Part shown: positions 1 through 49,092 of the stretch, piece after piece
Numbering within the stretch: position 1 is the stretch's first letter
Layout: the number at the start of each line of letters is the position of its first letter
Notes under the pieces: model-generated
What the model saw: the letters and a program-made list of their open reading frames with translations, nothing else
Told to the model about the DNA's origin: nothing
The model's database searches: none
Assembly: GCA_016929395.1 (NCBI GenBank)
Contig: JAFGIX010000055.1
Span: forward strand, 1-49,092
Length of the DNA: 49,092 nucleotides
Source of the DNA: Candidatus Zymogenus saltonus
GTDB taxonomy: Bacteria > Desulfobacterota > Zymogenia > Zymogenales > Zymogenaceae
Reading direction: 5' to 3'
Program-made: the position numbers and the translations under genes

Positions 1-309
1 TATAATAACCGTTATAATGATGATATATTCGAAATTGTAGTTTCTTATCTAACTAATTTGGTGGAAAATCGTTTATAATTCCCTAATATTAAACGGCTTT
101 CCGTGAAAACGGTGTGACCGTCCGGCAACGCCAACACTCCTCGACCTCATTTAGGCGGGTCACAGATCCACAGACCTGTTAAAAACCGCCAACCCCACCC
201 ACCTCCTGTAAACAGCCTTAAATAGTTTTTTACATCCGCCGTTCAATCCGTTCAATCCATTTCACGCCAAACAGTCGGGTCGGCCCAACTATCCCAAAAC
301 GTAGTCTAT
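1..309. other. Intergenic, no gene recognised
   Basis: AT-rich first 100 bases, then C-rich sequence lying 3' of the minus-strand operon that ends at 310. I found no open frame with a ribosome-binding site, no convincing hairpin followed by a T tract, and no repeat beyond a short GTTCAATCC duplication near 240-258. Confidence 0.5.
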
Positions 310-1305
310 CTATTTCACGGCGTTGACGACATTGCCGCCGCCGGCCCTCGCCGATTCGAGGGCGTCGACGGCCCTCTTCACGAAGTCCTCGACCATATCC
401 GAACCCCGAAGCTCCGTAACGCCCAACGACATGGTTACAAACACGTCCGGCTTTCCCCCGATGACAAACTGCACCTCGCCCACATTCTTTGCCATCCTCT
501 CCCCCACCTCCCAGGCCCCGATGAGCTTCGTGTTCGGAAGGATAACGGCAAACAGGCTTTTTCCGTAACGGGCGGGGAGATCGCGCCCCTTTATGCTGCT
601 CTTTATAATAACCGATATCTCCGCGAGGATTCGATCGGAGATCGACTTTCCATAGGCCTCGACGACATTGTCAAATTTATCGACGTCCGCAACTATGAGG
701 GAAAGGGACCTGTTCATCTTCAGAGAGTCCTTTACCTCCTCCTCTATGCACTCCTCAAAGAACTCCATCGTGTAGAGGCCGGTCAGGGGATCGGTTATAT
801 CGAGCGTCCCCTTATCCTCGACATCCCTTTTCGCGTCAACGATATAGACCATCTTATCCCTTGCCGGTATACGCCTCTTGTGGATGTAATTGAGCACAAC
901 GGACGCCCCGATTACCGCCCATACGATCGATCCGACGGGGGTGAGGCTTTTCATGCCTCCATAGACGTAATCCCCTCCCTTTATCAGGTCAAGGCCCCCC
1001 AGAATAAACAGGAACAGACTCCCAGTGAAATAGAGATAATAGACTTGTCTCCTCCTCTTCATCCCTTTCAATATAAGAAAGAGCGAATAGAAAGAGACGG
1101 ACAAGAAAAAGAGCGCGATTACATATTGAAAGACAACCGAGCGGTTGAGGATAAATTGCTGAGCGGCGACAACCAAGGTGAAGATCGAAAACAGGGCAAA
1201 ATCTTTCTCCCTTTCGGAAAGAAAGTACAATATTATGAAGAGGAGCGCAAAGACAAGGCATATCGACGATGCGATATTAAACAACAAAAATGATGTTTCA
1301 TTCAT
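310..1305 (-). CDS. Membrane protein with degenerate GGDEF domain
   Basis: 331 aa. About five hydrophobic segments (roughly residues 5-27, 33-50, 58-79, 88-106, 122-140) precede a diguanylate-cyclase-type domain beginning with DPLTGLY (172-178). The fold signature is retained, including the metal-site region ADVDKF (206-211) and RYGxxxFAVILP. At the place where the active-site GGDEF signature belongs, the sequence reads GKSLF (248-252). The inhibitory-site arginine of the RxxD motif is also absent (KGRD, 239-242). Known family logic says such a domain cannot make cyclic di-GMP; I infer a receptor, scaffold or relic role at the inner membrane. ATG start with AGGAG 9 nt upstream. Last gene of the operon starting at 3440; the upstream small gene ends 12 nt before it. 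Confidence 0.85.
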   Translation of the reverse strand: MNETSFLLFNIASSICLVFALLFIILYFLSEREKDFALFSIFTLVVAAQQFILNRSVVFQYVIALFFLSVSFYSLFLILKGMKRRRQVYYLYFTGSLFLFILGGLDLIKGGDYVYGGMKSLTPVGSIVWAVIGASVVLNYIHKRRIPARDKMVYIVDAKRDVEDKGTLDITDPLTGLYTMEFFEECIEEEVKDSLKMNRSLSLIVADVDKFDNVVEAYGKSISDRILAEISVIIKSSIKGRDLPARYGKSLFAVILPNTKLIGAWEVGERMAKNVGEVQFVIGGKPDVFVTMSLGVTELRGSDMVEDFVKRAVDALESARAGGGNVVNAVK

Positions 1306-1317
1306 TAATAATTACTC

Positions 1318-1548
1318 CTATTCATCAATTTTAAAGAAATCCTTATCTATCATTTTATACAGTCCTTTGTCATGTTTCCCTGGCTCCCTGATCTCCATTA
1401 CATCTAAGGTCAACAGGGTAACCCACCTCGCTTCGGACTTGAGGAGCACCTCCTCCTCGCCCACCTCTATCAAAACGCCCCTGTAGACGACGCCGTGGGC
1501 GACTATCTCCACTTCCTTCCTCAAGAAGCCTTTCAGGTCCCCCTTCAT
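1318..1548 (-). CDS. Small beta-rich (Sm/Hfq-like?) hypothetical protein
   Basis: 76 aa, no signal peptide or membrane segment. The core alternates hydrophobic and charged residues (EIVAHGVVYRGVLIEVGEEE, then VLLKSEARWVTLLTLDVMEI), a pattern typical of a small five-strand beta barrel of the Sm/LSm type. I do not recognise a named family, and the RNA-binding signature of Hfq is not evident. It starts 3 nt after the stop of the DUF1285 gene and ends 12 nt before the GGDEF-like gene, so it is almost certainly co-transcribed and probably translationally coupled with them. The tight packing and GC-biased third codon positions support a real gene despite its length. Confidence 0.6.
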   Translation of the reverse strand: MKGDLKGFLRKEVEIVAHGVVYRGVLIEVGEEEVLLKSEARWVTLLTLDVMEIREPGKHDKGLYKMIDKDFFKIDE

Positions 1549-1551
1549 AGC

Positions 1552-2073
1552 TCAATCCCCGCCGAAATAAGGTATATCGAATCGCTTCGATTTCAGGATG
1601 ATAAAGTACGAGTCCCCCGCCTCATCGTAGTCTATGTAGCTTGCGAGCGTATAATAGGCAATAGTGGAAAAACGGGCCGTAAGCCTCCCCCTCTTTTCCT
1701 CGCCCCTCTTGACCGCACAATACGGGACGTTTCTCTCATCTATCTCTACCGTCCTGAGGTCTATCGGCTCGTACGTATCATCGGACAATTTCCCCACAAA
1801 GCCTGTAACATCATCCCCGTCAAAGACCGGGGAGATCCTCTTTACAACGAACGGGGCGTCCTCGACCACAACCGTCGCGTAATCCCCCTCGACCGTCAGA
1901 TAGTAGACCCCGTTTTCATCCCTCGCCAGGGCATCGTTAAATATCCTGAGCACCTTCGGGTGAATTATCTCGGCGCCGTTATAAAACCACTCCCCCTCCT
2001 TGTTTATGGAAATAACGTAGTTCTGTTCGACGTAGCTCTTTTCGATATCTGAGTCCATCTTCCCTTCGGTCAT
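1552..2073 (-). CDS. DUF1285 family protein
   Basis: 173 aa, predicted cytoplasmic. It matches the pattern I associate with DUF1285 proteins: GEWFYNGAEIIHPKVLRIF, then a DENGVYYLTVEGDYATVVVE stretch and DAPFVV. Several members are annotated only as conserved hypothetical proteins, and no reaction is known to me. The gene begins 4 nt after the dtd stop. Two ATG codons are possible (2073, and 2058 after AAGGGAAG); the upstream one is used here. Position in the dtd operon suggests shared expression rather than a demonstrated shared function. Confidence 0.75.
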   Translation of the reverse strand: MTEGKMDSDIEKSYVEQNYVISINKEGEWFYNGAEIIHPKVLRIFNDALARDENGVYYLTVEGDYATVVVEDAPFVVKRISPVFDGDDVTGFVGKLSDDTYEPIDLRTVEIDERNVPYCAVKRGEEKRGRLTARFSTIAYYTLASYIDYDEAGDSYFIILKSKRFDIPYFGGD

Positions 2074-2077
2074 CTTC

Positions 2078-2527
2078 CTAAAACCTCTTCCTGCTGTCCA
2101 CGATCAGCGTCACCGGCCCGTCGTTTATCAGCGATACGTCCATCATCGCTTGAAACACCCCCCCCGACGACTCGACCCCCCTTCCCTTCGCCTCTCCGAT
2201 GAAGTACTCGTAGAGATCCTTTGCCCTCCCGGGCTCTTCCGCGTTGACAAACGACGGCCTCCTTCCCTTCCTCACATCGCCCAGGAGCGTAAACTGAGAC
2301 ACCACCAGAAGCTCCCCTTTGACGTCTATGAGCGACAGGTTCATCTTTAAGTCCCCGTCCTCGAATATCCTTAAATTTATGATCTTGTCCAGGAGATAAT
2401 CGGCGTCACCCGCCGTATCTCCCCTCTCCACGCCGAGGAGGACCAGGAGACCCCTGCCGATCTCCCCGACCGTCTTGCCCTTAACAGTAACCTTTGCCTC
2501 CGATGTCCGCTGAATGACCGCCAGCAT
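2078..2527 (-). CDS. dtd: D-aminoacyl-tRNA deacylase
   Basis: 149 aa, the usual family length (about 145-150). It hydrolyses D-aminoacyl-tRNAs in the cytoplasm, keeping D-amino acids out of translation. The start [15 protein letters not shown] is typical. SQFTL (77-81) carries the active-site Ser/Gln/Thr region, and NDGPVT (135-140) contains the Gly-cisPro motif that enforces chirality. Both are intact, so the enzyme should be active. It lies 28 nt downstream of the Cys-rich gene and 4 nt upstream of the DUF1285 gene, in one minus-strand operon. No strong Shine-Dalgarno precedes the ATG; a GGGAG lies rather far upstream. Confidence 0.95.
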
Positions 2528-2555
2528 ATTGCAGTGTTCTTATCTCCCCTGAATA

Positions 2556-3440
2556 TTATCGGGACCTTCCCCCACCCCCCCCGGCGGAGAGGGGAGCCTC
2601 ACCGGAATCTACCTTGAGGGGCGCCTCCCTGTAGGCGCGGATGAAGTCCGTGAGGATGCCGTCGACAATTCGATCGGCCTCCTTCGCCTCCCCCTCTGTC
2701 TTGAAATCCGTGGCGAGGCTCAAAAAAATCTTGAAGTAAGGGGACTGGGAGATGTTGAGTCCTCCCTTTGCCACCTCCCTCTCTATTCTGTACTCCGCCT
2801 CGGAAAAGGAGTATTTCCCGAACCTCCCGCGGCCGTTAGAGAAGGGCCACGTCTCCTTCAATCGAAAGAAATTGAGGCAGGCTTCCTTAACCGCCGGACG
2901 ATCGAGCCTCCCGGGGTCTATCTCCTCCCCGATCCTGTTTGCCGTTATGGTAAAGAACTCCTTTACGAGGTCGATGTCCGTTATCACCAGTCCGTACAAA
3001 TACCAGTCATCGATGACGGCGGAGACCGCCCTCACCTCCCTCTCGGTTAAAACCCTGTAGCTCGGGCATTCATGCCCGCTGCACAGCTCGGCTCCGTAGA
3101 AGGAGACGTCCCTGAGCTCTACGCCTCCGTTGTTTACGGGATGTATCATGCACCCCACCCTGTTGCCTCCGTCATCGACAAAGCCGACGAAGGGGCAGTT
3201 GTGGATCACGTCAAAGAGGACCCTCGGAGTGTCTATCTTGTCGAGCTCCCTTGCCATGATGTCCAAATCGACGCCCTCCCTACCCACTCCGCAGCCGCCC
3301 CCCGCCTTGAGGTAGGCCTCTCTCCTTTTACCCATCAGCTTGGTCAGGGTCTCTCTGGAGTTGTCCTCCCAGTTATAAAGGCCGCAGCACGCCCCGCACG
3401 ACTTTTTTTCGTCGGGATGGCATAGGGAGATCAGTCCCAT
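2556..3440 (-). CDS. Cysteine-rich hypothetical protein, possible metal/FeS binding
   Basis: 294 aa from the chosen ATG. Nine cysteines fall in the first 125 residues (C7, C15, C18, C19, C50, C82, C97, C120, C125), including CGACCGLYN and a CMIHP segment. This resembles CxxCC-type metal-chelating (YkgJ-like) proteins, but the length and the remaining sequence do not let me assign a family firmly. The C-terminus is Gly-rich and probably disordered. An upstream TTG at 3488 stays in frame, but it lies upstream of the predicted transcription start (about 3470), so ATG 3440, with GGAAG 12 nt before it, is preferred. First gene of the operon leading into dtd. Confidence 0.75.
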   Translation of the reverse strand: MGLISLCHPDEKKSCGACCGLYNWEDNSRETLTKLMGKRREAYLKAGGGCGVGREGVDLDIMARELDKIDTPRVLFDVIHNCPFVGFVDDGGNRVGCMIHPVNNGGVELRDVSFYGAELCSGHECPSYRVLTEREVRAVSAVIDDWYLYGLVITDIDLVKEFFTITANRIGEEIDPGRLDRPAVKEACLNFFRLKETWPFSNGRGRFGKYSFSEAEYRIEREVAKGGLNISQSPYFKIFLSLATDFKTEGEAKEADRIVDGILTDFIRAYREAPLKVDSGEAPLSAGGGGGRSR

Positions 3441-3476
3441 AAACAGTCTATACTTCCAGAAAAATAACGTCCTTTT

Positions 3477-3505
3477 TTTATATAACAAACAGGGAGTTAT
3501 TTCAA
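3477..3505 (-). promoter_or_regulatory. Sigma-70 type promoter for the dtd operon
   Basis: On the minus strand TTGAAA (3500-3505), a 17-nt spacer and TATAAA (3477-3482), each one base from consensus. Predicted start is near 3470, giving a leader of about 30 nt before ATG 3440. Confidence 0.65.
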
Positions 3506-3974
3506 GATAAATTTTGTTTCGAGCGAAATAGGCGGTTACTAAAATTTAATCCAAGCATTCAGGCCATAATAATAAAGATACGGGAATTCGGCATCGAAAG
3601 ACAAAACCCATCCCCTTTCCACGAATACCTATCTTGAAAAACAAATTAAACGAATCAAGTATCCACAACAATCCTTTTTTCCTTGCATAATTCAGCTACT
3701 TTAAATAAAATTATATCGGAAAAGATATGATATATAATACAACATTGACTTAAAGCTTCTCCTCCATTCAAACACGAATATCATGTCGAGGTTAAAGTGA
3801 AATATGAGAGAGTTCTTCTCATAATTCAGAAGAAACGAGAAATTCTTTGCCCTGTCTACAATGACGTTAATGTGTTTAATTGATCCTCAAAAAACATCTC
3901 AATAAATATTTTTTTACTCGAAAAGAGAGAGTTGCAGACAGCTATTACTATTCAAAGGACAAAGGGTGTTCAGG
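3506..3974. other. AT-rich divergent intergenic region
   Basis: About 470 bases between the divergent dtd operon and the acyl-CoA synthetase gene. The sequence is AT-rich with several TATAAT-like words (for example near 3730), but none has a convincing -35 partner. No gene, RNA or repeat is recognised. The two AAAGG motifs just before 3966 and 3975 are the ribosome-binding sites of the next gene. Confidence 0.4.
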
Positions 3975-5618
3975 ATGAAAAAACCTTGGCTTAATTCCTA
4001 CGACGAAGAAATTCCAAAGTCACTGGGAGAGCTGAAAAGCAGCGTAGTTGACAATCTGAGAAGATCCACCGAGGAAAATCCCAATCATGCCGCCGTTATC
4101 TTCAAGGGCAAGAAGATCACCTATCGTGACGTGGACGAGTATTCCAACTCCTTCGCCAACGCCCTTATCTCGATGGGGGTCATGCGGGGAGACAGGATAG
4201 CGATCATGCTTCCCAACCTTCCACAGACGATCATATCATACTACGGCATATTAAAGGCGGGCGGTGTTGTCGTAAACATCAACTCCGATTCATCCAAGCG
4301 TGAGATAGAGCATATAGTCACAAACTCCAGGGCAGGGATGATAATCAGCCTGAAGATCAACATCGATCGTCTGCAAAGCATCAAGGAGAGAACGGGAATC
4401 AAGCTCATCCTGACAGACTTGCGCCAGTTTTTCCCCTTCAAACGTAAAATATACAAGGAATTTCTCGCCCGCATATCGGGTTACTACCGTGATGTCAAGT
4501 TCACAGGGGATATCCTCTCCTTCTGGAGCCTCATCAGAAGGAGTCCGTCCACACCCCCAAACGTCAAGATAGATCTCGAAAACAACGCCGTCATTCAATA
4601 CACCGGCGGCACAACGGGGATCTCCAAGGGGGCCGTATTGACCCACGGCAACATCTCTTCGAACGTGGAACAGGTATACCTGTGGTTTAAAAACATCATC
4701 GGGAAAAAAGACAGGGTAATCGCCGCCGCACCGTACAGTCACCTTTACGGGATGACCATGGCCCTCGACTTCCCGGTGAGGGTCGGCGCCACCATACTCG
4801 TTCTCAACCGCTTTACGGCAAAGAAGATCGTCAATCTCGCCAAGGATTTCAGTCCCACATTCTTTCCGGCCATCCCGTCGATGTACAGATCGATAATACA
4901 CTACCTGTCGTTTTACAGCTACGATTTTTCATCCATCAAGCTGTCCATGTCCGCCTCGGCCCCGCTGAGCCGTGAGGTTCAAGAAAAATTTACATCAATG
5001 ACGGGGATAAAGGTAATCGAGGGCTTTGGTCTCGCCGAGGCCTCTGGGCTCACCCATATCAATCCATTGGGGGGTACCGAAAGGATGGGTACAATAGGGC
5101 TTCCGCTTCCGGATACGGACGCGAGGATAGTAGACATCAATACGGGAAAGGAGCTGGACGCCGGAAATCCGGGGGAGCTGATAATAAAGGGACCGCAGTT
5201 GATGAATGCATATTGGGATATGCCCCATGAGACGCTGGATTCCTTTAAAAACGGCATGTTCTACACAGGCGATATCGCCGTCATGGATGATGAGGGCTTC
5301 TTTACCCTCGTCGACAGGAAAAAGGACATCATCTTCAGCGGAGAAAACAGGATATACCCGAGGGAGATCGAGGAGGTCCTCCTGCGCCACCACCTGATTG
5401 TCGACGCGGCGGCGGTCGGCATCCCGGACAAGCTAAAAGGGGAGGCGGTCAAGGTTTACCTGGTTCTCGAGGAGGGAAAGATCATTACCGGAGAAGATAT
5501 AATCAAGTACTGTAAAAACAACCTCGCAAGTTACAAGGTGCCCGCCGAGGTGGAGTTTCTTAAGGAACTCATGAAGACGGCCGACGGCAAGATCATGAAA
5601 AAGGAGATGACAGAATAG
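3975..5618 (+). CDS. Fatty acyl-CoA synthetase (AMP-forming)
   Basis: 547 aa, ANL superfamily, standard length. It activates a carboxylate, probably a medium- or long-chain fatty acid, through an acyl-adenylate to the CoA thioester. All core motifs are visible: YTGGTTGISKG (209-219, phosphate loop), the GFGLAEAS segment, YTGDIAVMDDEGFF with the ATP-ribose aspartate, LVDRKKDII hinge, and a C-terminal KTADGKIMKKE with the catalytic lysine. The opening KPWLNSYDEEIPKSL is typical of FadD-like ligases. ATG 3975 follows AAAGGG by 8 nt; GTG 3966 is an alternative with its own AAAGG. It stands alone, divergent from the dtd operon and followed by 92-bp repeats. Exact chain-length preference cannot be read from sequence. 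Confidence 0.9.
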   Translation: MKKPWLNSYDEEIPKSLGELKSSVVDNLRRSTEENPNHAAVIFKGKKITYRDVDEYSNSFANALISMGVMRGDRIAIMLPNLPQTIISYYGILKAGGVVVNINSDSSKREIEHIVTNSRAGMIISLKINIDRLQSIKERTGIKLILTDLRQFFPFKRKIYKEFLARISGYYRDVKFTGDILSFWSLIRRSPSTPPNVKIDLENNAVIQYTGGTTGISKGAVLTHGNISSNVEQVYLWFKNIIGKKDRVIAAAPYSHLYGMTMALDFPVRVGATILVLNRFTAKKIVNLAKDFSPTFFPAIPSMYRSIIHYLSFYSYDFSSIKLSMSASAPLSREVQEKFTSMTGIKVIEGFGLAEASGLTHINPLGGTERMGTIGLPLPDTDARIVDINTGKELDAGNPGELIIKGPQLMNAYWDMPHETLDSFKNGMFYTGDIAVMDDEGFFTLVDRKKDIIFSGENRIYPREIEEVLLRHHLIVDAAAVGIPDKLKGEAVKVYLVLEEGKIITGEDIIKYCKNNLASYKVPAEVEFLKELMKTADGKIMKKEMTE

Positions 5619-5785
5619 TTAACCGCCCTTAAATTCTACGTTTTTTCGTTTGTTGCGCCTCTAAATATAAGGGCAAATTTTCCTCATCTGTTTTTTTTCG
5701 CTTTTGAGATGGACGGCTGATTCGAGAGCGGCGGGGGGGTCGGGCCGATACCATTGGCAATAGAGACCTTTTTGAAAAATTCGAT

Positions 5786-6100
5786 TGACCCGTCGGGATT
5801 TTTGCTACAACAAAAACAGGGAGTTGAGATCAATAAGGTTAATACTTTTACAGCAGAAACCCTTGATGAGATTTAACTGACCCGTCGGGATTTTTGCTAC
5901 AACAAAAACAGGGAGTTGAGGTCAATAAGGTTAATACTTTTACAGCAGAAATCCTTGATGAGATTTAACTGACCTGTCGGGATTTTTGCCCAATAAAAAT
6001 AGAGGGTTGAGGTCAATAAGGTTAATACTTTTATAGCAGAAATCCTTGATGAGATTTAACTGACCTGTCGGGATTTTTGCCCAATAAAAATAGAGGGTTG
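5786..6100. repeat. 92-bp tandem repeat, 3.4 copies
   Basis: Direct repeats begin at 5786, 5878, 5970 and 6061 (periods 92, 92, 91), the last truncated after about 40 bases. Each starts TGACCYGTCGGGATTTTTG and carries a short hairpin. In copies 1-2 the arms are TTTTTG/CAAAAA; in copies 3-4 the sequence has changed but ATTTTT/AAAAAT still pairs. It lies between the acyl-CoA synthetase gene and the repeat-protein cluster, with no coding sense. The rest of the gap (5619-5785, 6101-6296) holds nothing I can name beyond a TATAAT word near 6152. Confidence 0.9.
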
Positions 6101-6296
6101 GGGAAAGAGCGGCTTTTGTTAAAAACCGAAGGATAAACGAATTTTTATTGTTATATAATATCATATGAACAAAATATCATTTTCCACCGTTAAAAGCTTT
6201 AATACCGTTTAGGATCTCAAAATCCCTTAGAACCAATTTATATGCATCTTAGATGAAATAGAATATCCACAAATAACTTCAATAGAGGTGAGATTT

Positions 6297-6704
6297 ATGA
6301 AAAAGACTATTTTATTCCTTATCACTGTGGCCCTGATTTCCACACTCGCTTTGGCGGGGTGCGATAAGCTCTTGGGCATAATCGGACTTGAGAAAAAGAA
6401 GGCGGATACGCCCCCCACTGGCGAGGTTCAGCCTCCCCAGCCGGGAGCTCCGGGAGGAGTCACTCCTGCTCCGGCACCTATGCCGGCGCCTTCGACATCC
6501 CCGGACATGGTAGCCGCGTCCGTAAACGGAAAATATTACAACCTCCTAAGAACAATCTACGTCCCCTCCGACCAGAACAGCTACGGAAACTTCTACGAGT
6601 GGGGCTACTGGAACGGTTCGTCATGGAAGGGACACACAAACCTCCCGCCCGGATACTGGGTCTATGTCTATCCGAACTGGTACATCTGGGGAAGCAGGAG
6701 ATAG
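6297..6704 (+). CDS. Lipoprotein with one GYWVY/YIWG module
   Basis: 135 aa. The N-terminus is a lipoprotein signal peptide with lipobox LAGC (19-22), so the mature protein should be lipid-anchored at Cys22. A Pro/Ala-rich linker (about 37-71) follows, and then a single aromatic-rich module (75-132) running from ASVNGKYYNLLRTIYVP to the tail GYWVYVYPNWYIWG. The same module occurs once in the next protein and eight times in the third. I cannot name the family; function is unknown, and a ligand-binding or surface-structural role is only a guess. ATG 6297 has AGAGG 8 nt upstream; an in-frame GTG at 6288 is less well placed. Confidence 0.85.
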   Translation: MKKTILFLITVALISTLALAGCDKLLGIIGLEKKKADTPPTGEVQPPQPGAPGGVTPAPAPMPAPSTSPDMVAASVNGKYYNLLRTIYVPSDQNSYGNFYEWGYWNGSSWKGHTNLPPGYWVYVYPNWYIWGSRR

Positions 6705-6710
6705 ACGGTT

Positions 6711-6749
6711 AAAGGGGGGTTGGGGTAAGGGCCTCAACCCCCTTTGGTT
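6711..6749 (+). terminator. Possible rho-independent terminator or attenuating hairpin
   Basis: AAAGGGGGGTTG pairs with CAACCCCCTTT (one bulged G) across a short loop and is followed by GGTTTTAAT. It lies between the first and second module genes and might partially terminate transcription, uncoupling their levels. Confidence 0.5.
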
Positions 6750-6779
6750 TTAATAGCCAATATCAAAGGAAAATAGCAG

Positions 6780-7355
6780 ATGAACACATTGAGACTTTTT
6801 GTTAAATCTCTTCTCTTCCTTGCAATCACCGCATTTTTCAGCACAAACGTATTGGGCACAAGCGCCTTTGCCGTAACGGAGAGCGGTTACCTGTCAGGCC
6901 CTAACAAATTCCAGACGTTTACCGTCAACGCCGGAGACGTCGATTTCGTTGAGGTGACCTTCACCTTCCCCAAGGACGGCTGGGATTTTTACGTGAAGAT
7001 AGAGGGGAGGGACGAGAGGAAGGTCCTGGGGAATATTAAGCTCAAGACCACAAACAAGATCCACCTCGGCGGCGGCGGGACATTCTACGTCACTATATAT
7101 ACGAACGGGATGGGGGGAAACTGGACCGCCACATACGACCTTAACGCCGGACTCCCCGACTCGAGGATGACCGGAAACGGTAAATACCACAACCTCCTCT
7201 ATGTCCTCTACCTCCCCGACGAGAGGGAGAGCTACGGCGAATACTACGAGGAGGGATACTACACCGGCTCCTACTACCAGGGATACGACAACCTCCCCCC
7301 CGGATATTGGGTCTACCTTTACCCCTACTGGTATATCTGGGGCAACCAAAGGTAA
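6780..7355 (+). CDS. Exported protein: beta-sandwich domain plus one GYWVY/YIWG module
   Basis: 191 aa. A signal peptide ends near residue 31 (after TSAFA). Residues about 35-121 form a beta-rich region (FQTFTVNAGDVDFVEVTFTF, later GGTFYVTIYTNG) that resembles bacterial pre-peptidase C-terminal (PPC-like) domains; this is a pattern-based guess. Residues 131-188 are the aromatic module, ending GYWVYLYPYWYIWG. No lipobox is seen, so the protein is probably periplasmic or secreted. AAAGGA lies 9 nt before ATG. It sits 75 nt after the lipoprotein gene and 78 nt before the eight-module gene, same strand. Shared module and adjacency suggest a common ligand or assembly. Confidence 0.85.
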   Translation: MNTLRLFVKSLLFLAITAFFSTNVLGTSAFAVTESGYLSGPNKFQTFTVNAGDVDFVEVTFTFPKDGWDFYVKIEGRDERKVLGNIKLKTTNKIHLGGGGTFYVTIYTNGMGGNWTATYDLNAGLPDSRMTGNGKYHNLLYVLYLPDERESYGEYYEEGYYTGSYYQGYDNLPPGYWVYLYPYWYIWGNQR

Positions 7356-7433
7356 CGATTTGACAACAGCGTATAGATAAATCTAATCCCCATTTCAGCG
7401 TTATGATATTAAGTTTTTAATGGGAGGTCTACC

Positions 7434-9401
7434 ATGAATAAAAAGATAGTTGGGACGGTCTTTGTGCTTGTTCTATTCCTCTTTGGATTTCAGGAGTGCC
7501 CGTTGCCCGGCCCCATAGCATCCTCGCCGCAGCCGGGTGTGGAAAAGGCGTCGGTCAACGGCAAGTACTCGGACCTTACAAACGTCATAGACGTACCGGA
7601 CGACAGGAACAAGTACGGCGATTTCTACGAGCTGGGATACAAAGAATGGCGTAAATACAAAGACTACAAAGACCTCGAGTACGGCTACTGGGTCTACGTC
7701 TATCCGAGCTGGTACATCTGGAAGAAGAAGACGTCCGACGAGGAAGGCCCTATCTACGATAAGGCGTCAATTGACAGCAAGTATAGGGGATTGTTGAAGA
7801 CCCTCAACGTTCCGGACGACAGGTACAGCTACAAGGATCTCTACGAGGGCGGTTACAGAACCACCTCCTCCTACAGGGGGAATTACAACCTCCCCAAGGG
7901 GTACTGGGTCTACCTCTATCCCTATTGGTATATCTGGGAGAACAAAACCGGGGACGAAGACTCCGGCTCCACCGACGAAGACAGGGCGAACGTCAACAAC
8001 AAGTACAACAGGCTCCTTAAGACCATCTACGCCCCTAATGACAAAAACAGCTTCAGGGACCTTTATGAGTGGGGGTACAGAACGGTTTCATCCTACAGGG
8101 GAAACTACAACCTCCCCAGGGGGTACTGGGTCTACTCGTTTCCATACTGGTACATCTGGGAGAGCGAGTCGGGATCTTCCTCACCCGATGAGCCTTCTAT
8201 AAACAAAGAAGGAGCCTCGTTTAACGGGAGATACGGGAATCTGAAGAGGACCCTGTACGTCCCCGACGACAGAGACAAGCACGGGACGAGCAAGGAATTC
8301 GGCTACATGACAAACAGCACCTACTACTCCTTTTCGGGAATTCCAAGCGGGTACTGGGTTTACTACTACCCATACATGTACATATGGGGAAGGGTGCAAA
8401 AGCCGGGCCACAATGACGAGAGAAAAGCCTCCTTCAGCGGAAAGTACGGGAACATAAGGGAGGCCCTTTTCGTGCCCAAGGACGAGGAAAAACACGGCAA
8501 GAGCAAGGAGTTCGGATACAGGGAGACGGAAAATTATTACGAATTCAGAAACCTCCCCCCGGGCTATTGGGTCTATTACTACCCCTACATGTATATCTGG
8601 GGGAGCAAGGAAGGCGAAAAGCCGGATTCGGGCTGGAACGTCTGGGACGACGGGTCGGGGTCCGAGCCCCAGCTGGATAGAGAAGGGGCGTCCTTTAACG
8701 GCAAATACAGCAACCTGAGAAAGTCGATGTACATCCCTGACGACAGGAAAAAACACGGCAACAGCAAGGAGTTCGGATACAGGGAGACCAGGGAATACTA
8801 CGACTTCTCGAATCTCCCCCCGGGCTACTGGGTCTATTACTACCCCTACATGTGCATCTGGGGGAGCAAGGAAGGTGAAAAGCCGGATTCGGGCTGGAAC
8901 GTCTGGGGCGACGGGTCGGGATCCGAGCCCCAGCTGGATAGAGAGGGGGCGTCCTTTAACGGGAAATACAGCAACCTGAGAAAGTCGATGTACATCCCCG
9001 ATGACAAGAAAAAACACGGCAACAGCAAGGAGTTCGGATACAGGGAGACCAGGGAATACTACGACTTCTCGAATCTACCCCCGGGCTACTGGGTCTATTA
9101 CTACCCCTACATGTGTATCTGGGGGAGCAAGGAGGGTGAAAAGCCGGATTCGGGCTGGAACGTCTGGGGCGACGGGTCGGGATCCAAGCCCCAGCTGGAT
9201 AGAGAGGGGTCGTCCTTTAGCGGCAAATACAGCAACCTGAGAAAGTCGATGTACATCCCCGATGACAAGAAAAAGCACGGCAACAGCAAGGAGTTCGGAT
9301 ACAGGGAGACCAGAAAATACTACGACTTCTCGAATCTACCCCCGGGCTACTGGGTCTATTACTACCCCTACATGTGCATCTGGGGGAACAAGAGGAAATA
9401 G
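7434..9401 (+). CDS. Exported protein with eight GYWVY/YIWG modules
   Basis: 655 aa. A hydrophobic signal (residues 1-20) is followed by Cys22 in a non-canonical lipobox context (FQEC), so lipidation is uncertain. Eight ~58-residue modules occupy 39-96, 111-168, 185-242, 261-318, 332-389, 419-476, 506-563 and 593-650. Modules 1-3 belong to a Y-rich subtype with LYE and PxWYIW; modules 4-8 carry KHGxSKEFGY and PYMYIWG or PYMCIWG. Charged Gly/Ser linkers separate them, and the last three linkers share KPDSGWNVW. The conserved frame is NGKYxNL, then VPDD, then a tyrosine-rich stretch and LPPGYWVYYYP. No catalytic motif is evident. ATG has GGGAGG 6 nt upstream; a terminator follows at 9582. Function unknown; repeat number and aromatic surface suggest binding or matrix structure (inference). 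Confidence 0.9.
   Translation: MNKKIVGTVFVLVLFLFGFQECPLPGPIASSPQPGVEKASVNGKYSDLTNVIDVPDDRNKYGDFYELGYKEWRKYKDYKDLEYGYWVYVYPSWYIWKKKTSDEEGPIYDKASIDSKYRGLLKTLNVPDDRYSYKDLYEGGYRTTSSYRGNYNLPKGYWVYLYPYWYIWENKTGDEDSGSTDEDRANVNNKYNRLLKTIYAPNDKNSFRDLYEWGYRTVSSYRGNYNLPRGYWVYSFPYWYIWESESGSSSPDEPSINKEGASFNGRYGNLKRTLYVPDDRDKHGTSKEFGYMTNSTYYSFSGIPSGYWVYYYPYMYIWGRVQKPGHNDERKASFSGKYGNIREALFVPKDEEKHGKSKEFGYRETENYYEFRNLPPGYWVYYYPYMYIWGSKEGEKPDSGWNVWDDGSGSEPQLDREGASFNGKYSNLRKSMYIPDDRKKHGNSKEFGYRETREYYDFSNLPPGYWVYYYPYMCIWGSKEGEKPDSGWNVWGDGSGSEPQLDREGASFNGKYSNLRKSMYIPDDKKKHGNSKEFGYRETREYYDFSNLPPGYWVYYYPYMCIWGSKEGEKPDSGWNVWGDGSGSKPQLDREGSSFSGKYSNLRKSMYIPDDKKKHGNSKEFGYRETRKYYDFSNLPPGYWVYYYPYMCIWGNKRK
8601..9383 (+). 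repeat. Three 261-bp tandem units inside the eight-module gene
   Basis: Nearly identical 261-bp units (87 codons, module plus linker) begin near 8601, 8862 and 9123. They are much more alike at DNA level than modules 1-5 are to each other, showing recent in-frame amplification. Confidence 0.85.
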
Positions 9402-9581
9402 AACGGCTCACGCGATTGTTGTGCGGCCGGCTTGAAGGGTAGAGCGCTTTTCCTTTTCCTCCTTCTTTGAGACGTAATTAGTTCGGTGGGGAGGAAGAGT
9501 TGAATTTCGCCAACGGTGGGGTAAAAAAGCCGCCGCCCGCGACCGGGGGCCGAGGCAAATTTAATCTGAGATCAAACAATG

Positions 9582-9612
9582 AAGGGGTGGATTGAAGTCC
9601 GCCCCTTTTTTA
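9582..9612 (+). terminator. Rho-independent terminator of the module-gene cluster
   Basis: AAGGGGTGGA pairs with TCCGCCCCTT around a short loop and runs into TTTTTT. It closes the plus-strand cluster just before the convergent ddl gene. Confidence 0.8.
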
Positions 9613-9654
9613 CAGATCGGCCTTTTTGCCCTTTTGCCTTTTTGATATGAAAGG

Positions 9655-10767
9655 CTATTTGTACCAGTCCTCCTTAGGCTTGTAAGACGTAAGGAGCTTC
9701 CCCTTCATCCCCCCCCGCTCAAGGGCGAGCTCGACAAGCCTCCCCACAAGCTCGGTGTACGGAATACCGGTCGCCTCCCAGAGCTTCGGGTACATGGAGA
9801 TCGACGTGAAGCCGGGCATGGTGTTTATCTCGTTCAAGAATATCTCGTGATTTTTTCTCGTCACCAGAAAGTCGACCCGGGCGAGCCCCGCTCCGTCAAC
9901 GGCCTTGAACGCCTCGATCGCCATCTCCCTGACCTTCTTCGACACACCCTCCGGCAGATCGGCCGGGATCTTCTCCTTCGATTTTCCGTCCACGTATTTC
10001 GCGTCGTAGTCGTAGAACTCGTTTGACGGGATGATCTCCCCCGGGACGGAGGCTGTCGGGTCGTCGTTTCCGAGGATCGAGACCTCGATCTCCATGGCGT
10101 CGGCAATTCCCGCCTCGACGATCAACTTCCTGTCGTATTCCGCCGCCGCGGGGACGGCGTCCGAGAGCTCATTTCTGTCGTGAACCTTGAAGACCCCCAC
10201 GGAAGATCCCATATTCGCCGGCTTGACGAAGACGGGGTAGCCTATTTTATCCTCTATCTCCCTTACAACGGAGTCCTCATCGTTCTCCCACCTCCCGGAC
10301 GAAAACCAGACGCAGTCGGCGACGTTCAGCCCCCTCGCCTTGAAAAGCTCCTTGGAGACGGCCTTGTCCATCGCAAGGGAGGAGGCCAGGACGCCGCACC
10401 CCACGTACGGGACCCCGCTCAGCTCCAGAAGCCCCTGTACCGTCCCGTCCTCTCCGAAGGGCCCGTGGAGAACGGGAAAGGCCACGTCCAGCATCACCTC
10501 TTCCCTCCCCTCGTTCCACCTTAAAAGCCCCCCCTCCGCGTCCGGGAGGAGGACCGCTGGGTGGACCTCTCCGAAAGACTCCTTTCCTTTTAGGAAATCC
10601 ATGACCCCGTCCCCGGTGTACCACCGCCCCTCCTTGGATATACCGATTGGTACTACCTCGAAGCCGGAGGCTACGAGGGCGCCGATGACCGATGTGGCCG
10701 ACACCAGCGACACCTCGTGCTCGCCCGACCTCCCGCCGAAAAGAACGCCCGTCTTCAACTTTTCCAC
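9655..10767 (-). CDS. ddl: D-alanine--D-alanine ligase
   Basis: 370 aa from GTG 10767. This cytoplasmic ATP-grasp enzyme joins two D-alanines to supply the dipeptide used by MurF. Motifs: GVLFGGRSGEHEVSL at the N-terminus, GPFGEDGTVQGLLEL, GVLASSLAMDK, FVKPANMGSSVGV (ATP-grasp lysine and glycine loop), SNEFYDYDAKY (substrate-side loop) and LNEINTMPGFTSIS (metal ligands and oxyanion region). All are intact. An upstream in-frame GTG at 10839 would add an Arg/aromatic-rich leader not typical of the family; GTG 10767, preceded by GAGAAG, fits better. It has its own promoter and lies about 20 kb from the dcw cluster, where ddl is often found. Confidence 0.93.
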   Translation of the reverse strand: MEKLKTGVLFGGRSGEHEVSLVSATSVIGALVASGFEVVPIGISKEGRWYTGDGVMDFLKGKESFGEVHPAVLLPDAEGGLLRWNEGREEVMLDVAFPVLHGPFGEDGTVQGLLELSGVPYVGCGVLASSLAMDKAVSKELFKARGLNVADCVWFSSGRWENDEDSVVREIEDKIGYPVFVKPANMGSSVGVFKVHDRNELSDAVPAAAEYDRKLIVEAGIADAMEIEVSILGNDDPTASVPGEIIPSNEFYDYDAKYVDGKSKEKIPADLPEGVSKKVREMAIEAFKAVDGAGLARVDFLVTRKNHEIFLNEINTMPGFTSISMYPKLWEATGIPYTELVGRLVELALERGGMKGKLLTSYKPKEDWYK

Positions 10768-10867
10768 GTATCTTCTCACAAAAAAATTTGAAAAAATCCG
10801 CCGCCGCCAGTATGACAGATAGTATGACACCCTCTCCACATAAACGTTCCCGGACAGCGCTGTTTTC

Positions 10868-10896
10868 TATCTACCACTTCCGTAATCTTTTGTCAA
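10868..10896 (-). promoter_or_regulatory. Sigma-70 type promoter of ddl
   Basis: Minus-strand TTGACA (10891-10896), 17-nt spacer, TAGATA (10868-10873). Predicted start near 10861, giving a leader of about 94 nt before GTG 10767. Confidence 0.7.
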
Positions 10897-10918
10897 CGCT
10901 CCATGGGATAATAAATAA

Positions 10919-10950
10919 ACAAAAAGGGCCCCGACCGTGCGGGGTCCCCG
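10919..10950 (-). terminator. Rho-independent terminator of btuB
   Basis: Minus-strand hairpin GGGACCCCG/CGGGGCCC (one bulged A) followed by TTTTTG, about 45 nt downstream of the btuB stop and just upstream of the ddl promoter. Confidence 0.8.
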
Positions 10951-10993
10951 TGGTTAAAATTTGTTAAAAAGTTATTAAAGGTTTGGCCTCCCG

Positions 10994-13123
10994 CTAAAAG
11001 CTGAAGTTTATCCCGCCGTAGAAGTACCTCCCGGAGAGGGGCCTGTCGAAGTACCCGTCGAAGACAGAACCAAATGGATCTGTGTATCCTCCGAAGTCGG
11101 AGTGGTATTCACCGGTGACGTTATTGACCCCCGTGAAGACCTCGACGTCGTACTTGTCCTTGATGGTGTACGTGTACCCGACCCTCATATCCATGACGAA
11201 GGAGTTATCGAGTCTCTTTTGGATGTTGTTGTAATCCCCGTCCCTGATCCTCTTGCTGGCGTACCTGCAGTCCATGTTGTAGGCAAATCCCTCGTAATCG
11301 ACGCCAAAGCCGAAGTTTACGGTGTGCTTCGGGACGTAGGGCAGGGTTTTCCCCTTCAAGTCCCATGTGTCAAAATAGGCGTCCTGAAAGGCCCAGGCGG
11401 TATAGAGGCTAAGCCAGTCCACGGGCTTTGCCACAACCTTGAGCTCCAGTCCCCTGTGCACCGTCTTCGGGAAGTTCACGTTGCTGACCCTGCCGGCGCC
11501 AAAGGCCGTGGGGTCTACGTAGATCTCGTTTTTGATGTTCATCCAGTAGAGATCGAGGGAGGCGTAGATGTCCGGGGTGAAGTGGTGCAGCGCCCCCAAC
11601 TCGTAGCTTACGGCCTTCTCCGGCTTAAGATCGATGTTTATGCCGTTGTAATCGATGATCTCGTCGATCAATGGAAGCCTGAACCCCTGGGCGTAGCTGA
11701 AGTAGATTTTGTTTCCCTCGCCGTACATATAGGTCAGGCCCGCCTCCACCGCCTTTTCGCTGTATTCTACGTTCCCACCCCTCTTCGTAATCGCAAGGGG
11801 GGTGAAAAACGGGTGGTCGTCCATGTCGATGTTCTGCCAATCATAGCGCATCTTCATCCCCTCGTACCGGTAGCCCACGCTCAGAACCAACCTGTCGAAG
11901 AGGGTCAGCTCGTCGTAGAGGTAGTACCCGATCGATTCCCTGACCGACTCCGTATCCCTCTGTGTAATCGAAAGCCCCATGGGCGTCCACGGCGGCCAGT
12001 CCCAGAGCCAGAAGCCGGCAAACGAAAGCTCGTATTCGGAGTGGAGATAGTCCACGCCCGCCATAAGGCGGTTATCCACCTCATCGAAATCGAGATCCAG
12101 CACATACTTGCCGGAGATCCCATGCTCGGTCAGATAGCTGTAGGTCTGCATGTAGTCGTGGGGCGGGTCCGGCTGATAGAGCCAGCCGTTGCTGTTTCTG
12201 AAGGTGTAGTTCAACATGACCCTTCCGTAGTCGTCGAAATCCAGCTTCACGCCGGTGTTGATGTAGAAGCTCTCCCCCTTCCCCCTGTCGAGGGAGTCGG
12301 AATAGTCTTCGCCGAATACGCTTCGCGCGGCATCGTAAGACGGGCCCGGGAAGCCATATTCGCTCTTGTCGTAGCCGAGGTCGACCGTCAGCTCGAATAT
12401 CTCCGTGGGGGTGAGTGCCCCGGAGAGGGTGAAGTTGAGGGAGTCATAATAGCTGCTGTTAAAGCTGTAGAACTTATTGTAGCGCTCTCCGTCGGCGTGC
12501 TTCCGGTCAACGGAGAGAAAAAGCCTCCCTGTATCGTTGGAATAGCCGGCGCTCATCACTCCCTCGTGGTTTCCCCAGGAGCCGAACTTGTATCCCGTCT
12601 TCAAAAACAGCCCCTCGAAGTCCCTCCTCGTTATGATGTTGACCACGCCTGAGACCGCGTTGTTTCCCCATAGGGAGGAGCCGGGCCCCCTGACGATCTC
12701 GATCTTCTCGACCGCCTCCAGCGGAATCAGGTTGAAATCTACGGTTGACAGATCGGAGGGCGTCACCCTGACGCCGTTTACCATTATCAGCGTGTCATAC
12801 CCCCTGGCGTATCCCCTCATGTCCATACCAACCATCGTCTCAACGCCGGAGACGCTGTGGAAGTTGATCCCCGCCTCCCGCTTTAAAAGCTCCGGGACGC
12901 TTGTGGCGCCCGATTTGTCGATCGTCTCCCTGTCGATCACCGTGACGTTTCCGGGGATCTTCGCCGGGTCCTGTTCGTCCCTGGTATAGGTAACCTTGAC
13001 CTCCGGGACTTGGACCTCCTCCCCGAAGGCCGCGGGCACGAGAAAAAGCCCCGCGATCAGGATCGCCGCGAAAGACCGGGCTCCCCTCTTCAATTTACCT
13101 TTTCTCTTCATTTTCCCGTTCAT
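10994..13123 (-). CDS. btuB: TonB-dependent vitamin B12 receptor BtuB
   Basis: 709 aa outer-membrane transporter. A basic N-terminus and signal peptide end at PAAFG-EE. A TonB-box-like segment (VPEVKVTYTRDEQDPAKIPG) precedes a plug domain with LLKREAGINF, DMRGYARGYDTLIMVNGVRV and IEIVRGPGSSLWGNNAVSG. A long beta barrel ends with the terminal aromatic signature (YFYGGINFSF). The family also includes siderophore and heme receptors; the B12 assignment rests on the cobalamin riboswitch upstream and the adjacent btuFCD-like genes. ATG 13123 has GGAGG 11 nt upstream; GTG 13141 is an alternative that overlaps that site. An 11-codon leader ORF lies 63 nt upstream. A terminator follows the stop. Confidence 0.9.
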   Translation of the reverse strand: MNGKMKRKGKLKRGARSFAAILIAGLFLVPAAFGEEVQVPEVKVTYTRDEQDPAKIPGNVTVIDRETIDKSGATSVPELLKREAGINFHSVSGVETMVGMDMRGYARGYDTLIMVNGVRVTPSDLSTVDFNLIPLEAVEKIEIVRGPGSSLWGNNAVSGVVNIITRRDFEGLFLKTGYKFGSWGNHEGVMSAGYSNDTGRLFLSVDRKHADGERYNKFYSFNSSYYDSLNFTLSGALTPTEIFELTVDLGYDKSEYGFPGPSYDAARSVFGEDYSDSLDRGKGESFYINTGVKLDFDDYGRVMLNYTFRNSNGWLYQPDPPHDYMQTYSYLTEHGISGKYVLDLDFDEVDNRLMAGVDYLHSEYELSFAGFWLWDWPPWTPMGLSITQRDTESVRESIGYYLYDELTLFDRLVLSVGYRYEGMKMRYDWQNIDMDDHPFFTPLAITKRGGNVEYSEKAVEAGLTYMYGEGNKIYFSYAQGFRLPLIDEIIDYNGINIDLKPEKAVSYELGALHHFTPDIYASLDLYWMNIKNEIYVDPTAFGAGRVSNVNFPKTVHRGLELKVVAKPVDWLSLYTAWAFQDAYFDTWDLKGKTLPYVPKHTVNFGFGVDYEGFAYNMDCRYASKRIRDGDYNNIQKRLDNSFVMDMRVGYTYTIKDKYDVEVFTGVNNVTGEYHSDFGGYTDPFGSVFDGYFDRPLSGRYFYGGINFSF

Positions 13124-13186
13124 TTTAGAAATTTCCTCCACTTTTTAAGATTCGCAGAATCAGAATCCACCGTTTTTCGTGGAGGA

Positions 13187-13222
13187 TCAAGGCCCCCTTG
13201 TTTGAAAAGTCTTCCTTTCCAT
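13187..13222 (-). CDS. 11-aa leader peptide ORF upstream of btuB
   Basis: ATG with a near-perfect AAAGGAGGT Shine-Dalgarno 5 nt upstream encodes MERKTFQTRGP and stops at 13187. It sits between the cobalamin riboswitch and btuB. It may be translated as a regulatory uORF; the product itself is probably unimportant. No homologue is known to me. Confidence 0.45.
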   Translation of the reverse strand: MERKTFQTRGP

Positions 13223-13261
13223 ATTTACCTCCTTTCGCCCTCGAAAAGGGTCGGTATTATT

Positions 13262-13520
13262 TCCCAGGGATCGGTCTTCTGGCTTAGGGCTTCCTACTCG
13301 CCGCGCCTTCCCAACAAACGGGGCGCGCCTCATGGGATCTCTCGTTGAAATCATCCCGCTTAAATCGCGACGAAGATCTCAAAAACGACTAAGAGATCAG
13401 GCGCAGTCCCCCAACGTTTGCAGTGGCATGTCTGCGGCTTTCGCTCCCAATACAGATGCGGGGCAGCGACGGATTCCAACCGTCTTCCCGTGCATCCCGG
13501 GGATGGTTATTTCATCAAAC
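13262..13520 (-). ncRNA. Cobalamin riboswitch upstream of btuB
   Basis: In minus-strand order: GGGAAGACGGTTGGAATCCG, then the CTGCCCCGCATCTGT core (matching the C-CCCGCaACTGT consensus), a GCCACTGC segment, a GGGAAGGCGC segment, and the B12 box GCCAGAAGACCGATCC near 13264-13283. The 5' end overlaps the last codons of btuD. A peripheral extension (about 13325-13400) makes it longer than typical. The downstream platform looks translational: CCTTTTCG can pair with CGAAAGG at the leader-ORF ribosome site, and CCTCCAC with GTGGAGG at the btuB ribosome site. Confidence 0.92.
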
Positions 13521-14301
13521 CTCCTGAAATAGTTATTCTCGGCCTCTTAAAGACCGGATTTATATCCACCGTTATCTCGGCATCGTAGACCTCCCTCATG
13601 TTCCCCTCGGTAATCACCTCCTCCGGCGTCCCGGAGGCGAAGACCTCCCCTTTGGAGAGGAGGACTATCCTGTCGTAAAAGTACGAGGCGAGATTTATGT
13701 CGTGGGTCACGGAGACAATCGTCTTTTCATATTTTACGTTGAGCTCCCGAATCAGCCTTAAAAGAGATATCTGGTGCTTTATATCGAGAAAGGCGGTAGG
13801 CTCGTCCAGAAACAGAAGCCCCGTGTCCTGGGCCAGGGCGCGGGCTATGAAGGCCCGCTGGCGCTCGCCGCCGGAGAGCTCCTGTATATTTCTCCTGTAG
13901 AGCCTGGAGAGGTCAGTCACATCGACCGCCCACATCGCCTTTTCCATGTCCCCCTTTCCCTCGAGGGCGAATCCCTTGAGGTAGGGCGCCCTCCCCATCA
14001 GCACCACGTCGAGCAGGGTAAAGGGGAAGTCCCCCATCCCCTCCTGGGCCACGAGCGCCATATTTTGGGATATCTCCCTCCTCGAGTAATCCCTGAGCGG
14101 CCTCTCCCTTAGGCGCACCTCCCCCCTCTGGGGTTTCAGTATTCCGGTCAGGAGCTTTAAGAGGGTGCTCTTGCCCGACCCGTTCGGGCCGATGACCGCG
14201 ACCATCTCCTTCGGGTCGGCCGAGAAGTCTAGACCATTTATTACCCACCCTCCATTCCCCTCATAGCTGAAGTGGAGTCCCTTTCCCTCTATCAGGCTCA
14301 C
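13507..14301 (-). CDS. btuD: Vitamin B12 ABC transporter ATPase BtuD
   Basis: 264 aa, cytoplasmic ATP-binding subunit that powers import through BtuC. Walker A GPNGSGKST (38-46), Q-loop (VAQEGMGDFP), signature LSGGERQR (142-149), Walker B LLFLDEPTAFLD (162-173) and the switch histidine in VTHD are all present. It belongs to the FecE/BtuD/HmuV group of iron-siderophore/B12 importers. GTG start with GGAGG 5 nt upstream, overlapping the btuC stop (GTGA), implies translational coupling. The stop codon lies inside the next riboswitch. Expected to be repressed by cobalamin through the riboswitch at 16515-16700. Confidence 0.9.
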   Translation of the reverse strand: MSLIEGKGLHFSYEGNGGWVINGLDFSADPKEMVAVIGPNGSGKSTLLKLLTGILKPQRGEVRLRERPLRDYSRREISQNMALVAQEGMGDFPFTLLDVVLMGRAPYLKGFALEGKGDMEKAMWAVDVTDLSRLYRRNIQELSGGERQRAFIARALAQDTGLLFLDEPTAFLDIKHQISLLRLIRELNVKYEKTIVSVTHDINLASYFYDRIVLLSKGEVFASGTPEEVITEGNMREVYDAEITVDINPVFKRPRITISGGLMK

Positions 14302-15320
14302 ATCTCCCTCCTCAAAAGATAGATAAAGAAGGGCGCCCCAAAGAGTGCCGTCAGAACCCCCACCGGAAGCTCCAGGGGGGAGACTATCGTCCTTGCGGCG
14401 GTGTCGGCAAGGGCGAGAAACGACCCCCCGAAGAGGAACGACGCCGGTATCAGGACGCGGTGGTCAGGCCCCACCACCATCCTCATCATGTGGGGGATGA
14501 CGAGCCCCACAAAGCCGACCACCCCCACAACGGAGACCACGGATGCCGTGAGTATCGAGGCGAGGATGAAGAGAAACTCCTTTATCCTCTCGACCTCCAC
14601 CCCCAGAGAAGCGGCGGCCTCCTCTCCGCTCAACAGCAGGTTCATCGGCCGGGCGAGATAGTAGACCGCAAAAAACGAGATTATCGATAAAACAAGCACG
14701 ACGACCACCTCATCGTACGAGACGAGGGAGAGGTTTCCCATGAGCCAAAAGAATATCCCGTGGATCTTGTCGCTCTGGGATATGGAGACCAGAAACATGA
14801 TCCCGGCGGAGAAAAATGCGTTGACGATCACTCCCGTGAGGAGCATGGTGTTCGGGTAGAGGCGCTCCTTTACCCTGGCCACCCTGAAGACGATGTAGAC
14901 GGTCGTCATCGCCCCGATAAAGGCGTAGAACTTCTTCACGACAACGGCGGTGTCCGTCCCGAAGAGGTTGAAAAGGACGGTCCCCCCGAACACGGAGACG
15001 GCGATGGTTCCGAGGGCGGCCCCGCTGGAGACGCCCAGGATGAAGGGATCGGCGAGGGGATTTCTCAGGAGCGCCTGGAAGACCACGCCGGCGAGCGCCA
15101 GCGCCCCCCCGGCGAGAAGTCCCATCAGGAGACGGGGAAGCCTGAGGCCGAAGAGGATCATCTTTACCTCGGGGGAGATGCTACCGGGGTTGAAGACGGC
15201 GAATATAACCTTCGCAAACGAGAGCTTCGCCGATCCCACCCCGAGGGAAAAAACCGCCACGGCCGCCGCCAGTGCGACCAAGATTACGGTAGAGACTATT
15301 AATCTTCCCCTAATTCCCAT
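14298..15320 (-). CDS. btuC: Vitamin B12 ABC transporter permease BtuC
   Basis: 340 aa FecCD-family inner-membrane permease with about ten hydrophobic helices. Typical signatures: LRLPRLLMGLLAGGALALAG near the N-terminal third, LLRNPLADPFILGVSSGAALG, and the coupling-helix region SLGVEVERIKEF. The later GFVGLVIPHMMRMVVGPDHR segment is characteristic of this family. It forms the translocation channel with BtuD and receives substrate from BtuF. ATG 15320 overlaps the end of btuF by 11 nt; its stop overlaps the btuD start. The family also transports siderophores; context favours B12. Confidence 0.92.
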   Translation of the reverse strand: MGIRGRLIVSTVILVALAAAVAVFSLGVGSAKLSFAKVIFAVFNPGSISPEVKMILFGLRLPRLLMGLLAGGALALAGVVFQALLRNPLADPFILGVSSGAALGTIAVSVFGGTVLFNLFGTDTAVVVKKFYAFIGAMTTVYIVFRVARVKERLYPNTMLLTGVIVNAFFSAGIMFLVSISQSDKIHGIFFWLMGNLSLVSYDEVVVVLVLSIISFFAVYYLARPMNLLLSGEEAAASLGVEVERIKEFLFILASILTASVVSVVGVVGFVGLVIPHMMRMVVGPDHRVLIPASFLFGGSFLALADTAARTIVSPLELPVGVLTALFGAPFFIYLLRREM

Positions 15321-16254
15321 CCGTCTTCCCCCTCTCTGGAAATGCCTCCGGATGGAGGAGCCTTGTCAGCTCGTAGAGCCCGTCGACGATCCTTGGCGAG
15401 GGGCGGTCGACGATGTCCGAGTCTATCGTATATATCCTCCCCTTTGCCACGGCCGGAATTGCCCCAAACCTCGACCAGATTTTGACCTCCCTTTTGTCGA
15501 CATCACCAGGAGACATCGTCGTTATGACTATGACCTCCGGCGCCCTGACGATTATCTCCTCCATGGAAAACTGGGGATAGCGGACCCTCTCGCCTGCGGC
15601 GATATTAACGCCCCCGGCGATATTTATAAGGTCGTCCTGAAACGTCCCCGAGCTCATCGTTATGATCGGCTCCACCGAAAAGGTCAAGAGGACCCTGACT
15701 TTCTTTAGGCCCTTGACCCGCGCCCTTACTTCGTCGATCCTCCTCTCCATCCCTCGGGCGAGGCGTTCCGCCTCCTTTCCCTTCGACACGAGCGTCCCTA
15801 TTTCCCGGACGGTTTCGATTATCCCCGATATATCGGTCGGGTTTATGACGTAGACCGGTATCCCCAATGTTTGGAGCTTTGCTATCTCCTTTTCCTTCTC
15901 ACCGTCGGCGGTGGCGATCACCAGATCGGGGGAGAGCTCCACGATCCTCTCGAGATTAGGCTTTATGTAGGTGCCCACCTTCGGGAGGGAGCGGGCGGCC
16001 TCCGGGTAGTCGGAGAACTCGCTTACGCCGACGACCTTGCTTCCCGCGCCCACGGCGAAGAGTATCTCCGTTATGTTTGGGGCCAGCGAGACAATCCTCT
16101 TCGGGTTTTCCGGGACGGTTATCGTTCGGCCCATCTGGTCGACGATGCGCCTCTCCGAGGCGTGGGCCGCCGCCGCCGCGAGGACAACGAGAAGAGCTGA
16201 TATTAGTATTAATACTAAAACGGCCGACCTGATTAATGTCTTTTCTCTTTTCAA
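15310..16254 (-). CDS. btuF: Vitamin B12 periplasmic binding protein BtuF
   Basis: 314 aa from TTG 16254. A signal peptide (MKREKTLIRSAVLVLILISA, cleaved near AHA-SE) precedes a class III solute-binding protein: RTITVPENPKRIVSLAPNIT, GVSEFSDYP, a long inter-domain helix (IDEVRARVKGLKK) and a C-terminal PRIVDGLYELTRLLHP that is typical of BtuF. The protein would deliver B12 to BtuCD. The open frame extends to TTG 16365 and ATG 16335, but those starts lie upstream of a strong terminator hairpin (16256-16287) and give no signal peptide, so TTG 16254 just after the hairpin is chosen, with the GGGG of the hairpin as weak ribosome site. First gene of the B12 operon. Confidence 0.85.
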   Translation of the reverse strand: MKREKTLIRSAVLVLILISALLVVLAAAAAHASERRIVDQMGRTITVPENPKRIVSLAPNITEILFAVGAGSKVVGVSEFSDYPEAARSLPKVGTYIKPNLERIVELSPDLVIATADGEKEKEIAKLQTLGIPVYVINPTDISGIIETVREIGTLVSKGKEAERLARGMERRIDEVRARVKGLKKVRVLLTFSVEPIITMSSGTFQDDLINIAGGVNIAAGERVRYPQFSMEEIIVRAPEVIVITTMSPGDVDKREVKIWSRFGAIPAVAKGRIYTIDSDIVDRPSPRIVDGLYELTRLLHPEAFPERGKTDGN

Positions 16255-16255
16255 A

Positions 16256-16287
16256 ATAAAACCCCGACCGGAGAGGGTCGGGGTAAA
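16256..16287 (-). terminator. Riboswitch-controlled transcription terminator before btuF
   Basis: On the minus strand ACCCCGACC pairs with GGTCGGGGT around CTCTCC and runs into TTTATTTTG. It ends directly at the TTG start of btuF and lies about 230 nt downstream of the B12 box, as expected for an attenuator closed when cobalamin is abundant. Confidence 0.75.
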
Positions 16288-16514
16288 AATCGAATACAGA
16301 TTGGCGAATATCAAACGAGGATCAAATGTGATCATACCGGGCGGCAATGTACCGATCCTATTCAACCTTTAGCTCCATAGATCGGTTCACGGCTCGGCTT
16401 CGATTCTTGAGGCCGTCCCCCCCTCGGAAGACGGGCGTGTCCCAATATCACCGGGAGTTGATTTAAAATGAACCGTTTCCTCCATCGGCCTTGATGAGAC
16501 ACGCTTAAATCCTA

Positions 16515-16700
16515 TCGGGAATCGGTCAGGTTCCTGGCTTGGGGGAGTTAATACGGCCATACTATATAGGCGGGCAAAGATTGCCGCCGACAGCCTAGGC
16601 CGATTATTGGAACTCCCCGCTAACAGTTGCGGGGCAGCGACGGTTTTCCACCGTCTTCCCTGAGATCGAGCTTCACGGCGCCGTTGAATTCCCGGAGTTT
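16515..16700 (-). ncRNA. Cobalamin riboswitch upstream of btuFCD
   Basis: Minus-strand order: GGCGCCGTGAAGCTCG, then GGGAAGACGGTGGAAAACCG, the CGCTGCCCCGCAACTGTTAG core (exact match to the consensus), a GGCTGTCGGCGGC arm, and the B12 box AAGCCAGGAACCTGACC (about 16523-16539). Downstream, CGTGTCTC and GGGACACG can form a further hairpin before the terminator. More canonical than the copy before btuB. Confidence 0.95.
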
Positions 16701-16799
16701 GCAACATACATTAATACCCCACCATCCCCCAATCTCCCCCAAAAACCGCCACTCCCTCCCGATAACTACCAATCCTTCCCAATAATCACCACCCCCCGA

Positions 16800-17060
16800 C
16801 AAGCAAAATCTGCCGACCCATGCTGAACAGCTGCCTCCAACTCATCAAGCAAGATTTGCCGACCCATGATAGATAGTTACCTCCAACCCCGACAAGCAAA
16901 ATTTGCCGACCCATACCAGATTGTTCCCCCCAACTCCCCAACCGAAATTTGCCGACCCACACCAGATTGTTCTCTCCAACTCCCCAACCGAAATTTGCCA
17001 ACCCACGTTGAACAGTTACCTCCAATCCCAACAACCAAAAATTGCCGACCCCCCGCCGCG
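16800..17060. repeat. 46-47-bp tandem repeat in the B12 operon leader
   Basis: The word TGCCGACCCA (or one-base variants) recurs at 16811, 16857, 16904, 16950, 16996 and 17043, spaced 46-47 bp, each with a CCAAC/CCCC-rich partner about 25 bp later. Looser copies extend to about 16741. The array is non-coding and lies between the operon promoter and the riboswitch, so it should be transcribed as leader RNA. Nothing else is recognised between 16705 and 17118. Confidence 0.85.
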
Positions 17061-17118
17061 AAACAAGATCGCCGATCCCAAAAACAAAAATTCAAAGAAC
17101 AGATTTGTATGGTAACGA

Positions 17119-17146
17119 ATTATATATTTTTAATTTTTTTTGTCAA
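17119..17146 (-). promoter_or_regulatory. Consensus sigma-70 promoter of the B12 operon
   Basis: Minus-strand TTGACA (17141-17146), a 16-nt A-rich spacer and TATAAT (17119-17124), both perfect hexamers. Start predicted near 17112, giving a leader of about 860 nt through the tandem repeats and riboswitch to btuF. Confidence 0.75.
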
Positions 17147-17194
17147 TATAAATATACTTGTAACCCGGGAAAAACGATATTTGCCCGGCACACG

Positions 17195-17953
17195 CTAAAA
17201 TTTGTACTCCTTATTTTTCGGATCGAAGTCCTTGTCCGTGAGATCGACATCGGTCTTTATATCTTTATATATATACGACTCGATGAGACCCCCCTTCTCG
17301 TCGTAGGAGAAGAGGGCGTAGATCAAGCGAGAACTTTTGTAGATATATATCTCGGTCCTGGCCGCGTAGCTGCTGTTTTCCACCCTGACGTGAACCGTCT
17401 CGGTATCGCCGTACATCTCCTCGCCGACGTATGTAAGGCGGATCTTGTGATTCGGCTTTTTCATGTCCTCTTTTATCGTAGTGTTTATCCTCCTCATTGT
17501 TGACGCCATTCCGGCCTCGGCCACGCTGTGGCGGTTGTTTCTCATTGCCATGCGGCTTTCAGGAGAGATTTTGATCGTTATAGCCCCGAGAATCCCGCCC
17601 GGGCTTACTATCATCTTGTCGTTGTTTTTGCCCCTTACGTAGATTATCTCCCTCCCGCTGTCATTGCCGCTGTTGATCTTCAGATAGATCATCAACGGCT
17701 TTTTCCACTTGACGTAGATATTCTGGGCCGGATTGAGCTTTCCCCTTATCCTTTCCTGCTTTATAAGGGTCAGCGTGTATTCGTTAAGCGCATTTGCCCT
17801 CTCCTGACACTTCTTCAGCTCTTCGACAGCCCTCTCGGGGAAGTCCGCCTCTCCCTGTGCGAAGAGGGATAACGGAAACAATAACAAGAACGACACAATA
17901 ATGCCGAGAAAGGTTATCTCCTTTACAAATGGGTGGGCTTTCTTTTTGTTCAC
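17195..17953 (-). CDS. DUF1571 family exported protein (LolA-like fold)
   Basis: 252 aa. The signal peptide MNKKKAHPFVKEITFLGIIV and following hydrophobic run is cleaved near LFA-QG. The body has the pattern I associate with DUF1571: an YTLTLIKQERIRGKLNP strand pair, WKKPLMIYLK, GREIIYVRGKNNDKM, an HSVAEAGM segment and a terminal DLTDKDFDPKNKEYKF. Such proteins are predicted to adopt a LolA/LppX-like half barrel; lipid or lipoprotein handling is inferred, not shown. GTG 17953 has GGAGG 5 nt upstream and gives a clean signal peptide; upstream ATG 17968 overlaps that ribosome site. An extended -10 (TGATATTAT) near 17998-18003 may be its promoter. Divergent from the sigma factor gene. Confidence 0.8.
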   Translation of the reverse strand: MNKKKAHPFVKEITFLGIIVSFLLLFPLSLFAQGEADFPERAVEELKKCQERANALNEYTLTLIKQERIRGKLNPAQNIYVKWKKPLMIYLKINSGNDSGREIIYVRGKNNDKMIVSPGGILGAITIKISPESRMAMRNNRHSVAEAGMASTMRRINTTIKEDMKKPNHKIRLTYVGEEMYGDTETVHVRVENSSYAARTEIYIYKSSRLIYALFSYDEKGGLIESYIYKDIKTDVDLTDKDFDPKNKEYKF

Positions 17954-18079
17954 ACCTGCCTCCAACATCAAACTTAAAAAAAGATTTCAAGCAGATAATA
18001 ATATCACATAAAAATAGTCTTTTCCATCCAGTTGTGGAAATTTTTTCGTTTTTTAGTTTATTGCCGACGGATAAAATAA

Positions 18080-18098
18080 CAAAATCCGAAGGATTTTG
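18080..18098. promoter_or_regulatory. Perfect palindrome between divergent genes
   Basis: CAAAATCC-GAA-GGATTTTG, 8-bp arms, in the gap between the DUF1571 gene and the ECF sigma gene. Without a T tract on the plus side, it could be an operator or an mRNA-leader hairpin; purpose unknown. Confidence 0.4.
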
Positions 18099-18150
18099 CC
18101 TTAAATAGTGTTAAAATAATATAGTGGATATAAACGCTCAAAAAGGGGAG

Positions 18151-18717
18151 ATGTCCGACTTCGAGGCAATGGCGGCCGCGGCCGAGGGGGACAAGTCCGC
18201 CTTTGACGTTATCGTCAAGAGGCACCAGAGCGGACTGATAAACTATTTTTTACGCTACTCGGGAAATCTCGATACCGCCGCGGAGCTCGCCCAGGAGGTC
18301 TTCCTCAAGATCTACAAGGCCAGGGACAGGTACAAGCCGGAGGCGAAGTTTACGACCTACCTGTTCAGGGTGGCCCACAACCTCGCCATCAACGAGCTCA
18401 TCGCAAAGAAGAGGCCCGACACAAGATCCTTAGATAACGAAGACGGGGTCGACCCCCCGGACTACGAGGGGATCGATCCCGAGACGGAGACGATGGCGGC
18501 TGAAACCTCTCAGACCATAAGGGAGGCGCTGTTAAGGCTCAATCCCGCTGAGCGCTCTGTTATTATCCTTAAATACACCCAGGGGATAAGCTACGCCGAA
18601 ATCTCCAAGACCACCGGACGAAGTGTGGCCGGCGTGGAGTCGCTCCTTATAAGGGCAAAGGCAAAGCTCAAGGCGGAGCTGAAAAAGAGGGGAATCACTG
18701 GTGAGATGTTCGCCTGA
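18151..18717 (+). CDS. ECF-type RNA polymerase sigma factor
   Basis: 188 aa. Region 2 spans AFDVIVKRHQSGLINYFLRY through AELAQEVFLKIYKARDRY and FTTYLFRVAHNLAINEL (core binding and -10 recognition). A variable acidic linker follows, then region 4 with LRLNPAERSVIILKYTQG and the helix-turn-helix YAEISKTTGRSVAGVESLL (-35 recognition). No region 1.1 or 3, as in group 4 sigma factors. It probably directs the downstream envelope-protein genes and is held inactive by the anti-sigma factor encoded 296 nt later. The ATG follows AAGGGGAG closely; GTG 18124 is in frame but lacks a ribosome site. I could not identify its target promoter motif. Confidence 0.92.
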   Translation: MSDFEAMAAAAEGDKSAFDVIVKRHQSGLINYFLRYSGNLDTAAELAQEVFLKIYKARDRYKPEAKFTTYLFRVAHNLAINELIAKKRPDTRSLDNEDGVDPPDYEGIDPETETMAAETSQTIREALLRLNPAERSVIILKYTQGISYAEISKTTGRSVAGVESLLIRAKAKLKAELKKRGITGEMFA

Positions 18718-19013
18718 CCTTGAGGGGAGATTTGTCGAAGGTTTATTACTTGGATAGGGGGGAAGGGAGGAAACGGTGTTTTATATAACTACTATTGGGG
18801 ACATGAGCGGAAATGTTTTTCAAGAATCCAAGACTTGGGAGAATCATATTTGAGGGATAATTTTCGATCGACCGAATATTTTCCGCATGATTCTTTAAGG
18901 ATGGCTGTTTATATAGGTGAGAGGACAGTATTATGAGATTATCCGACAAAATAACGGGATACAAAAAACTACTAATGGGCCATGACGCTCTTATATAAAT
19001 TCAGGGCGATATT

Positions 19014-19565
19014 ATGAGACTATACAAGAAGACAATAAAGGGAGAAAAAGGGGCCCACAGGTGGGCCGAGGCGCTCTTCGGGCCGTACCTCGATGGGGAG
19101 CTCGATCCGAAGAGGGAAAAAAAGCTCCAAGACCACATCAAAGAGTGCACTCCCTGCAGGGAGGCGCTTGATCAGGAAAAGGTCCTTATGTCGGGGGTCG
19201 CCGGCGCCCTTAAACCCGTTACTATTCCGGACAGATACGACATCTCGGCTTCCGTGGCGAGAGAGATCAGATCGCTCGAAAATGAAGGGGTATTACACCC
19301 GATCAAGAGGCTGTTCCCGTGGTGGGGGATCAGACCTATGTCTCGTCCCTCCTTCTCCTACGCGATCGCCGCCGCGGTCGGGATATTTATAGGCATCTTT
19401 TCGGGGATACTTACGCCGGGATCGTCCAACACCGCCATATACGTGAACGGCGATTCCTCCTCCGACTCCTCCCTCGATTACATGATTGAAAAGATCTCAT
19501 ATTCCAACGGCGATTCACTGACAAGCTTATACTTCGCAAGCGAAACGGAGGATACAGATGAATAA
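19014..19565 (+). CDS. Zinc-finger anti-sigma factor
   Basis: 183 aa. An N-terminal ZAS-type domain contains H41-x3-C45-x2-C48 (HIKECTPC) after a YLDGELD segment, the usual anti-sigma zinc motif that clamps an ECF sigma factor. One transmembrane helix lies at about 114-133 (FSYAIAAAVGIFIGIFSGIL), placing the C-terminal Ser-rich ~50 residues in the periplasm. The topology matches membrane-bound anti-sigma factors that sense envelope conditions. It is encoded downstream of the sigma gene and overlaps the next gene by 8 nt (ATG inside its last codons), so anti-sigma and Spy-like protein are translationally coupled. Confidence 0.9.
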   Translation: MRLYKKTIKGEKGAHRWAEALFGPYLDGELDPKREKKLQDHIKECTPCREALDQEKVLMSGVAGALKPVTIPDRYDISASVAREIRSLENEGVLHPIKRLFPWWGIRPMSRPSFSYAIAAAVGIFIGIFSGILTPGSSNTAIYVNGDSSSDSSLDYMIEKISYSNGDSLTSLYFASETEDTDE

Positions 19566-20268
19566 AAAAGCATTGATTACCATCCTCGTAGTATCCCTCG
19601 GAATTAACGTGGGGCTCTTCGGCATGTTCCTGTATCGGGGGATTTCTGAAAAGGGATCGGAGCGCATAGGCCCTAGATTACGACCGCCGGAGCCCCGCCC
19701 GGAGCGTCATCTGCCGGGACGGCCCGGATCGGGGCCGCCGGGGCTGCCGAAATGGTTCGAGAGCGAGTGCAAAATAACCGACCAACAGAAAGAGGATATA
19801 AATAAGATTCTCGAAGAGAACAACGAAAAACTCGAAGCCTGCAGAAGAACGATATCCGACAACAGGAAAGAGCTGTTCACCCTCATCAACAAGGAGGACC
19901 CGAACCTCGAGGAGATAGACAAGAAGATCGCCGAGATATCGGCCCTGGAGCTCGATATGGAAAAGATTTTCGTCAGAAAGATCATATCGGTAAGAGGGGT
20001 CCTCACTCCGGATCAGGTCAAACTGCTGGACAGCCACATAGAGAAATATATGCGTCCAGGGAGCAAGTATTCCCCCGGCTTCGAAGGCAAGAGGTACGAT
20101 AACAAAAATTGGAAGGGCGATAGAAGCCATCGACGGGGCTGGAGTAAGAATAAGACAAAAAAGTGGGGAGATGACGAACTCCAGGTCAAAGAGCCGCCGC
20201 AGTCCGAAGTTAGCGAACCGGGAGAAAAGGAGATCGACGGCGGTGAACCCAAAGATATAGAGAAATAA
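19558..20268 (+). CDS. Membrane-anchored Spy/CpxP-like periplasmic sensor or chaperone
   Basis: 236 aa. An N-terminal hydrophobic anchor (residues 6-26) is followed by a Pro/Arg-rich spacer (40-64), then a helical domain with the Spy/CpxP/metal-resistance pattern: CKITDQQKEDINKILEENNE, LFTLINKEDPNLEEIDKKIA and the LTxxQ motif in VLTPDQVKLLDSHI. The C-terminal 70 residues are charged and probably disordered. Family members bind unfolded envelope proteins or divalent metals and often partner with sigma/anti-sigma or two-component systems. Located directly after, and overlapping, the anti-sigma gene, so a sensor role in releasing the sigma factor is a reasonable inference. Confidence 0.8.
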   Translation: MNKKALITILVVSLGINVGLFGMFLYRGISEKGSERIGPRLRPPEPRPERHLPGRPGSGPPGLPKWFESECKITDQQKEDINKILEENNEKLEACRRTISDNRKELFTLINKEDPNLEEIDKKIAEISALELDMEKIFVRKIISVRGVLTPDQVKLLDSHIEKYMRPGSKYSPGFEGKRYDNKNWKGDRSHRRGWSKNKTKKWGDDELQVKEPPQSEVSEPGEKEIDGGEPKDIEK

Positions 20269-20344
20269 GAGCCTTGCTAAATATTTTCACAATTTATCTG
20301 GAGACAAATGAAGCGGGCTTAAACAATAAGGAGAAACAATCAGA

Positions 20345-20668
20345 ATGAGAATTAGAAAAGCAATAAAGCTGCTGACAATATTAGTTGCCGTCTTCGCCTT
20401 CGGCTCCCTCGGCACGAGCTGGTGGAGCGGATCGGCAAGGGCGGAGGTGAGCGACAAGTTGCAGAGCCAAAACACCAGCCGCCAGCGTCTCCGGGACGGA
20501 TCTAACTGCACGACGGGAGGCGGGCTTAACAGCAATGCCAATACCGATGCTTCCGGCAGCGCGAACACCGGAAACGGAAACAGACACAGGGGCGGCAACG
20601 GCAATGGAGGCAGCAGCGGCAATAATTCAGGCGTCAATAAGTCCAAGGGCAAGGGGGGCTCTAAGTAG
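20345..20668 (+). CDS. Small secreted Asn/Gly/Ser-rich protein
   Basis: 107 aa. The signal peptide is predicted to be cleaved at SARA-EV (residue 33). The mature part is low complexity: after TGGGLNSNANTDASGSANTG come runs of Gly, Asn and Ser and a Lys-rich tail. One cysteine (CTTGGG) remains. AAGGAG lies about 11 nt before ATG. No family is recognised. Sandwiched between two Spy/CpxP-like genes in the sigma factor cluster, it is likely an envelope or extracellular component of the same response; composition resembles flexible, possibly matrix-associated polypeptides. Confidence 0.75.
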   Translation: MRIRKAIKLLTILVAVFAFGSLGTSWWSGSARAEVSDKLQSQNTSRQRLRDGSNCTTGGGLNSNANTDASGSANTGNGNRHRGGNGNGGSSGNNSGVNKSKGKGGSK

Positions 20669-20779
20669 AATCAGAGCACCGAAAAAACAAACGAGGACAA
20701 AGCCCGAGTTTCTATTTATATTTGCTTTCTTTGGTATACCAAGCGTAAAAAACCTAAACCGAAAAAAAGGAGAAAAGAT

Positions 20780-21355
20780 ATGAAAAGAGGATTAACAATA
20801 GGAGCTGCGGTTTTTGCCGCGGCGATGCTGATATTTGCGGTCTCGGCATTCACACAGACCGATGAGGCCGCACCTCCGACCCGTCCCTTTTACGGTCCCG
20901 GATACGGGCCCGGATACGGTCCCGGCGAATGCCTGTGGGGATACAACTCGGCCCTTAAGCTGACCGAAGATCAGCAGAAAAAGCTCTCCGACCTTATGAG
21001 AAAGGACGTCACAGATAAATCAAAGATAAGAACGGAGATGCAGCTGAAGCGTATCGAGCTCATGACGCTCTATCAGGCCGACAAGCCCGATCTCAATAAA
21101 ATCGACAGGGTTGAAAAGGAGATCAGGGATCTCAGGGACAAGGAATATGATCTTAAGAAGAAATTCAGGGACAGCGCCCGGAAATTACTGACCAAGGAGC
21201 AGCTCGAGGCCAATCCTTACGCGTTTTGCGGACGTGGCTTCGGCATAGGCCCTGGCTACGGCATGGGCCCGGGGATGGGCCATGGAATGGGATACTACGG
21301 CAAGGGACGTGGTGGTAAAGGCGGTTCCGGCGGAGGTGGATTCTACCGCTGGTAA
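20780..21355 (+). CDS. Spy/CpxP-like periplasmic protein with Gly-rich tail
   Basis: 191 aa. A signal peptide ends near SAFTQ (residue 26). A PGYGPGYGPGE stretch leads into a helical hairpin domain with two LTxxQ motifs (LTEDQQKKL and LTKEQLEA) and the RIELMTLYQADKPDLNKID segment typical of Spy and heavy-metal-resistance proteins. The tail (about 150-191) is rich in Gly, Met, His and Tyr (GPGMGHGMGYYGKG), compatible with metal binding but not proof of it. A strong AAGGAG lies before ATG. Last gene of the sigma factor cluster, followed 26 nt later by a strong terminator. Confidence 0.82.
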   Translation: MKRGLTIGAAVFAAAMLIFAVSAFTQTDEAAPPTRPFYGPGYGPGYGPGECLWGYNSALKLTEDQQKKLSDLMRKDVTDKSKIRTEMQLKRIELMTLYQADKPDLNKIDRVEKEIRDLRDKEYDLKKKFRDSARKLLTKEQLEANPYAFCGRGFGIGPGYGMGPGMGHGMGYYGKGRGGKGGSGGGGFYRW

Positions 21356-21380
21356 GCCGATCAACCACGACGTTTTATAT

Positions 21381-21411
21381 AGGGGGCCGTTTTTCCGGCC
21401 CCCCTTTTTTT
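21381..21411 (+). terminator. Strong rho-independent terminator
   Basis: GGGGGCCG-TTTTTC-CGGCCCCC followed by seven Ts, downstream of the second Spy-like gene and facing the convergent gene ending at 21435. Confidence 0.92.
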
Positions 21412-21434
21412 AAATATCTTTATCCAATCATCTC

Positions 21435-23057
21435 CTATTTGTCCAAAAAGCCCTCGGCGTAATCTTCAGCCAGCTTTACGTATTCCATAAGCCTGTCCGG
21501 GGCCGCGGCCACCGTTCCGTCAACGATCGTAACCATCGGAATCTGCTCCTTGGTCAAGGTCGGCATAGCGAAGGGGCCGTAGCCGAACTCGTGCACCCCG
21601 GTGCTCCCCCGGCACGGGGAGGGGTAACAGAGATGCGGAGTCGAGCGGGCATACTTCTCGAAGATCCCGGGCCAGTGGGCCGGCCCGCCCCACTGGGTCA
21701 GGGGCGTGATGCCCAAGAGCGCGTCGTACCAGAGCTCCCCGGCGACGAGCAGCTCCGGCCGATTCGACTTGAGCTCCGCCTTGATAACCTTCCACCCCTC
21801 GTATACTTGATAATAGGGATCGTTCGTCCAGGTGTCGTGGGTGTCCAGAAATATCGCGTCAATGCCGTAGCCGTCTATTATTGAGGTGAGCGACTCGATC
21901 AGCTTCTCCTGCCACGCCGGGGCCGCCGGGTTGAGCCATATCTGCCAGCCGGGGTCGTACGACCTGTCGGTGCTCCAGTCGGGGCGGTTTCCCAAAAATT
22001 GGGTACCGGAGGCGTCGTGGAGGAGGGAGATCGGCCCGTAGTCCGGGAAATCGGGGTGCTCTCTGTTCGTACAGTTCGCCCCGAACATCGGCATTAATCT
22101 GACGCCCAGCTCCCTCACCCCCTCGACGAGCCTCTTGAAGTCCTCGACGCCCCCCAGCCTCGGCTCGGGGCGGTAATCGCCGTACTGCCAGTAGTAGCGG
22201 CCCTCCCATCCGGGCAGATATGCGAGGAGCCTCTTCCCTTCCATCCTCTTTGCAAACCACTTTATGACGTTCAGCATCTCCTTGTAGGTATTAAAAATAT
22301 ATCCGGTAAAGTGCATCCCGTGGATGGAGAGGACAAGGCTGACGTCTCTAAACCAGGCCGGGACGTCGCCCCTCGTCTCGTAGGTCGAAAAGCCGTACGT
22401 CACGGCAATCCAGTCGAGGAATTTCGACGCCTCGGCCGAAGTGTCTTTCGTAGTCCCCATCTCCCAGGGTGCTGTGTCGATCATCTCTGAGGCCTCGTTG
22501 GCCGTAGCCTCGTAAATCAGCTCCACGTCCACGGCGCCCGTCCCGTCCTCTTTGGGGATAAAGGAGAAGCGCTTCGGGGAGACCGCTTCGTCCTTCGCGG
22601 CGAAGTAGGTATATGTATTCCCGTCCCTCAAAAAGACAATCGGCATCTTCAGCTTGTACTCGTAATCCCAGCGGGGGTAATCGAAGGTGAGGCCCCCCCA
22701 AGGGAAGGGGAGCTTCTCGGAGTGGTCGCTTGTCACGTCCTCCCCCTTAAGGCCGTAGATAATGACCTTAACCGCCCTGAGCTTGTCTTTGAACGCCGCC
22801 TCCACCTTGAACCTCAGCCTTGGGGAGTCGGAGTCGAGCTTCTCCACAAGGAGCATCGCCCCGCCGTCGCACTTCTCCACCCCCCCGGCCCAGGTCAACC
22901 CCCGGGCGGTAAGGATCGCCTTATCCCCCTCTACCTTCAGCTCGCTCCTGTCGGGGTCAAGCCCGTATACGTTTTCGTAGGTAAATATCTCGATCGAAAA
23001 CTCCACGTCGAAGATTGTATACCTGGGATGTTTTGGATCGTAACTTAAACGCTGCAT
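21435..23057 (-). CDS. TIM-barrel glycosidase-like protein
   Basis: 540 aa, no signal peptide, so probably cytoplasmic. The N-terminal ~230 residues look beta-sandwich-like. The C-terminal half has a TIM-barrel character with motifs common in glycoside hydrolases: AYLPGWEGRYYWQYGDYRPE (279-298), RLMPMFGANCTN, LNPAAPAW, GIDAIFLDTHDTW (398-410, D405 a candidate nucleophile) and LLVAGELWYD (436-444, E441 a candidate acid/base). The layout resembles DUF6259-type proteins and distant alpha-amylase relatives, but I cannot fix family or substrate. ATG with AGGG 8 nt upstream and its own promoter at 23179-23206. No sugar transporter or second glycosidase is nearby. Confidence 0.7.
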   Translation of the reverse strand: MQRLSYDPKHPRYTIFDVEFSIEIFTYENVYGLDPDRSELKVEGDKAILTARGLTWAGGVEKCDGGAMLLVEKLDSDSPRLRFKVEAAFKDKLRAVKVIIYGLKGEDVTSDHSEKLPFPWGGLTFDYPRWDYEYKLKMPIVFLRDGNTYTYFAAKDEAVSPKRFSFIPKEDGTGAVDVELIYEATANEASEMIDTAPWEMGTTKDTSAEASKFLDWIAVTYGFSTYETRGDVPAWFRDVSLVLSIHGMHFTGYIFNTYKEMLNVIKWFAKRMEGKRLLAYLPGWEGRYYWQYGDYRPEPRLGGVEDFKRLVEGVRELGVRLMPMFGANCTNREHPDFPDYGPISLLHDASGTQFLGNRPDWSTDRSYDPGWQIWLNPAAPAWQEKLIESLTSIIDGYGIDAIFLDTHDTWTNDPYYQVYEGWKVIKAELKSNRPELLVAGELWYDALLGITPLTQWGGPAHWPGIFEKYARSTPHLCYPSPCRGSTGVHEFGYGPFAMPTLTKEQIPMVTIVDGTVAAAPDRLMEYVKLAEDYAEGFLDK

Positions 23058-23178
23058 ACTGACGCCCTCTAAAATGTTTCAAAAGTTGTAATCAATCCGA
23101 TTTCTGCATACCTCATCTAAAAAAGGTATTGAGGTTTCTATATTTATCCCCGTCCCTGAAATACAAACGATTGGTTCG

Positions 23179-23206
23179 AGGATAACAGAATCTCGATATT
23201 TGTCAA
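23179..23206 (-). promoter_or_regulatory. Sigma-70 type promoter for the glycosidase-like gene
   Basis: Minus-strand TTGACA (23201-23206), 16-nt spacer, TATCCT (23179-23184). Leader of about 115 nt contains ACCTCA/TGAGGT and ATACC/GGTAT arms that overlap and could alternate. Confidence 0.55.
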
Positions 23207-23324
23207 GACCGGCTTAAACGACATTCTCCGCCGGCGATCCGATCCTCGACGAAATAGACCCAACCCGTCGCGATTGCGCCACGACAAAAGAGCGACTACA
23301 TACCTAATATCCGCCTGGCCTCAA

Positions 23325-24602
23325 TCAAAAGCCGGACCTCCCCTTGCCGCTCTTGAAAGGCCCTGAGCTCGCCCCGCCGCCCTTCTCTTTAACGTCAGGC
23401 TTTTCGCCTCCCTTGACTCCCTCCTTGGAGTAAGGTTCCTTCATATACTTCTCGGCGAGGGCCTTGCCCGCTCCCTCAATCCCCGTGTCGACCGCCTCTC
23501 TGTACCTCTTCAGCGCCTCCTCCCTCTCTCCCCTGAGGTCGTGGATCATGCCGAGCCTGGCCAGCGCCAGGGGGCGCACCCAATCATAGTTGCCGTCGGT
23601 AACGACAAGCGCCTTTTCAAGCTCGTCCCCAGCCTCATCAAGCCTTCCCAAATCCATCAATACCTTTCCCACGAGGTGGTGAAGCCTCCCCTTCTGGGCG
23701 TCGTCGAAGTAGGGAGTCGCCGCCCTTGCCTTCGCCTTGAACTCATCCACCACCATAAATGCGCCCTCATAGTCCCCGATCTCCGAGAGGGCGTAGGCGT
23801 AGGGAAAGTAGACCTCCGGGTTGTTCGGGTATCTTCCAACAAGCTCCTTCCCGAGCTTCGCCGCGGTCTTGTAGTCCTCCAGCTCACTTACCGATATAAG
23901 CATGAGGAAAAACTTGGCCCCCCCTGCGGAGTAGATGCCCCTCTCGGCTCCCATCCTGATGTAGGAGAGGCCGAGCTCCTTGTCCGGCCTCAGCTCGACC
24001 AGGGAGAGAAACGGCCTCAACACGTTTGGGACGTTGGCGGAGCCGTACTTCAAAAGCCCCACGGCGTAAAGGATATCGGGGTCGTTTGGGGAGATTTCGC
24101 GGGCCTCGTCAAGATACTTCACCGACCGAAAGCCGTACTCCACCGACTTGAGGTACCGTTTCTGTCTCAAAAAAAGCTCGGCCTTGAGGGCGTGGGCCGT
24201 GGCCATAAGGAGCTTTGCCCTCCCCAGATCCTCCCCCTTTAGCCCTTCGATGGACTTCTCCGAAAGAGCAATCCCCGTATCAAGAAGCTTCAAGATGTCC
24301 CCCTCCTTCGAGTCGAACTTGTCGCCGTCCCTCGGCGGATAGGACATCCGTGCCATGGCCCGATATATCCACGGGGCGGGGTTTTCGGGCGCCTTTTTTG
24401 AGATACCCAAAAAGACCCTCTCCCCACCCACAATATCCAGATTGTATATCCGGTTAATCCCCGAAAGGAGCTCTCTTCTCAGCCACTCCTCTTCCGCCGC
24501 GGCGCCCCCGGGCGAGAACGCGACGACGGCGGAGGCGACAAGGGCGACAATCGCCCCGACAGATCTATTAGTGGCGAACGGCCGGAATCTCACCCTTTTC
24601 AT
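23325..24602 (-). CDS. Exported TPR-repeat protein
   Basis: 425 aa. A basic N-terminus plus hydrophobic signal is cleaved near GAAA-EE (residue 36-37). Multiple tetratricopeptide-like helical pairs follow, for example AEISPNDPDILYAVGLLKY-type and ALSEIGDYEGAFMVVDEF-type repeats. A Lys/Gly-rich tail ends the protein. TPR scaffolds mediate protein contacts; the partner is unknown. ATG 24602 overlaps the stop of the upstream membrane-protein gene (ATGA) and has GGGGAG 4 nt upstream, so it is preferred over ATG 24614. It is the last gene of the extended dcw transcription unit; a periplasmic role linked to envelope assembly is an inference from position only. Confidence 0.85.
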   Translation of the reverse strand: MKRVRFRPFATNRSVGAIVALVASAVVAFSPGGAAAEEEWLRRELLSGINRIYNLDIVGGERVFLGISKKAPENPAPWIYRAMARMSYPPRDGDKFDSKEGDILKLLDTGIALSEKSIEGLKGEDLGRAKLLMATAHALKAELFLRQKRYLKSVEYGFRSVKYLDEAREISPNDPDILYAVGLLKYGSANVPNVLRPFLSLVELRPDKELGLSYIRMGAERGIYSAGGAKFFLMLISVSELEDYKTAAKLGKELVGRYPNNPEVYFPYAYALSEIGDYEGAFMVVDEFKAKARAATPYFDDAQKGRLHHLVGKVLMDLGRLDEAGDELEKALVVTDGNYDWVRPLALARLGMIHDLRGEREEALKRYREAVDTGIEGAGKALAEKYMKEPYSKEGVKGGEKPDVKEKGGGASSGPFKSGKGRSGF

Positions 24603-25432
24603 ATAACTCCCCATCCCACCGTGCCAAGGAGCAGGGTGACCACAATGTATTTAAGCCCGAAGACGAACTTCAAACCCATCGCGAAGAGGAGGCCGTACCT
24701 GACGAAGAGGTAGCCCAAAAGAAAATTTGCGCAGAAGGAAAAAAATAGCTGGCTTATAAAGAGGTAATCGAATTGAAGGGGGATGCCCACAAACTCGTTG
24801 TATTTGATGACCATAAAGGCGGAGAGGGCCGAGACGAGGACCACCCCGGCCTCCTTGTGTCTCAACAACCCCACCGCGATGGTCGTCATGCCGAGCCTCA
24901 GGATAATCTCGTCCATGAGGGCGCCCTTGAACGGCAGGGTAAAGAGATACTTGTACTCTCCCGGATACGACTGGGGGGAGATCTCGAAGTAGAAGCGGTC
25001 GAAAAAATAAAAAGAGACGGCTATCATGACGATCCCTATCACAAAGAGGATCGGAATCGATTTCAAAAACTTTTTCACATCTCCAAATCCGGGGAGATCG
25101 TACCTCTTTGAGAACGAGAGGCCTATCACGGAAGAGAGAAAGAGGAGGATAAAAAGCATCAAAAGCTCAATGACCAGAAACAACCAGACGCCCTGATTTT
25201 TTTGTGATCCGATTTCAGCCGGAACGGCAACGAAGAGATAGTAAAAATAGGGTATAGTAAAGATCATTGCGAAAAAGGAGAGGAGAAGAGACTTAAAGAC
25301 GACGTCCCGCTTGTCCGCCCCGAACGTCATGTTGTCCAGGGCGCGCCGCCATATCTCCTTTCTCAACTCCCCTCTGTCCTTATTTATGTTCATAAATTTG
25401 AAGATACCAGAAAAGAAGTCGAAAGTCAACAT
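24599..25432 (-). CDS. Multipass membrane protein, degenerate CPBP/CAAX-protease-like
   Basis: 277 aa with about seven to eight hydrophobic helices. The segment MDEIILRLGM lies where CPBP/Abi intramembrane proteases have EExxxRxG, with the first Glu replaced by Asp. The later histidine motifs of that family are not seen (FMVIKYNEF at the expected second motif). I therefore regard it as a distant, perhaps inactive, relative with low certainty. It overlaps the TPR gene by 4 nt and follows the radical SAM gene by 39 nt, so it is co-transcribed. Two starts are possible, ATG 25432 (used) and ATG 25393; neither has a good Shine-Dalgarno. Confidence 0.6.
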   Translation of the reverse strand: MLTFDFFSGIFKFMNINKDRGELRKEIWRRALDNMTFGADKRDVVFKSLLLSFFAMIFTIPYFYYLFVAVPAEIGSQKNQGVWLFLVIELLMLFILLFLSSVIGLSFSKRYDLPGFGDVKKFLKSIPILFVIGIVMIAVSFYFFDRFYFEISPQSYPGEYKYLFTLPFKGALMDEIILRLGMTTIAVGLLRHKEAGVVLVSALSAFMVIKYNEFVGIPLQFDYLFISQLFFSFCANFLLGYLFVRYGLLFAMGLKFVFGLKYIVVTLLLGTVGWGVI

Positions 25433-25471
25433 GGTCTTAACTTCGATATCGCCCCGCCAACAATGCTCTTT

Positions 25472-27163
25472 CTATTTCACCTTTGATCTTATCTTGAGAT
25501 ACCTCCCATATAGAGCCTTCTTGTCGATCCCGTAGTCGAGAAAGTCCCACGGAAATATCTCGTCCTCGTCCCGCTCCCTGAGGACGTAGAAGTCGGGGTT
25601 GATTGACGACTCCCTCATTGCCCCCTTCCAGTCCTCGCCCTTGTGGAGCGCCCCCTCCACTATATCTGCGACCCTCCTGTCCCCTCTGGAGATAAGCGCC
25701 TGAACGTACGACCAGTTGGGAGGCTCCGAAACGACGGTTATCCCCCCCGCCTTTTTCAATGTCTTCGTGATCTTCTTTATCTTTCCGTTTAAGGCCCCCG
25801 GCTCCTCCATCCCCATCCACATCAGGGGGGTGTGCGGCTTCGGGACAATGGGGGTGATCGACACCGTGACCCTCCCGGCCCTTCCAGTGCTTTTGCCTGT
25901 GCTTATCACTATGTGCCTGACCCTCTTTGCGAACTCGGCCACCGACGAGACATCATCGTCGGTCTCCCCCGGGAGACCCACCAAGAAATAGAGGCGGACG
26001 TTGAAAATGCCGGCGGCAACGCTCCTTTTCACCAGGTCGAAGAACCGGTCGTCGTCGATCCCCTTCCCAATGGCCTTTCTCAGCCCCTCGTTTCCCGCCT
26101 CAGGGGCCACGGTTATCGTCTTGACCCCCAACTCCTTCAGGCATCCTATCTGGTCGTCGGTCAACATCTCGCCCCTCATGGATGGAATCCCCACGCTCCC
26201 CCCAAGCTCCCTTATCCTTTCGAGGACGGTAAGGAGATCGGGGTGGCTGGAGACCGCCGGGCCCAATAGCCCCCCCTTTCCGGTGAGATTCATGCCTCTC
26301 CTTATCTCCTCGATTATCTCCCCGCCCCCCCTCATCCTCACCGGGGCGTAGACGGAGTCCGCTATGCAGAAGGCGCAGGAGAAGGGGCAGCCCCTTCCCA
26401 TCTCCACCAGAAACATGTTTGAGAACTCGGTGTTCGGCGTGACGACCGACGACGAAAACTTCCCCGAAGAGAGGCTGTCCATCTTCCTCACGACCACACG
26501 GTCGCTTCCTCCGGCGACGTTTTTAAAGCTCTCCACCCTCCCCTTGCGGTCGTATCTGGCCTCGAAGCGGCGGGGGACGTATACCCCGGGGATCGAGGAG
26601 ACCTTGTCCATTATCTCGTCTTTTGGTCCGCCCGACATCTTCAGGTCGAACAGAATGGTGAGTATCTCCTCCGCAAGCTCCTCGCCGTCTCCCAGGGCAA
26701 AAAAGTCGACGAAGGGGGAGAGTGCCTCCGGGTTTATCATCACCGCCGCCCCTCCGGCCGCGACTATCGGGGAGTCCCCGCCTCTCTCCTCGGAGCGGAT
26801 GGAAATGTCCGAGAGTTTCAAGATTTTCAGGAGGTTTATGAAATCGTTTTCAAAGGATATTGAAAAAAGGAGTGCGTCAAACTGTCTTAACGGTCTTAGG
26901 GACTCGATCGAGAGGATCGATTTTCCCTTTCTTTGAATCTCCGCCTCGTGCTCCGGGTCGGGGAGCGTCGCCCGCTCTGCGCTTACCCCGAAGGTATCCC
27001 GGGCGACCCTGTAGACCGAGAGGAAACCGAGGTTGCTCATCGCCACGCGATAGCGGTTCGGGTAGACGATACAGACGGAGAGTCCCCCGTCTCCGCCCCC
27101 GCCCGTGAGGTTTATCTCCTCGCCGTAAAGCTCCCTGAGGTATCTTTCGTATCGTCGTGACAC
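25472..27163 (-). CDS. Radical SAM protein with B12-binding-like N-terminus
   Basis: 563 aa. Residues 28-170 form a Rossmann-like domain reminiscent of B12-binding radical SAM proteins (VYPNRYRVAMSNLGFLSVYR, FSISFENDF, VAAGGAAVMINPEAL), but the DxHxxG cobalamin histidine motif is not seen. The radical SAM cluster motif is C259-x3-C263-x2-C266 (RGCPFSCAFC). Downstream, TVAPEAGNEGLR and YFLVGLPGETDDDV match SAM-domain strands seen in YgiQ-like and TIGR03960-like families. The substrate is unknown. GTG start without a clear ribosome site. It lies 38 nt after ftsZ with no terminator between, so probably co-transcribed with the division genes. Confidence 0.88.
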   Translation of the reverse strand: MSRRYERYLRELYGEEINLTGGGGDGGLSVCIVYPNRYRVAMSNLGFLSVYRVARDTFGVSAERATLPDPEHEAEIQRKGKSILSIESLRPLRQFDALLFSISFENDFINLLKILKLSDISIRSEERGGDSPIVAAGGAAVMINPEALSPFVDFFALGDGEELAEEILTILFDLKMSGGPKDEIMDKVSSIPGVYVPRRFEARYDRKGRVESFKNVAGGSDRVVVRKMDSLSSGKFSSSVVTPNTEFSNMFLVEMGRGCPFSCAFCIADSVYAPVRMRGGGEIIEEIRRGMNLTGKGGLLGPAVSSHPDLLTVLERIRELGGSVGIPSMRGEMLTDDQIGCLKELGVKTITVAPEAGNEGLRKAIGKGIDDDRFFDLVKRSVAAGIFNVRLYFLVGLPGETDDDVSSVAEFAKRVRHIVISTGKSTGRAGRVTVSITPIVPKPHTPLMWMGMEEPGALNGKIKKITKTLKKAGGITVVSEPPNWSYVQALISRGDRRVADIVEGALHKGEDWKGAMRESSINPDFYVLRERDEDEIFPWDFLDYGIDKKALYGRYLKIRSKVK

Positions 27164-27201
27164 GAGATTTTTAATCCCAGCCTCTCCATCTGTGTACTAT
27201 A

Positions 27202-28368
27202 TCAGTCCGCCTTTTTCCTCATAAAGGTCGGGATGTCGTACTCGGAATCCTCGTCGTTCGGCACACGGACTCCCCTCGTGACCTTCTGGAGAGCCAGCTC
27301 CTCCCTCTCTTTCCTTATGAAGGTGGGCGTATCGAGGCCCTTTTCTTCCGCTATGGACGTATTGAGGGGTGCTATGCGCACCAATTCCCGGCTGAGCCTC
27401 CTCTCCCCCTTCGCAAAGCCGGTGGCGATTACCGTCACCATGAATTCTTCCTTCATCTTGTTGTCTATGACGGCTCCGAAGATGATGTTTGCATCTTCGT
27501 GGGCCTCGCCCTGAATGAACGACATTGCTCCCTCGACATCCTCCATCGAGAGGTCTTCTCCACCCGTGAGGTTTACCAGGACTCCCCTGGCGCCGCTGAT
27601 GGAGATATTTTCCAAGAGCGGGCTGGTTACCGCTCTCTTCGCCGCCTCGACCCCCTTTTCTTTCCCCTCAGCCTTTCCGGTCCCCATGATGGCCATCCCG
27701 GTCTCCTCCATGATCGTCTTCACGTCCGAGAAGTCGAGGTTGATAAGGCCCCTGATGTTTATCAGGTCGGATATCCCCCTGACGGCGCAGTAGAGTATCT
27801 CGTCGGCCCTCTTGAAGGCCGTAATCAGCGTCTCCTGCCTTCCGGTTATCTCCAAGAGCCTCTGGTTCGGGATACAGATAAGGGTATCGACATACTGCTC
27901 GAGCTCCTCGATTCCCGCCTCGGCCTGTTTCATCCTCTTCTTGTTCTCGAAGTGAAAGGGCTTCGTGACGACCGCCACGGAGAGCGCCCCGACCTCCCTT
28001 GCCACCTCTGCGCACACCGGGGCCCCGCCGGTTCCCGTGCCGCCCCCCATCCCGGCCGTGATGAAGACCATGTTGGCCCCGGCGAGCGCCTTTCTGATCT
28101 TCTCCCTGTCCTCCTCCGCCGCCTTCCTTCCGATCTCAGGATCAGCCCCCGTCCCGAGCCCCCTGGTCAGCTTCGAGCCTATCTGAAGCTTCAGGGGAGC
28201 CACCGATGCGTTCAGCGCCTGGGAGTCGGTGTTGGCACAGATGAAGTCGACTCCGATAAGTCCCATCTGGACCATGTTGTCCACGGCGTTCCCGCCGCCG
28301 CCGCCGATTCCTATGACCTTTATGCGGGCGCCGCCCTGGAGATTTTCCATTAACTCGAACATATCCAT
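27202..28368 (-). CDS. ftsZ: Cell division GTPase FtsZ
   Basis: 388 aa. This tubulin homologue polymerises into the division ring at midcell. Visible: IGIGGGGGNAVDNM nucleotide-binding N-terminus, tubulin signature GGGTGTG (108-114) in ITAGMGGGTGTGGAP, NLDFSDVKTIM (T7-loop region), a short variable linker (EDSE), and the C-terminal anchoring peptide YDIPTFMRKKAD that binds FtsA and ZipA-like partners. Start: ATG 28368 with GGGAG about 12 nt upstream; GTG 28377 and TTG 28380 are in frame and closer to the same site. It follows ftsA by 17 nt. Confidence 0.97.
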   Translation of the reverse strand: MDMFELMENLQGGARIKVIGIGGGGGNAVDNMVQMGLIGVDFICANTDSQALNASVAPLKLQIGSKLTRGLGTGADPEIGRKAAEEDREKIRKALAGANMVFITAGMGGGTGTGGAPVCAEVAREVGALSVAVVTKPFHFENKKRMKQAEAGIEELEQYVDTLICIPNQRLLEITGRQETLITAFKRADEILYCAVRGISDLINIRGLINLDFSDVKTIMEETGMAIMGTGKAEGKEKGVEAAKRAVTSPLLENISISGARGVLVNLTGGEDLSMEDVEGAMSFIQGEAHEDANIIFGAVIDNKMKEEFMVTVIATGFAKGERRLSRELVRIAPLNTSIAEEKGLDTPTFIRKEREELALQKVTRGVRVPNDEDSEYDIPTFMRKKAD

Positions 28369-28385
28369 TGGTTTCACCAACTCCC

Positions 28386-29612
28386 TTAAAAGTAGTCCCT
28401 GATAATCTCCTTGAACCGCTCGGTCACCTTGCCGAAGATGTTCCCGTCGCCGACCTTGAAGCGGGCACTCCCGCCGTTGGCGGAGCCATAGAGGACGAGT
28501 CCCACACCGGTGGCGTACATGGGGCTGTTGACCAGATCGACAAGCCCGCTTATCCCCCTTGGGTAGCCCACCCGGACCGGCATGTTAAATATGTGCTCCC
28601 CCATATCGGCAATTCCGGTCAAGAGGGAAGAGCCTCCCGTCAAGACCACGCCCGACGCGAGGAGGTCGCCGTAACCGCTCCTTGCCACCTCCCGCTGCAC
28701 TAGGGACAATATCTCCTCCACCCTCGGCTCTATTATCTCGGCCAATATCTGGCGGGAGATAATCCTCGGCTTCCTTCCGCCTACGGAGGGAACCTCGATC
28801 GTCTCGTCCTTGTCCACAAGAGAAGCCATGGCGCACCCGCTCTTTTTCTTTATCCTCTCTGCCTCGATCATCGGCGTCCTCAACCCCACCGCGATATCGT
28901 TGGTCAGGTGGTTCCCGCCCAGCGTTATCACCATCGTGTGCTTTATGCTCCCCTCGGAGAAGACCGCAACGTCCGTTGTGCCGCCGCCGATGTCCACGAT
29001 CACCACGCCCAGCTCCTTCTCGTCTTCCGAAAGCACCGCCTTCGCCGACGCCAGCTGCTCGAGAACTATGGTCGAAACGTCCATCCCCGTCCTGTTGACA
29101 CAGCGGATGATGTTCTGGGCGGACGTCACGGCCCCGGTCACTATATGGACCTTCGCCTCTAGCCTTACCCCGTTCATCCCCAGCGGCTGCTGAATCCCGT
29201 CCTGATCGTCCACGATATACTCCTGGGGGAGGATATGAATCACCTCCCTGTCGACGGGAATGGCTATCGCCCTCGCGGCGTCTATCACCCTCTTTATATC
29301 CCCCTCCGACACCTCCCGGTTCTTTACGGCGATTATTCCGTGGCTGTTAAATCCCTTGATGTGTCCCCCGGCGATCCCGGCATAGACGGTCTTGAGCTCC
29401 ACTCCGGCCATAAGCTCGGCCTCCTCCACCGCCTTCCTGATGGAATTCACCGTGCTCTCGATGTTTACGACAACCCCCTTCCTGAGTCCCTTGGAGGGGG
29501 CGCTTCCTATCCCGATGATCTCAACATCGCCGCCGACATTTTCCCCGATAATCGTGCATATCTTCGTCGTGCCGATATCGAGCCCCACAAAAATGTTTTC
29601 GTTTGACGACAT
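28386..29612 (-). CDS. ftsA: Cell division protein FtsA
   Basis: 408 aa actin-like ATPase that tethers FtsZ to the membrane. The N-terminus has FVGLDIGTTKICTIIGE (phosphate 1). The 1C domain follows (KGLRKGVVVNIESTVNSI), then VVIVDIGGGTTDVAVF (phosphate 2) and VVLTGGSSLLTGI (adenosine motif). The C-terminal membrane amphipathic helix (GKVTERFKEIIRDYF) is present. The Shine-Dalgarno AAGGAGGT lies 8 nt before ATG, the best in the cluster, consistent with the need for stable FtsA output. Between ftsQ (51-nt gap) and ftsZ. Confidence 0.97.
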   Translation of the reverse strand: MSSNENIFVGLDIGTTKICTIIGENVGGDVEIIGIGSAPSKGLRKGVVVNIESTVNSIRKAVEEAELMAGVELKTVYAGIAGGHIKGFNSHGIIAVKNREVSEGDIKRVIDAARAIAIPVDREVIHILPQEYIVDDQDGIQQPLGMNGVRLEAKVHIVTGAVTSAQNIIRCVNRTGMDVSTIVLEQLASAKAVLSEDEKELGVVIVDIGGGTTDVAVFSEGSIKHTMVITLGGNHLTNDIAVGLRTPMIEAERIKKKSGCAMASLVDKDETIEVPSVGGRKPRIISRQILAEIIEPRVEEILSLVQREVARSGYGDLLASGVVLTGGSSLLTGIADMGEHIFNMPVRVGYPRGISGLVDLVNSPMYATGVGLVLYGSANGGSARFKVGDGNIFGKVTERFKEIIRDYF

Positions 29613-29663
29613 CTCAAATCACCTCCTTATAATTTTCTTGTGAACCTTACATTTTCACATCGT

Positions 29664-30464
29664 CTAAGATTTTCCCTTCCCGACCACAACGCTGTTTTCG
29701 ACATCCAAATAAATATATTCTATCTCCCCCCTCCCCATAGCATCGGAGAGGACGATGGATAATCTCTTTACCTTTTCTTCGAAGGGCGGCCCCCCGAATC
29801 GAAGGCGGACGCCCCCCCTCGTCAACACGGCAAATCCCATGATGTCGTCATACCTGACGCTCTTTATCGAATTCTCCCCGACGATCCCCTCATCCATCAA
29901 CATGCCGACAAGACCCGCCCCGTATACCAGCTCTTCTTTCGTCTTGAAACCGGAGAATAGTGGATAGCCCCGGACCTCCTCGTCTATCACGGCCGTCTCC
30001 CCGTCCTCGTCCACGAAGAGAAAGCCCCCATCCACCTCCACAATCCCCACTGGGTTGTGCTCCTTGACCTTTATTACGAGCCTTGCGGGGAGCTCCCGTA
30101 TCACCTCCGCCTCCCTGACCCAGGAGACCTCTTCGACCCTGTCCCTTATCGCGGCGAGGTCGGTCTTCAAGACGCTCCCCCCGGCCTCCACGTTGACAGC
30201 CTTGACTATCTCTCCCCTGTCAGCCCTTACAACCCCCACGATGTCCACCCTTTCCAGCCTGAAATAGTCCGACCCGAAGAGCTTCGCCTTGATCCTGGGA
30301 AGGCCCGCAAAGAAGAAGGAGACGGCCCCGAAGATTACAAGGAGAAAGACAAATATCCTAAAAAACGACGCCATGAGCGAGCGCCCCCCCTTCTCCCCGC
30401 CGCGCCTCTCATGCTTCTTCCTCGTGAACTCCGAGGGCTCCATGTCTTTCAGATCCACGTTCAT
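29664..30464 (-). CDS. ftsQ: Cell division protein FtsQ/DivIB
   Basis: 266 aa bitopic membrane protein: basic cytoplasmic tail (1-30), one transmembrane helix (about 33-55, FFRIFVFLLVIFGAVSFFFA) and a periplasmic POTRA domain beginning FRLERVDIVGVVRADRGEIV (68-87), then the beta domain ending YIYLDVENSVVV. It links early and late divisome proteins with FtsL/FtsB. ATG overlaps the murB stop by 4 nt (ATGA). The position between murB and ftsA is the conserved dcw order. Confidence 0.93.
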   Translation of the reverse strand: MNVDLKDMEPSEFTRKKHERRGGEKGGRSLMASFFRIFVFLLVIFGAVSFFFAGLPRIKAKLFGSDYFRLERVDIVGVVRADRGEIVKAVNVEAGGSVLKTDLAAIRDRVEEVSWVREAEVIRELPARLVIKVKEHNPVGIVEVDGGFLFVDEDGETAVIDEEVRGYPLFSGFKTKEELVYGAGLVGMLMDEGIVGENSIKSVRYDDIMGFAVLTRGGVRLRFGGPPFEEKVKRLSIVLSDAMGRGEIEYIYLDVENSVVVGKGKS

Positions 30465-31360
30465 CGGTCTTCCCCCAGAACCTTTACCTCGAGCTGGAGG
30501 TCTATCCCCCTCTCCTCCATCGCCCTTTTTCTGATAATATTGATAAGCTCCAGAACATCTCTTGCGCTGGCCTTTCCAAGATTCACTATGAAGTTCCCGT
30601 GAAGGGGCGACACCTCCGCATCGCCGATCCTCTTCCCCTTGAGGCCCAGGCCCTCTATTATCTTTCCCGCGGGCTCGCTCCCCGGCCCCTTCGGGTTCTT
30701 GAAGACCGATCCGGCTGACTTGGCGCCCAGGGGGTGTTTTTCCCTCCGCTTCTCGTTGTTCTCGCCCATCCTCCTTCTGACGGCCTCCTCTTTATCGGGT
30801 TTGAGCAAAAAAAGTGCGCTCGACACGATCTCCCCCTCCCCCATAACGAGTCGCCTGTACCGGAAGTCCATATCCTTTCTACTTACCGTCTTCACACTGC
30901 CCCCTTTCTCCACGAAGGTAACCTCTAAGATCACGCCTTCCATCTCCGCACCGTACGCCCCTGCGTTCATCACCACCGCCCCCCCTACGCTTCCCGGAAT
31001 CCCGGAGGCGAACTCGAGGCCGGAGAGGGCCTTGGATGCCGCCTTCTCCACGAGTTGCGAGAGGGGAACGCCCGCCTCCGCAAAGATTTTGTTTTCTCCC
31101 GCTTCCTTTATATTCTTCATCCCCCTCAAACACACCACCGCCCCCCGAAACCCGGAGTCTGAGACGAGGACGTTGCTCCCCATACCCAGCGGGAATACCG
31201 GTATCCCCGCCCCGGCCAGATACTTAACCGCCGCGGCCAGGTCATCGGTATCCGCGGGGACGATAAAGAGGTCGACCGGCCCACCGATCCCGTAGGTGGT
31301 ATGGAATTCCATCCTCTCACCGCGCCTGACCTCCCCCCTGACTGTCTTCTCTATATCCAA
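30461..31360 (-). CDS. murB: UDP-N-acetylenolpyruvoylglucosamine reductase MurB
   Basis: 299 aa. Reduces UDP-GlcNAc-enolpyruvate to UDP-MurNAc with NADPH and bound FAD in the cytoplasm. FAD-domain motifs: TTYGIGGPVDLFI, FPLGMGSNVLVSDSGFRGAV and GIPGSVGGAVVMNAGAYG. The catalytic serine lies in KSAGSVFKNP and the terminal glutamate in LQLEVKVLG. Type II arrangement without the extra Tyr-loop of E. coli MurB. TTG start (31360) preceded by GGGGA; the next ATG (31312) would remove conserved N-terminal residues. Overlaps ftsQ by 4 nt. Confidence 0.95.
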   Translation of the reverse strand: MDIEKTVRGEVRRGERMEFHTTYGIGGPVDLFIVPADTDDLAAAVKYLAGAGIPVFPLGMGSNVLVSDSGFRGAVVCLRGMKNIKEAGENKIFAEAGVPLSQLVEKAASKALSGLEFASGIPGSVGGAVVMNAGAYGAEMEGVILEVTFVEKGGSVKTVSRKDMDFRYRRLVMGEGEIVSSALFLLKPDKEEAVRRRMGENNEKRREKHPLGAKSAGSVFKNPKGPGSEPAGKIIEGLGLKGKRIGDAEVSPLHGNFIVNLGKASARDVLELINIIRKRAMEERGIDLQLEVKVLGEDR

Positions 31361-31391
31361 AACGTCCCCGCATATAAAACGCTTTTCGTCT

Positions 31392-32801
31392 CTATTGCTT
31401 TTTATCGAGAAGCTCCAACAGCCTCTCGCCCGCCCTCAAGATGTCCCCCGCCCCAAGCGTAATCACCAGATCCCCCGGCCTTATGATCTTCATCAGCTCC
31501 TTCGGAAGATCTTCCTTGTCCGAGACGAAGTGGGTATCGCGCATCCCCCGCTCCCTGATCTCGTCGAAGAGGCGCTGCCCGGTAATTCCGGGGATCGGCT
31601 CCTCCCCCGCGGGGTAAATATCGGTCATCACCAGGACGTCCGCCGAGAAAAAGGCGGTCAGAAATCCCTCGTGGGCGTCCCTCGTTCTGGTGTACCTGTG
31701 GGGCTGAAAGACCGCAACGACCCTCCCCTTCCAGAAGTTCCTGGCGGCCTTCAGGGTCGCGGTTATCTCAGTCGGGTGGTGGCCGTAGTCGTCGACGACC
31801 GTAACCCCGGCCGCCTCCCCCTTTACCTGAAACCGCCTGTGGACGCCGGTAAAGCCGGAGAGCGCCCCCTGTATCGTCCCAAAGTCGAGTCCCACCTCCA
31901 TCCCCACAGCCACCGCCGAGAGGGCGTTAAGGGCGTTGTGGGCGCCCGGCATGTGGAGGGTAATATCGCCCCAGACATCACCCCTGTAGTTGACCGTAAA
32001 GGTGGAGTTGAGCCCTTCGAAGGTCACCCCCGTGGCGTAGAAATCCGCCTGGGGGGAAAAACCGTAGGTGACGAACCTTCTCTTCACCTCCGGTATTATC
32101 GCCTGGACGTTCTCGTTGTCGAGGCAGAGTACCGAGAGGCCGTAAAAGGGTATCGAGTTTATAAAGGTCGTAAAGTCCCCCTTTATCTCCTCGAGGCTCC
32201 CGTAGTGATCCATGTGCTCTTCCTCGATGTTTGTCACAACGGCGATGGTGGGGGTAAGCATGAGGAACGAGCCGTCGCTCTCGTCCGCCTCGGCGACCAA
32301 GAACTCTCCCTCGCCCAGCTTCGCGTTGGAGCCGATGTAATCCAGCTTCCCCCCGATAACGACCGTTGGGTCAAGGTTCCCCACTCCGAAGACGGTGGCC
32401 ATCATCGAGGTCGTGGTGGTCTTTCCGTGGGTTCCGGCGACCGCCACGCCGTACTTCATCCGCATGAGCTCCGCCAGCATCTCAGCCCTCGGTATGACGG
32501 GGATATTCCTCGCCTCCGCCTCCACCACCTCGGGGTTGTCCCTCTTAACGGCGTTGGACACCACCACCACGTCCGCATCCGTGAGGTTCTTGGCGGCGTG
32601 GCCATAGTGGATCACCGCCCCCAGGGTTTTAAGCCTCTCTGTTATCTCCCCCTTCTTAAGGTCGGAGCCTGAGACTTCGTAGTTGAGATTTATCAAGACC
32701 TCGGCTATCCCGCTCATACCTATCCCCCCGATCCCGATGAAGTGGACCTTGTGAAAGCCTCTGTAGCCTCCACCCTTTTTATCCGTTTTCGATCTTGCCA
32801 T
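31392..32801 (-). CDS. murC: UDP-N-acetylmuramate--L-alanine ligase MurC
   Basis: 469 aa Mur ligase adding L-Ala to UDP-MurNAc. N-terminal UDP-binding loop [16 protein letters not shown] (20-35), ATP loop GTHGKTTTT (123-131), central [11 protein letters not shown] motif and a C-terminal domain with [12 protein letters not shown] and FQPHRYTRT. The length matches the family. ATG 32801 overlaps the murG stop by one base (TGATG-type junction). All catalytic motifs are intact. It is followed by murB after 31 nt. Confidence 0.97.
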
Positions 32802-33877
32802 CAGTTTTCACCGACCAAGTCAAAAAGGTCTTTTGCTATCGCCTCGGCGGCGTCGCGCCTTGCCGCCTCCCTCGCGCGCCTTCCCATCCTCGAAAGCTCC
32901 CCCCGCTCCGACATCGCCGAGATTATCATCTCGGCGATCTTATCTCCGGAAAGCCGCTCCTGCCTGAACATCACCGCGGCCCTCGCATCGACAAGATACT
33001 GGGCGTTTTTCGCCTGATGGTCGTCCACGGCGAAGGGGTACGGAATCAAAAGCGACGGCCTTCCTGCGGCCGAAAGCTCCGACACCGTCATCGCCCCCGA
33101 CCTCGAGATTACCCAATCGGCCCTCTTGTAGAGGGACTCCATGTCGCCCTTGAAGTCGTATATCTCCGCCCTTACTCCGCTCTTGTCGTATTTATCCTTT
33201 ACCCAGGCGTAATCGCTGGGGCCGGTGAGGTGGATGAATTCGATCCGCTCCCGGTAATCTCTGAGCCATTCAAGACAATCGGTGACAAGCTCGTTTATCC
33301 TCCTCGCCCCCTGGCTCCCGCCGAAGACGAGGACGCAGAATGAATCCCTCTTTTCATCGACGGGCGGTATGTCAAAGAGAGACTTCCTTACCGGATTCCC
33401 GGTGAAGAGACCGATCCCCTGGGGGAAAGCCTCCTCCGCCCCCGGAAGGCCGAGGAAGGCCCTCTTTACCCATCTCCCCAAAAGGCGGTTGGTAAATCCG
33501 GCCACCGAGTTCTGCTCTATCACGGCGGTCGGTATCCCTCTCAATATCGAGGCCAAGACCGTGGGCCCGGATGCGAAGCCCCCCACCCCCAGCGTCACGT
33601 CCGGCCTTATCCTTAAGATGTATCTCAAGGCAGAGAGGACGGAAGCGGGGATAAGGAGAAGAGAGACGGCCTTCGCCCTGATCCCGCTTCTGCGGAACTT
33701 CGAGACGGGGATAAACGAGACGTCAAGCCCCATCTTTGGAAGAATCTCCGCCTCGATTCCGTCCCTCGTCCCTATAAAATAGGCGCTGTTGCCCCCCATT
33801 TCCATAAGCCTCTCGTAAACCGCAAGACCCGAAAATAGATGCCCCCCCGTGCCGCCCCCCGCAATTACGACCTTCAC
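32801..33877 (-). CDS. murG: Lipid II synthase glycosyltransferase MurG
   Basis: 358 aa GT-B enzyme at the inner face of the membrane that transfers GlcNAc to lipid I. N-terminal acceptor-domain loop [18 protein letters not shown]-loop [11 protein letters not shown]-type segment ([15 protein letters not shown]), and C-terminal donor-domain [12 protein letters not shown]. The segment [20 protein letters not shown] with [15 protein letters not shown] follows, carrying the UDP-GlcNAc-binding Ser/Glu/Gln residues. GTG start overlapping the ftsW stop (GTGA). Complete. Confidence 0.97.
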
Positions 33878-35010
33878 CTTACACCCACTTTTCTGTTGTC
33901 CAAGACAATACTCTCCCTTCCCTGGCCAGAGACGTTAAGGAGAATCCCCACGGCGGTCATGGTGACCAGAAGGGACGACCCCCCGTAGCTCAAAAGAGGC
34001 AAAGTCATCCCCTTTGTGGGAAGAAGCCCCACCACGACCCCGATGTTCATTATCGCCTCGAGCGTGATCAAAGACGTTATCCCCATGGCCAGATACGTCC
34101 CGAAGAGGTCCGGAGCGAGTCTCGCCGCCCTGAAACCCCTGACCGCGAACACGGAAAACGCCACGACAATAAGGACTGCCCCGAAAAAGCCCAGCTCCTC
34201 TCCGATTACCGCAAAGATGAAATCCGAATACGCATACGGAATGTAAAACAGCTTCTGCGTCCCCCCGCCCAGACCGGTTCCCACGAAACCGCCTGATCCG
34301 AAGGCGAGAAAGGACTGTATTATATGATAACCCGCCCCCTTCGGATCGGCCCAGGGATCCAAAAAGGCCGTTATCCGATCCCAGCGGTAGGGGGCGCTCT
34401 TGAGTCCGATGAGGATCACCGGCACGGCGGCGACGCCCGATATAAATATGTATAAAAAGCGCACTCCGGCGATAAAGAGCATTATAAAGACGATAACACC
34501 GACGGTAACCGCCGCCCCGAAATCGGGCTCCATCATGATGAAGGCGGCGATTATGGCAAGGAGGATGATGTGTGGGATAAAGCCCACCGCCAATGTCCTT
34601 ATCTTCTCGTCCTTCTTGGTCAGGGAATAGGCCAGATATATAACGAGGGTAAGCTTGGCCAGCTCCGCGGGCTGAAAGGTAAGCCCCATAAAACCTATCC
34701 AGCGCCTCGAATCGTTGATGACTTTTCCCACCCCCGGAACAAGAACTAAAAGGAGCAACACGAGGCTCCCCAGGAGGATCGGGTAGACGAATCGCTTGAG
34801 GATATGATAGTCGATGCGCATCATAACCGACATTGCGACAAAGCCCAGCACACAGTAGATCATGTGCCGAATGAAATAACGAAAGGCGTTTCCCGACTCC
34901 TTAAACGAGACCACGGAACTTGCCGAGAAGACCATCATGATCCCGAAGATGACCAGAACGATGGTCAAGACCAGAAGCACCCTGTCGTATCTTTCCGTTT
35001 CTCCGTTCAA
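33874..35010 (-). CDS. ftsW: Septal peptidoglycan polymerase FtsW
   Basis: 378 aa SEDS-family polytopic membrane protein with about ten helices. It polymerises lipid II at the septum together with FtsI. Typical motifs: MMVFSASSVVSF near the N-terminus, GLTFQPAELAKL, FAVIGEELGFFGA, and the late segment LLPTKGMTLPLLSYGGSS. TTG start with GGAGG 5 nt upstream, overlapping the murD stop (TTGA). The neighbours murD and murG are in conserved order. Confidence 0.96.
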   Translation of the reverse strand: MNGETERYDRVLLVLTIVLVIFGIMMVFSASSVVSFKESGNAFRYFIRHMIYCVLGFVAMSVMMRIDYHILKRFVYPILLGSLVLLLLVLVPGVGKVINDSRRWIGFMGLTFQPAELAKLTLVIYLAYSLTKKDEKIRTLAVGFIPHIILLAIIAAFIMMEPDFGAAVTVGVIVFIMLFIAGVRFLYIFISGVAAVPVILIGLKSAPYRWDRITAFLDPWADPKGAGYHIIQSFLAFGSGGFVGTGLGGGTQKLFYIPYAYSDFIFAVIGEELGFFGAVLIVVAFSVFAVRGFRAARLAPDLFGTYLAMGITSLITLEAIMNIGVVVGLLPTKGMTLPLLSYGGSSLLVTMTAVGILLNVSGQGRESIVLDNRKVGVR

Positions 35011-36422
35011 CCTTCCCTCCCAAAGTGTTTTTTTACTATCCTCTTGAAATCCTCGCCCCGCTGTTTGTAGCTGTCGTACATGTCAAAGCTGGAGCAGGCC
35101 GGAGCCAGAAGGACCACGTCCCCCGGCTCGATCCGCTCCCCGATCAGGGATACGGCCCCCTCCATGCCGTCAGCCGTCATTGTCGGCACAATCCCGCCAA
35201 GCTCCTCCTTGATCTTCTCCCTCGCATCCCCTATGAGATAGAGCGCCTTTACCCTCTCCACCACCGCCGGGATAAGGGGCGCGTAGCTCCCTCCCTTGTC
35301 GACTCCCCCCATGATGAGGTGGATATTCCCCCCGAAGCTCTCTATCGACTTCAGCGCCGCCCCGACGTTGGTGGCCTTCGAGTCGTCATAGAACGAAACT
35401 CCCTCAAAGGTCAAGACATGCTCCAGACGGTGGGAGGCCGGCCTGAATCTCGCCATCGCCTCGTCCGCCCTTTCCCCCCCGGCCCCCACGGCCGCGGCGG
35501 AGCCCAGGGCGGCCATGATGTTCTCTATATTGTGCACCCCAGTCAGAAAATATTTAGTCGGGTCGTACGTGTAGGGCCTGTCTCCGGCCTCGCACACGAT
35601 CTTTTCCCCCTTTAAATAAACCCCTCCCGGTATCTCCCTCTCCCTCGAAAAGAATATCTTTTTGCCGGCAATATCCTCGGCCATATCCAATACTATCGGG
35701 TCGTCGCCGTTGAGAACTGCGCAATCCGTATCTGACTGGTTCATGAACAGCTTCATCTTCGCTTCAATATATTCCTCGTAGCCTGGATAGCGGTCGAGGT
35801 GGTCTTGGGAGATGTTTAGGAGCGCCCCAACGTGGGGCCTGAAGCTCTCTATCGCCTCCAGCTGAAAGCTCGACACCTCCGCGACGACGTAATCCGCCTC
35901 CTTCGATTTTTTGATCAGATTGACCAGCGGATCCCCGATATTTCCGCCCACGATCGCCTTTATTCCCGAGTTTATCAAGATATCCCCCAAAAGCGCCGTT
36001 GTGGTGGTCTTGCCGTTCGTCCCGGTGACGGCCAAAATCGGCGCCTCGATGAACCTGAACGCCAGCTCCAGCTCCCCCATTATCCTGACCCCCTTTTCCA
36101 TCGCCCTTGCGATCTCATCTATGTAGAGCGGAACCCCTGGGCTTACGATGATGAGATCGCTCTCTACAAAAGTCTCCTCCCTGTGCCCCCCAAGCTCCAG
36201 AGAGACACCGAACTCTTCAAGCTCCCTTAACTCCTCCTCCTTTCCGGGAAGATCGCCCGCGTCGGACAGCGTGATGCGTGCGCCGCCCTTCGAAATTCCG
36301 GCCAAAAAGCGCGCCGTGCCGAAACCGGTAACTCCGCCCCCGACCACAAGCACGTTGATTGCAGGAACCTCCCCCCCGGACAGGAAGAGATCTACGTCTC
36401 CTCCCGAAACCATAGTCGTCAC
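35007..36422 (-). CDS. murD: UDP-MurNAc-L-alanine--D-glutamate ligase MurD
   Basis: 471 aa Mur ligase adding D-Glu. UDP-binding N-terminus NVLVVGGGVTGFGTARFL (23-40), ATP loop GTNGKTTTT (134-142), LNISQDHLDRYPGYEEY central motif and a C-terminal FYDDSKATNVGAALKSI, which is highly characteristic of MurD. The GTG start (36422) overlaps the stop of the PilZ-like gene; ATG 36413 is an alternative. About 20 residues before the Rossmann loop are longer than usual. Complete. Confidence 0.97.
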   Translation of the reverse strand: MTTMVSGGDVDLFLSGGEVPAINVLVVGGGVTGFGTARFLAGISKGGARITLSDAGDLPGKEEELRELEEFGVSLELGGHREETFVESDLIIVSPGVPLYIDEIARAMEKGVRIMGELELAFRFIEAPILAVTGTNGKTTTTALLGDILINSGIKAIVGGNIGDPLVNLIKKSKEADYVVAEVSSFQLEAIESFRPHVGALLNISQDHLDRYPGYEEYIEAKMKLFMNQSDTDCAVLNGDDPIVLDMAEDIAGKKIFFSREREIPGGVYLKGEKIVCEAGDRPYTYDPTKYFLTGVHNIENIMAALGSAAAVGAGGERADEAMARFRPASHRLEHVLTFEGVSFYDDSKATNVGAALKSIESFGGNIHLIMGGVDKGGSYAPLIPAVVERVKALYLIGDAREKIKEELGGIVPTMTADGMEGAVSLIGERIEPGDVVLLAPACSSFDMYDSYKQRGEDFKRIVKKHFGREG

Positions 36423-36784
36423 ACCGCCCCTATCCCCTCTGCAATCTCCCCGAAATTGTCCCTCTTGAGCCTCTTAAAGACGACGCACATCCTATAGACG
36501 CCGTCCTTTATGATCTCGCGGGACTCTTTGACGTGACCGAACATCACGACCTCGTCGGCCGCCGTCTCCCTTCCGTTCCCGGAGACGTGATAGAAATCGA
36601 TCCTTAAAAGGATCCCGGGCGGAAACTCCCTTTTGCTCTCCAGGACAATCCCCCCCTCCACCACATCAACGATTTCCGCCGGAACGAGGGCGTCGCCGAA
36701 GCTCGAGAGATCGAGCTCCTCTATCGCAACGCTCAGCCTTGAGGCCTCGACGTCCCGGTCAAGATCGTGAGGACGATAAGCCAT
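36419..36784 (-). CDS. PilZ-like domain protein inside the dcw cluster
   Basis: 121 aa, soluble. The region AEIVDVVEGGIVLESKREFP matches the second half of the PilZ fold (consensus D/NxSxxGxxL), but the serine is not conserved, and no RxxxR motif stands immediately before it. A beta-rich remainder (MFGHVKESREIIKDGVYRMCVVFKRLKRDNF) is compatible with a PilZ barrel. Cyclic di-GMP binding is therefore doubtful. It sits between mraY (12-nt gap) and murD (overlapping), with GGAGGGG before ATG, so it is produced along with lipid I synthesis. A regulatory link to wall synthesis is only inferred from location. Confidence 0.7.
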   Translation of the reverse strand: MAYRPHDLDRDVEASRLSVAIEELDLSSFGDALVPAEIVDVVEGGIVLESKREFPPGILLRIDFYHVSGNGRETAADEVVMFGHVKESREIIKDGVYRMCVVFKRLKRDNFGEIAEGIGAV

Positions 36785-36796
36785 TGCTCCCCTCCA

Positions 36797-37885
36797 TTAT
36801 CTTATCTTTAAAGTACTTAAAGCCAAAAGCGCCAATATAATAGATATTATCCAAAACCTTACGATTATCTTCGGCTCCGGCCACCCCAATAGCTCGAAGT
36901 GGTGGTGCAGCGGCGCCATCCTGAAGATGCGTCTCTGCTTCAGCTTGAAAAAGCCGACCTGAAAGATGACCGAGAGCGTCTCCATGACAAAGAGTCCCCC
37001 CACTATCACGAGGAGCAGCTCGTGCTTCGTGGCGACGGCGACGGTCCCGATAGCCCCACCGAGGGACAACGCCCCCACGTCCCCCATGAATATCTCGGCG
37101 GGGTACGAGTTGTACCACAGAAAGCCCATCCCCGCCCCGACCATCGCCCCGCAGAATATAGCAAGCTCCCCCGTTCCGGGAACGTAGTGAATCAGGAGGT
37201 AGTCGGCGATCTTTATGTTCCCCGTAAAATATGAGAAGAAGAGGTACGTCGTTGCGACGACCACCACCGGCCCTATCGCCAGCCCGTCCAGTCCGTCCGT
37301 CAGGTTCACGGCGTTTGACGTCCCCACAATGATGAATATCGCAAAGGGGATGTAAAACCACGAAAGGTCGGGCCTGATGTTCTTGAAGAAGGGCACGGCG
37401 AGCTCCGTGTTGAAGTTCGGGGCGAGGTAGAGCATAATCCCCACCAGGATACCCACCATGATCTGCCAGAAGAGCTTGTACCTGCCGGGGAGTCCCCGGG
37501 AGTCTTTCTTGATCTGCTTCCGGTAATCGTCTATGAATCCAATCAGGGCGTAGGTGAGGGTCACTATCATCACGAGTATTACGTAAAAATTCGTGATGTC
37601 CGACCACAGAAAGACCGAGACCGTCATCGAGGCGATAATCAGAAGCCCCCCCATCGTTGGCGTCCCCTCCTTTATCAGATGGGTGGAGGGCCCGTCGTCG
37701 CGGATCGGCTGCCCGACCTGAAGCTCCGACAGCTTCCTGACGATCCACGGCCCCAGAATCAGGCACAACAGGAGCGCCGTTAGAGCGGCGTAGATCGACC
37801 GAAACGAGATGTATCTGAAGAGGTTGAAAAATGAGGCGTAATTCGGGTAGAGGCTCGAAAGCCAGATCGAGAGATGATAAATCAT
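36797..37885 (-). CDS. mraY: Phospho-MurNAc-pentapeptide transferase MraY
   Basis: 362 aa, ten-helix inner-membrane enzyme that makes lipid I from UDP-MurNAc-pentapeptide and undecaprenyl phosphate. Signatures: [23 protein letters not shown] (catalytic aspartates), [28 protein letters not shown] and [12 protein letters not shown] (the HHH motif). All invariant residues are visible. ATG 37885 with GGTGG 5 nt upstream. A 70-nt gap separates it from murF, the largest gap between mur genes here. Confidence 0.98.
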
Positions 37886-37955
37886 TTAATCCACCTTTCT
37901 GACATTTTATTTGAATCGCTAAACAGTTTTTTTAAAAAATCTCCATTACAGGTCT

Positions 37956-39413
37956 CTAAGCGGCAGGGGACGAAATCCCCGATACAACGATCTCCATCCT
38001 CATCCCCCTGGAGCCCTTGACCAGCACCCTGTCCTTCGGCCCGATGACCCCCATAAGATCCTCGATGAGCCTCTCGTGACCCCCAACCGGGTAGGTGAAT
38101 ATCCTCTCAGGGGGCATCCCCCTCTCCCCCGCCCCCCTGGCGATGTCCACGGCGTTGTTTCCAAGAGCGAAGAGATAGCCCGCCCCCAGCTTCGCCGCCT
38201 CCATCCCCACCTCCTCGTGCCCCTGTATTGTGTAACCGCCGAGCTCCAGCATGTCGCCGAGGACGACAATCAGCCTCCCCCCCTTTCTCCTTGCCTCGCC
38301 GGCCAGAAAACTTATCGCGGCCTTCATCGACACCGGGTTGGCGTTGTAGCTGTCATTTAATATAACCACGCCGTCCCCGGTCATTATCATCTCCATCCTC
38401 ATCTTCATAGGCTTTATCGCCTCGATGCCGGTCTTGATGTCGTCTGCCGGTATCCCGAGGGCAACCCCCACCGAGGCGGCGGCCAGTCCATTTTTAATGT
38501 TGTGTATCCCCGGAATCTTGAGCCTTGCATGAAACGCGCCGCTGGGGATAATAAACTTCGCCTTTATCCCGTCGCCCCCCATATCCTCGACGTCGACCGC
38601 CGTGACGTCCGCCTCCCCCTCTATCCCGAAAGTGATTACCCTGGATTTGATTTTATCTATCAGCCCCCGGCAGTAGACGCAGTCTCCGTTGATCACCGCC
38701 GTGCCGTCTTCGGGGAGCGACTCGACCAGCCTTCCCTTCTCCTCGATCACCCCCTCGATCGACCCCACCCCCTCCAGGTGAACGGGGCCGATGTTCGTTA
38801 TTACCCCGATTTCGGGGCCCGCTATCTCGGAGAGCCTTGCCATCTCGCCGGGCACGTTCATCCCCATCTCCAGCACAATGACCTCGTCCTCTTTTTTTGT
38901 TGCGAGGAGCATCATCGGGAGGCCTATCAGGTTGTTGAAGTTCCCCTCGCTCTTTCTCGTGACGAACTTCGTCTCGGCGATGCTCGCCGTTATCTCCTTG
39001 GTAGTGGTCTTGCCGTTGGAACCGGTGATCCCCACGACCCTCGCCTTCATCCTCCCCCTGTGAAACCTCGCCAGCTCTCCAAGGGCGTAGAGTGTGTCGT
39101 AGACCGCTATCAGGGGGACTCCCTTCCCCTTTTCGCCCAGCTCCCGAGAGAGCTTTGATTTATAACTCTTTTCAACGACCACTCCCGCCGCCCCCCTTTT
39201 GACCGCATCCACCACAAAGTCGTGGCCGTCGAAATTATCCCCAACGAGGGCGAAGAAGAGCTCCCCCTCCCCCGCCGTCCTCGAATCGGTCGAGACGCCC
39301 GAAAAGCGGATACTATCGAGTTTGTCTCCTTCCCCCCTTGAACAATCTTCGGCGCCGAGAAAAAGCTTTGCCACATCTCTTCCAAAAAGCTCTATCCGGG
39401 CGGAATTAACCAT
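37956..39413 (-). CDS. murF: UDP-MurNAc-tripeptide--D-Ala-D-Ala ligase MurF
   Basis: 485 aa Mur ligase that adds the D-Ala-D-Ala dipeptide (made by the Ddl encoded at 9655). N-terminal FSGVSTDSRTAGEGELFFAL, ATP loop GSNGKTTTK (131-139), EMGMNVPGEMARLSEIAGPE, NIGPVHLEGVGS and the DSYNANPVSMKAAI motif typical of MurF. Length and order are normal. ATG 39413 lies within the last codons of murE (8-nt overlap). Confidence 0.97.
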   Translation of the reverse strand: MVNSARIELFGRDVAKLFLGAEDCSRGEGDKLDSIRFSGVSTDSRTAGEGELFFALVGDNFDGHDFVVDAVKRGAAGVVVEKSYKSKLSRELGEKGKGVPLIAVYDTLYALGELARFHRGRMKARVVGITGSNGKTTTKEITASIAETKFVTRKSEGNFNNLIGLPMMLLATKKEDEVIVLEMGMNVPGEMARLSEIAGPEIGVITNIGPVHLEGVGSIEGVIEEKGRLVESLPEDGTAVINGDCVYCRGLIDKIKSRVITFGIEGEADVTAVDVEDMGGDGIKAKFIIPSGAFHARLKIPGIHNIKNGLAAASVGVALGIPADDIKTGIEAIKPMKMRMEMIMTGDGVVILNDSYNANPVSMKAAISFLAGEARRKGGRLIVVLGDMLELGGYTIQGHEEVGMEAAKLGAGYLFALGNNAVDIARGAGERGMPPERIFTYPVGGHERLIEDLMGVIGPKDRVLVKGSRGMRMEIVVSGISSPAA

Positions 39414-40923
39414 CCTTCCCCCTCTTCATCAGCCCCTTTTCCGCCTCGATCCGGTCATCGAAGGGGTATTTTTTCGTCCCGATTATCTGGTAGTCCTCGT
39501 GCCCCTTCCCGGCGATGAGGAGTATGTCGCCCTTCTCCGCCTCGGAGACGGCAAAGGCGATCGCCTCCCTCCTGTCCGGGATCACAACATAGGCCCTATC
39601 TTTGCCACCAAAAACCCCGTGGGTCGGATCGACCTTTTGAATCTCCGCCCCTTCAAATCCCTTCAATATGTCCTCTATGATCTTGTCCGGCTCCTCCGTC
39701 CTCGGGTTGTCGGACGTGACGATCACCTTGTCGCTGAGATCGACCGCGGCGGCGGCCATCTTGGGCCGCTTGTTTCTGTCCCTGTCCCCGCCGCACCCGA
39801 AAAGCGTAATGAGCCTCCCTTCGGTCAAGGGCTTCAGGGTCGAGATGACGTTTCTCAGGGCGTCGTCCGTGTGGGCGTAGTCGACTAACACCAGAAAATC
39901 CTGCCCCCGATCCACCGCTTCGAGCCTCCCGGGGACGGTGATTCTCCCGTTTATCCCGCGCCTCACGGCGTCCATCCCTATTCCCGCGCCCAGCGCAGCC
40001 CCGACCGCCGACAGGATGTTATATATATTGTGCTTGCCCAAAAGGTTGCTGTTGAAATTAAACGACCCGTTTGGCGTTACAATCTCCCCCCTCACACCCC
40101 CCGTGTCCGACTCGAAGCTCTTTGGATATATGTCCGCCCCCTTGCCGAGGCCGAAGGTGACAATTCTCCCATCGATTCTCGACAATAGCTTCTTCCCCCA
40201 GGGGTCGTCTATGTTGATCACGCTCACCGTCTCCTTCTCCCTGCCGACAAGCTCCGTGAAGAATCTCGCCTTGCTCTCGAAATACTCCTCCATCGTCCCG
40301 TGGTAGTCGAGATGGTCCTGGGTCAGGTTCGTGAAGACCGCCGCGTCAAACATGCATTGGTCCACCCTGTTCATGTCCAGCGCGTGGGAGGAGACCTCCA
40401 TCACAACAAAGGTCACGCCGCCCTCGACCATCTCCCGCATTAACTTTAACAGATCGACCGCCTCCGGGGTCGTGTGGGGAGGCACGATCGATTTCCTTAA
40501 GTAGCGGTAGTCGATCGTCCCGATGACGCCGGGAGATTTATTTGCGGCTCTGATGATCTCCTCCACGATGTAACAGACGGTGGTCTTCCCGTTCGTCCCG
40601 GTGACTCCTATCAGCTTCAGATCCATCGAGGGGTGGTCGTAGAACCTGTCCGCAAAGTACCCCATGGCGGCTCTCGTGTCTGGGACCCGAACAGTGGTCA
40701 CGCCGAAAACCGCAATGTCTTCCTCGACCACGAGGGCCGCGGCCCCCTTCGCCACGGCGTCGTCGATGAAGTTGTGGCCGTCCGTCTTGAGGCCGCGAAC
40801 CGCAAAGAAGAGCCCCCCGGGAATGACCTCCCTCGAATCGTAGAAGATCCCGCCTATCTCCACCCCGGTATCGCCCGTTACCTTCACGGTCTTGACCCCC
40901 TCTATTAATTTATCGAGCCTCAT
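39406..40923 (-). CDS. murE: UDP-MurNAc-L-Ala-D-Glu--meso-DAP ligase MurE
   Basis: 505 aa. N-terminal GIFYDSREVIPGGLFFAVRG, ATP loop GTNGKTT (109-115), MEVSSHALDMNRVD, LTQDHLDYHGTMEEYFESKA with the carbamylated lysine K218, and DNPR at 405-408. The DNPR motif marks ligases that add meso-diaminopimelate rather than lysine, giving Gram-negative type peptidoglycan. Downstream overlap with murF, 2-nt spacing from ftsI. Complete. Confidence 0.97.
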   Translation of the reverse strand: MRLDKLIEGVKTVKVTGDTGVEIGGIFYDSREVIPGGLFFAVRGLKTDGHNFIDDAVAKGAAALVVEEDIAVFGVTTVRVPDTRAAMGYFADRFYDHPSMDLKLIGVTGTNGKTTVCYIVEEIIRAANKSPGVIGTIDYRYLRKSIVPPHTTPEAVDLLKLMREMVEGGVTFVVMEVSSHALDMNRVDQCMFDAAVFTNLTQDHLDYHGTMEEYFESKARFFTELVGREKETVSVINIDDPWGKKLLSRIDGRIVTFGLGKGADIYPKSFESDTGGVRGEIVTPNGSFNFNSNLLGKHNIYNILSAVGAALGAGIGMDAVRRGINGRITVPGRLEAVDRGQDFLVLVDYAHTDDALRNVISTLKPLTEGRLITLFGCGGDRDRNKRPKMAAAAVDLSDKVIVTSDNPRTEEPDKIIEDILKGFEGAEIQKVDPTHGVFGGKDRAYVVIPDRREAIAFAVSEAEKGDILLIAGKGHEDYQIIGTKKYPFDDRIEAEKGLMKRGKDG

Positions 40924-40925
40924 CT

Positions 40926-42713
40926 CTACATCAGCGGGGAGAGATCGGTCTTTTCCCTCTTCCTGATCTCGTCCCCCCTTTTCAGCATCTCCTCCGGATA
41001 TATTTTAAGGTATCTCATCGTATCGGCCGCTATTTTCGAAAACGCCGGCGCCGCCACGCTCCCGCCGTAGAAGTTGGTCTTAGGCCTGTCCACCACAACG
41101 AGGATAGCGAGCCTCGGCTCCTCCGACGGTATAAACCCGACAAAGGAGGCGATGAACTCGGTCTCGGAATATGTCCCCGTGTCGGAGTCGAATATCTGGG
41201 CGGTTCCGGTCTTACCCGCCACGGAAAAGCCGGGCACCTTAGCGCCACCCCCCGTGCCGGACTCGACCACGTTTAGCATTATCTCCCTCACCTTTTTGGC
41301 GGTCTCGTCGCCCATCACCCTCCTGACTATCTTCGGGTTCGCCTCGTAGACGGTATCGCCGTCACTCCTGGTGATCCTTTTTACGACATGCGGCTCCATC
41401 AAAAAACCTCCGTTGGCGATGGCCGCCGCCGCGGTGATAAGCTGGATCGGCGTTACCGAAAGCCCGTGCCCGAAGGAGAGGGCCGCAAGATCGACTTCGT
41501 TGATCGATGAAACGGGAGGAATAAAACCCCTCTCCTCCCCCGGGAGCATGATCCCGGTCGACTTGCCGAACCCGAATATCGTAAGGTAGTCGAAATACCT
41601 CTTCTTGCCGAGCTTCATGCCGAGCTTTATCGCCCCGATGTTGCTGGAGTAGGTGACGATGTCCGATACCGACAACATGCCGAAACTCCCGCCGTGGTCG
41701 TGAAACATCGTGTTCATCACCTCGTAGCCGCCCCCCTCGCAGTAAAGCGTTTCCTCAACTCCCGCAATCTCATCCTCCAGGACGGACGAGACGAGGAATA
41801 TCTTGAACGTGGAGCCCGGCTCGAAGTTCATGGAGATCGCCCTGTTCCGCCACGACGATTTGGGGTATCTCTCGAAGATGTTCGGGTCAAATTCCGGGAA
41901 ACTTGCCATCGCCAGAATCTCGCCTGTGGCGGGGTTCATCACTATGGCGACCCCCCCTTGCGCATAGCTCCCCCTGACGGCGGATCTGAGCTCCCGCTCG
42001 GCTATGTACTGCGCCCAGACGTCCACCGTCAGCGTCACGTCGCAGTTTCTCAGGGCGTCGGTCTCGGAAAGGTCGGTCCCGAAGAGCCTCTCCCCCTTGG
42101 CGTCCCTGACGGCTATGTAATGACTCTTCGTGCTCTTCAAATCGCCGTCCAGCTTGTATTCGATTCCGGCCAGTCCTTGGGAATCGATGCCGGCAAATCC
42201 AACCACGTGAGAGGCCAGCGTCCTGTGGGGATAAAACCTCTTATCCTCTTTGACAAATCCTACCCCGTCGAGTTTCAGATCCTTAATCCTCTTCGCCTGC
42301 GACGGAGAGACCCGACGCTTTACCCACACGAAGCTCTTTTCCCCCTTCAGCCGTTTCAGTACCAGCTTCCTTTCGATCGGCAAGATCCCGGAGAGGAGGT
42401 CTGCCGCCTTCTCTGGATCCTTGACCTCTCCGGGATATGCGCAGACGGACTCCATCTCCACGCTTACGGCCAGGTTCTGGCCGTTCACGTCGCATATATT
42501 TCCCCGCCTCGTTACAAAGGTCGAAATCACCCTATGCTGCCTTTCGGCGTAAGAGTAGAGGGTGCCCCCGTTTATCAGCATGAGGTTTGTTATCCTTGCG
42601 ATGATGACAAGGAAGAACGTAAGGAAGATGACGAGGACGACTCCCGACCTGAACCGAAGCCATTTCTCTCCGTTGATCTTCCTTCGATCTTTATTTTTTT
42701 GTATCTTCACCAT
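40926..42713 (-). CDS. ftsI: Septal peptidoglycan transpeptidase FtsI (PBP3)
   Basis: 595 aa class B penicillin-binding protein. N-terminal anchor helix (about 23-46), pedestal domain, and transpeptidase domain with catalytic S301-T-F-K304, S356-S-N358 and K501-T-G-T504. It crosslinks septal wall together with FtsW. No PASTA repeats at the C-terminus. ATG 42713 is inside the end of ftsL (23-nt overlap) and preceded by GAGGGAAG. Serine, lysine and KTG box are all intact, so the enzyme is expected to be beta-lactam sensitive in principle. Confidence 0.97.
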   Translation of the reverse strand: MVKIQKNKDRRKINGEKWLRFRSGVVLVIFLTFFLVIIARITNLMLINGGTLYSYAERQHRVISTFVTRRGNICDVNGQNLAVSVEMESVCAYPGEVKDPEKAADLLSGILPIERKLVLKRLKGEKSFVWVKRRVSPSQAKRIKDLKLDGVGFVKEDKRFYPHRTLASHVVGFAGIDSQGLAGIEYKLDGDLKSTKSHYIAVRDAKGERLFGTDLSETDALRNCDVTLTVDVWAQYIAERELRSAVRGSYAQGGVAIVMNPATGEILAMASFPEFDPNIFERYPKSSWRNRAISMNFEPGSTFKIFLVSSVLEDEIAGVEETLYCEGGGYEVMNTMFHDHGGSFGMLSVSDIVTYSSNIGAIKLGMKLGKKRYFDYLTIFGFGKSTGIMLPGEERGFIPPVSSINEVDLAALSFGHGLSVTPIQLITAAAAIANGGFLMEPHVVKRITRSDGDTVYEANPKIVRRVMGDETAKKVREIMLNVVESGTGGGAKVPGFSVAGKTGTAQIFDSDTGTYSETEFIASFVGFIPSEEPRLAILVVVDRPKTNFYGGSVAAPAFSKIAADTMRYLKIYPEEMLKRGDEIRKREKTDLSPLM

Positions 42714-43050
42714 CTTCCCTCACGGGCATCAGCTGTGATTGTCCCGGATAATTTAATCCCAGCTCTCCTCCCATCCGCTCGAGGTTTTTGGGCGTGATTA
42801 CGGTTTCATATTGTATCTTCAGCTCCCTGTTTTCCTTGAGGAGTATGTCCCGCTTCTCCGATAGGTCGATCATCTCGTAGTTAATCGTGACCACCGCAAC
42901 CCTCGTCAAGAGAAAGAGAAAGAGAGACACGGCGAACAAGAGTGCGCATAGGATATAGACGCCGAAGAGCCTGACGATACTCTCCCGGCGGGCGGACTTG
43001 TCCTTTTCCACCCTGATTATCCTCCCTGTCGCCAACGTCTCAATTCCCAC
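42691..43050 (-). CDS. ftsL: Cell division protein FtsL
   Basis: 119 aa bitopic protein: cytoplasmic tail, one transmembrane helix (about 27-50, LFGVYILCALLFAVSLFLFL), and a periplasmic coiled coil (LSEKRDILLKENRELKIQYE) ending with ITPKNLERMGGELGL, typical of FtsL-family proteins that bind FtsB and FtsQ. Sequence conservation in this family is weak; the call rests on topology and position between rsmH and ftsI. GTG start with GGAGG 7 nt upstream. Confidence 0.88.
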   Translation of the reverse strand: MGIETLATGRIIRVEKDKSARRESIVRLFGVYILCALLFAVSLFLFLLTRVAVVTINYEMIDLSEKRDILLKENRELKIQYETVITPKNLERMGGELGLNYPGQSQLMPVREDGEDTKK

Positions 43051-43051
43051 C

Positions 43052-44008
43052 TTAGATCCTCCTTGCCGCCCTCAGCTTTGCGCTCCTGGCCCTCCGGTTC
43101 TCCCTCACCTCGTCCTGAGTCGGTGTTACAGGTTTCTTCGTCAAAATAGTCAACAACGGCTCTTTCAACCGCCCCTCCGGCTCAACCCCCAATTCATACC
43201 TACCTCCTGCGCCCCCTTTTTCCGAGAACTTCCTGAAGGCGTTCTTGACTATCCTGTCCTCCAGCGAGTGAAACGAGACTATTACAATTACCCCCCCCTC
43301 CTTTAACAGTGTCATCGCCGCAGGCAAAAACTCCTCGAGGTTTCTGAGCTCCTCGTTCACGTAAATCCTCAGCGCCATGAAGACTCTCGTCGCCGGGTGT
43401 ATCTTTTTCCACCCCTTGGACCCTCCCGCCACACCCCTCACCACTATCCTCGAAAGCTCAAGTGCGTCACCGATCTCCCCCCTCCCCCTCGCGTTTACGA
43501 TCGCCCTGGCCACGCTTCTCGCCCTCCTCTCCTCGCCGAGCTCCCTGAATATCCTCTCGAGCTCCCGCTGGGGGAAGCGGTTGACCACCTCTTTTGCGTT
43601 TAATCCCACGTTTGTGTCGTATCTCATGTCGAGGGGGCCTCCGCCCTCGATCGAGAATCCTCTCTCCGCACAAGAGAGCTGGTGTGACCCGAGCCCCAGG
43701 TCAAGGAGGATCCCATCCACCTTCGATACTCCCTCCGCGACCAAAATGTCGACTATGTCTTTATAGTTTCCGTGCCTGACTATCGCCCTCTCACCCCAGG
43801 GAGAGAGCCTTTCCGCGGCCGTCTTAACGGCCTCGGAATCGAGGTCGACGCCGATGACGCGGCCGCCCGGCGCCGAGGCCTCGAGAATCGCCCAGGCGTG
43901 GCCCCCCTCCCCCACCGTTCCATCGAAGTAGACGCCGCCGTCAGACGGTCTCAAATACTCGATTACCTCCCTTGCCATTACGGGTTTATGTCGAGCTTCT
44001 TCCTCCAT
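43052..44008 (-). CDS. rsmH: 16S rRNA (cytosine1402-N4)-methyltransferase RsmH
   Basis: 318 aa SAM-dependent methyltransferase (formerly MraW). N-terminal HKPVMAREVIEYLRP, SAM loop YFDGTVGEGGHAWAIL, GVDLDSEAV, and DGILLDLGLGSHQLSCAERG. The segment FSIEGGGPLDMRYD and the late SFHSLEDRIVKNAF complete the RsmH signature. ATG 44008 is used; TTG 44017 is in frame, and neither has a clear Shine-Dalgarno. It lies 18 nt downstream of mraZ and 1 nt before ftsL. Confidence 0.96.
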   Translation of the reverse strand: MEEEARHKPVMAREVIEYLRPSDGGVYFDGTVGEGGHAWAILEASAPGGRVIGVDLDSEAVKTAAERLSPWGERAIVRHGNYKDIVDILVAEGVSKVDGILLDLGLGSHQLSCAERGFSIEGGGPLDMRYDTNVGLNAKEVVNRFPQRELERIFRELGEERRARSVARAIVNARGRGEIGDALELSRIVVRGVAGGSKGWKKIHPATRVFMALRIYVNEELRNLEEFLPAAMTLLKEGGVIVIVSFHSLEDRIVKNAFRKFSEKGGAGGRYELGVEPEGRLKEPLLTILTKKPVTPTQDEVRENRRARSAKLRAARRI

Positions 44009-44026
44009 AAGGGTCAATGTCCAAGG

Positions 44027-44458
44027 CTAAATCCCGAGATCTTCACCGATCTCCCCGAACCTCTCCGTTGTATCCTTCATCCCCTCATCCCACCTCTTCT
44101 TGTTCCAGAACTCGATCCTGTTTATCATCCCGGCCAGGATCACCTCCTTGTCGAGCTCCGCGTGGGTTCTCAGGTACTGCGGAATGAGAATCCTCCCCTG
44201 CTTGTCCACGGGGCACTCCACCGCGGAAGATATGAAAAACCTCTGAAAGGCGATGACGTTCTTGTTGTGCTGGGGGAGAACCGCCATCTTCCTCTCGACC
44301 TTCATCCACTCCTCTTCCGGATAGCCCACGAGACAATTCTCGTGGCGGGTGACGATCAGCTTTTCGTCGTAGTTCTCCCTCAGCAGATCCCTGAACTTCG
44401 AGGGTATGCTCAACCGCCCTTTCTGGTCTATGGTATGCTCGTAGTTGCCCCGAAACAT
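44027..44458 (-). CDS. mraZ: Transcriptional regulator MraZ
   Basis: 143 aa with two SpoVT-AbrB-like motifs, FRGNYEHTIDQKGRLSIPSK near the start and CPVDKQGRILIPQYLR near residue 83. Ring-shaped MraZ oligomers bind repeated TGGGN boxes at their own promoter and repress the dcw operon. Matching boxes are present at 44724-44753, so autoregulation is predicted. ATG has GGAGGG about 11 nt upstream. First gene of the cluster. Confidence 0.96.
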   Translation of the reverse strand: MFRGNYEHTIDQKGRLSIPSKFRDLLRENYDEKLIVTRHENCLVGYPEEEWMKVERKMAVLPQHNKNVIAFQRFFISSAVECPVDKQGRILIPQYLRTHAELDKEVILAGMINRIEFWNKKRWDEGMKDTTERFGEIGEDLGI

Positions 44459-44612
44459 CTCGTGTAAATCCCTCCCTGACCCTCAGACACTTAAGATTAA
44501 CGACCTCCTCCCCCGGCTTTTCGCAATTTGAGCCGGCACAACGAAAGTCGGAGGCAGAGAGACCTCTCCCGTCGCTATCCCGGGAACCTCGATTCTCCCC
44601 ATTCCCACATTT

Positions 44613-44642
44613 CCCCACCCTCCTCCCCGCCCGACTCCCCCC
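44613..44642 (-). other. G-quadruplex-capable tract in the dcw leader
   Basis: On the transcribed-message sense (minus) strand, four runs of three or more G separated by 1-4 bases (GGGGGGAGTCGGGC then GGGGAGGAGGGTGGGG), within an unusually G-rich stretch of the ~300-nt mraZ leader. Confidence 0.55.
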
Positions 44643-44723
44643 AACCGACTAAACCCGATCCACCCGTCTCCACTGACCCCACATGAAGCCGATTTACCTA
44701 TTTATTAATGGCCCCATCCTCCC

Positions 44724-44753
44724 CTTTCTGCCATTCTATGCCACTTTATCCCA
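44724..44753 (-). promoter_or_regulatory. MraZ operator boxes
   Basis: Minus strand reads TGGGATAAAG, TGGCATAGAA, TGGCAGAAAG in exact 10-bp register, followed by a weaker GGGAGGATGG. This matches the TGGGN-N5 direct-repeat pattern of known MraZ sites. They lie just downstream of the predicted start, positioned for repression. Confidence 0.8.
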
Positions 44754-44764
44754 CCCTCTTGTAA

Positions 44765-44793
44765 ACTATAGACTTGTTTGGGGGCTGTGTCAA
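44765..44793 (-). promoter_or_regulatory. Sigma-70 type promoter of the dcw cluster
   Basis: Minus-strand TTGACA (44788-44793), 17-nt spacer, TATAGT (44765-44770). Start predicted near 44758, directly before the MraZ boxes, with a leader of about 300 nt. Confidence 0.85.
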
Positions 44794-45163
44794 GAAAAAT
44801 GTATTTTTTTACTGTATTTTTTAATATTTGCGCCTTTAATTAGAGGATTTTCTCTCATTTTTTGCCCATTTATGGCCGCTTTCATTTAAAAAGGCGCCTC
44901 GGCGCTTTCTCAAAGAGACAGGTATGAAATTCCTTCGAGATATGTTCATCAAGGACACTGAGTGCAAAAACGGTATGGAAATGTCTTTCGGGCTATGGAA
45001 AACGTTTTCTTACTTTTCACCTTTCAGAATAATTACAGTCCACAGCTAAAAAACTGTCACTCCCTTAAACCGGCGACCATGATCACAAACGAGATTAATA
45101 AGAACCTCCGCTTTTCGCTTAAATATGGAGTAACCGCATCGACCAACGATGATTAAAAATCCT
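44794..45163. other. AT-rich divergent region, no gene recognised
   Basis: About 370 bases between the dcw promoter and the promoter of the TPR lipoprotein operon. I see no supported gene, no repeat, and no terminator; several short frames lack ribosome sites. Confidence 0.4.
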
Positions 45164-45192
45164 TTGACGATACCGGGTTGTTTTGATATACT
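45164..45192 (+). promoter_or_regulatory. Sigma-70 type promoter of the TPR lipoprotein operon
   Basis: TTGACG (45164-45169), 17-nt spacer, TATACT (45187-45192). A second overlapping candidate is TTGTTT (45178) with TACAAT (45201), also 17-nt spaced. Start near 45199, leader about 67 nt. Confidence 0.7.
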
Positions 45193-45265
45193 GTTAACAA
45201 TACAATATCTTAGACAAGCGGATAAGATACAAACAATAAACGGAGCGCCAGGAGGTAAAAGCCCA

Positions 45266-47044
45266 ATGCAAAAATATATAAGAAAGTGTGTCATATCGAT
45301 CCCGCTGACCTTGATCCTCTTTTCGATTCTGATCTTCACGGTCTCTTGTTCCACCATCAAGACGGCAAAACCGGTTTCAGGGGAAATCACCTCATTGCCC
45401 AGCGATCTCACCTCTTCGGAGGCGATATCCGAATACTACTTTATAGCGGCCCAGGTCTCGGCCTGGAACGGTGACATACCAAGGGCGATAAAGGAATACA
45501 AGAAGGCCATAGAATACAACCCCAAGAGCGCAGATTTACATTACGGGCTCGCAAGGCTCTACATGACCAACGGCGAGCCGGCCATGGCGCTCATAGAAGC
45601 GGAGATGGCGCTGATCCTTTCGCCCGATGATATCGAGATAATAAAGCTCCTTTCCGAGATATACGCGAGCCAGGGGAACGTCGAAAAGGCGGCGGAGGGA
45701 TACGATAAGATCATAGAGCTTAATCCGAAGGACAAGGATAACTACTTGAAGCTGTCCATCATCTATGTGGAAGCCAAGCAATTCGATAAAGGGATAGATG
45801 TTCTCAAGAGATACCTGAAGATAGACCCTAAATCTCCCGACATCTACTTTTACATCGGAAAGATCGAGATTTACAGAAATAATTACGACCAGGCCGAAGA
45901 CTACTTTATAAAGGTGCTGAAATACGATCCCGAATATGAGTCCGCCATAGCCGCCCTGGGCCTGCTCTACGAAGACAGGGGAGATTACGAGAGCGCCGCC
46001 AAGAAATACATAAGCATTTTAAAGAAGTATCCCGGCAACAACCTGCTTAGAAACAGGCTCGCCAAGATATACATCCTGTTGAACCGTCTTGAAGATGCGG
46101 TCGCCGAGTTCAAGAAGATGGAGCTCTACGGGTCCGAAAAGGACGAGATAGGAACCAAGATGGGCCTTATCTATTTTGAAATAGAGAAATACAAGGAAGC
46201 CATCGACGAGTTCGAGCCGGTCCTTACAAACGACCCCACGAATGACAAAGTACAATACTACCTGGCGATATGTTTAACCAAAATAGAGGAGAACGACAGA
46301 GCCCTTGAGGAATTCAGGAAGATCCCGGAAACATCCGAGTACTTCTCCAACTCCGCGTTTCAGATAGCCTATATCCTTCAGGACAAAGGGGATTACGACG
46401 GGGCGATAAAGGAGATAAACCGCGCCCTGAAATTGGAGCCGGAAAACGCAAATCTTTATCACATCCTCTCCAATTTGTACTTGAACAAGAAGGAATACGC
46501 AAAGTCGATCAAATCCATCGAGAAGTCAGTAAATCTCGACCCTGAATCCATAAACCACCTTTTCTATTACGGAGCCGTCCTGGAGCGCTCCGGGAATCAG
46601 AAGAAATCGATTGATGTAATGAAGAAGGTGATAGAGAGAGACCCGGAGAATGCCGACGCCCTGAACTATCTCGGGTATACGTACGCCGATATGGGTATAA
46701 ACCTGGACGAGGCCGAAATGCTGATCATAAAGGCCCTGACTCTGGAGCCGGACGACGGTTATATTGTGGACAGTCTGGGATGGGTCTATTATAAAAAGGG
46801 AAGGTATGCAGACGCCCTGAGAGAGATAAAGCGCGCCCTCACCCTGTCCCCCGACGACCCGATGATAAACGAGCACCTCGGCGATGTCAAGTATCGACTG
46901 GGAATGAACGACGACGAGGTCCTCTCCATCTATCAGAAGTCTCTCGAAATGGACCTGAAGAGCTACCTGGATCACCAGATAGAGACATTGAAGAAGAAGA
47001 TAGAATATCTAAAAGAGGGAAAGAAGATAGATGACCTTATTTAA
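45266..47044 (+). CDS. TPR-repeat lipoprotein
   Basis: 592 aa. A lipoprotein signal peptide with lipobox TVSC anchors the mature protein at Cys28. Then come about 13-14 tetratricopeptide repeats with consensus spacing, such as YGLARLYMTNGEPAMALIEA, ISVEAKQFDKGIDVLKRYLK-like units and DSLGWVYYKKGRYADALREI. Such proteins act as scaffolds in outer-membrane or periplasmic assemblies. ATG 45266 follows AGGAGGT by 9 nt; the frame is open back to 45149, but that region contains the predicted promoter, supporting the later start. The stop lies inside the next gene (14-nt overlap), indicating an operon with the DUF4292-like lipoprotein. Confidence 0.9.
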   Translation: MQKYIRKCVISIPLTLILFSILIFTVSCSTIKTAKPVSGEITSLPSDLTSSEAISEYYFIAAQVSAWNGDIPRAIKEYKKAIEYNPKSADLHYGLARLYMTNGEPAMALIEAEMALILSPDDIEIIKLLSEIYASQGNVEKAAEGYDKIIELNPKDKDNYLKLSIIYVEAKQFDKGIDVLKRYLKIDPKSPDIYFYIGKIEIYRNNYDQAEDYFIKVLKYDPEYESAIAALGLLYEDRGDYESAAKKYISILKKYPGNNLLRNRLAKIYILLNRLEDAVAEFKKMELYGSEKDEIGTKMGLIYFEIEKYKEAIDEFEPVLTNDPTNDKVQYYLAICLTKIEENDRALEEFRKIPETSEYFSNSAFQIAYILQDKGDYDGAIKEINRALKLEPENANLYHILSNLYLNKKEYAKSIKSIEKSVNLDPESINHLFYYGAVLERSGNQKKSIDVMKKVIERDPENADALNYLGYTYADMGINLDEAEMLIIKALTLEPDDGYIVDSLGWVYYKKGRYADALREIKRALTLSPDDPMINEHLGDVKYRLGMNDDEVLSIYQKSLEMDLKSYLDHQIETLKKKIEYLKEGKKIDDLI

Positions 47045-47939
47045 AGGTGCAGAGGGAGTCGTCTTCTTGAGGAGAGGTTTGAGGGCGGCCCCTGCTGTTG
47101 TCATTTCCGTTTCGATCATGCTTGTCCTGCTGTCCTGCGCAACATCAAAGCCCAAAAAGGCGAACAAGACGAGGCTCGATATCCCCCTGGTGCCGGTAAA
47201 CAGCACAGGAGAACTTTTCAGCAAGGTCAAGGAGACAAACGGCGTCTTGGAGTCAATCCGGGGGGTGGCGGAAATCTCCGTTTTATCTAAAAGCGAAAAG
47301 TACAGGATTACCGAGATCATCCTCGCAAAGAGGCCAGGTTACTTGAGGCTCGAAAGTCTCGGCCCCGTGGGACAGACCGTACTCTTCCTGGCGACTGACA
47401 ATAAGAAAATCTACATATATTCCCCTCTCGAGAACCGGTTCTATTTCGGGCTCGCCTCAAAAAAAAACCTTTCCATGATAGTCCCGCTCCCCTTCAAATC
47501 CGCCGACATAGTGGAGATCGTTCAGGGAAAGATGGACCACTCCAAATACTTCCCGTCGAAGATGACCCTTGACCTCGAAAAGGAGGAATATACGCTGACC
47601 GTCATGCCGGAAGACCCCACCCGCGGCATGGCATATCTTACCGTGGACGCCAGGACATTCTTCGTAACCGGGATGAAGCTCTACGACAGATACAACAACC
47701 TCATTATCGACGGAACATTCTCCGATTTCAGAAAGATCGATAACCACGTATTTCCAATGAACCTGAAATACAGGGTGCCGAGCGATTTGGTCTTCGTCGA
47801 AATCGAGATAGAATACCAGGATGTAAAGCTGAACGCCTTTATCGAGGAGTCCCGTTTTTCCATGACACCGCCCCACGGTGTGCAGGAGATAGATGTGGAC
47901 AAGACGATCATCAACTTCGACAGGACGCCTGTAGAATAA
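47031..47939 (+). CDS. LolB/DUF4292-like outer membrane lipoprotein
   Basis: 302 aa. Hydrophobic signal with lipobox LLSC (about 33-36), then GVLESIRGVAEISVLSKSEK, ILAKRPGYLRLESLGPVGQT and KKIYIYSPLENRFYFGLAS. These resemble the LolA/LolB half-barrel fold, closest to my memory of DUF4292 proteins. LolB accepts lipoproteins from LolA and inserts them in the outer membrane; whether this protein does so is inference. It starts within the end of the TPR lipoprotein gene and is followed by another TPR gene after 17 nt. The N-terminal ~20 residues before the hydrophobic core are longer than usual, so the start may be later. Confidence 0.8.
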   Translation: MTLFKGAEGVVFLRRGLRAAPAVVISVSIMLVLLSCATSKPKKANKTRLDIPLVPVNSTGELFSKVKETNGVLESIRGVAEISVLSKSEKYRITEIILAKRPGYLRLESLGPVGQTVLFLATDNKKIYIYSPLENRFYFGLASKKNLSMIVPLPFKSADIVEIVQGKMDHSKYFPSKMTLDLEKEEYTLTVMPEDPTRGMAYLTVDARTFFVTGMKLYDRYNNLIIDGTFSDFRKIDNHVFPMNLKYRVPSDLVFVEIEIEYQDVKLNAFIEESRFSMTPPHGVQEIDVDKTIINFDRTPVE

Positions 47940-47956
47940 CTATTTTGGAGGAAAAA

Positions 47957-48751
47957 GTGAGAATAAAAACCCATAAATACACATACCTTGGTAAAAAGAA
48001 AAGCGCAGTAATAGTCGCCCTTATCGCGGCCGTCGTCTTCTTCTGTCTGCCGGCAACCTCTTCCGCCTTTCAGAGCCTTGAAGATTGCCTGACGTGGGGA
48101 GATAACCTCTACGAGGCAAAGGACTATCTCGGCGCCGCGGAGTATTACGATCGGGGTCTCAAGATCGTAACCGATAACCACCCCAAAGAAGATATACTGA
48201 TAGGCCAGATTCAGATGCGTATAGGGCAGTGTTATCTCCATGTCTCGAACTTCAATGAGGCGTTGATCCATTTCTCCGAAGCGCTGAAGAGGGGAAAGAA
48301 CGCAAAGGCGGCCGAGCCGGACAAGGCAAAAATAGTAATCCTTATGTCCTATAACGCCATGCTCGATATATACGACAGCATCGGCCTCGAAAAACAGATG
48401 CTCGAGGTCACGGACGAGTTCATCATCTTTATTAAAGAATACCAGAAGGACCCCCTGCCGGAGAAACAAATCTCGAAATCGGACGTGAACAACTTTCTGG
48501 CGTATTGCTACGCCCAGAAGGGGGAAAACCTCGACGAGGCCCTGAAGCTCATCGACGAGGCCCTGAAGGAAAAACCGGAAAACTACGCAATGATGGACAC
48601 AAAGGGCTGGATATTGCATAAGATGGGCGAGAACAAAAAAGCTTTGAAGCTTTTGAAAAAGGCCCTGGAAATGTGCGAAAAGAAAGGTGAAAGGTGCACG
48701 GTGATAGAGCGTCACGTCAAGGAGGTCGAAAAGGCCGACTCGGGCGGGTAG
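47957..48751 (+). CDS. Exported TPR-repeat protein
   Basis: 264 aa from GTG 47957, which has GGAGG 6 nt upstream; the frame-opening TTG at 47945 lies over that site. The signal peptide (hydrophobic 20-34) is cleaved near SSA-FQ. TPR-like helical pairs fill the rest: WGDNLYEAKDYLGAAEYYDR, QIQMRIGQCYLHVSNFNEAL, CYAQKGENLDEALKLIDEAL and LHKMGENKKALKLLKKAL. Third gene of the operon with the TPR and DUF4292-like lipoproteins; together they look like a periplasmic/outer-membrane assembly set. Function not assignable from sequence alone. Confidence 0.87.
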   Translation: MRIKTHKYTYLGKKKSAVIVALIAAVVFFCLPATSSAFQSLEDCLTWGDNLYEAKDYLGAAEYYDRGLKIVTDNHPKEDILIGQIQMRIGQCYLHVSNFNEALIHFSEALKRGKNAKAAEPDKAKIVILMSYNAMLDIYDSIGLEKQMLEVTDEFIIFIKEYQKDPLPEKQISKSDVNNFLAYCYAQKGENLDEALKLIDEALKEKPENYAMMDTKGWILHKMGENKKALKLLKKALEMCEKKGERCTVIERHVKEVEKADSGG

Positions 48752-48875
48752 ACTCTCTTCCCCTTCCGTCTCCGCCGATTGGGATTTATGGGGGAAACTC
48801 GATCGCAGCCGCAAGCGGAGAGCGGTTTTTTCAACGGATGCCGGGGTCGTTAATATCAATACAAAATCCCAGTCC

Positions 48876-49092
48876 GTCATTCCCTTGGGAAATGGGAATC
48901 CAGCATATGTCATCCCCTTGGGAAACGGGAATCCAACAAATATCATCCCTTTGGGAAACGGAATCCAAAATATGTCATTCCCGTGAAAACGGGAATCCAG
49001 ATCAATATCTTTCTGGATTCCCAATCAAGTTGGGAATGACAGAATAAGACTCCCGGTCAAGTTGGGAATGACAGAATAAGACTCCCGGTCGA
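48876..49092. repeat. Palindromic REP-like repeats (ATTCCC...GGGAAT family)
   Basis: Four units start at 48876, 48909, 48942 and 48974, each of the form GTCATTCCC-loop-GGGAATCC. The clearest is ATTCCCGT-GAAA-ACGGGAAT. An inverted unit (GGATTCCCAA-TCAAG-TTGGGAAT) follows at about 49015, then a 32-bp direct duplication (49025-49056, 49057-49088) to the window end. This type of dispersed palindrome is common in proteobacterial intergenic DNA. Not CRISPR: units vary and no unique spacers separate them. Confidence 0.85.

Follow-up and report, generated by a model that had tools for sequence, protein, structure and literature searches.

Three consecutive genes in the window (the whole stretch of 49,092 nucleotides of Candidatus Zymogenus saltonus that was analyzed) encode exported proteins that carry ten copies (1 + 1 + 8) of a module of about 58 residues, in which Trp and Tyr make up about 20% of the residues. 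The original prediction had described this module and its 1, 1 and 8 copies in three exported proteins, and we confirmed it with an HMM built from planctomycete and Opitutaceae copies. This HMM contains no copy from the window's genome or its class and is therefore independent of the window. The ten copies scored 56–96 bits, whereas 600 shuffled versions of these proteins gave 7.3 bits at most, which indicates that the module is real and is not an effect of composition. The whole genome contains twelve copies: the ten in the window and two in a fourth gene, which is located on another contig (L013, 10799-11392) and encodes a protein with a hydrophobic N-terminus. Our preferred explanation, to which we give an even chance of being right, is that the module is a domain that folds on its own, is mobile between proteins and acts outside the cytoplasm in non-catalytic binding or docking, and that it was locally multiplied.

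The three genes are all on the + strand, and the export of their products is predicted from signal sequences that were read by eye. Gene A (6297..6704; open reading frame 6288-6704, with a likely ATG start at 6297) encodes a lipoprotein with a Pro/Ala-rich linker and one C-terminal module (6522..6692), the latter identified by its HMM score and modeled with AlphaFold2. By eye, both gene A and its collinear orthologue in genome G002 present a signal and a lipobox of the form [LVI][ASTVI][GAS]C (LALAGC and VLSGC, respectively). A terminator-like hairpin of 15 pairs, identified as a consensus match only, separates genes A and B (6712..6745, +); eight such hairpins were found in the region versus 5.0 expected by shuffling. 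Gene B (6780..7355) presents a Sec signal (AFA/V, by eye) and combines a PPC-like jelly-roll domain (6873..7163) with one C-terminal module (7176..7343, HMM score), as determined from its open reading frame, the HMM, a structural model and a fold search. Finally, gene C (7434..9401; open reading frame and HMM) encodes eight modules with hydrophilic linkers; its N-terminus is hydrophobic, without a clean lipobox to the eye. The predicted set of three carriers, one anchored to lipid, one soluble and one multivalent, is thus supported, with export signals judged by eye. In the intergenic stretch of about 670 bp preceding gene A, we also observed a 92-bp tandem repeat (about 3.2 copies, 5786-6103) that occurs at no other place in the genome.

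The modules of gene C, all identified by HMM score, fall into two subtypes. Copies 1–3 (7554..7724, 7770..7940 and 7992..8162) end in WYIW and copies 4–8 end in PYM[YC]IW, with PYMYIW in copies 4 and 5 (8220..8390 and 8433..8603) and PYMCIW in copies 6 to 8 (8694..8864, 8955..9125 and 9216..9386). The distinction between WYIW and PYMYIW, already drawn in the original prediction, was borne out by the phylogenetic tree of the modules: copies 4–8, represented in the tree by copies 4, 5, 6 and 8, form a supported clade (100/99). Common descent by tandem duplication accounts for the two subtypes, which may in addition differ in binding specificity, as originally proposed. Copies 6–8 are 93–98% identical as protein and are included in a 261-bp tandem DNA repeat detected by repeat search (8481..9392, +; 3.5 copies with 94% matches, over modules 5–8), which indicates that part of the array is recent. 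A role of the cysteine of PYMCIW in metal binding or disulphide formation was dropped, as this residue is confined to the three newest copies.

The near-identical 261-bp copies, together with the absence of genes B and C from the collinear locus of G002, are also what one would expect if both genes had arisen recently as side effects of local duplication and did nothing that gene A does not already do. We consider this very unlikely: every copy has retained its reading frame and the conserved positions, and the diverged copies differ mostly at third codon positions (12/16/35 between r4 and r5; 12/11/24 between r2 and r3). This excess of third-position differences points to selection on the protein.

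We then analyzed the fold of the module. The AlphaFold2 model, made from an alignment of 28 rows, provides the structure prediction that the original prediction had proposed as a check and shows, with high confidence (pLDDT 90.8, pTM 0.79), a small domain rich in beta structure. It is composed of a strand (10-18), a helix (20-26), a second strand (29-35) and a hairpin (49-54/57-64). Conservation is highest in the C-terminal hairpin (G49, W51, V52, Y53, P56, W58 and W61), which carries GYWVYVYPxWYIW, and further conserved positions are Y10, D22, an acidic residue at 31 and G33. Judged by strand alternation, the invariant aromatic residues lie on both faces of the hairpin, and they may constitute a hydrophobic core instead of a binding surface. 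As predicted from the lack of a catalytic signature, no catalytic set is evident.

Database searches agree with the initial view of an unassigned, exported, Tyr/Trp-rich module. Proteins A, B and C matched no family of Pfam or NCBIfam above the curated cut-offs, and single modules gave chance-level matches only (Plk4_PB1, E = 0.12; GliR, E = 0.045). Sequence and fold searches of the PDB yielded no convincing relative of the module, and the fold search against the PDB and viral models returned nothing significant (best Z 2.9), although this negative outcome is no proof that the fold is new. The profile searches against databases thus revealed no confident match to a characterized domain family, and our literature searches returned nothing on the motif or on the lineage names tried. 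WxxGxW and YXWGXW aromatic repeats are likewise Trp/Tyr-rich and exported, but the module differs from them in being a folded domain of about 58 residues, and no Pfam repeat model matches it. A phage, plasmid or viral origin was rejected, since no relative of the module was found in viral contigs, plasmids or phages. In PHROGs, two alignment members matched two unnamed families (E ~0.002); ten members that were re-scanned, perhaps other members than these two, matched nothing. A defense system was also rejected (no PADLOC match).

The abundance of Trp and Tyr raises the question of whether the module is a small, CBM-like glycan binder, in which these residues would hold a polysaccharide and protein C would act as a multivalent lectin. 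The sole profile match of the module in the PDB below E = 10 falls in the starch-binding CBM20 region of a cyclodextrin glucanotransferase (1cyg, residues 599–631), where a stretch of 36 positions shares the G-W and VY-YPxWYI order of the module. However, this match is at chance level (E = 0.42) and covers part of a domain that is longer than the module, and similarity did not extend to the whole domain. Two planctomycete carriers (L041 and L059) continue after the module into sequence that appears discoidin-like to the eye and would fit such a role, but Pfam gave no confirmation of this resemblance. Moreover, no CBM was found among the Pfam matches of the module up to E = 10 and no carbohydrate enzyme among the carriers examined. 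We therefore regard the glycan-binding reading as unlikely. More generally, both a glycan and a protein ligand would be compatible with the predicted binding role.

The carriers of the module outside the class of the window's genome are diverse. In one planctomycete class, 14 of 249 genomes possess the module, with one copy each; a draw across the phylum yielded eight of 392 genomes, which are partly the same as those of the class search. In Opitutaceae, the module was detected in one MAG, and a search of the surrounding class returned that MAG only. Nine of the 17 planctomycete carriers that we read are vWA/YfbK_C proteins by Pfam (PF12450, PF00092, PF12034), several of them with an anti-sigma-like N-terminus. 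The others comprise an anti-sigma-like protein without vWA (L046), an LRR protein (L048), a WD40 protein (L051), a cyclase-like protein (L059), a lipoprotein (L060) and uncharacterized proteins. Although nine vWA/YfbK_C proteins end in the same module, the window proteins possess neither vWA nor YfbK_C, and the module is an add-on to those families. Outside the class, the module is usually single and C-terminal: in the carriers read, with the exception of L041, L048, L051 and L059, no more than 40 residues follow it. A C-terminal sorting signal was rejected based on these four proteins, in which the module is internal. The pattern of carriers is that of a mobile domain, which has probably spread in part by lateral transfer.

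The binding or docking role that we favor is based on these unrelated exported carriers, mostly with a single C-terminal module, and on a confident fold without an evident catalytic set. A bolder version of this reading is that the module represents a family with a new fold, outside the catalogues searched, that provides anti-sigma-like/vWA signaling proteins and adhesive proteins of several phyla with a portable unit for surface recognition, and that forms an eight-bead multivalent binder here; we consider it rather doubtful. It is also conceivable that modules pack against each other, such that proteins A, B and C, or the vWA/YfbK_C proteins and their partners, form an envelope scaffold. Three different carriers in one genome, the tandem array and the invariant aromatic residues on both hairpin faces are consistent with such self-association, which we nevertheless judge quite unlikely. 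In most of the other genomes searched, the module occurs exactly once; pairing between modules of different proteins can therefore not be a general property, and a pure module–module assembly is less likely.

The distribution of the module within the phylum of the window's genome is narrow. Among 395 sampled genomes of this phylum, the profile detected the module at E ≤ 0.001 in the family Candidatus Zymogenaceae only, and the relative L014, which has a close module, is assigned to this family as well. Weak matches obtained in the phylum with a single-sequence search (E 0.002–0.008) were not recovered by the profile. The module is present in three of the four genomes of the window's class, and all class modules form one clade in the tree with modest support (81/84). 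Based on tblastn of the window genes, with gene names from our own reading, G002 presents a collinear block composed of gene 2556, an acyl-CoA ligase, the module lipoprotein, Ddl, a TonB receptor, an ABC protein, a permease and a binding protein. This locus contains one module gene and a second copy of the ligase gene, compared with three module genes at the locus of the window. Gene A is thus the common occupant of this locus in the window's genome (G000) and in G002. G001 keeps the block from Ddl to the ABC importer, but its only module gene is located on another contig (L053, 7320-7615). In its own frame, this gene shows neither a clear start nor a clear signal peptide, whereas another frame just upstream of it resembles the signal of a lipoprotein; a frameshift or a sequencing error may be the cause. 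In G003, a genome of the same genus, no module was found in an assembly that also does not contain the Ddl gene of this locus, so this absence says little.

Two other features of this part of the window were observed. Two cobalamin riboswitches on the - strand (13252-13514 and 16528-16661) adjoin the TonB receptor and the BtuFCD-type ABC importer, a gene block that is kept in G002 and G001. In addition, a row of genes at 18124-21355 looks to the eye like an envelope-stress module: its products read as an ECF-like sigma factor, a membrane protein of anti-sigma-like type and two periplasmic proteins similar to Spy/CpxP.

Genes A, B and C were found together nowhere outside the window's genome. 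The original prediction had considered the three genes as a dedicated recognition system and had proposed co-occurrence in related genomes as a check; this part was not supported. G002 contains the lipoprotein gene alone at the collinear locus, the module gene of G001 is located elsewhere and G003 is uninformative. The collinear locus of G002 with its single module gene thus indicates that a three-part system is not conserved. The internal repeats and the single clade of class modules favor a gain of genes B and C over a loss in G002, and we infer that both were added in this lineage, with G002 as the sole informative genome. The set of three genes most likely reflects an expansion, specific to this lineage, of a lipoprotein with one module, as suggested by the one-gene locus of G002, the two copies in a separate gene, the recent repeats of gene C and the fusion in gene B.

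The nature of this fusion was analyzed by modeling the N-terminal domain of protein B alone, as its rows were misaligned in a mixed alignment of the whole protein. The model is a jelly roll of eight strands (pLDDT 88.8) with the fold of PPC/collagen-binding-like domains. In the fold search, Tk-SP (3afg) aligned through its C-terminal jelly roll with Z 11.3 and an rmsd of 2.3 over 91 residues, and the collagen-binding domain (CBD) of the bacterial collagenase ColG (5iku) with Z 9.3, GOLD domains being close behind; the profile of the domain also matches 5iku (E = 5e-4). The Pfam PPC model, however, matched neither protein B nor its 19 relatives up to E = 0.1, and we therefore name the domain PPC-like only. 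This resemblance concerns the N-terminus of protein B, and the aromatic module itself is unrelated to PPC or to the ColG domain. The PPC-like family is much expanded in the class: each of the four genomes encodes many copies, often arranged in tandem, and 20 matches were obtained in G002. Protein B thus joins a domain that is common in this lineage to the module. Members of this family, which gave no Pfam PPC match, include L063-L071 as well as 6873-7163 of the window.

Our preferred explanation would therefore involve the following steps. The module, a unit of about 60 residues made of a strand, a short helix, a strand and a C-terminal beta hairpin, would serve, without catalytic activity, for binding or docking on the cell surface or within the periplasm. 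A lipoprotein with one module occupies a conserved locus in the lineage, and two extra genes would have arisen beside it by duplication and domain fusion. What the analysis shows directly are the copies, the mobility of the domain, its expansion, the one-gene locus of a relative and the confident model. Gene B joins the module to the PPC-like domain, and gene C, with its eight modules on flexible linkers, would provide higher avidity.

The module constitutes an undescribed domain with clear limits, for which there are a confident model and some 30 diverse members; it is absent from the catalogues searched and merits a name. Its description adds to our limited knowledge of envelope proteins in this lineage and in Planctomycetota. 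Since many vWA/YfbK_C proteins of planctomycetes terminate in this module, the nature of its ligand would inform on a large uncharacterized family.
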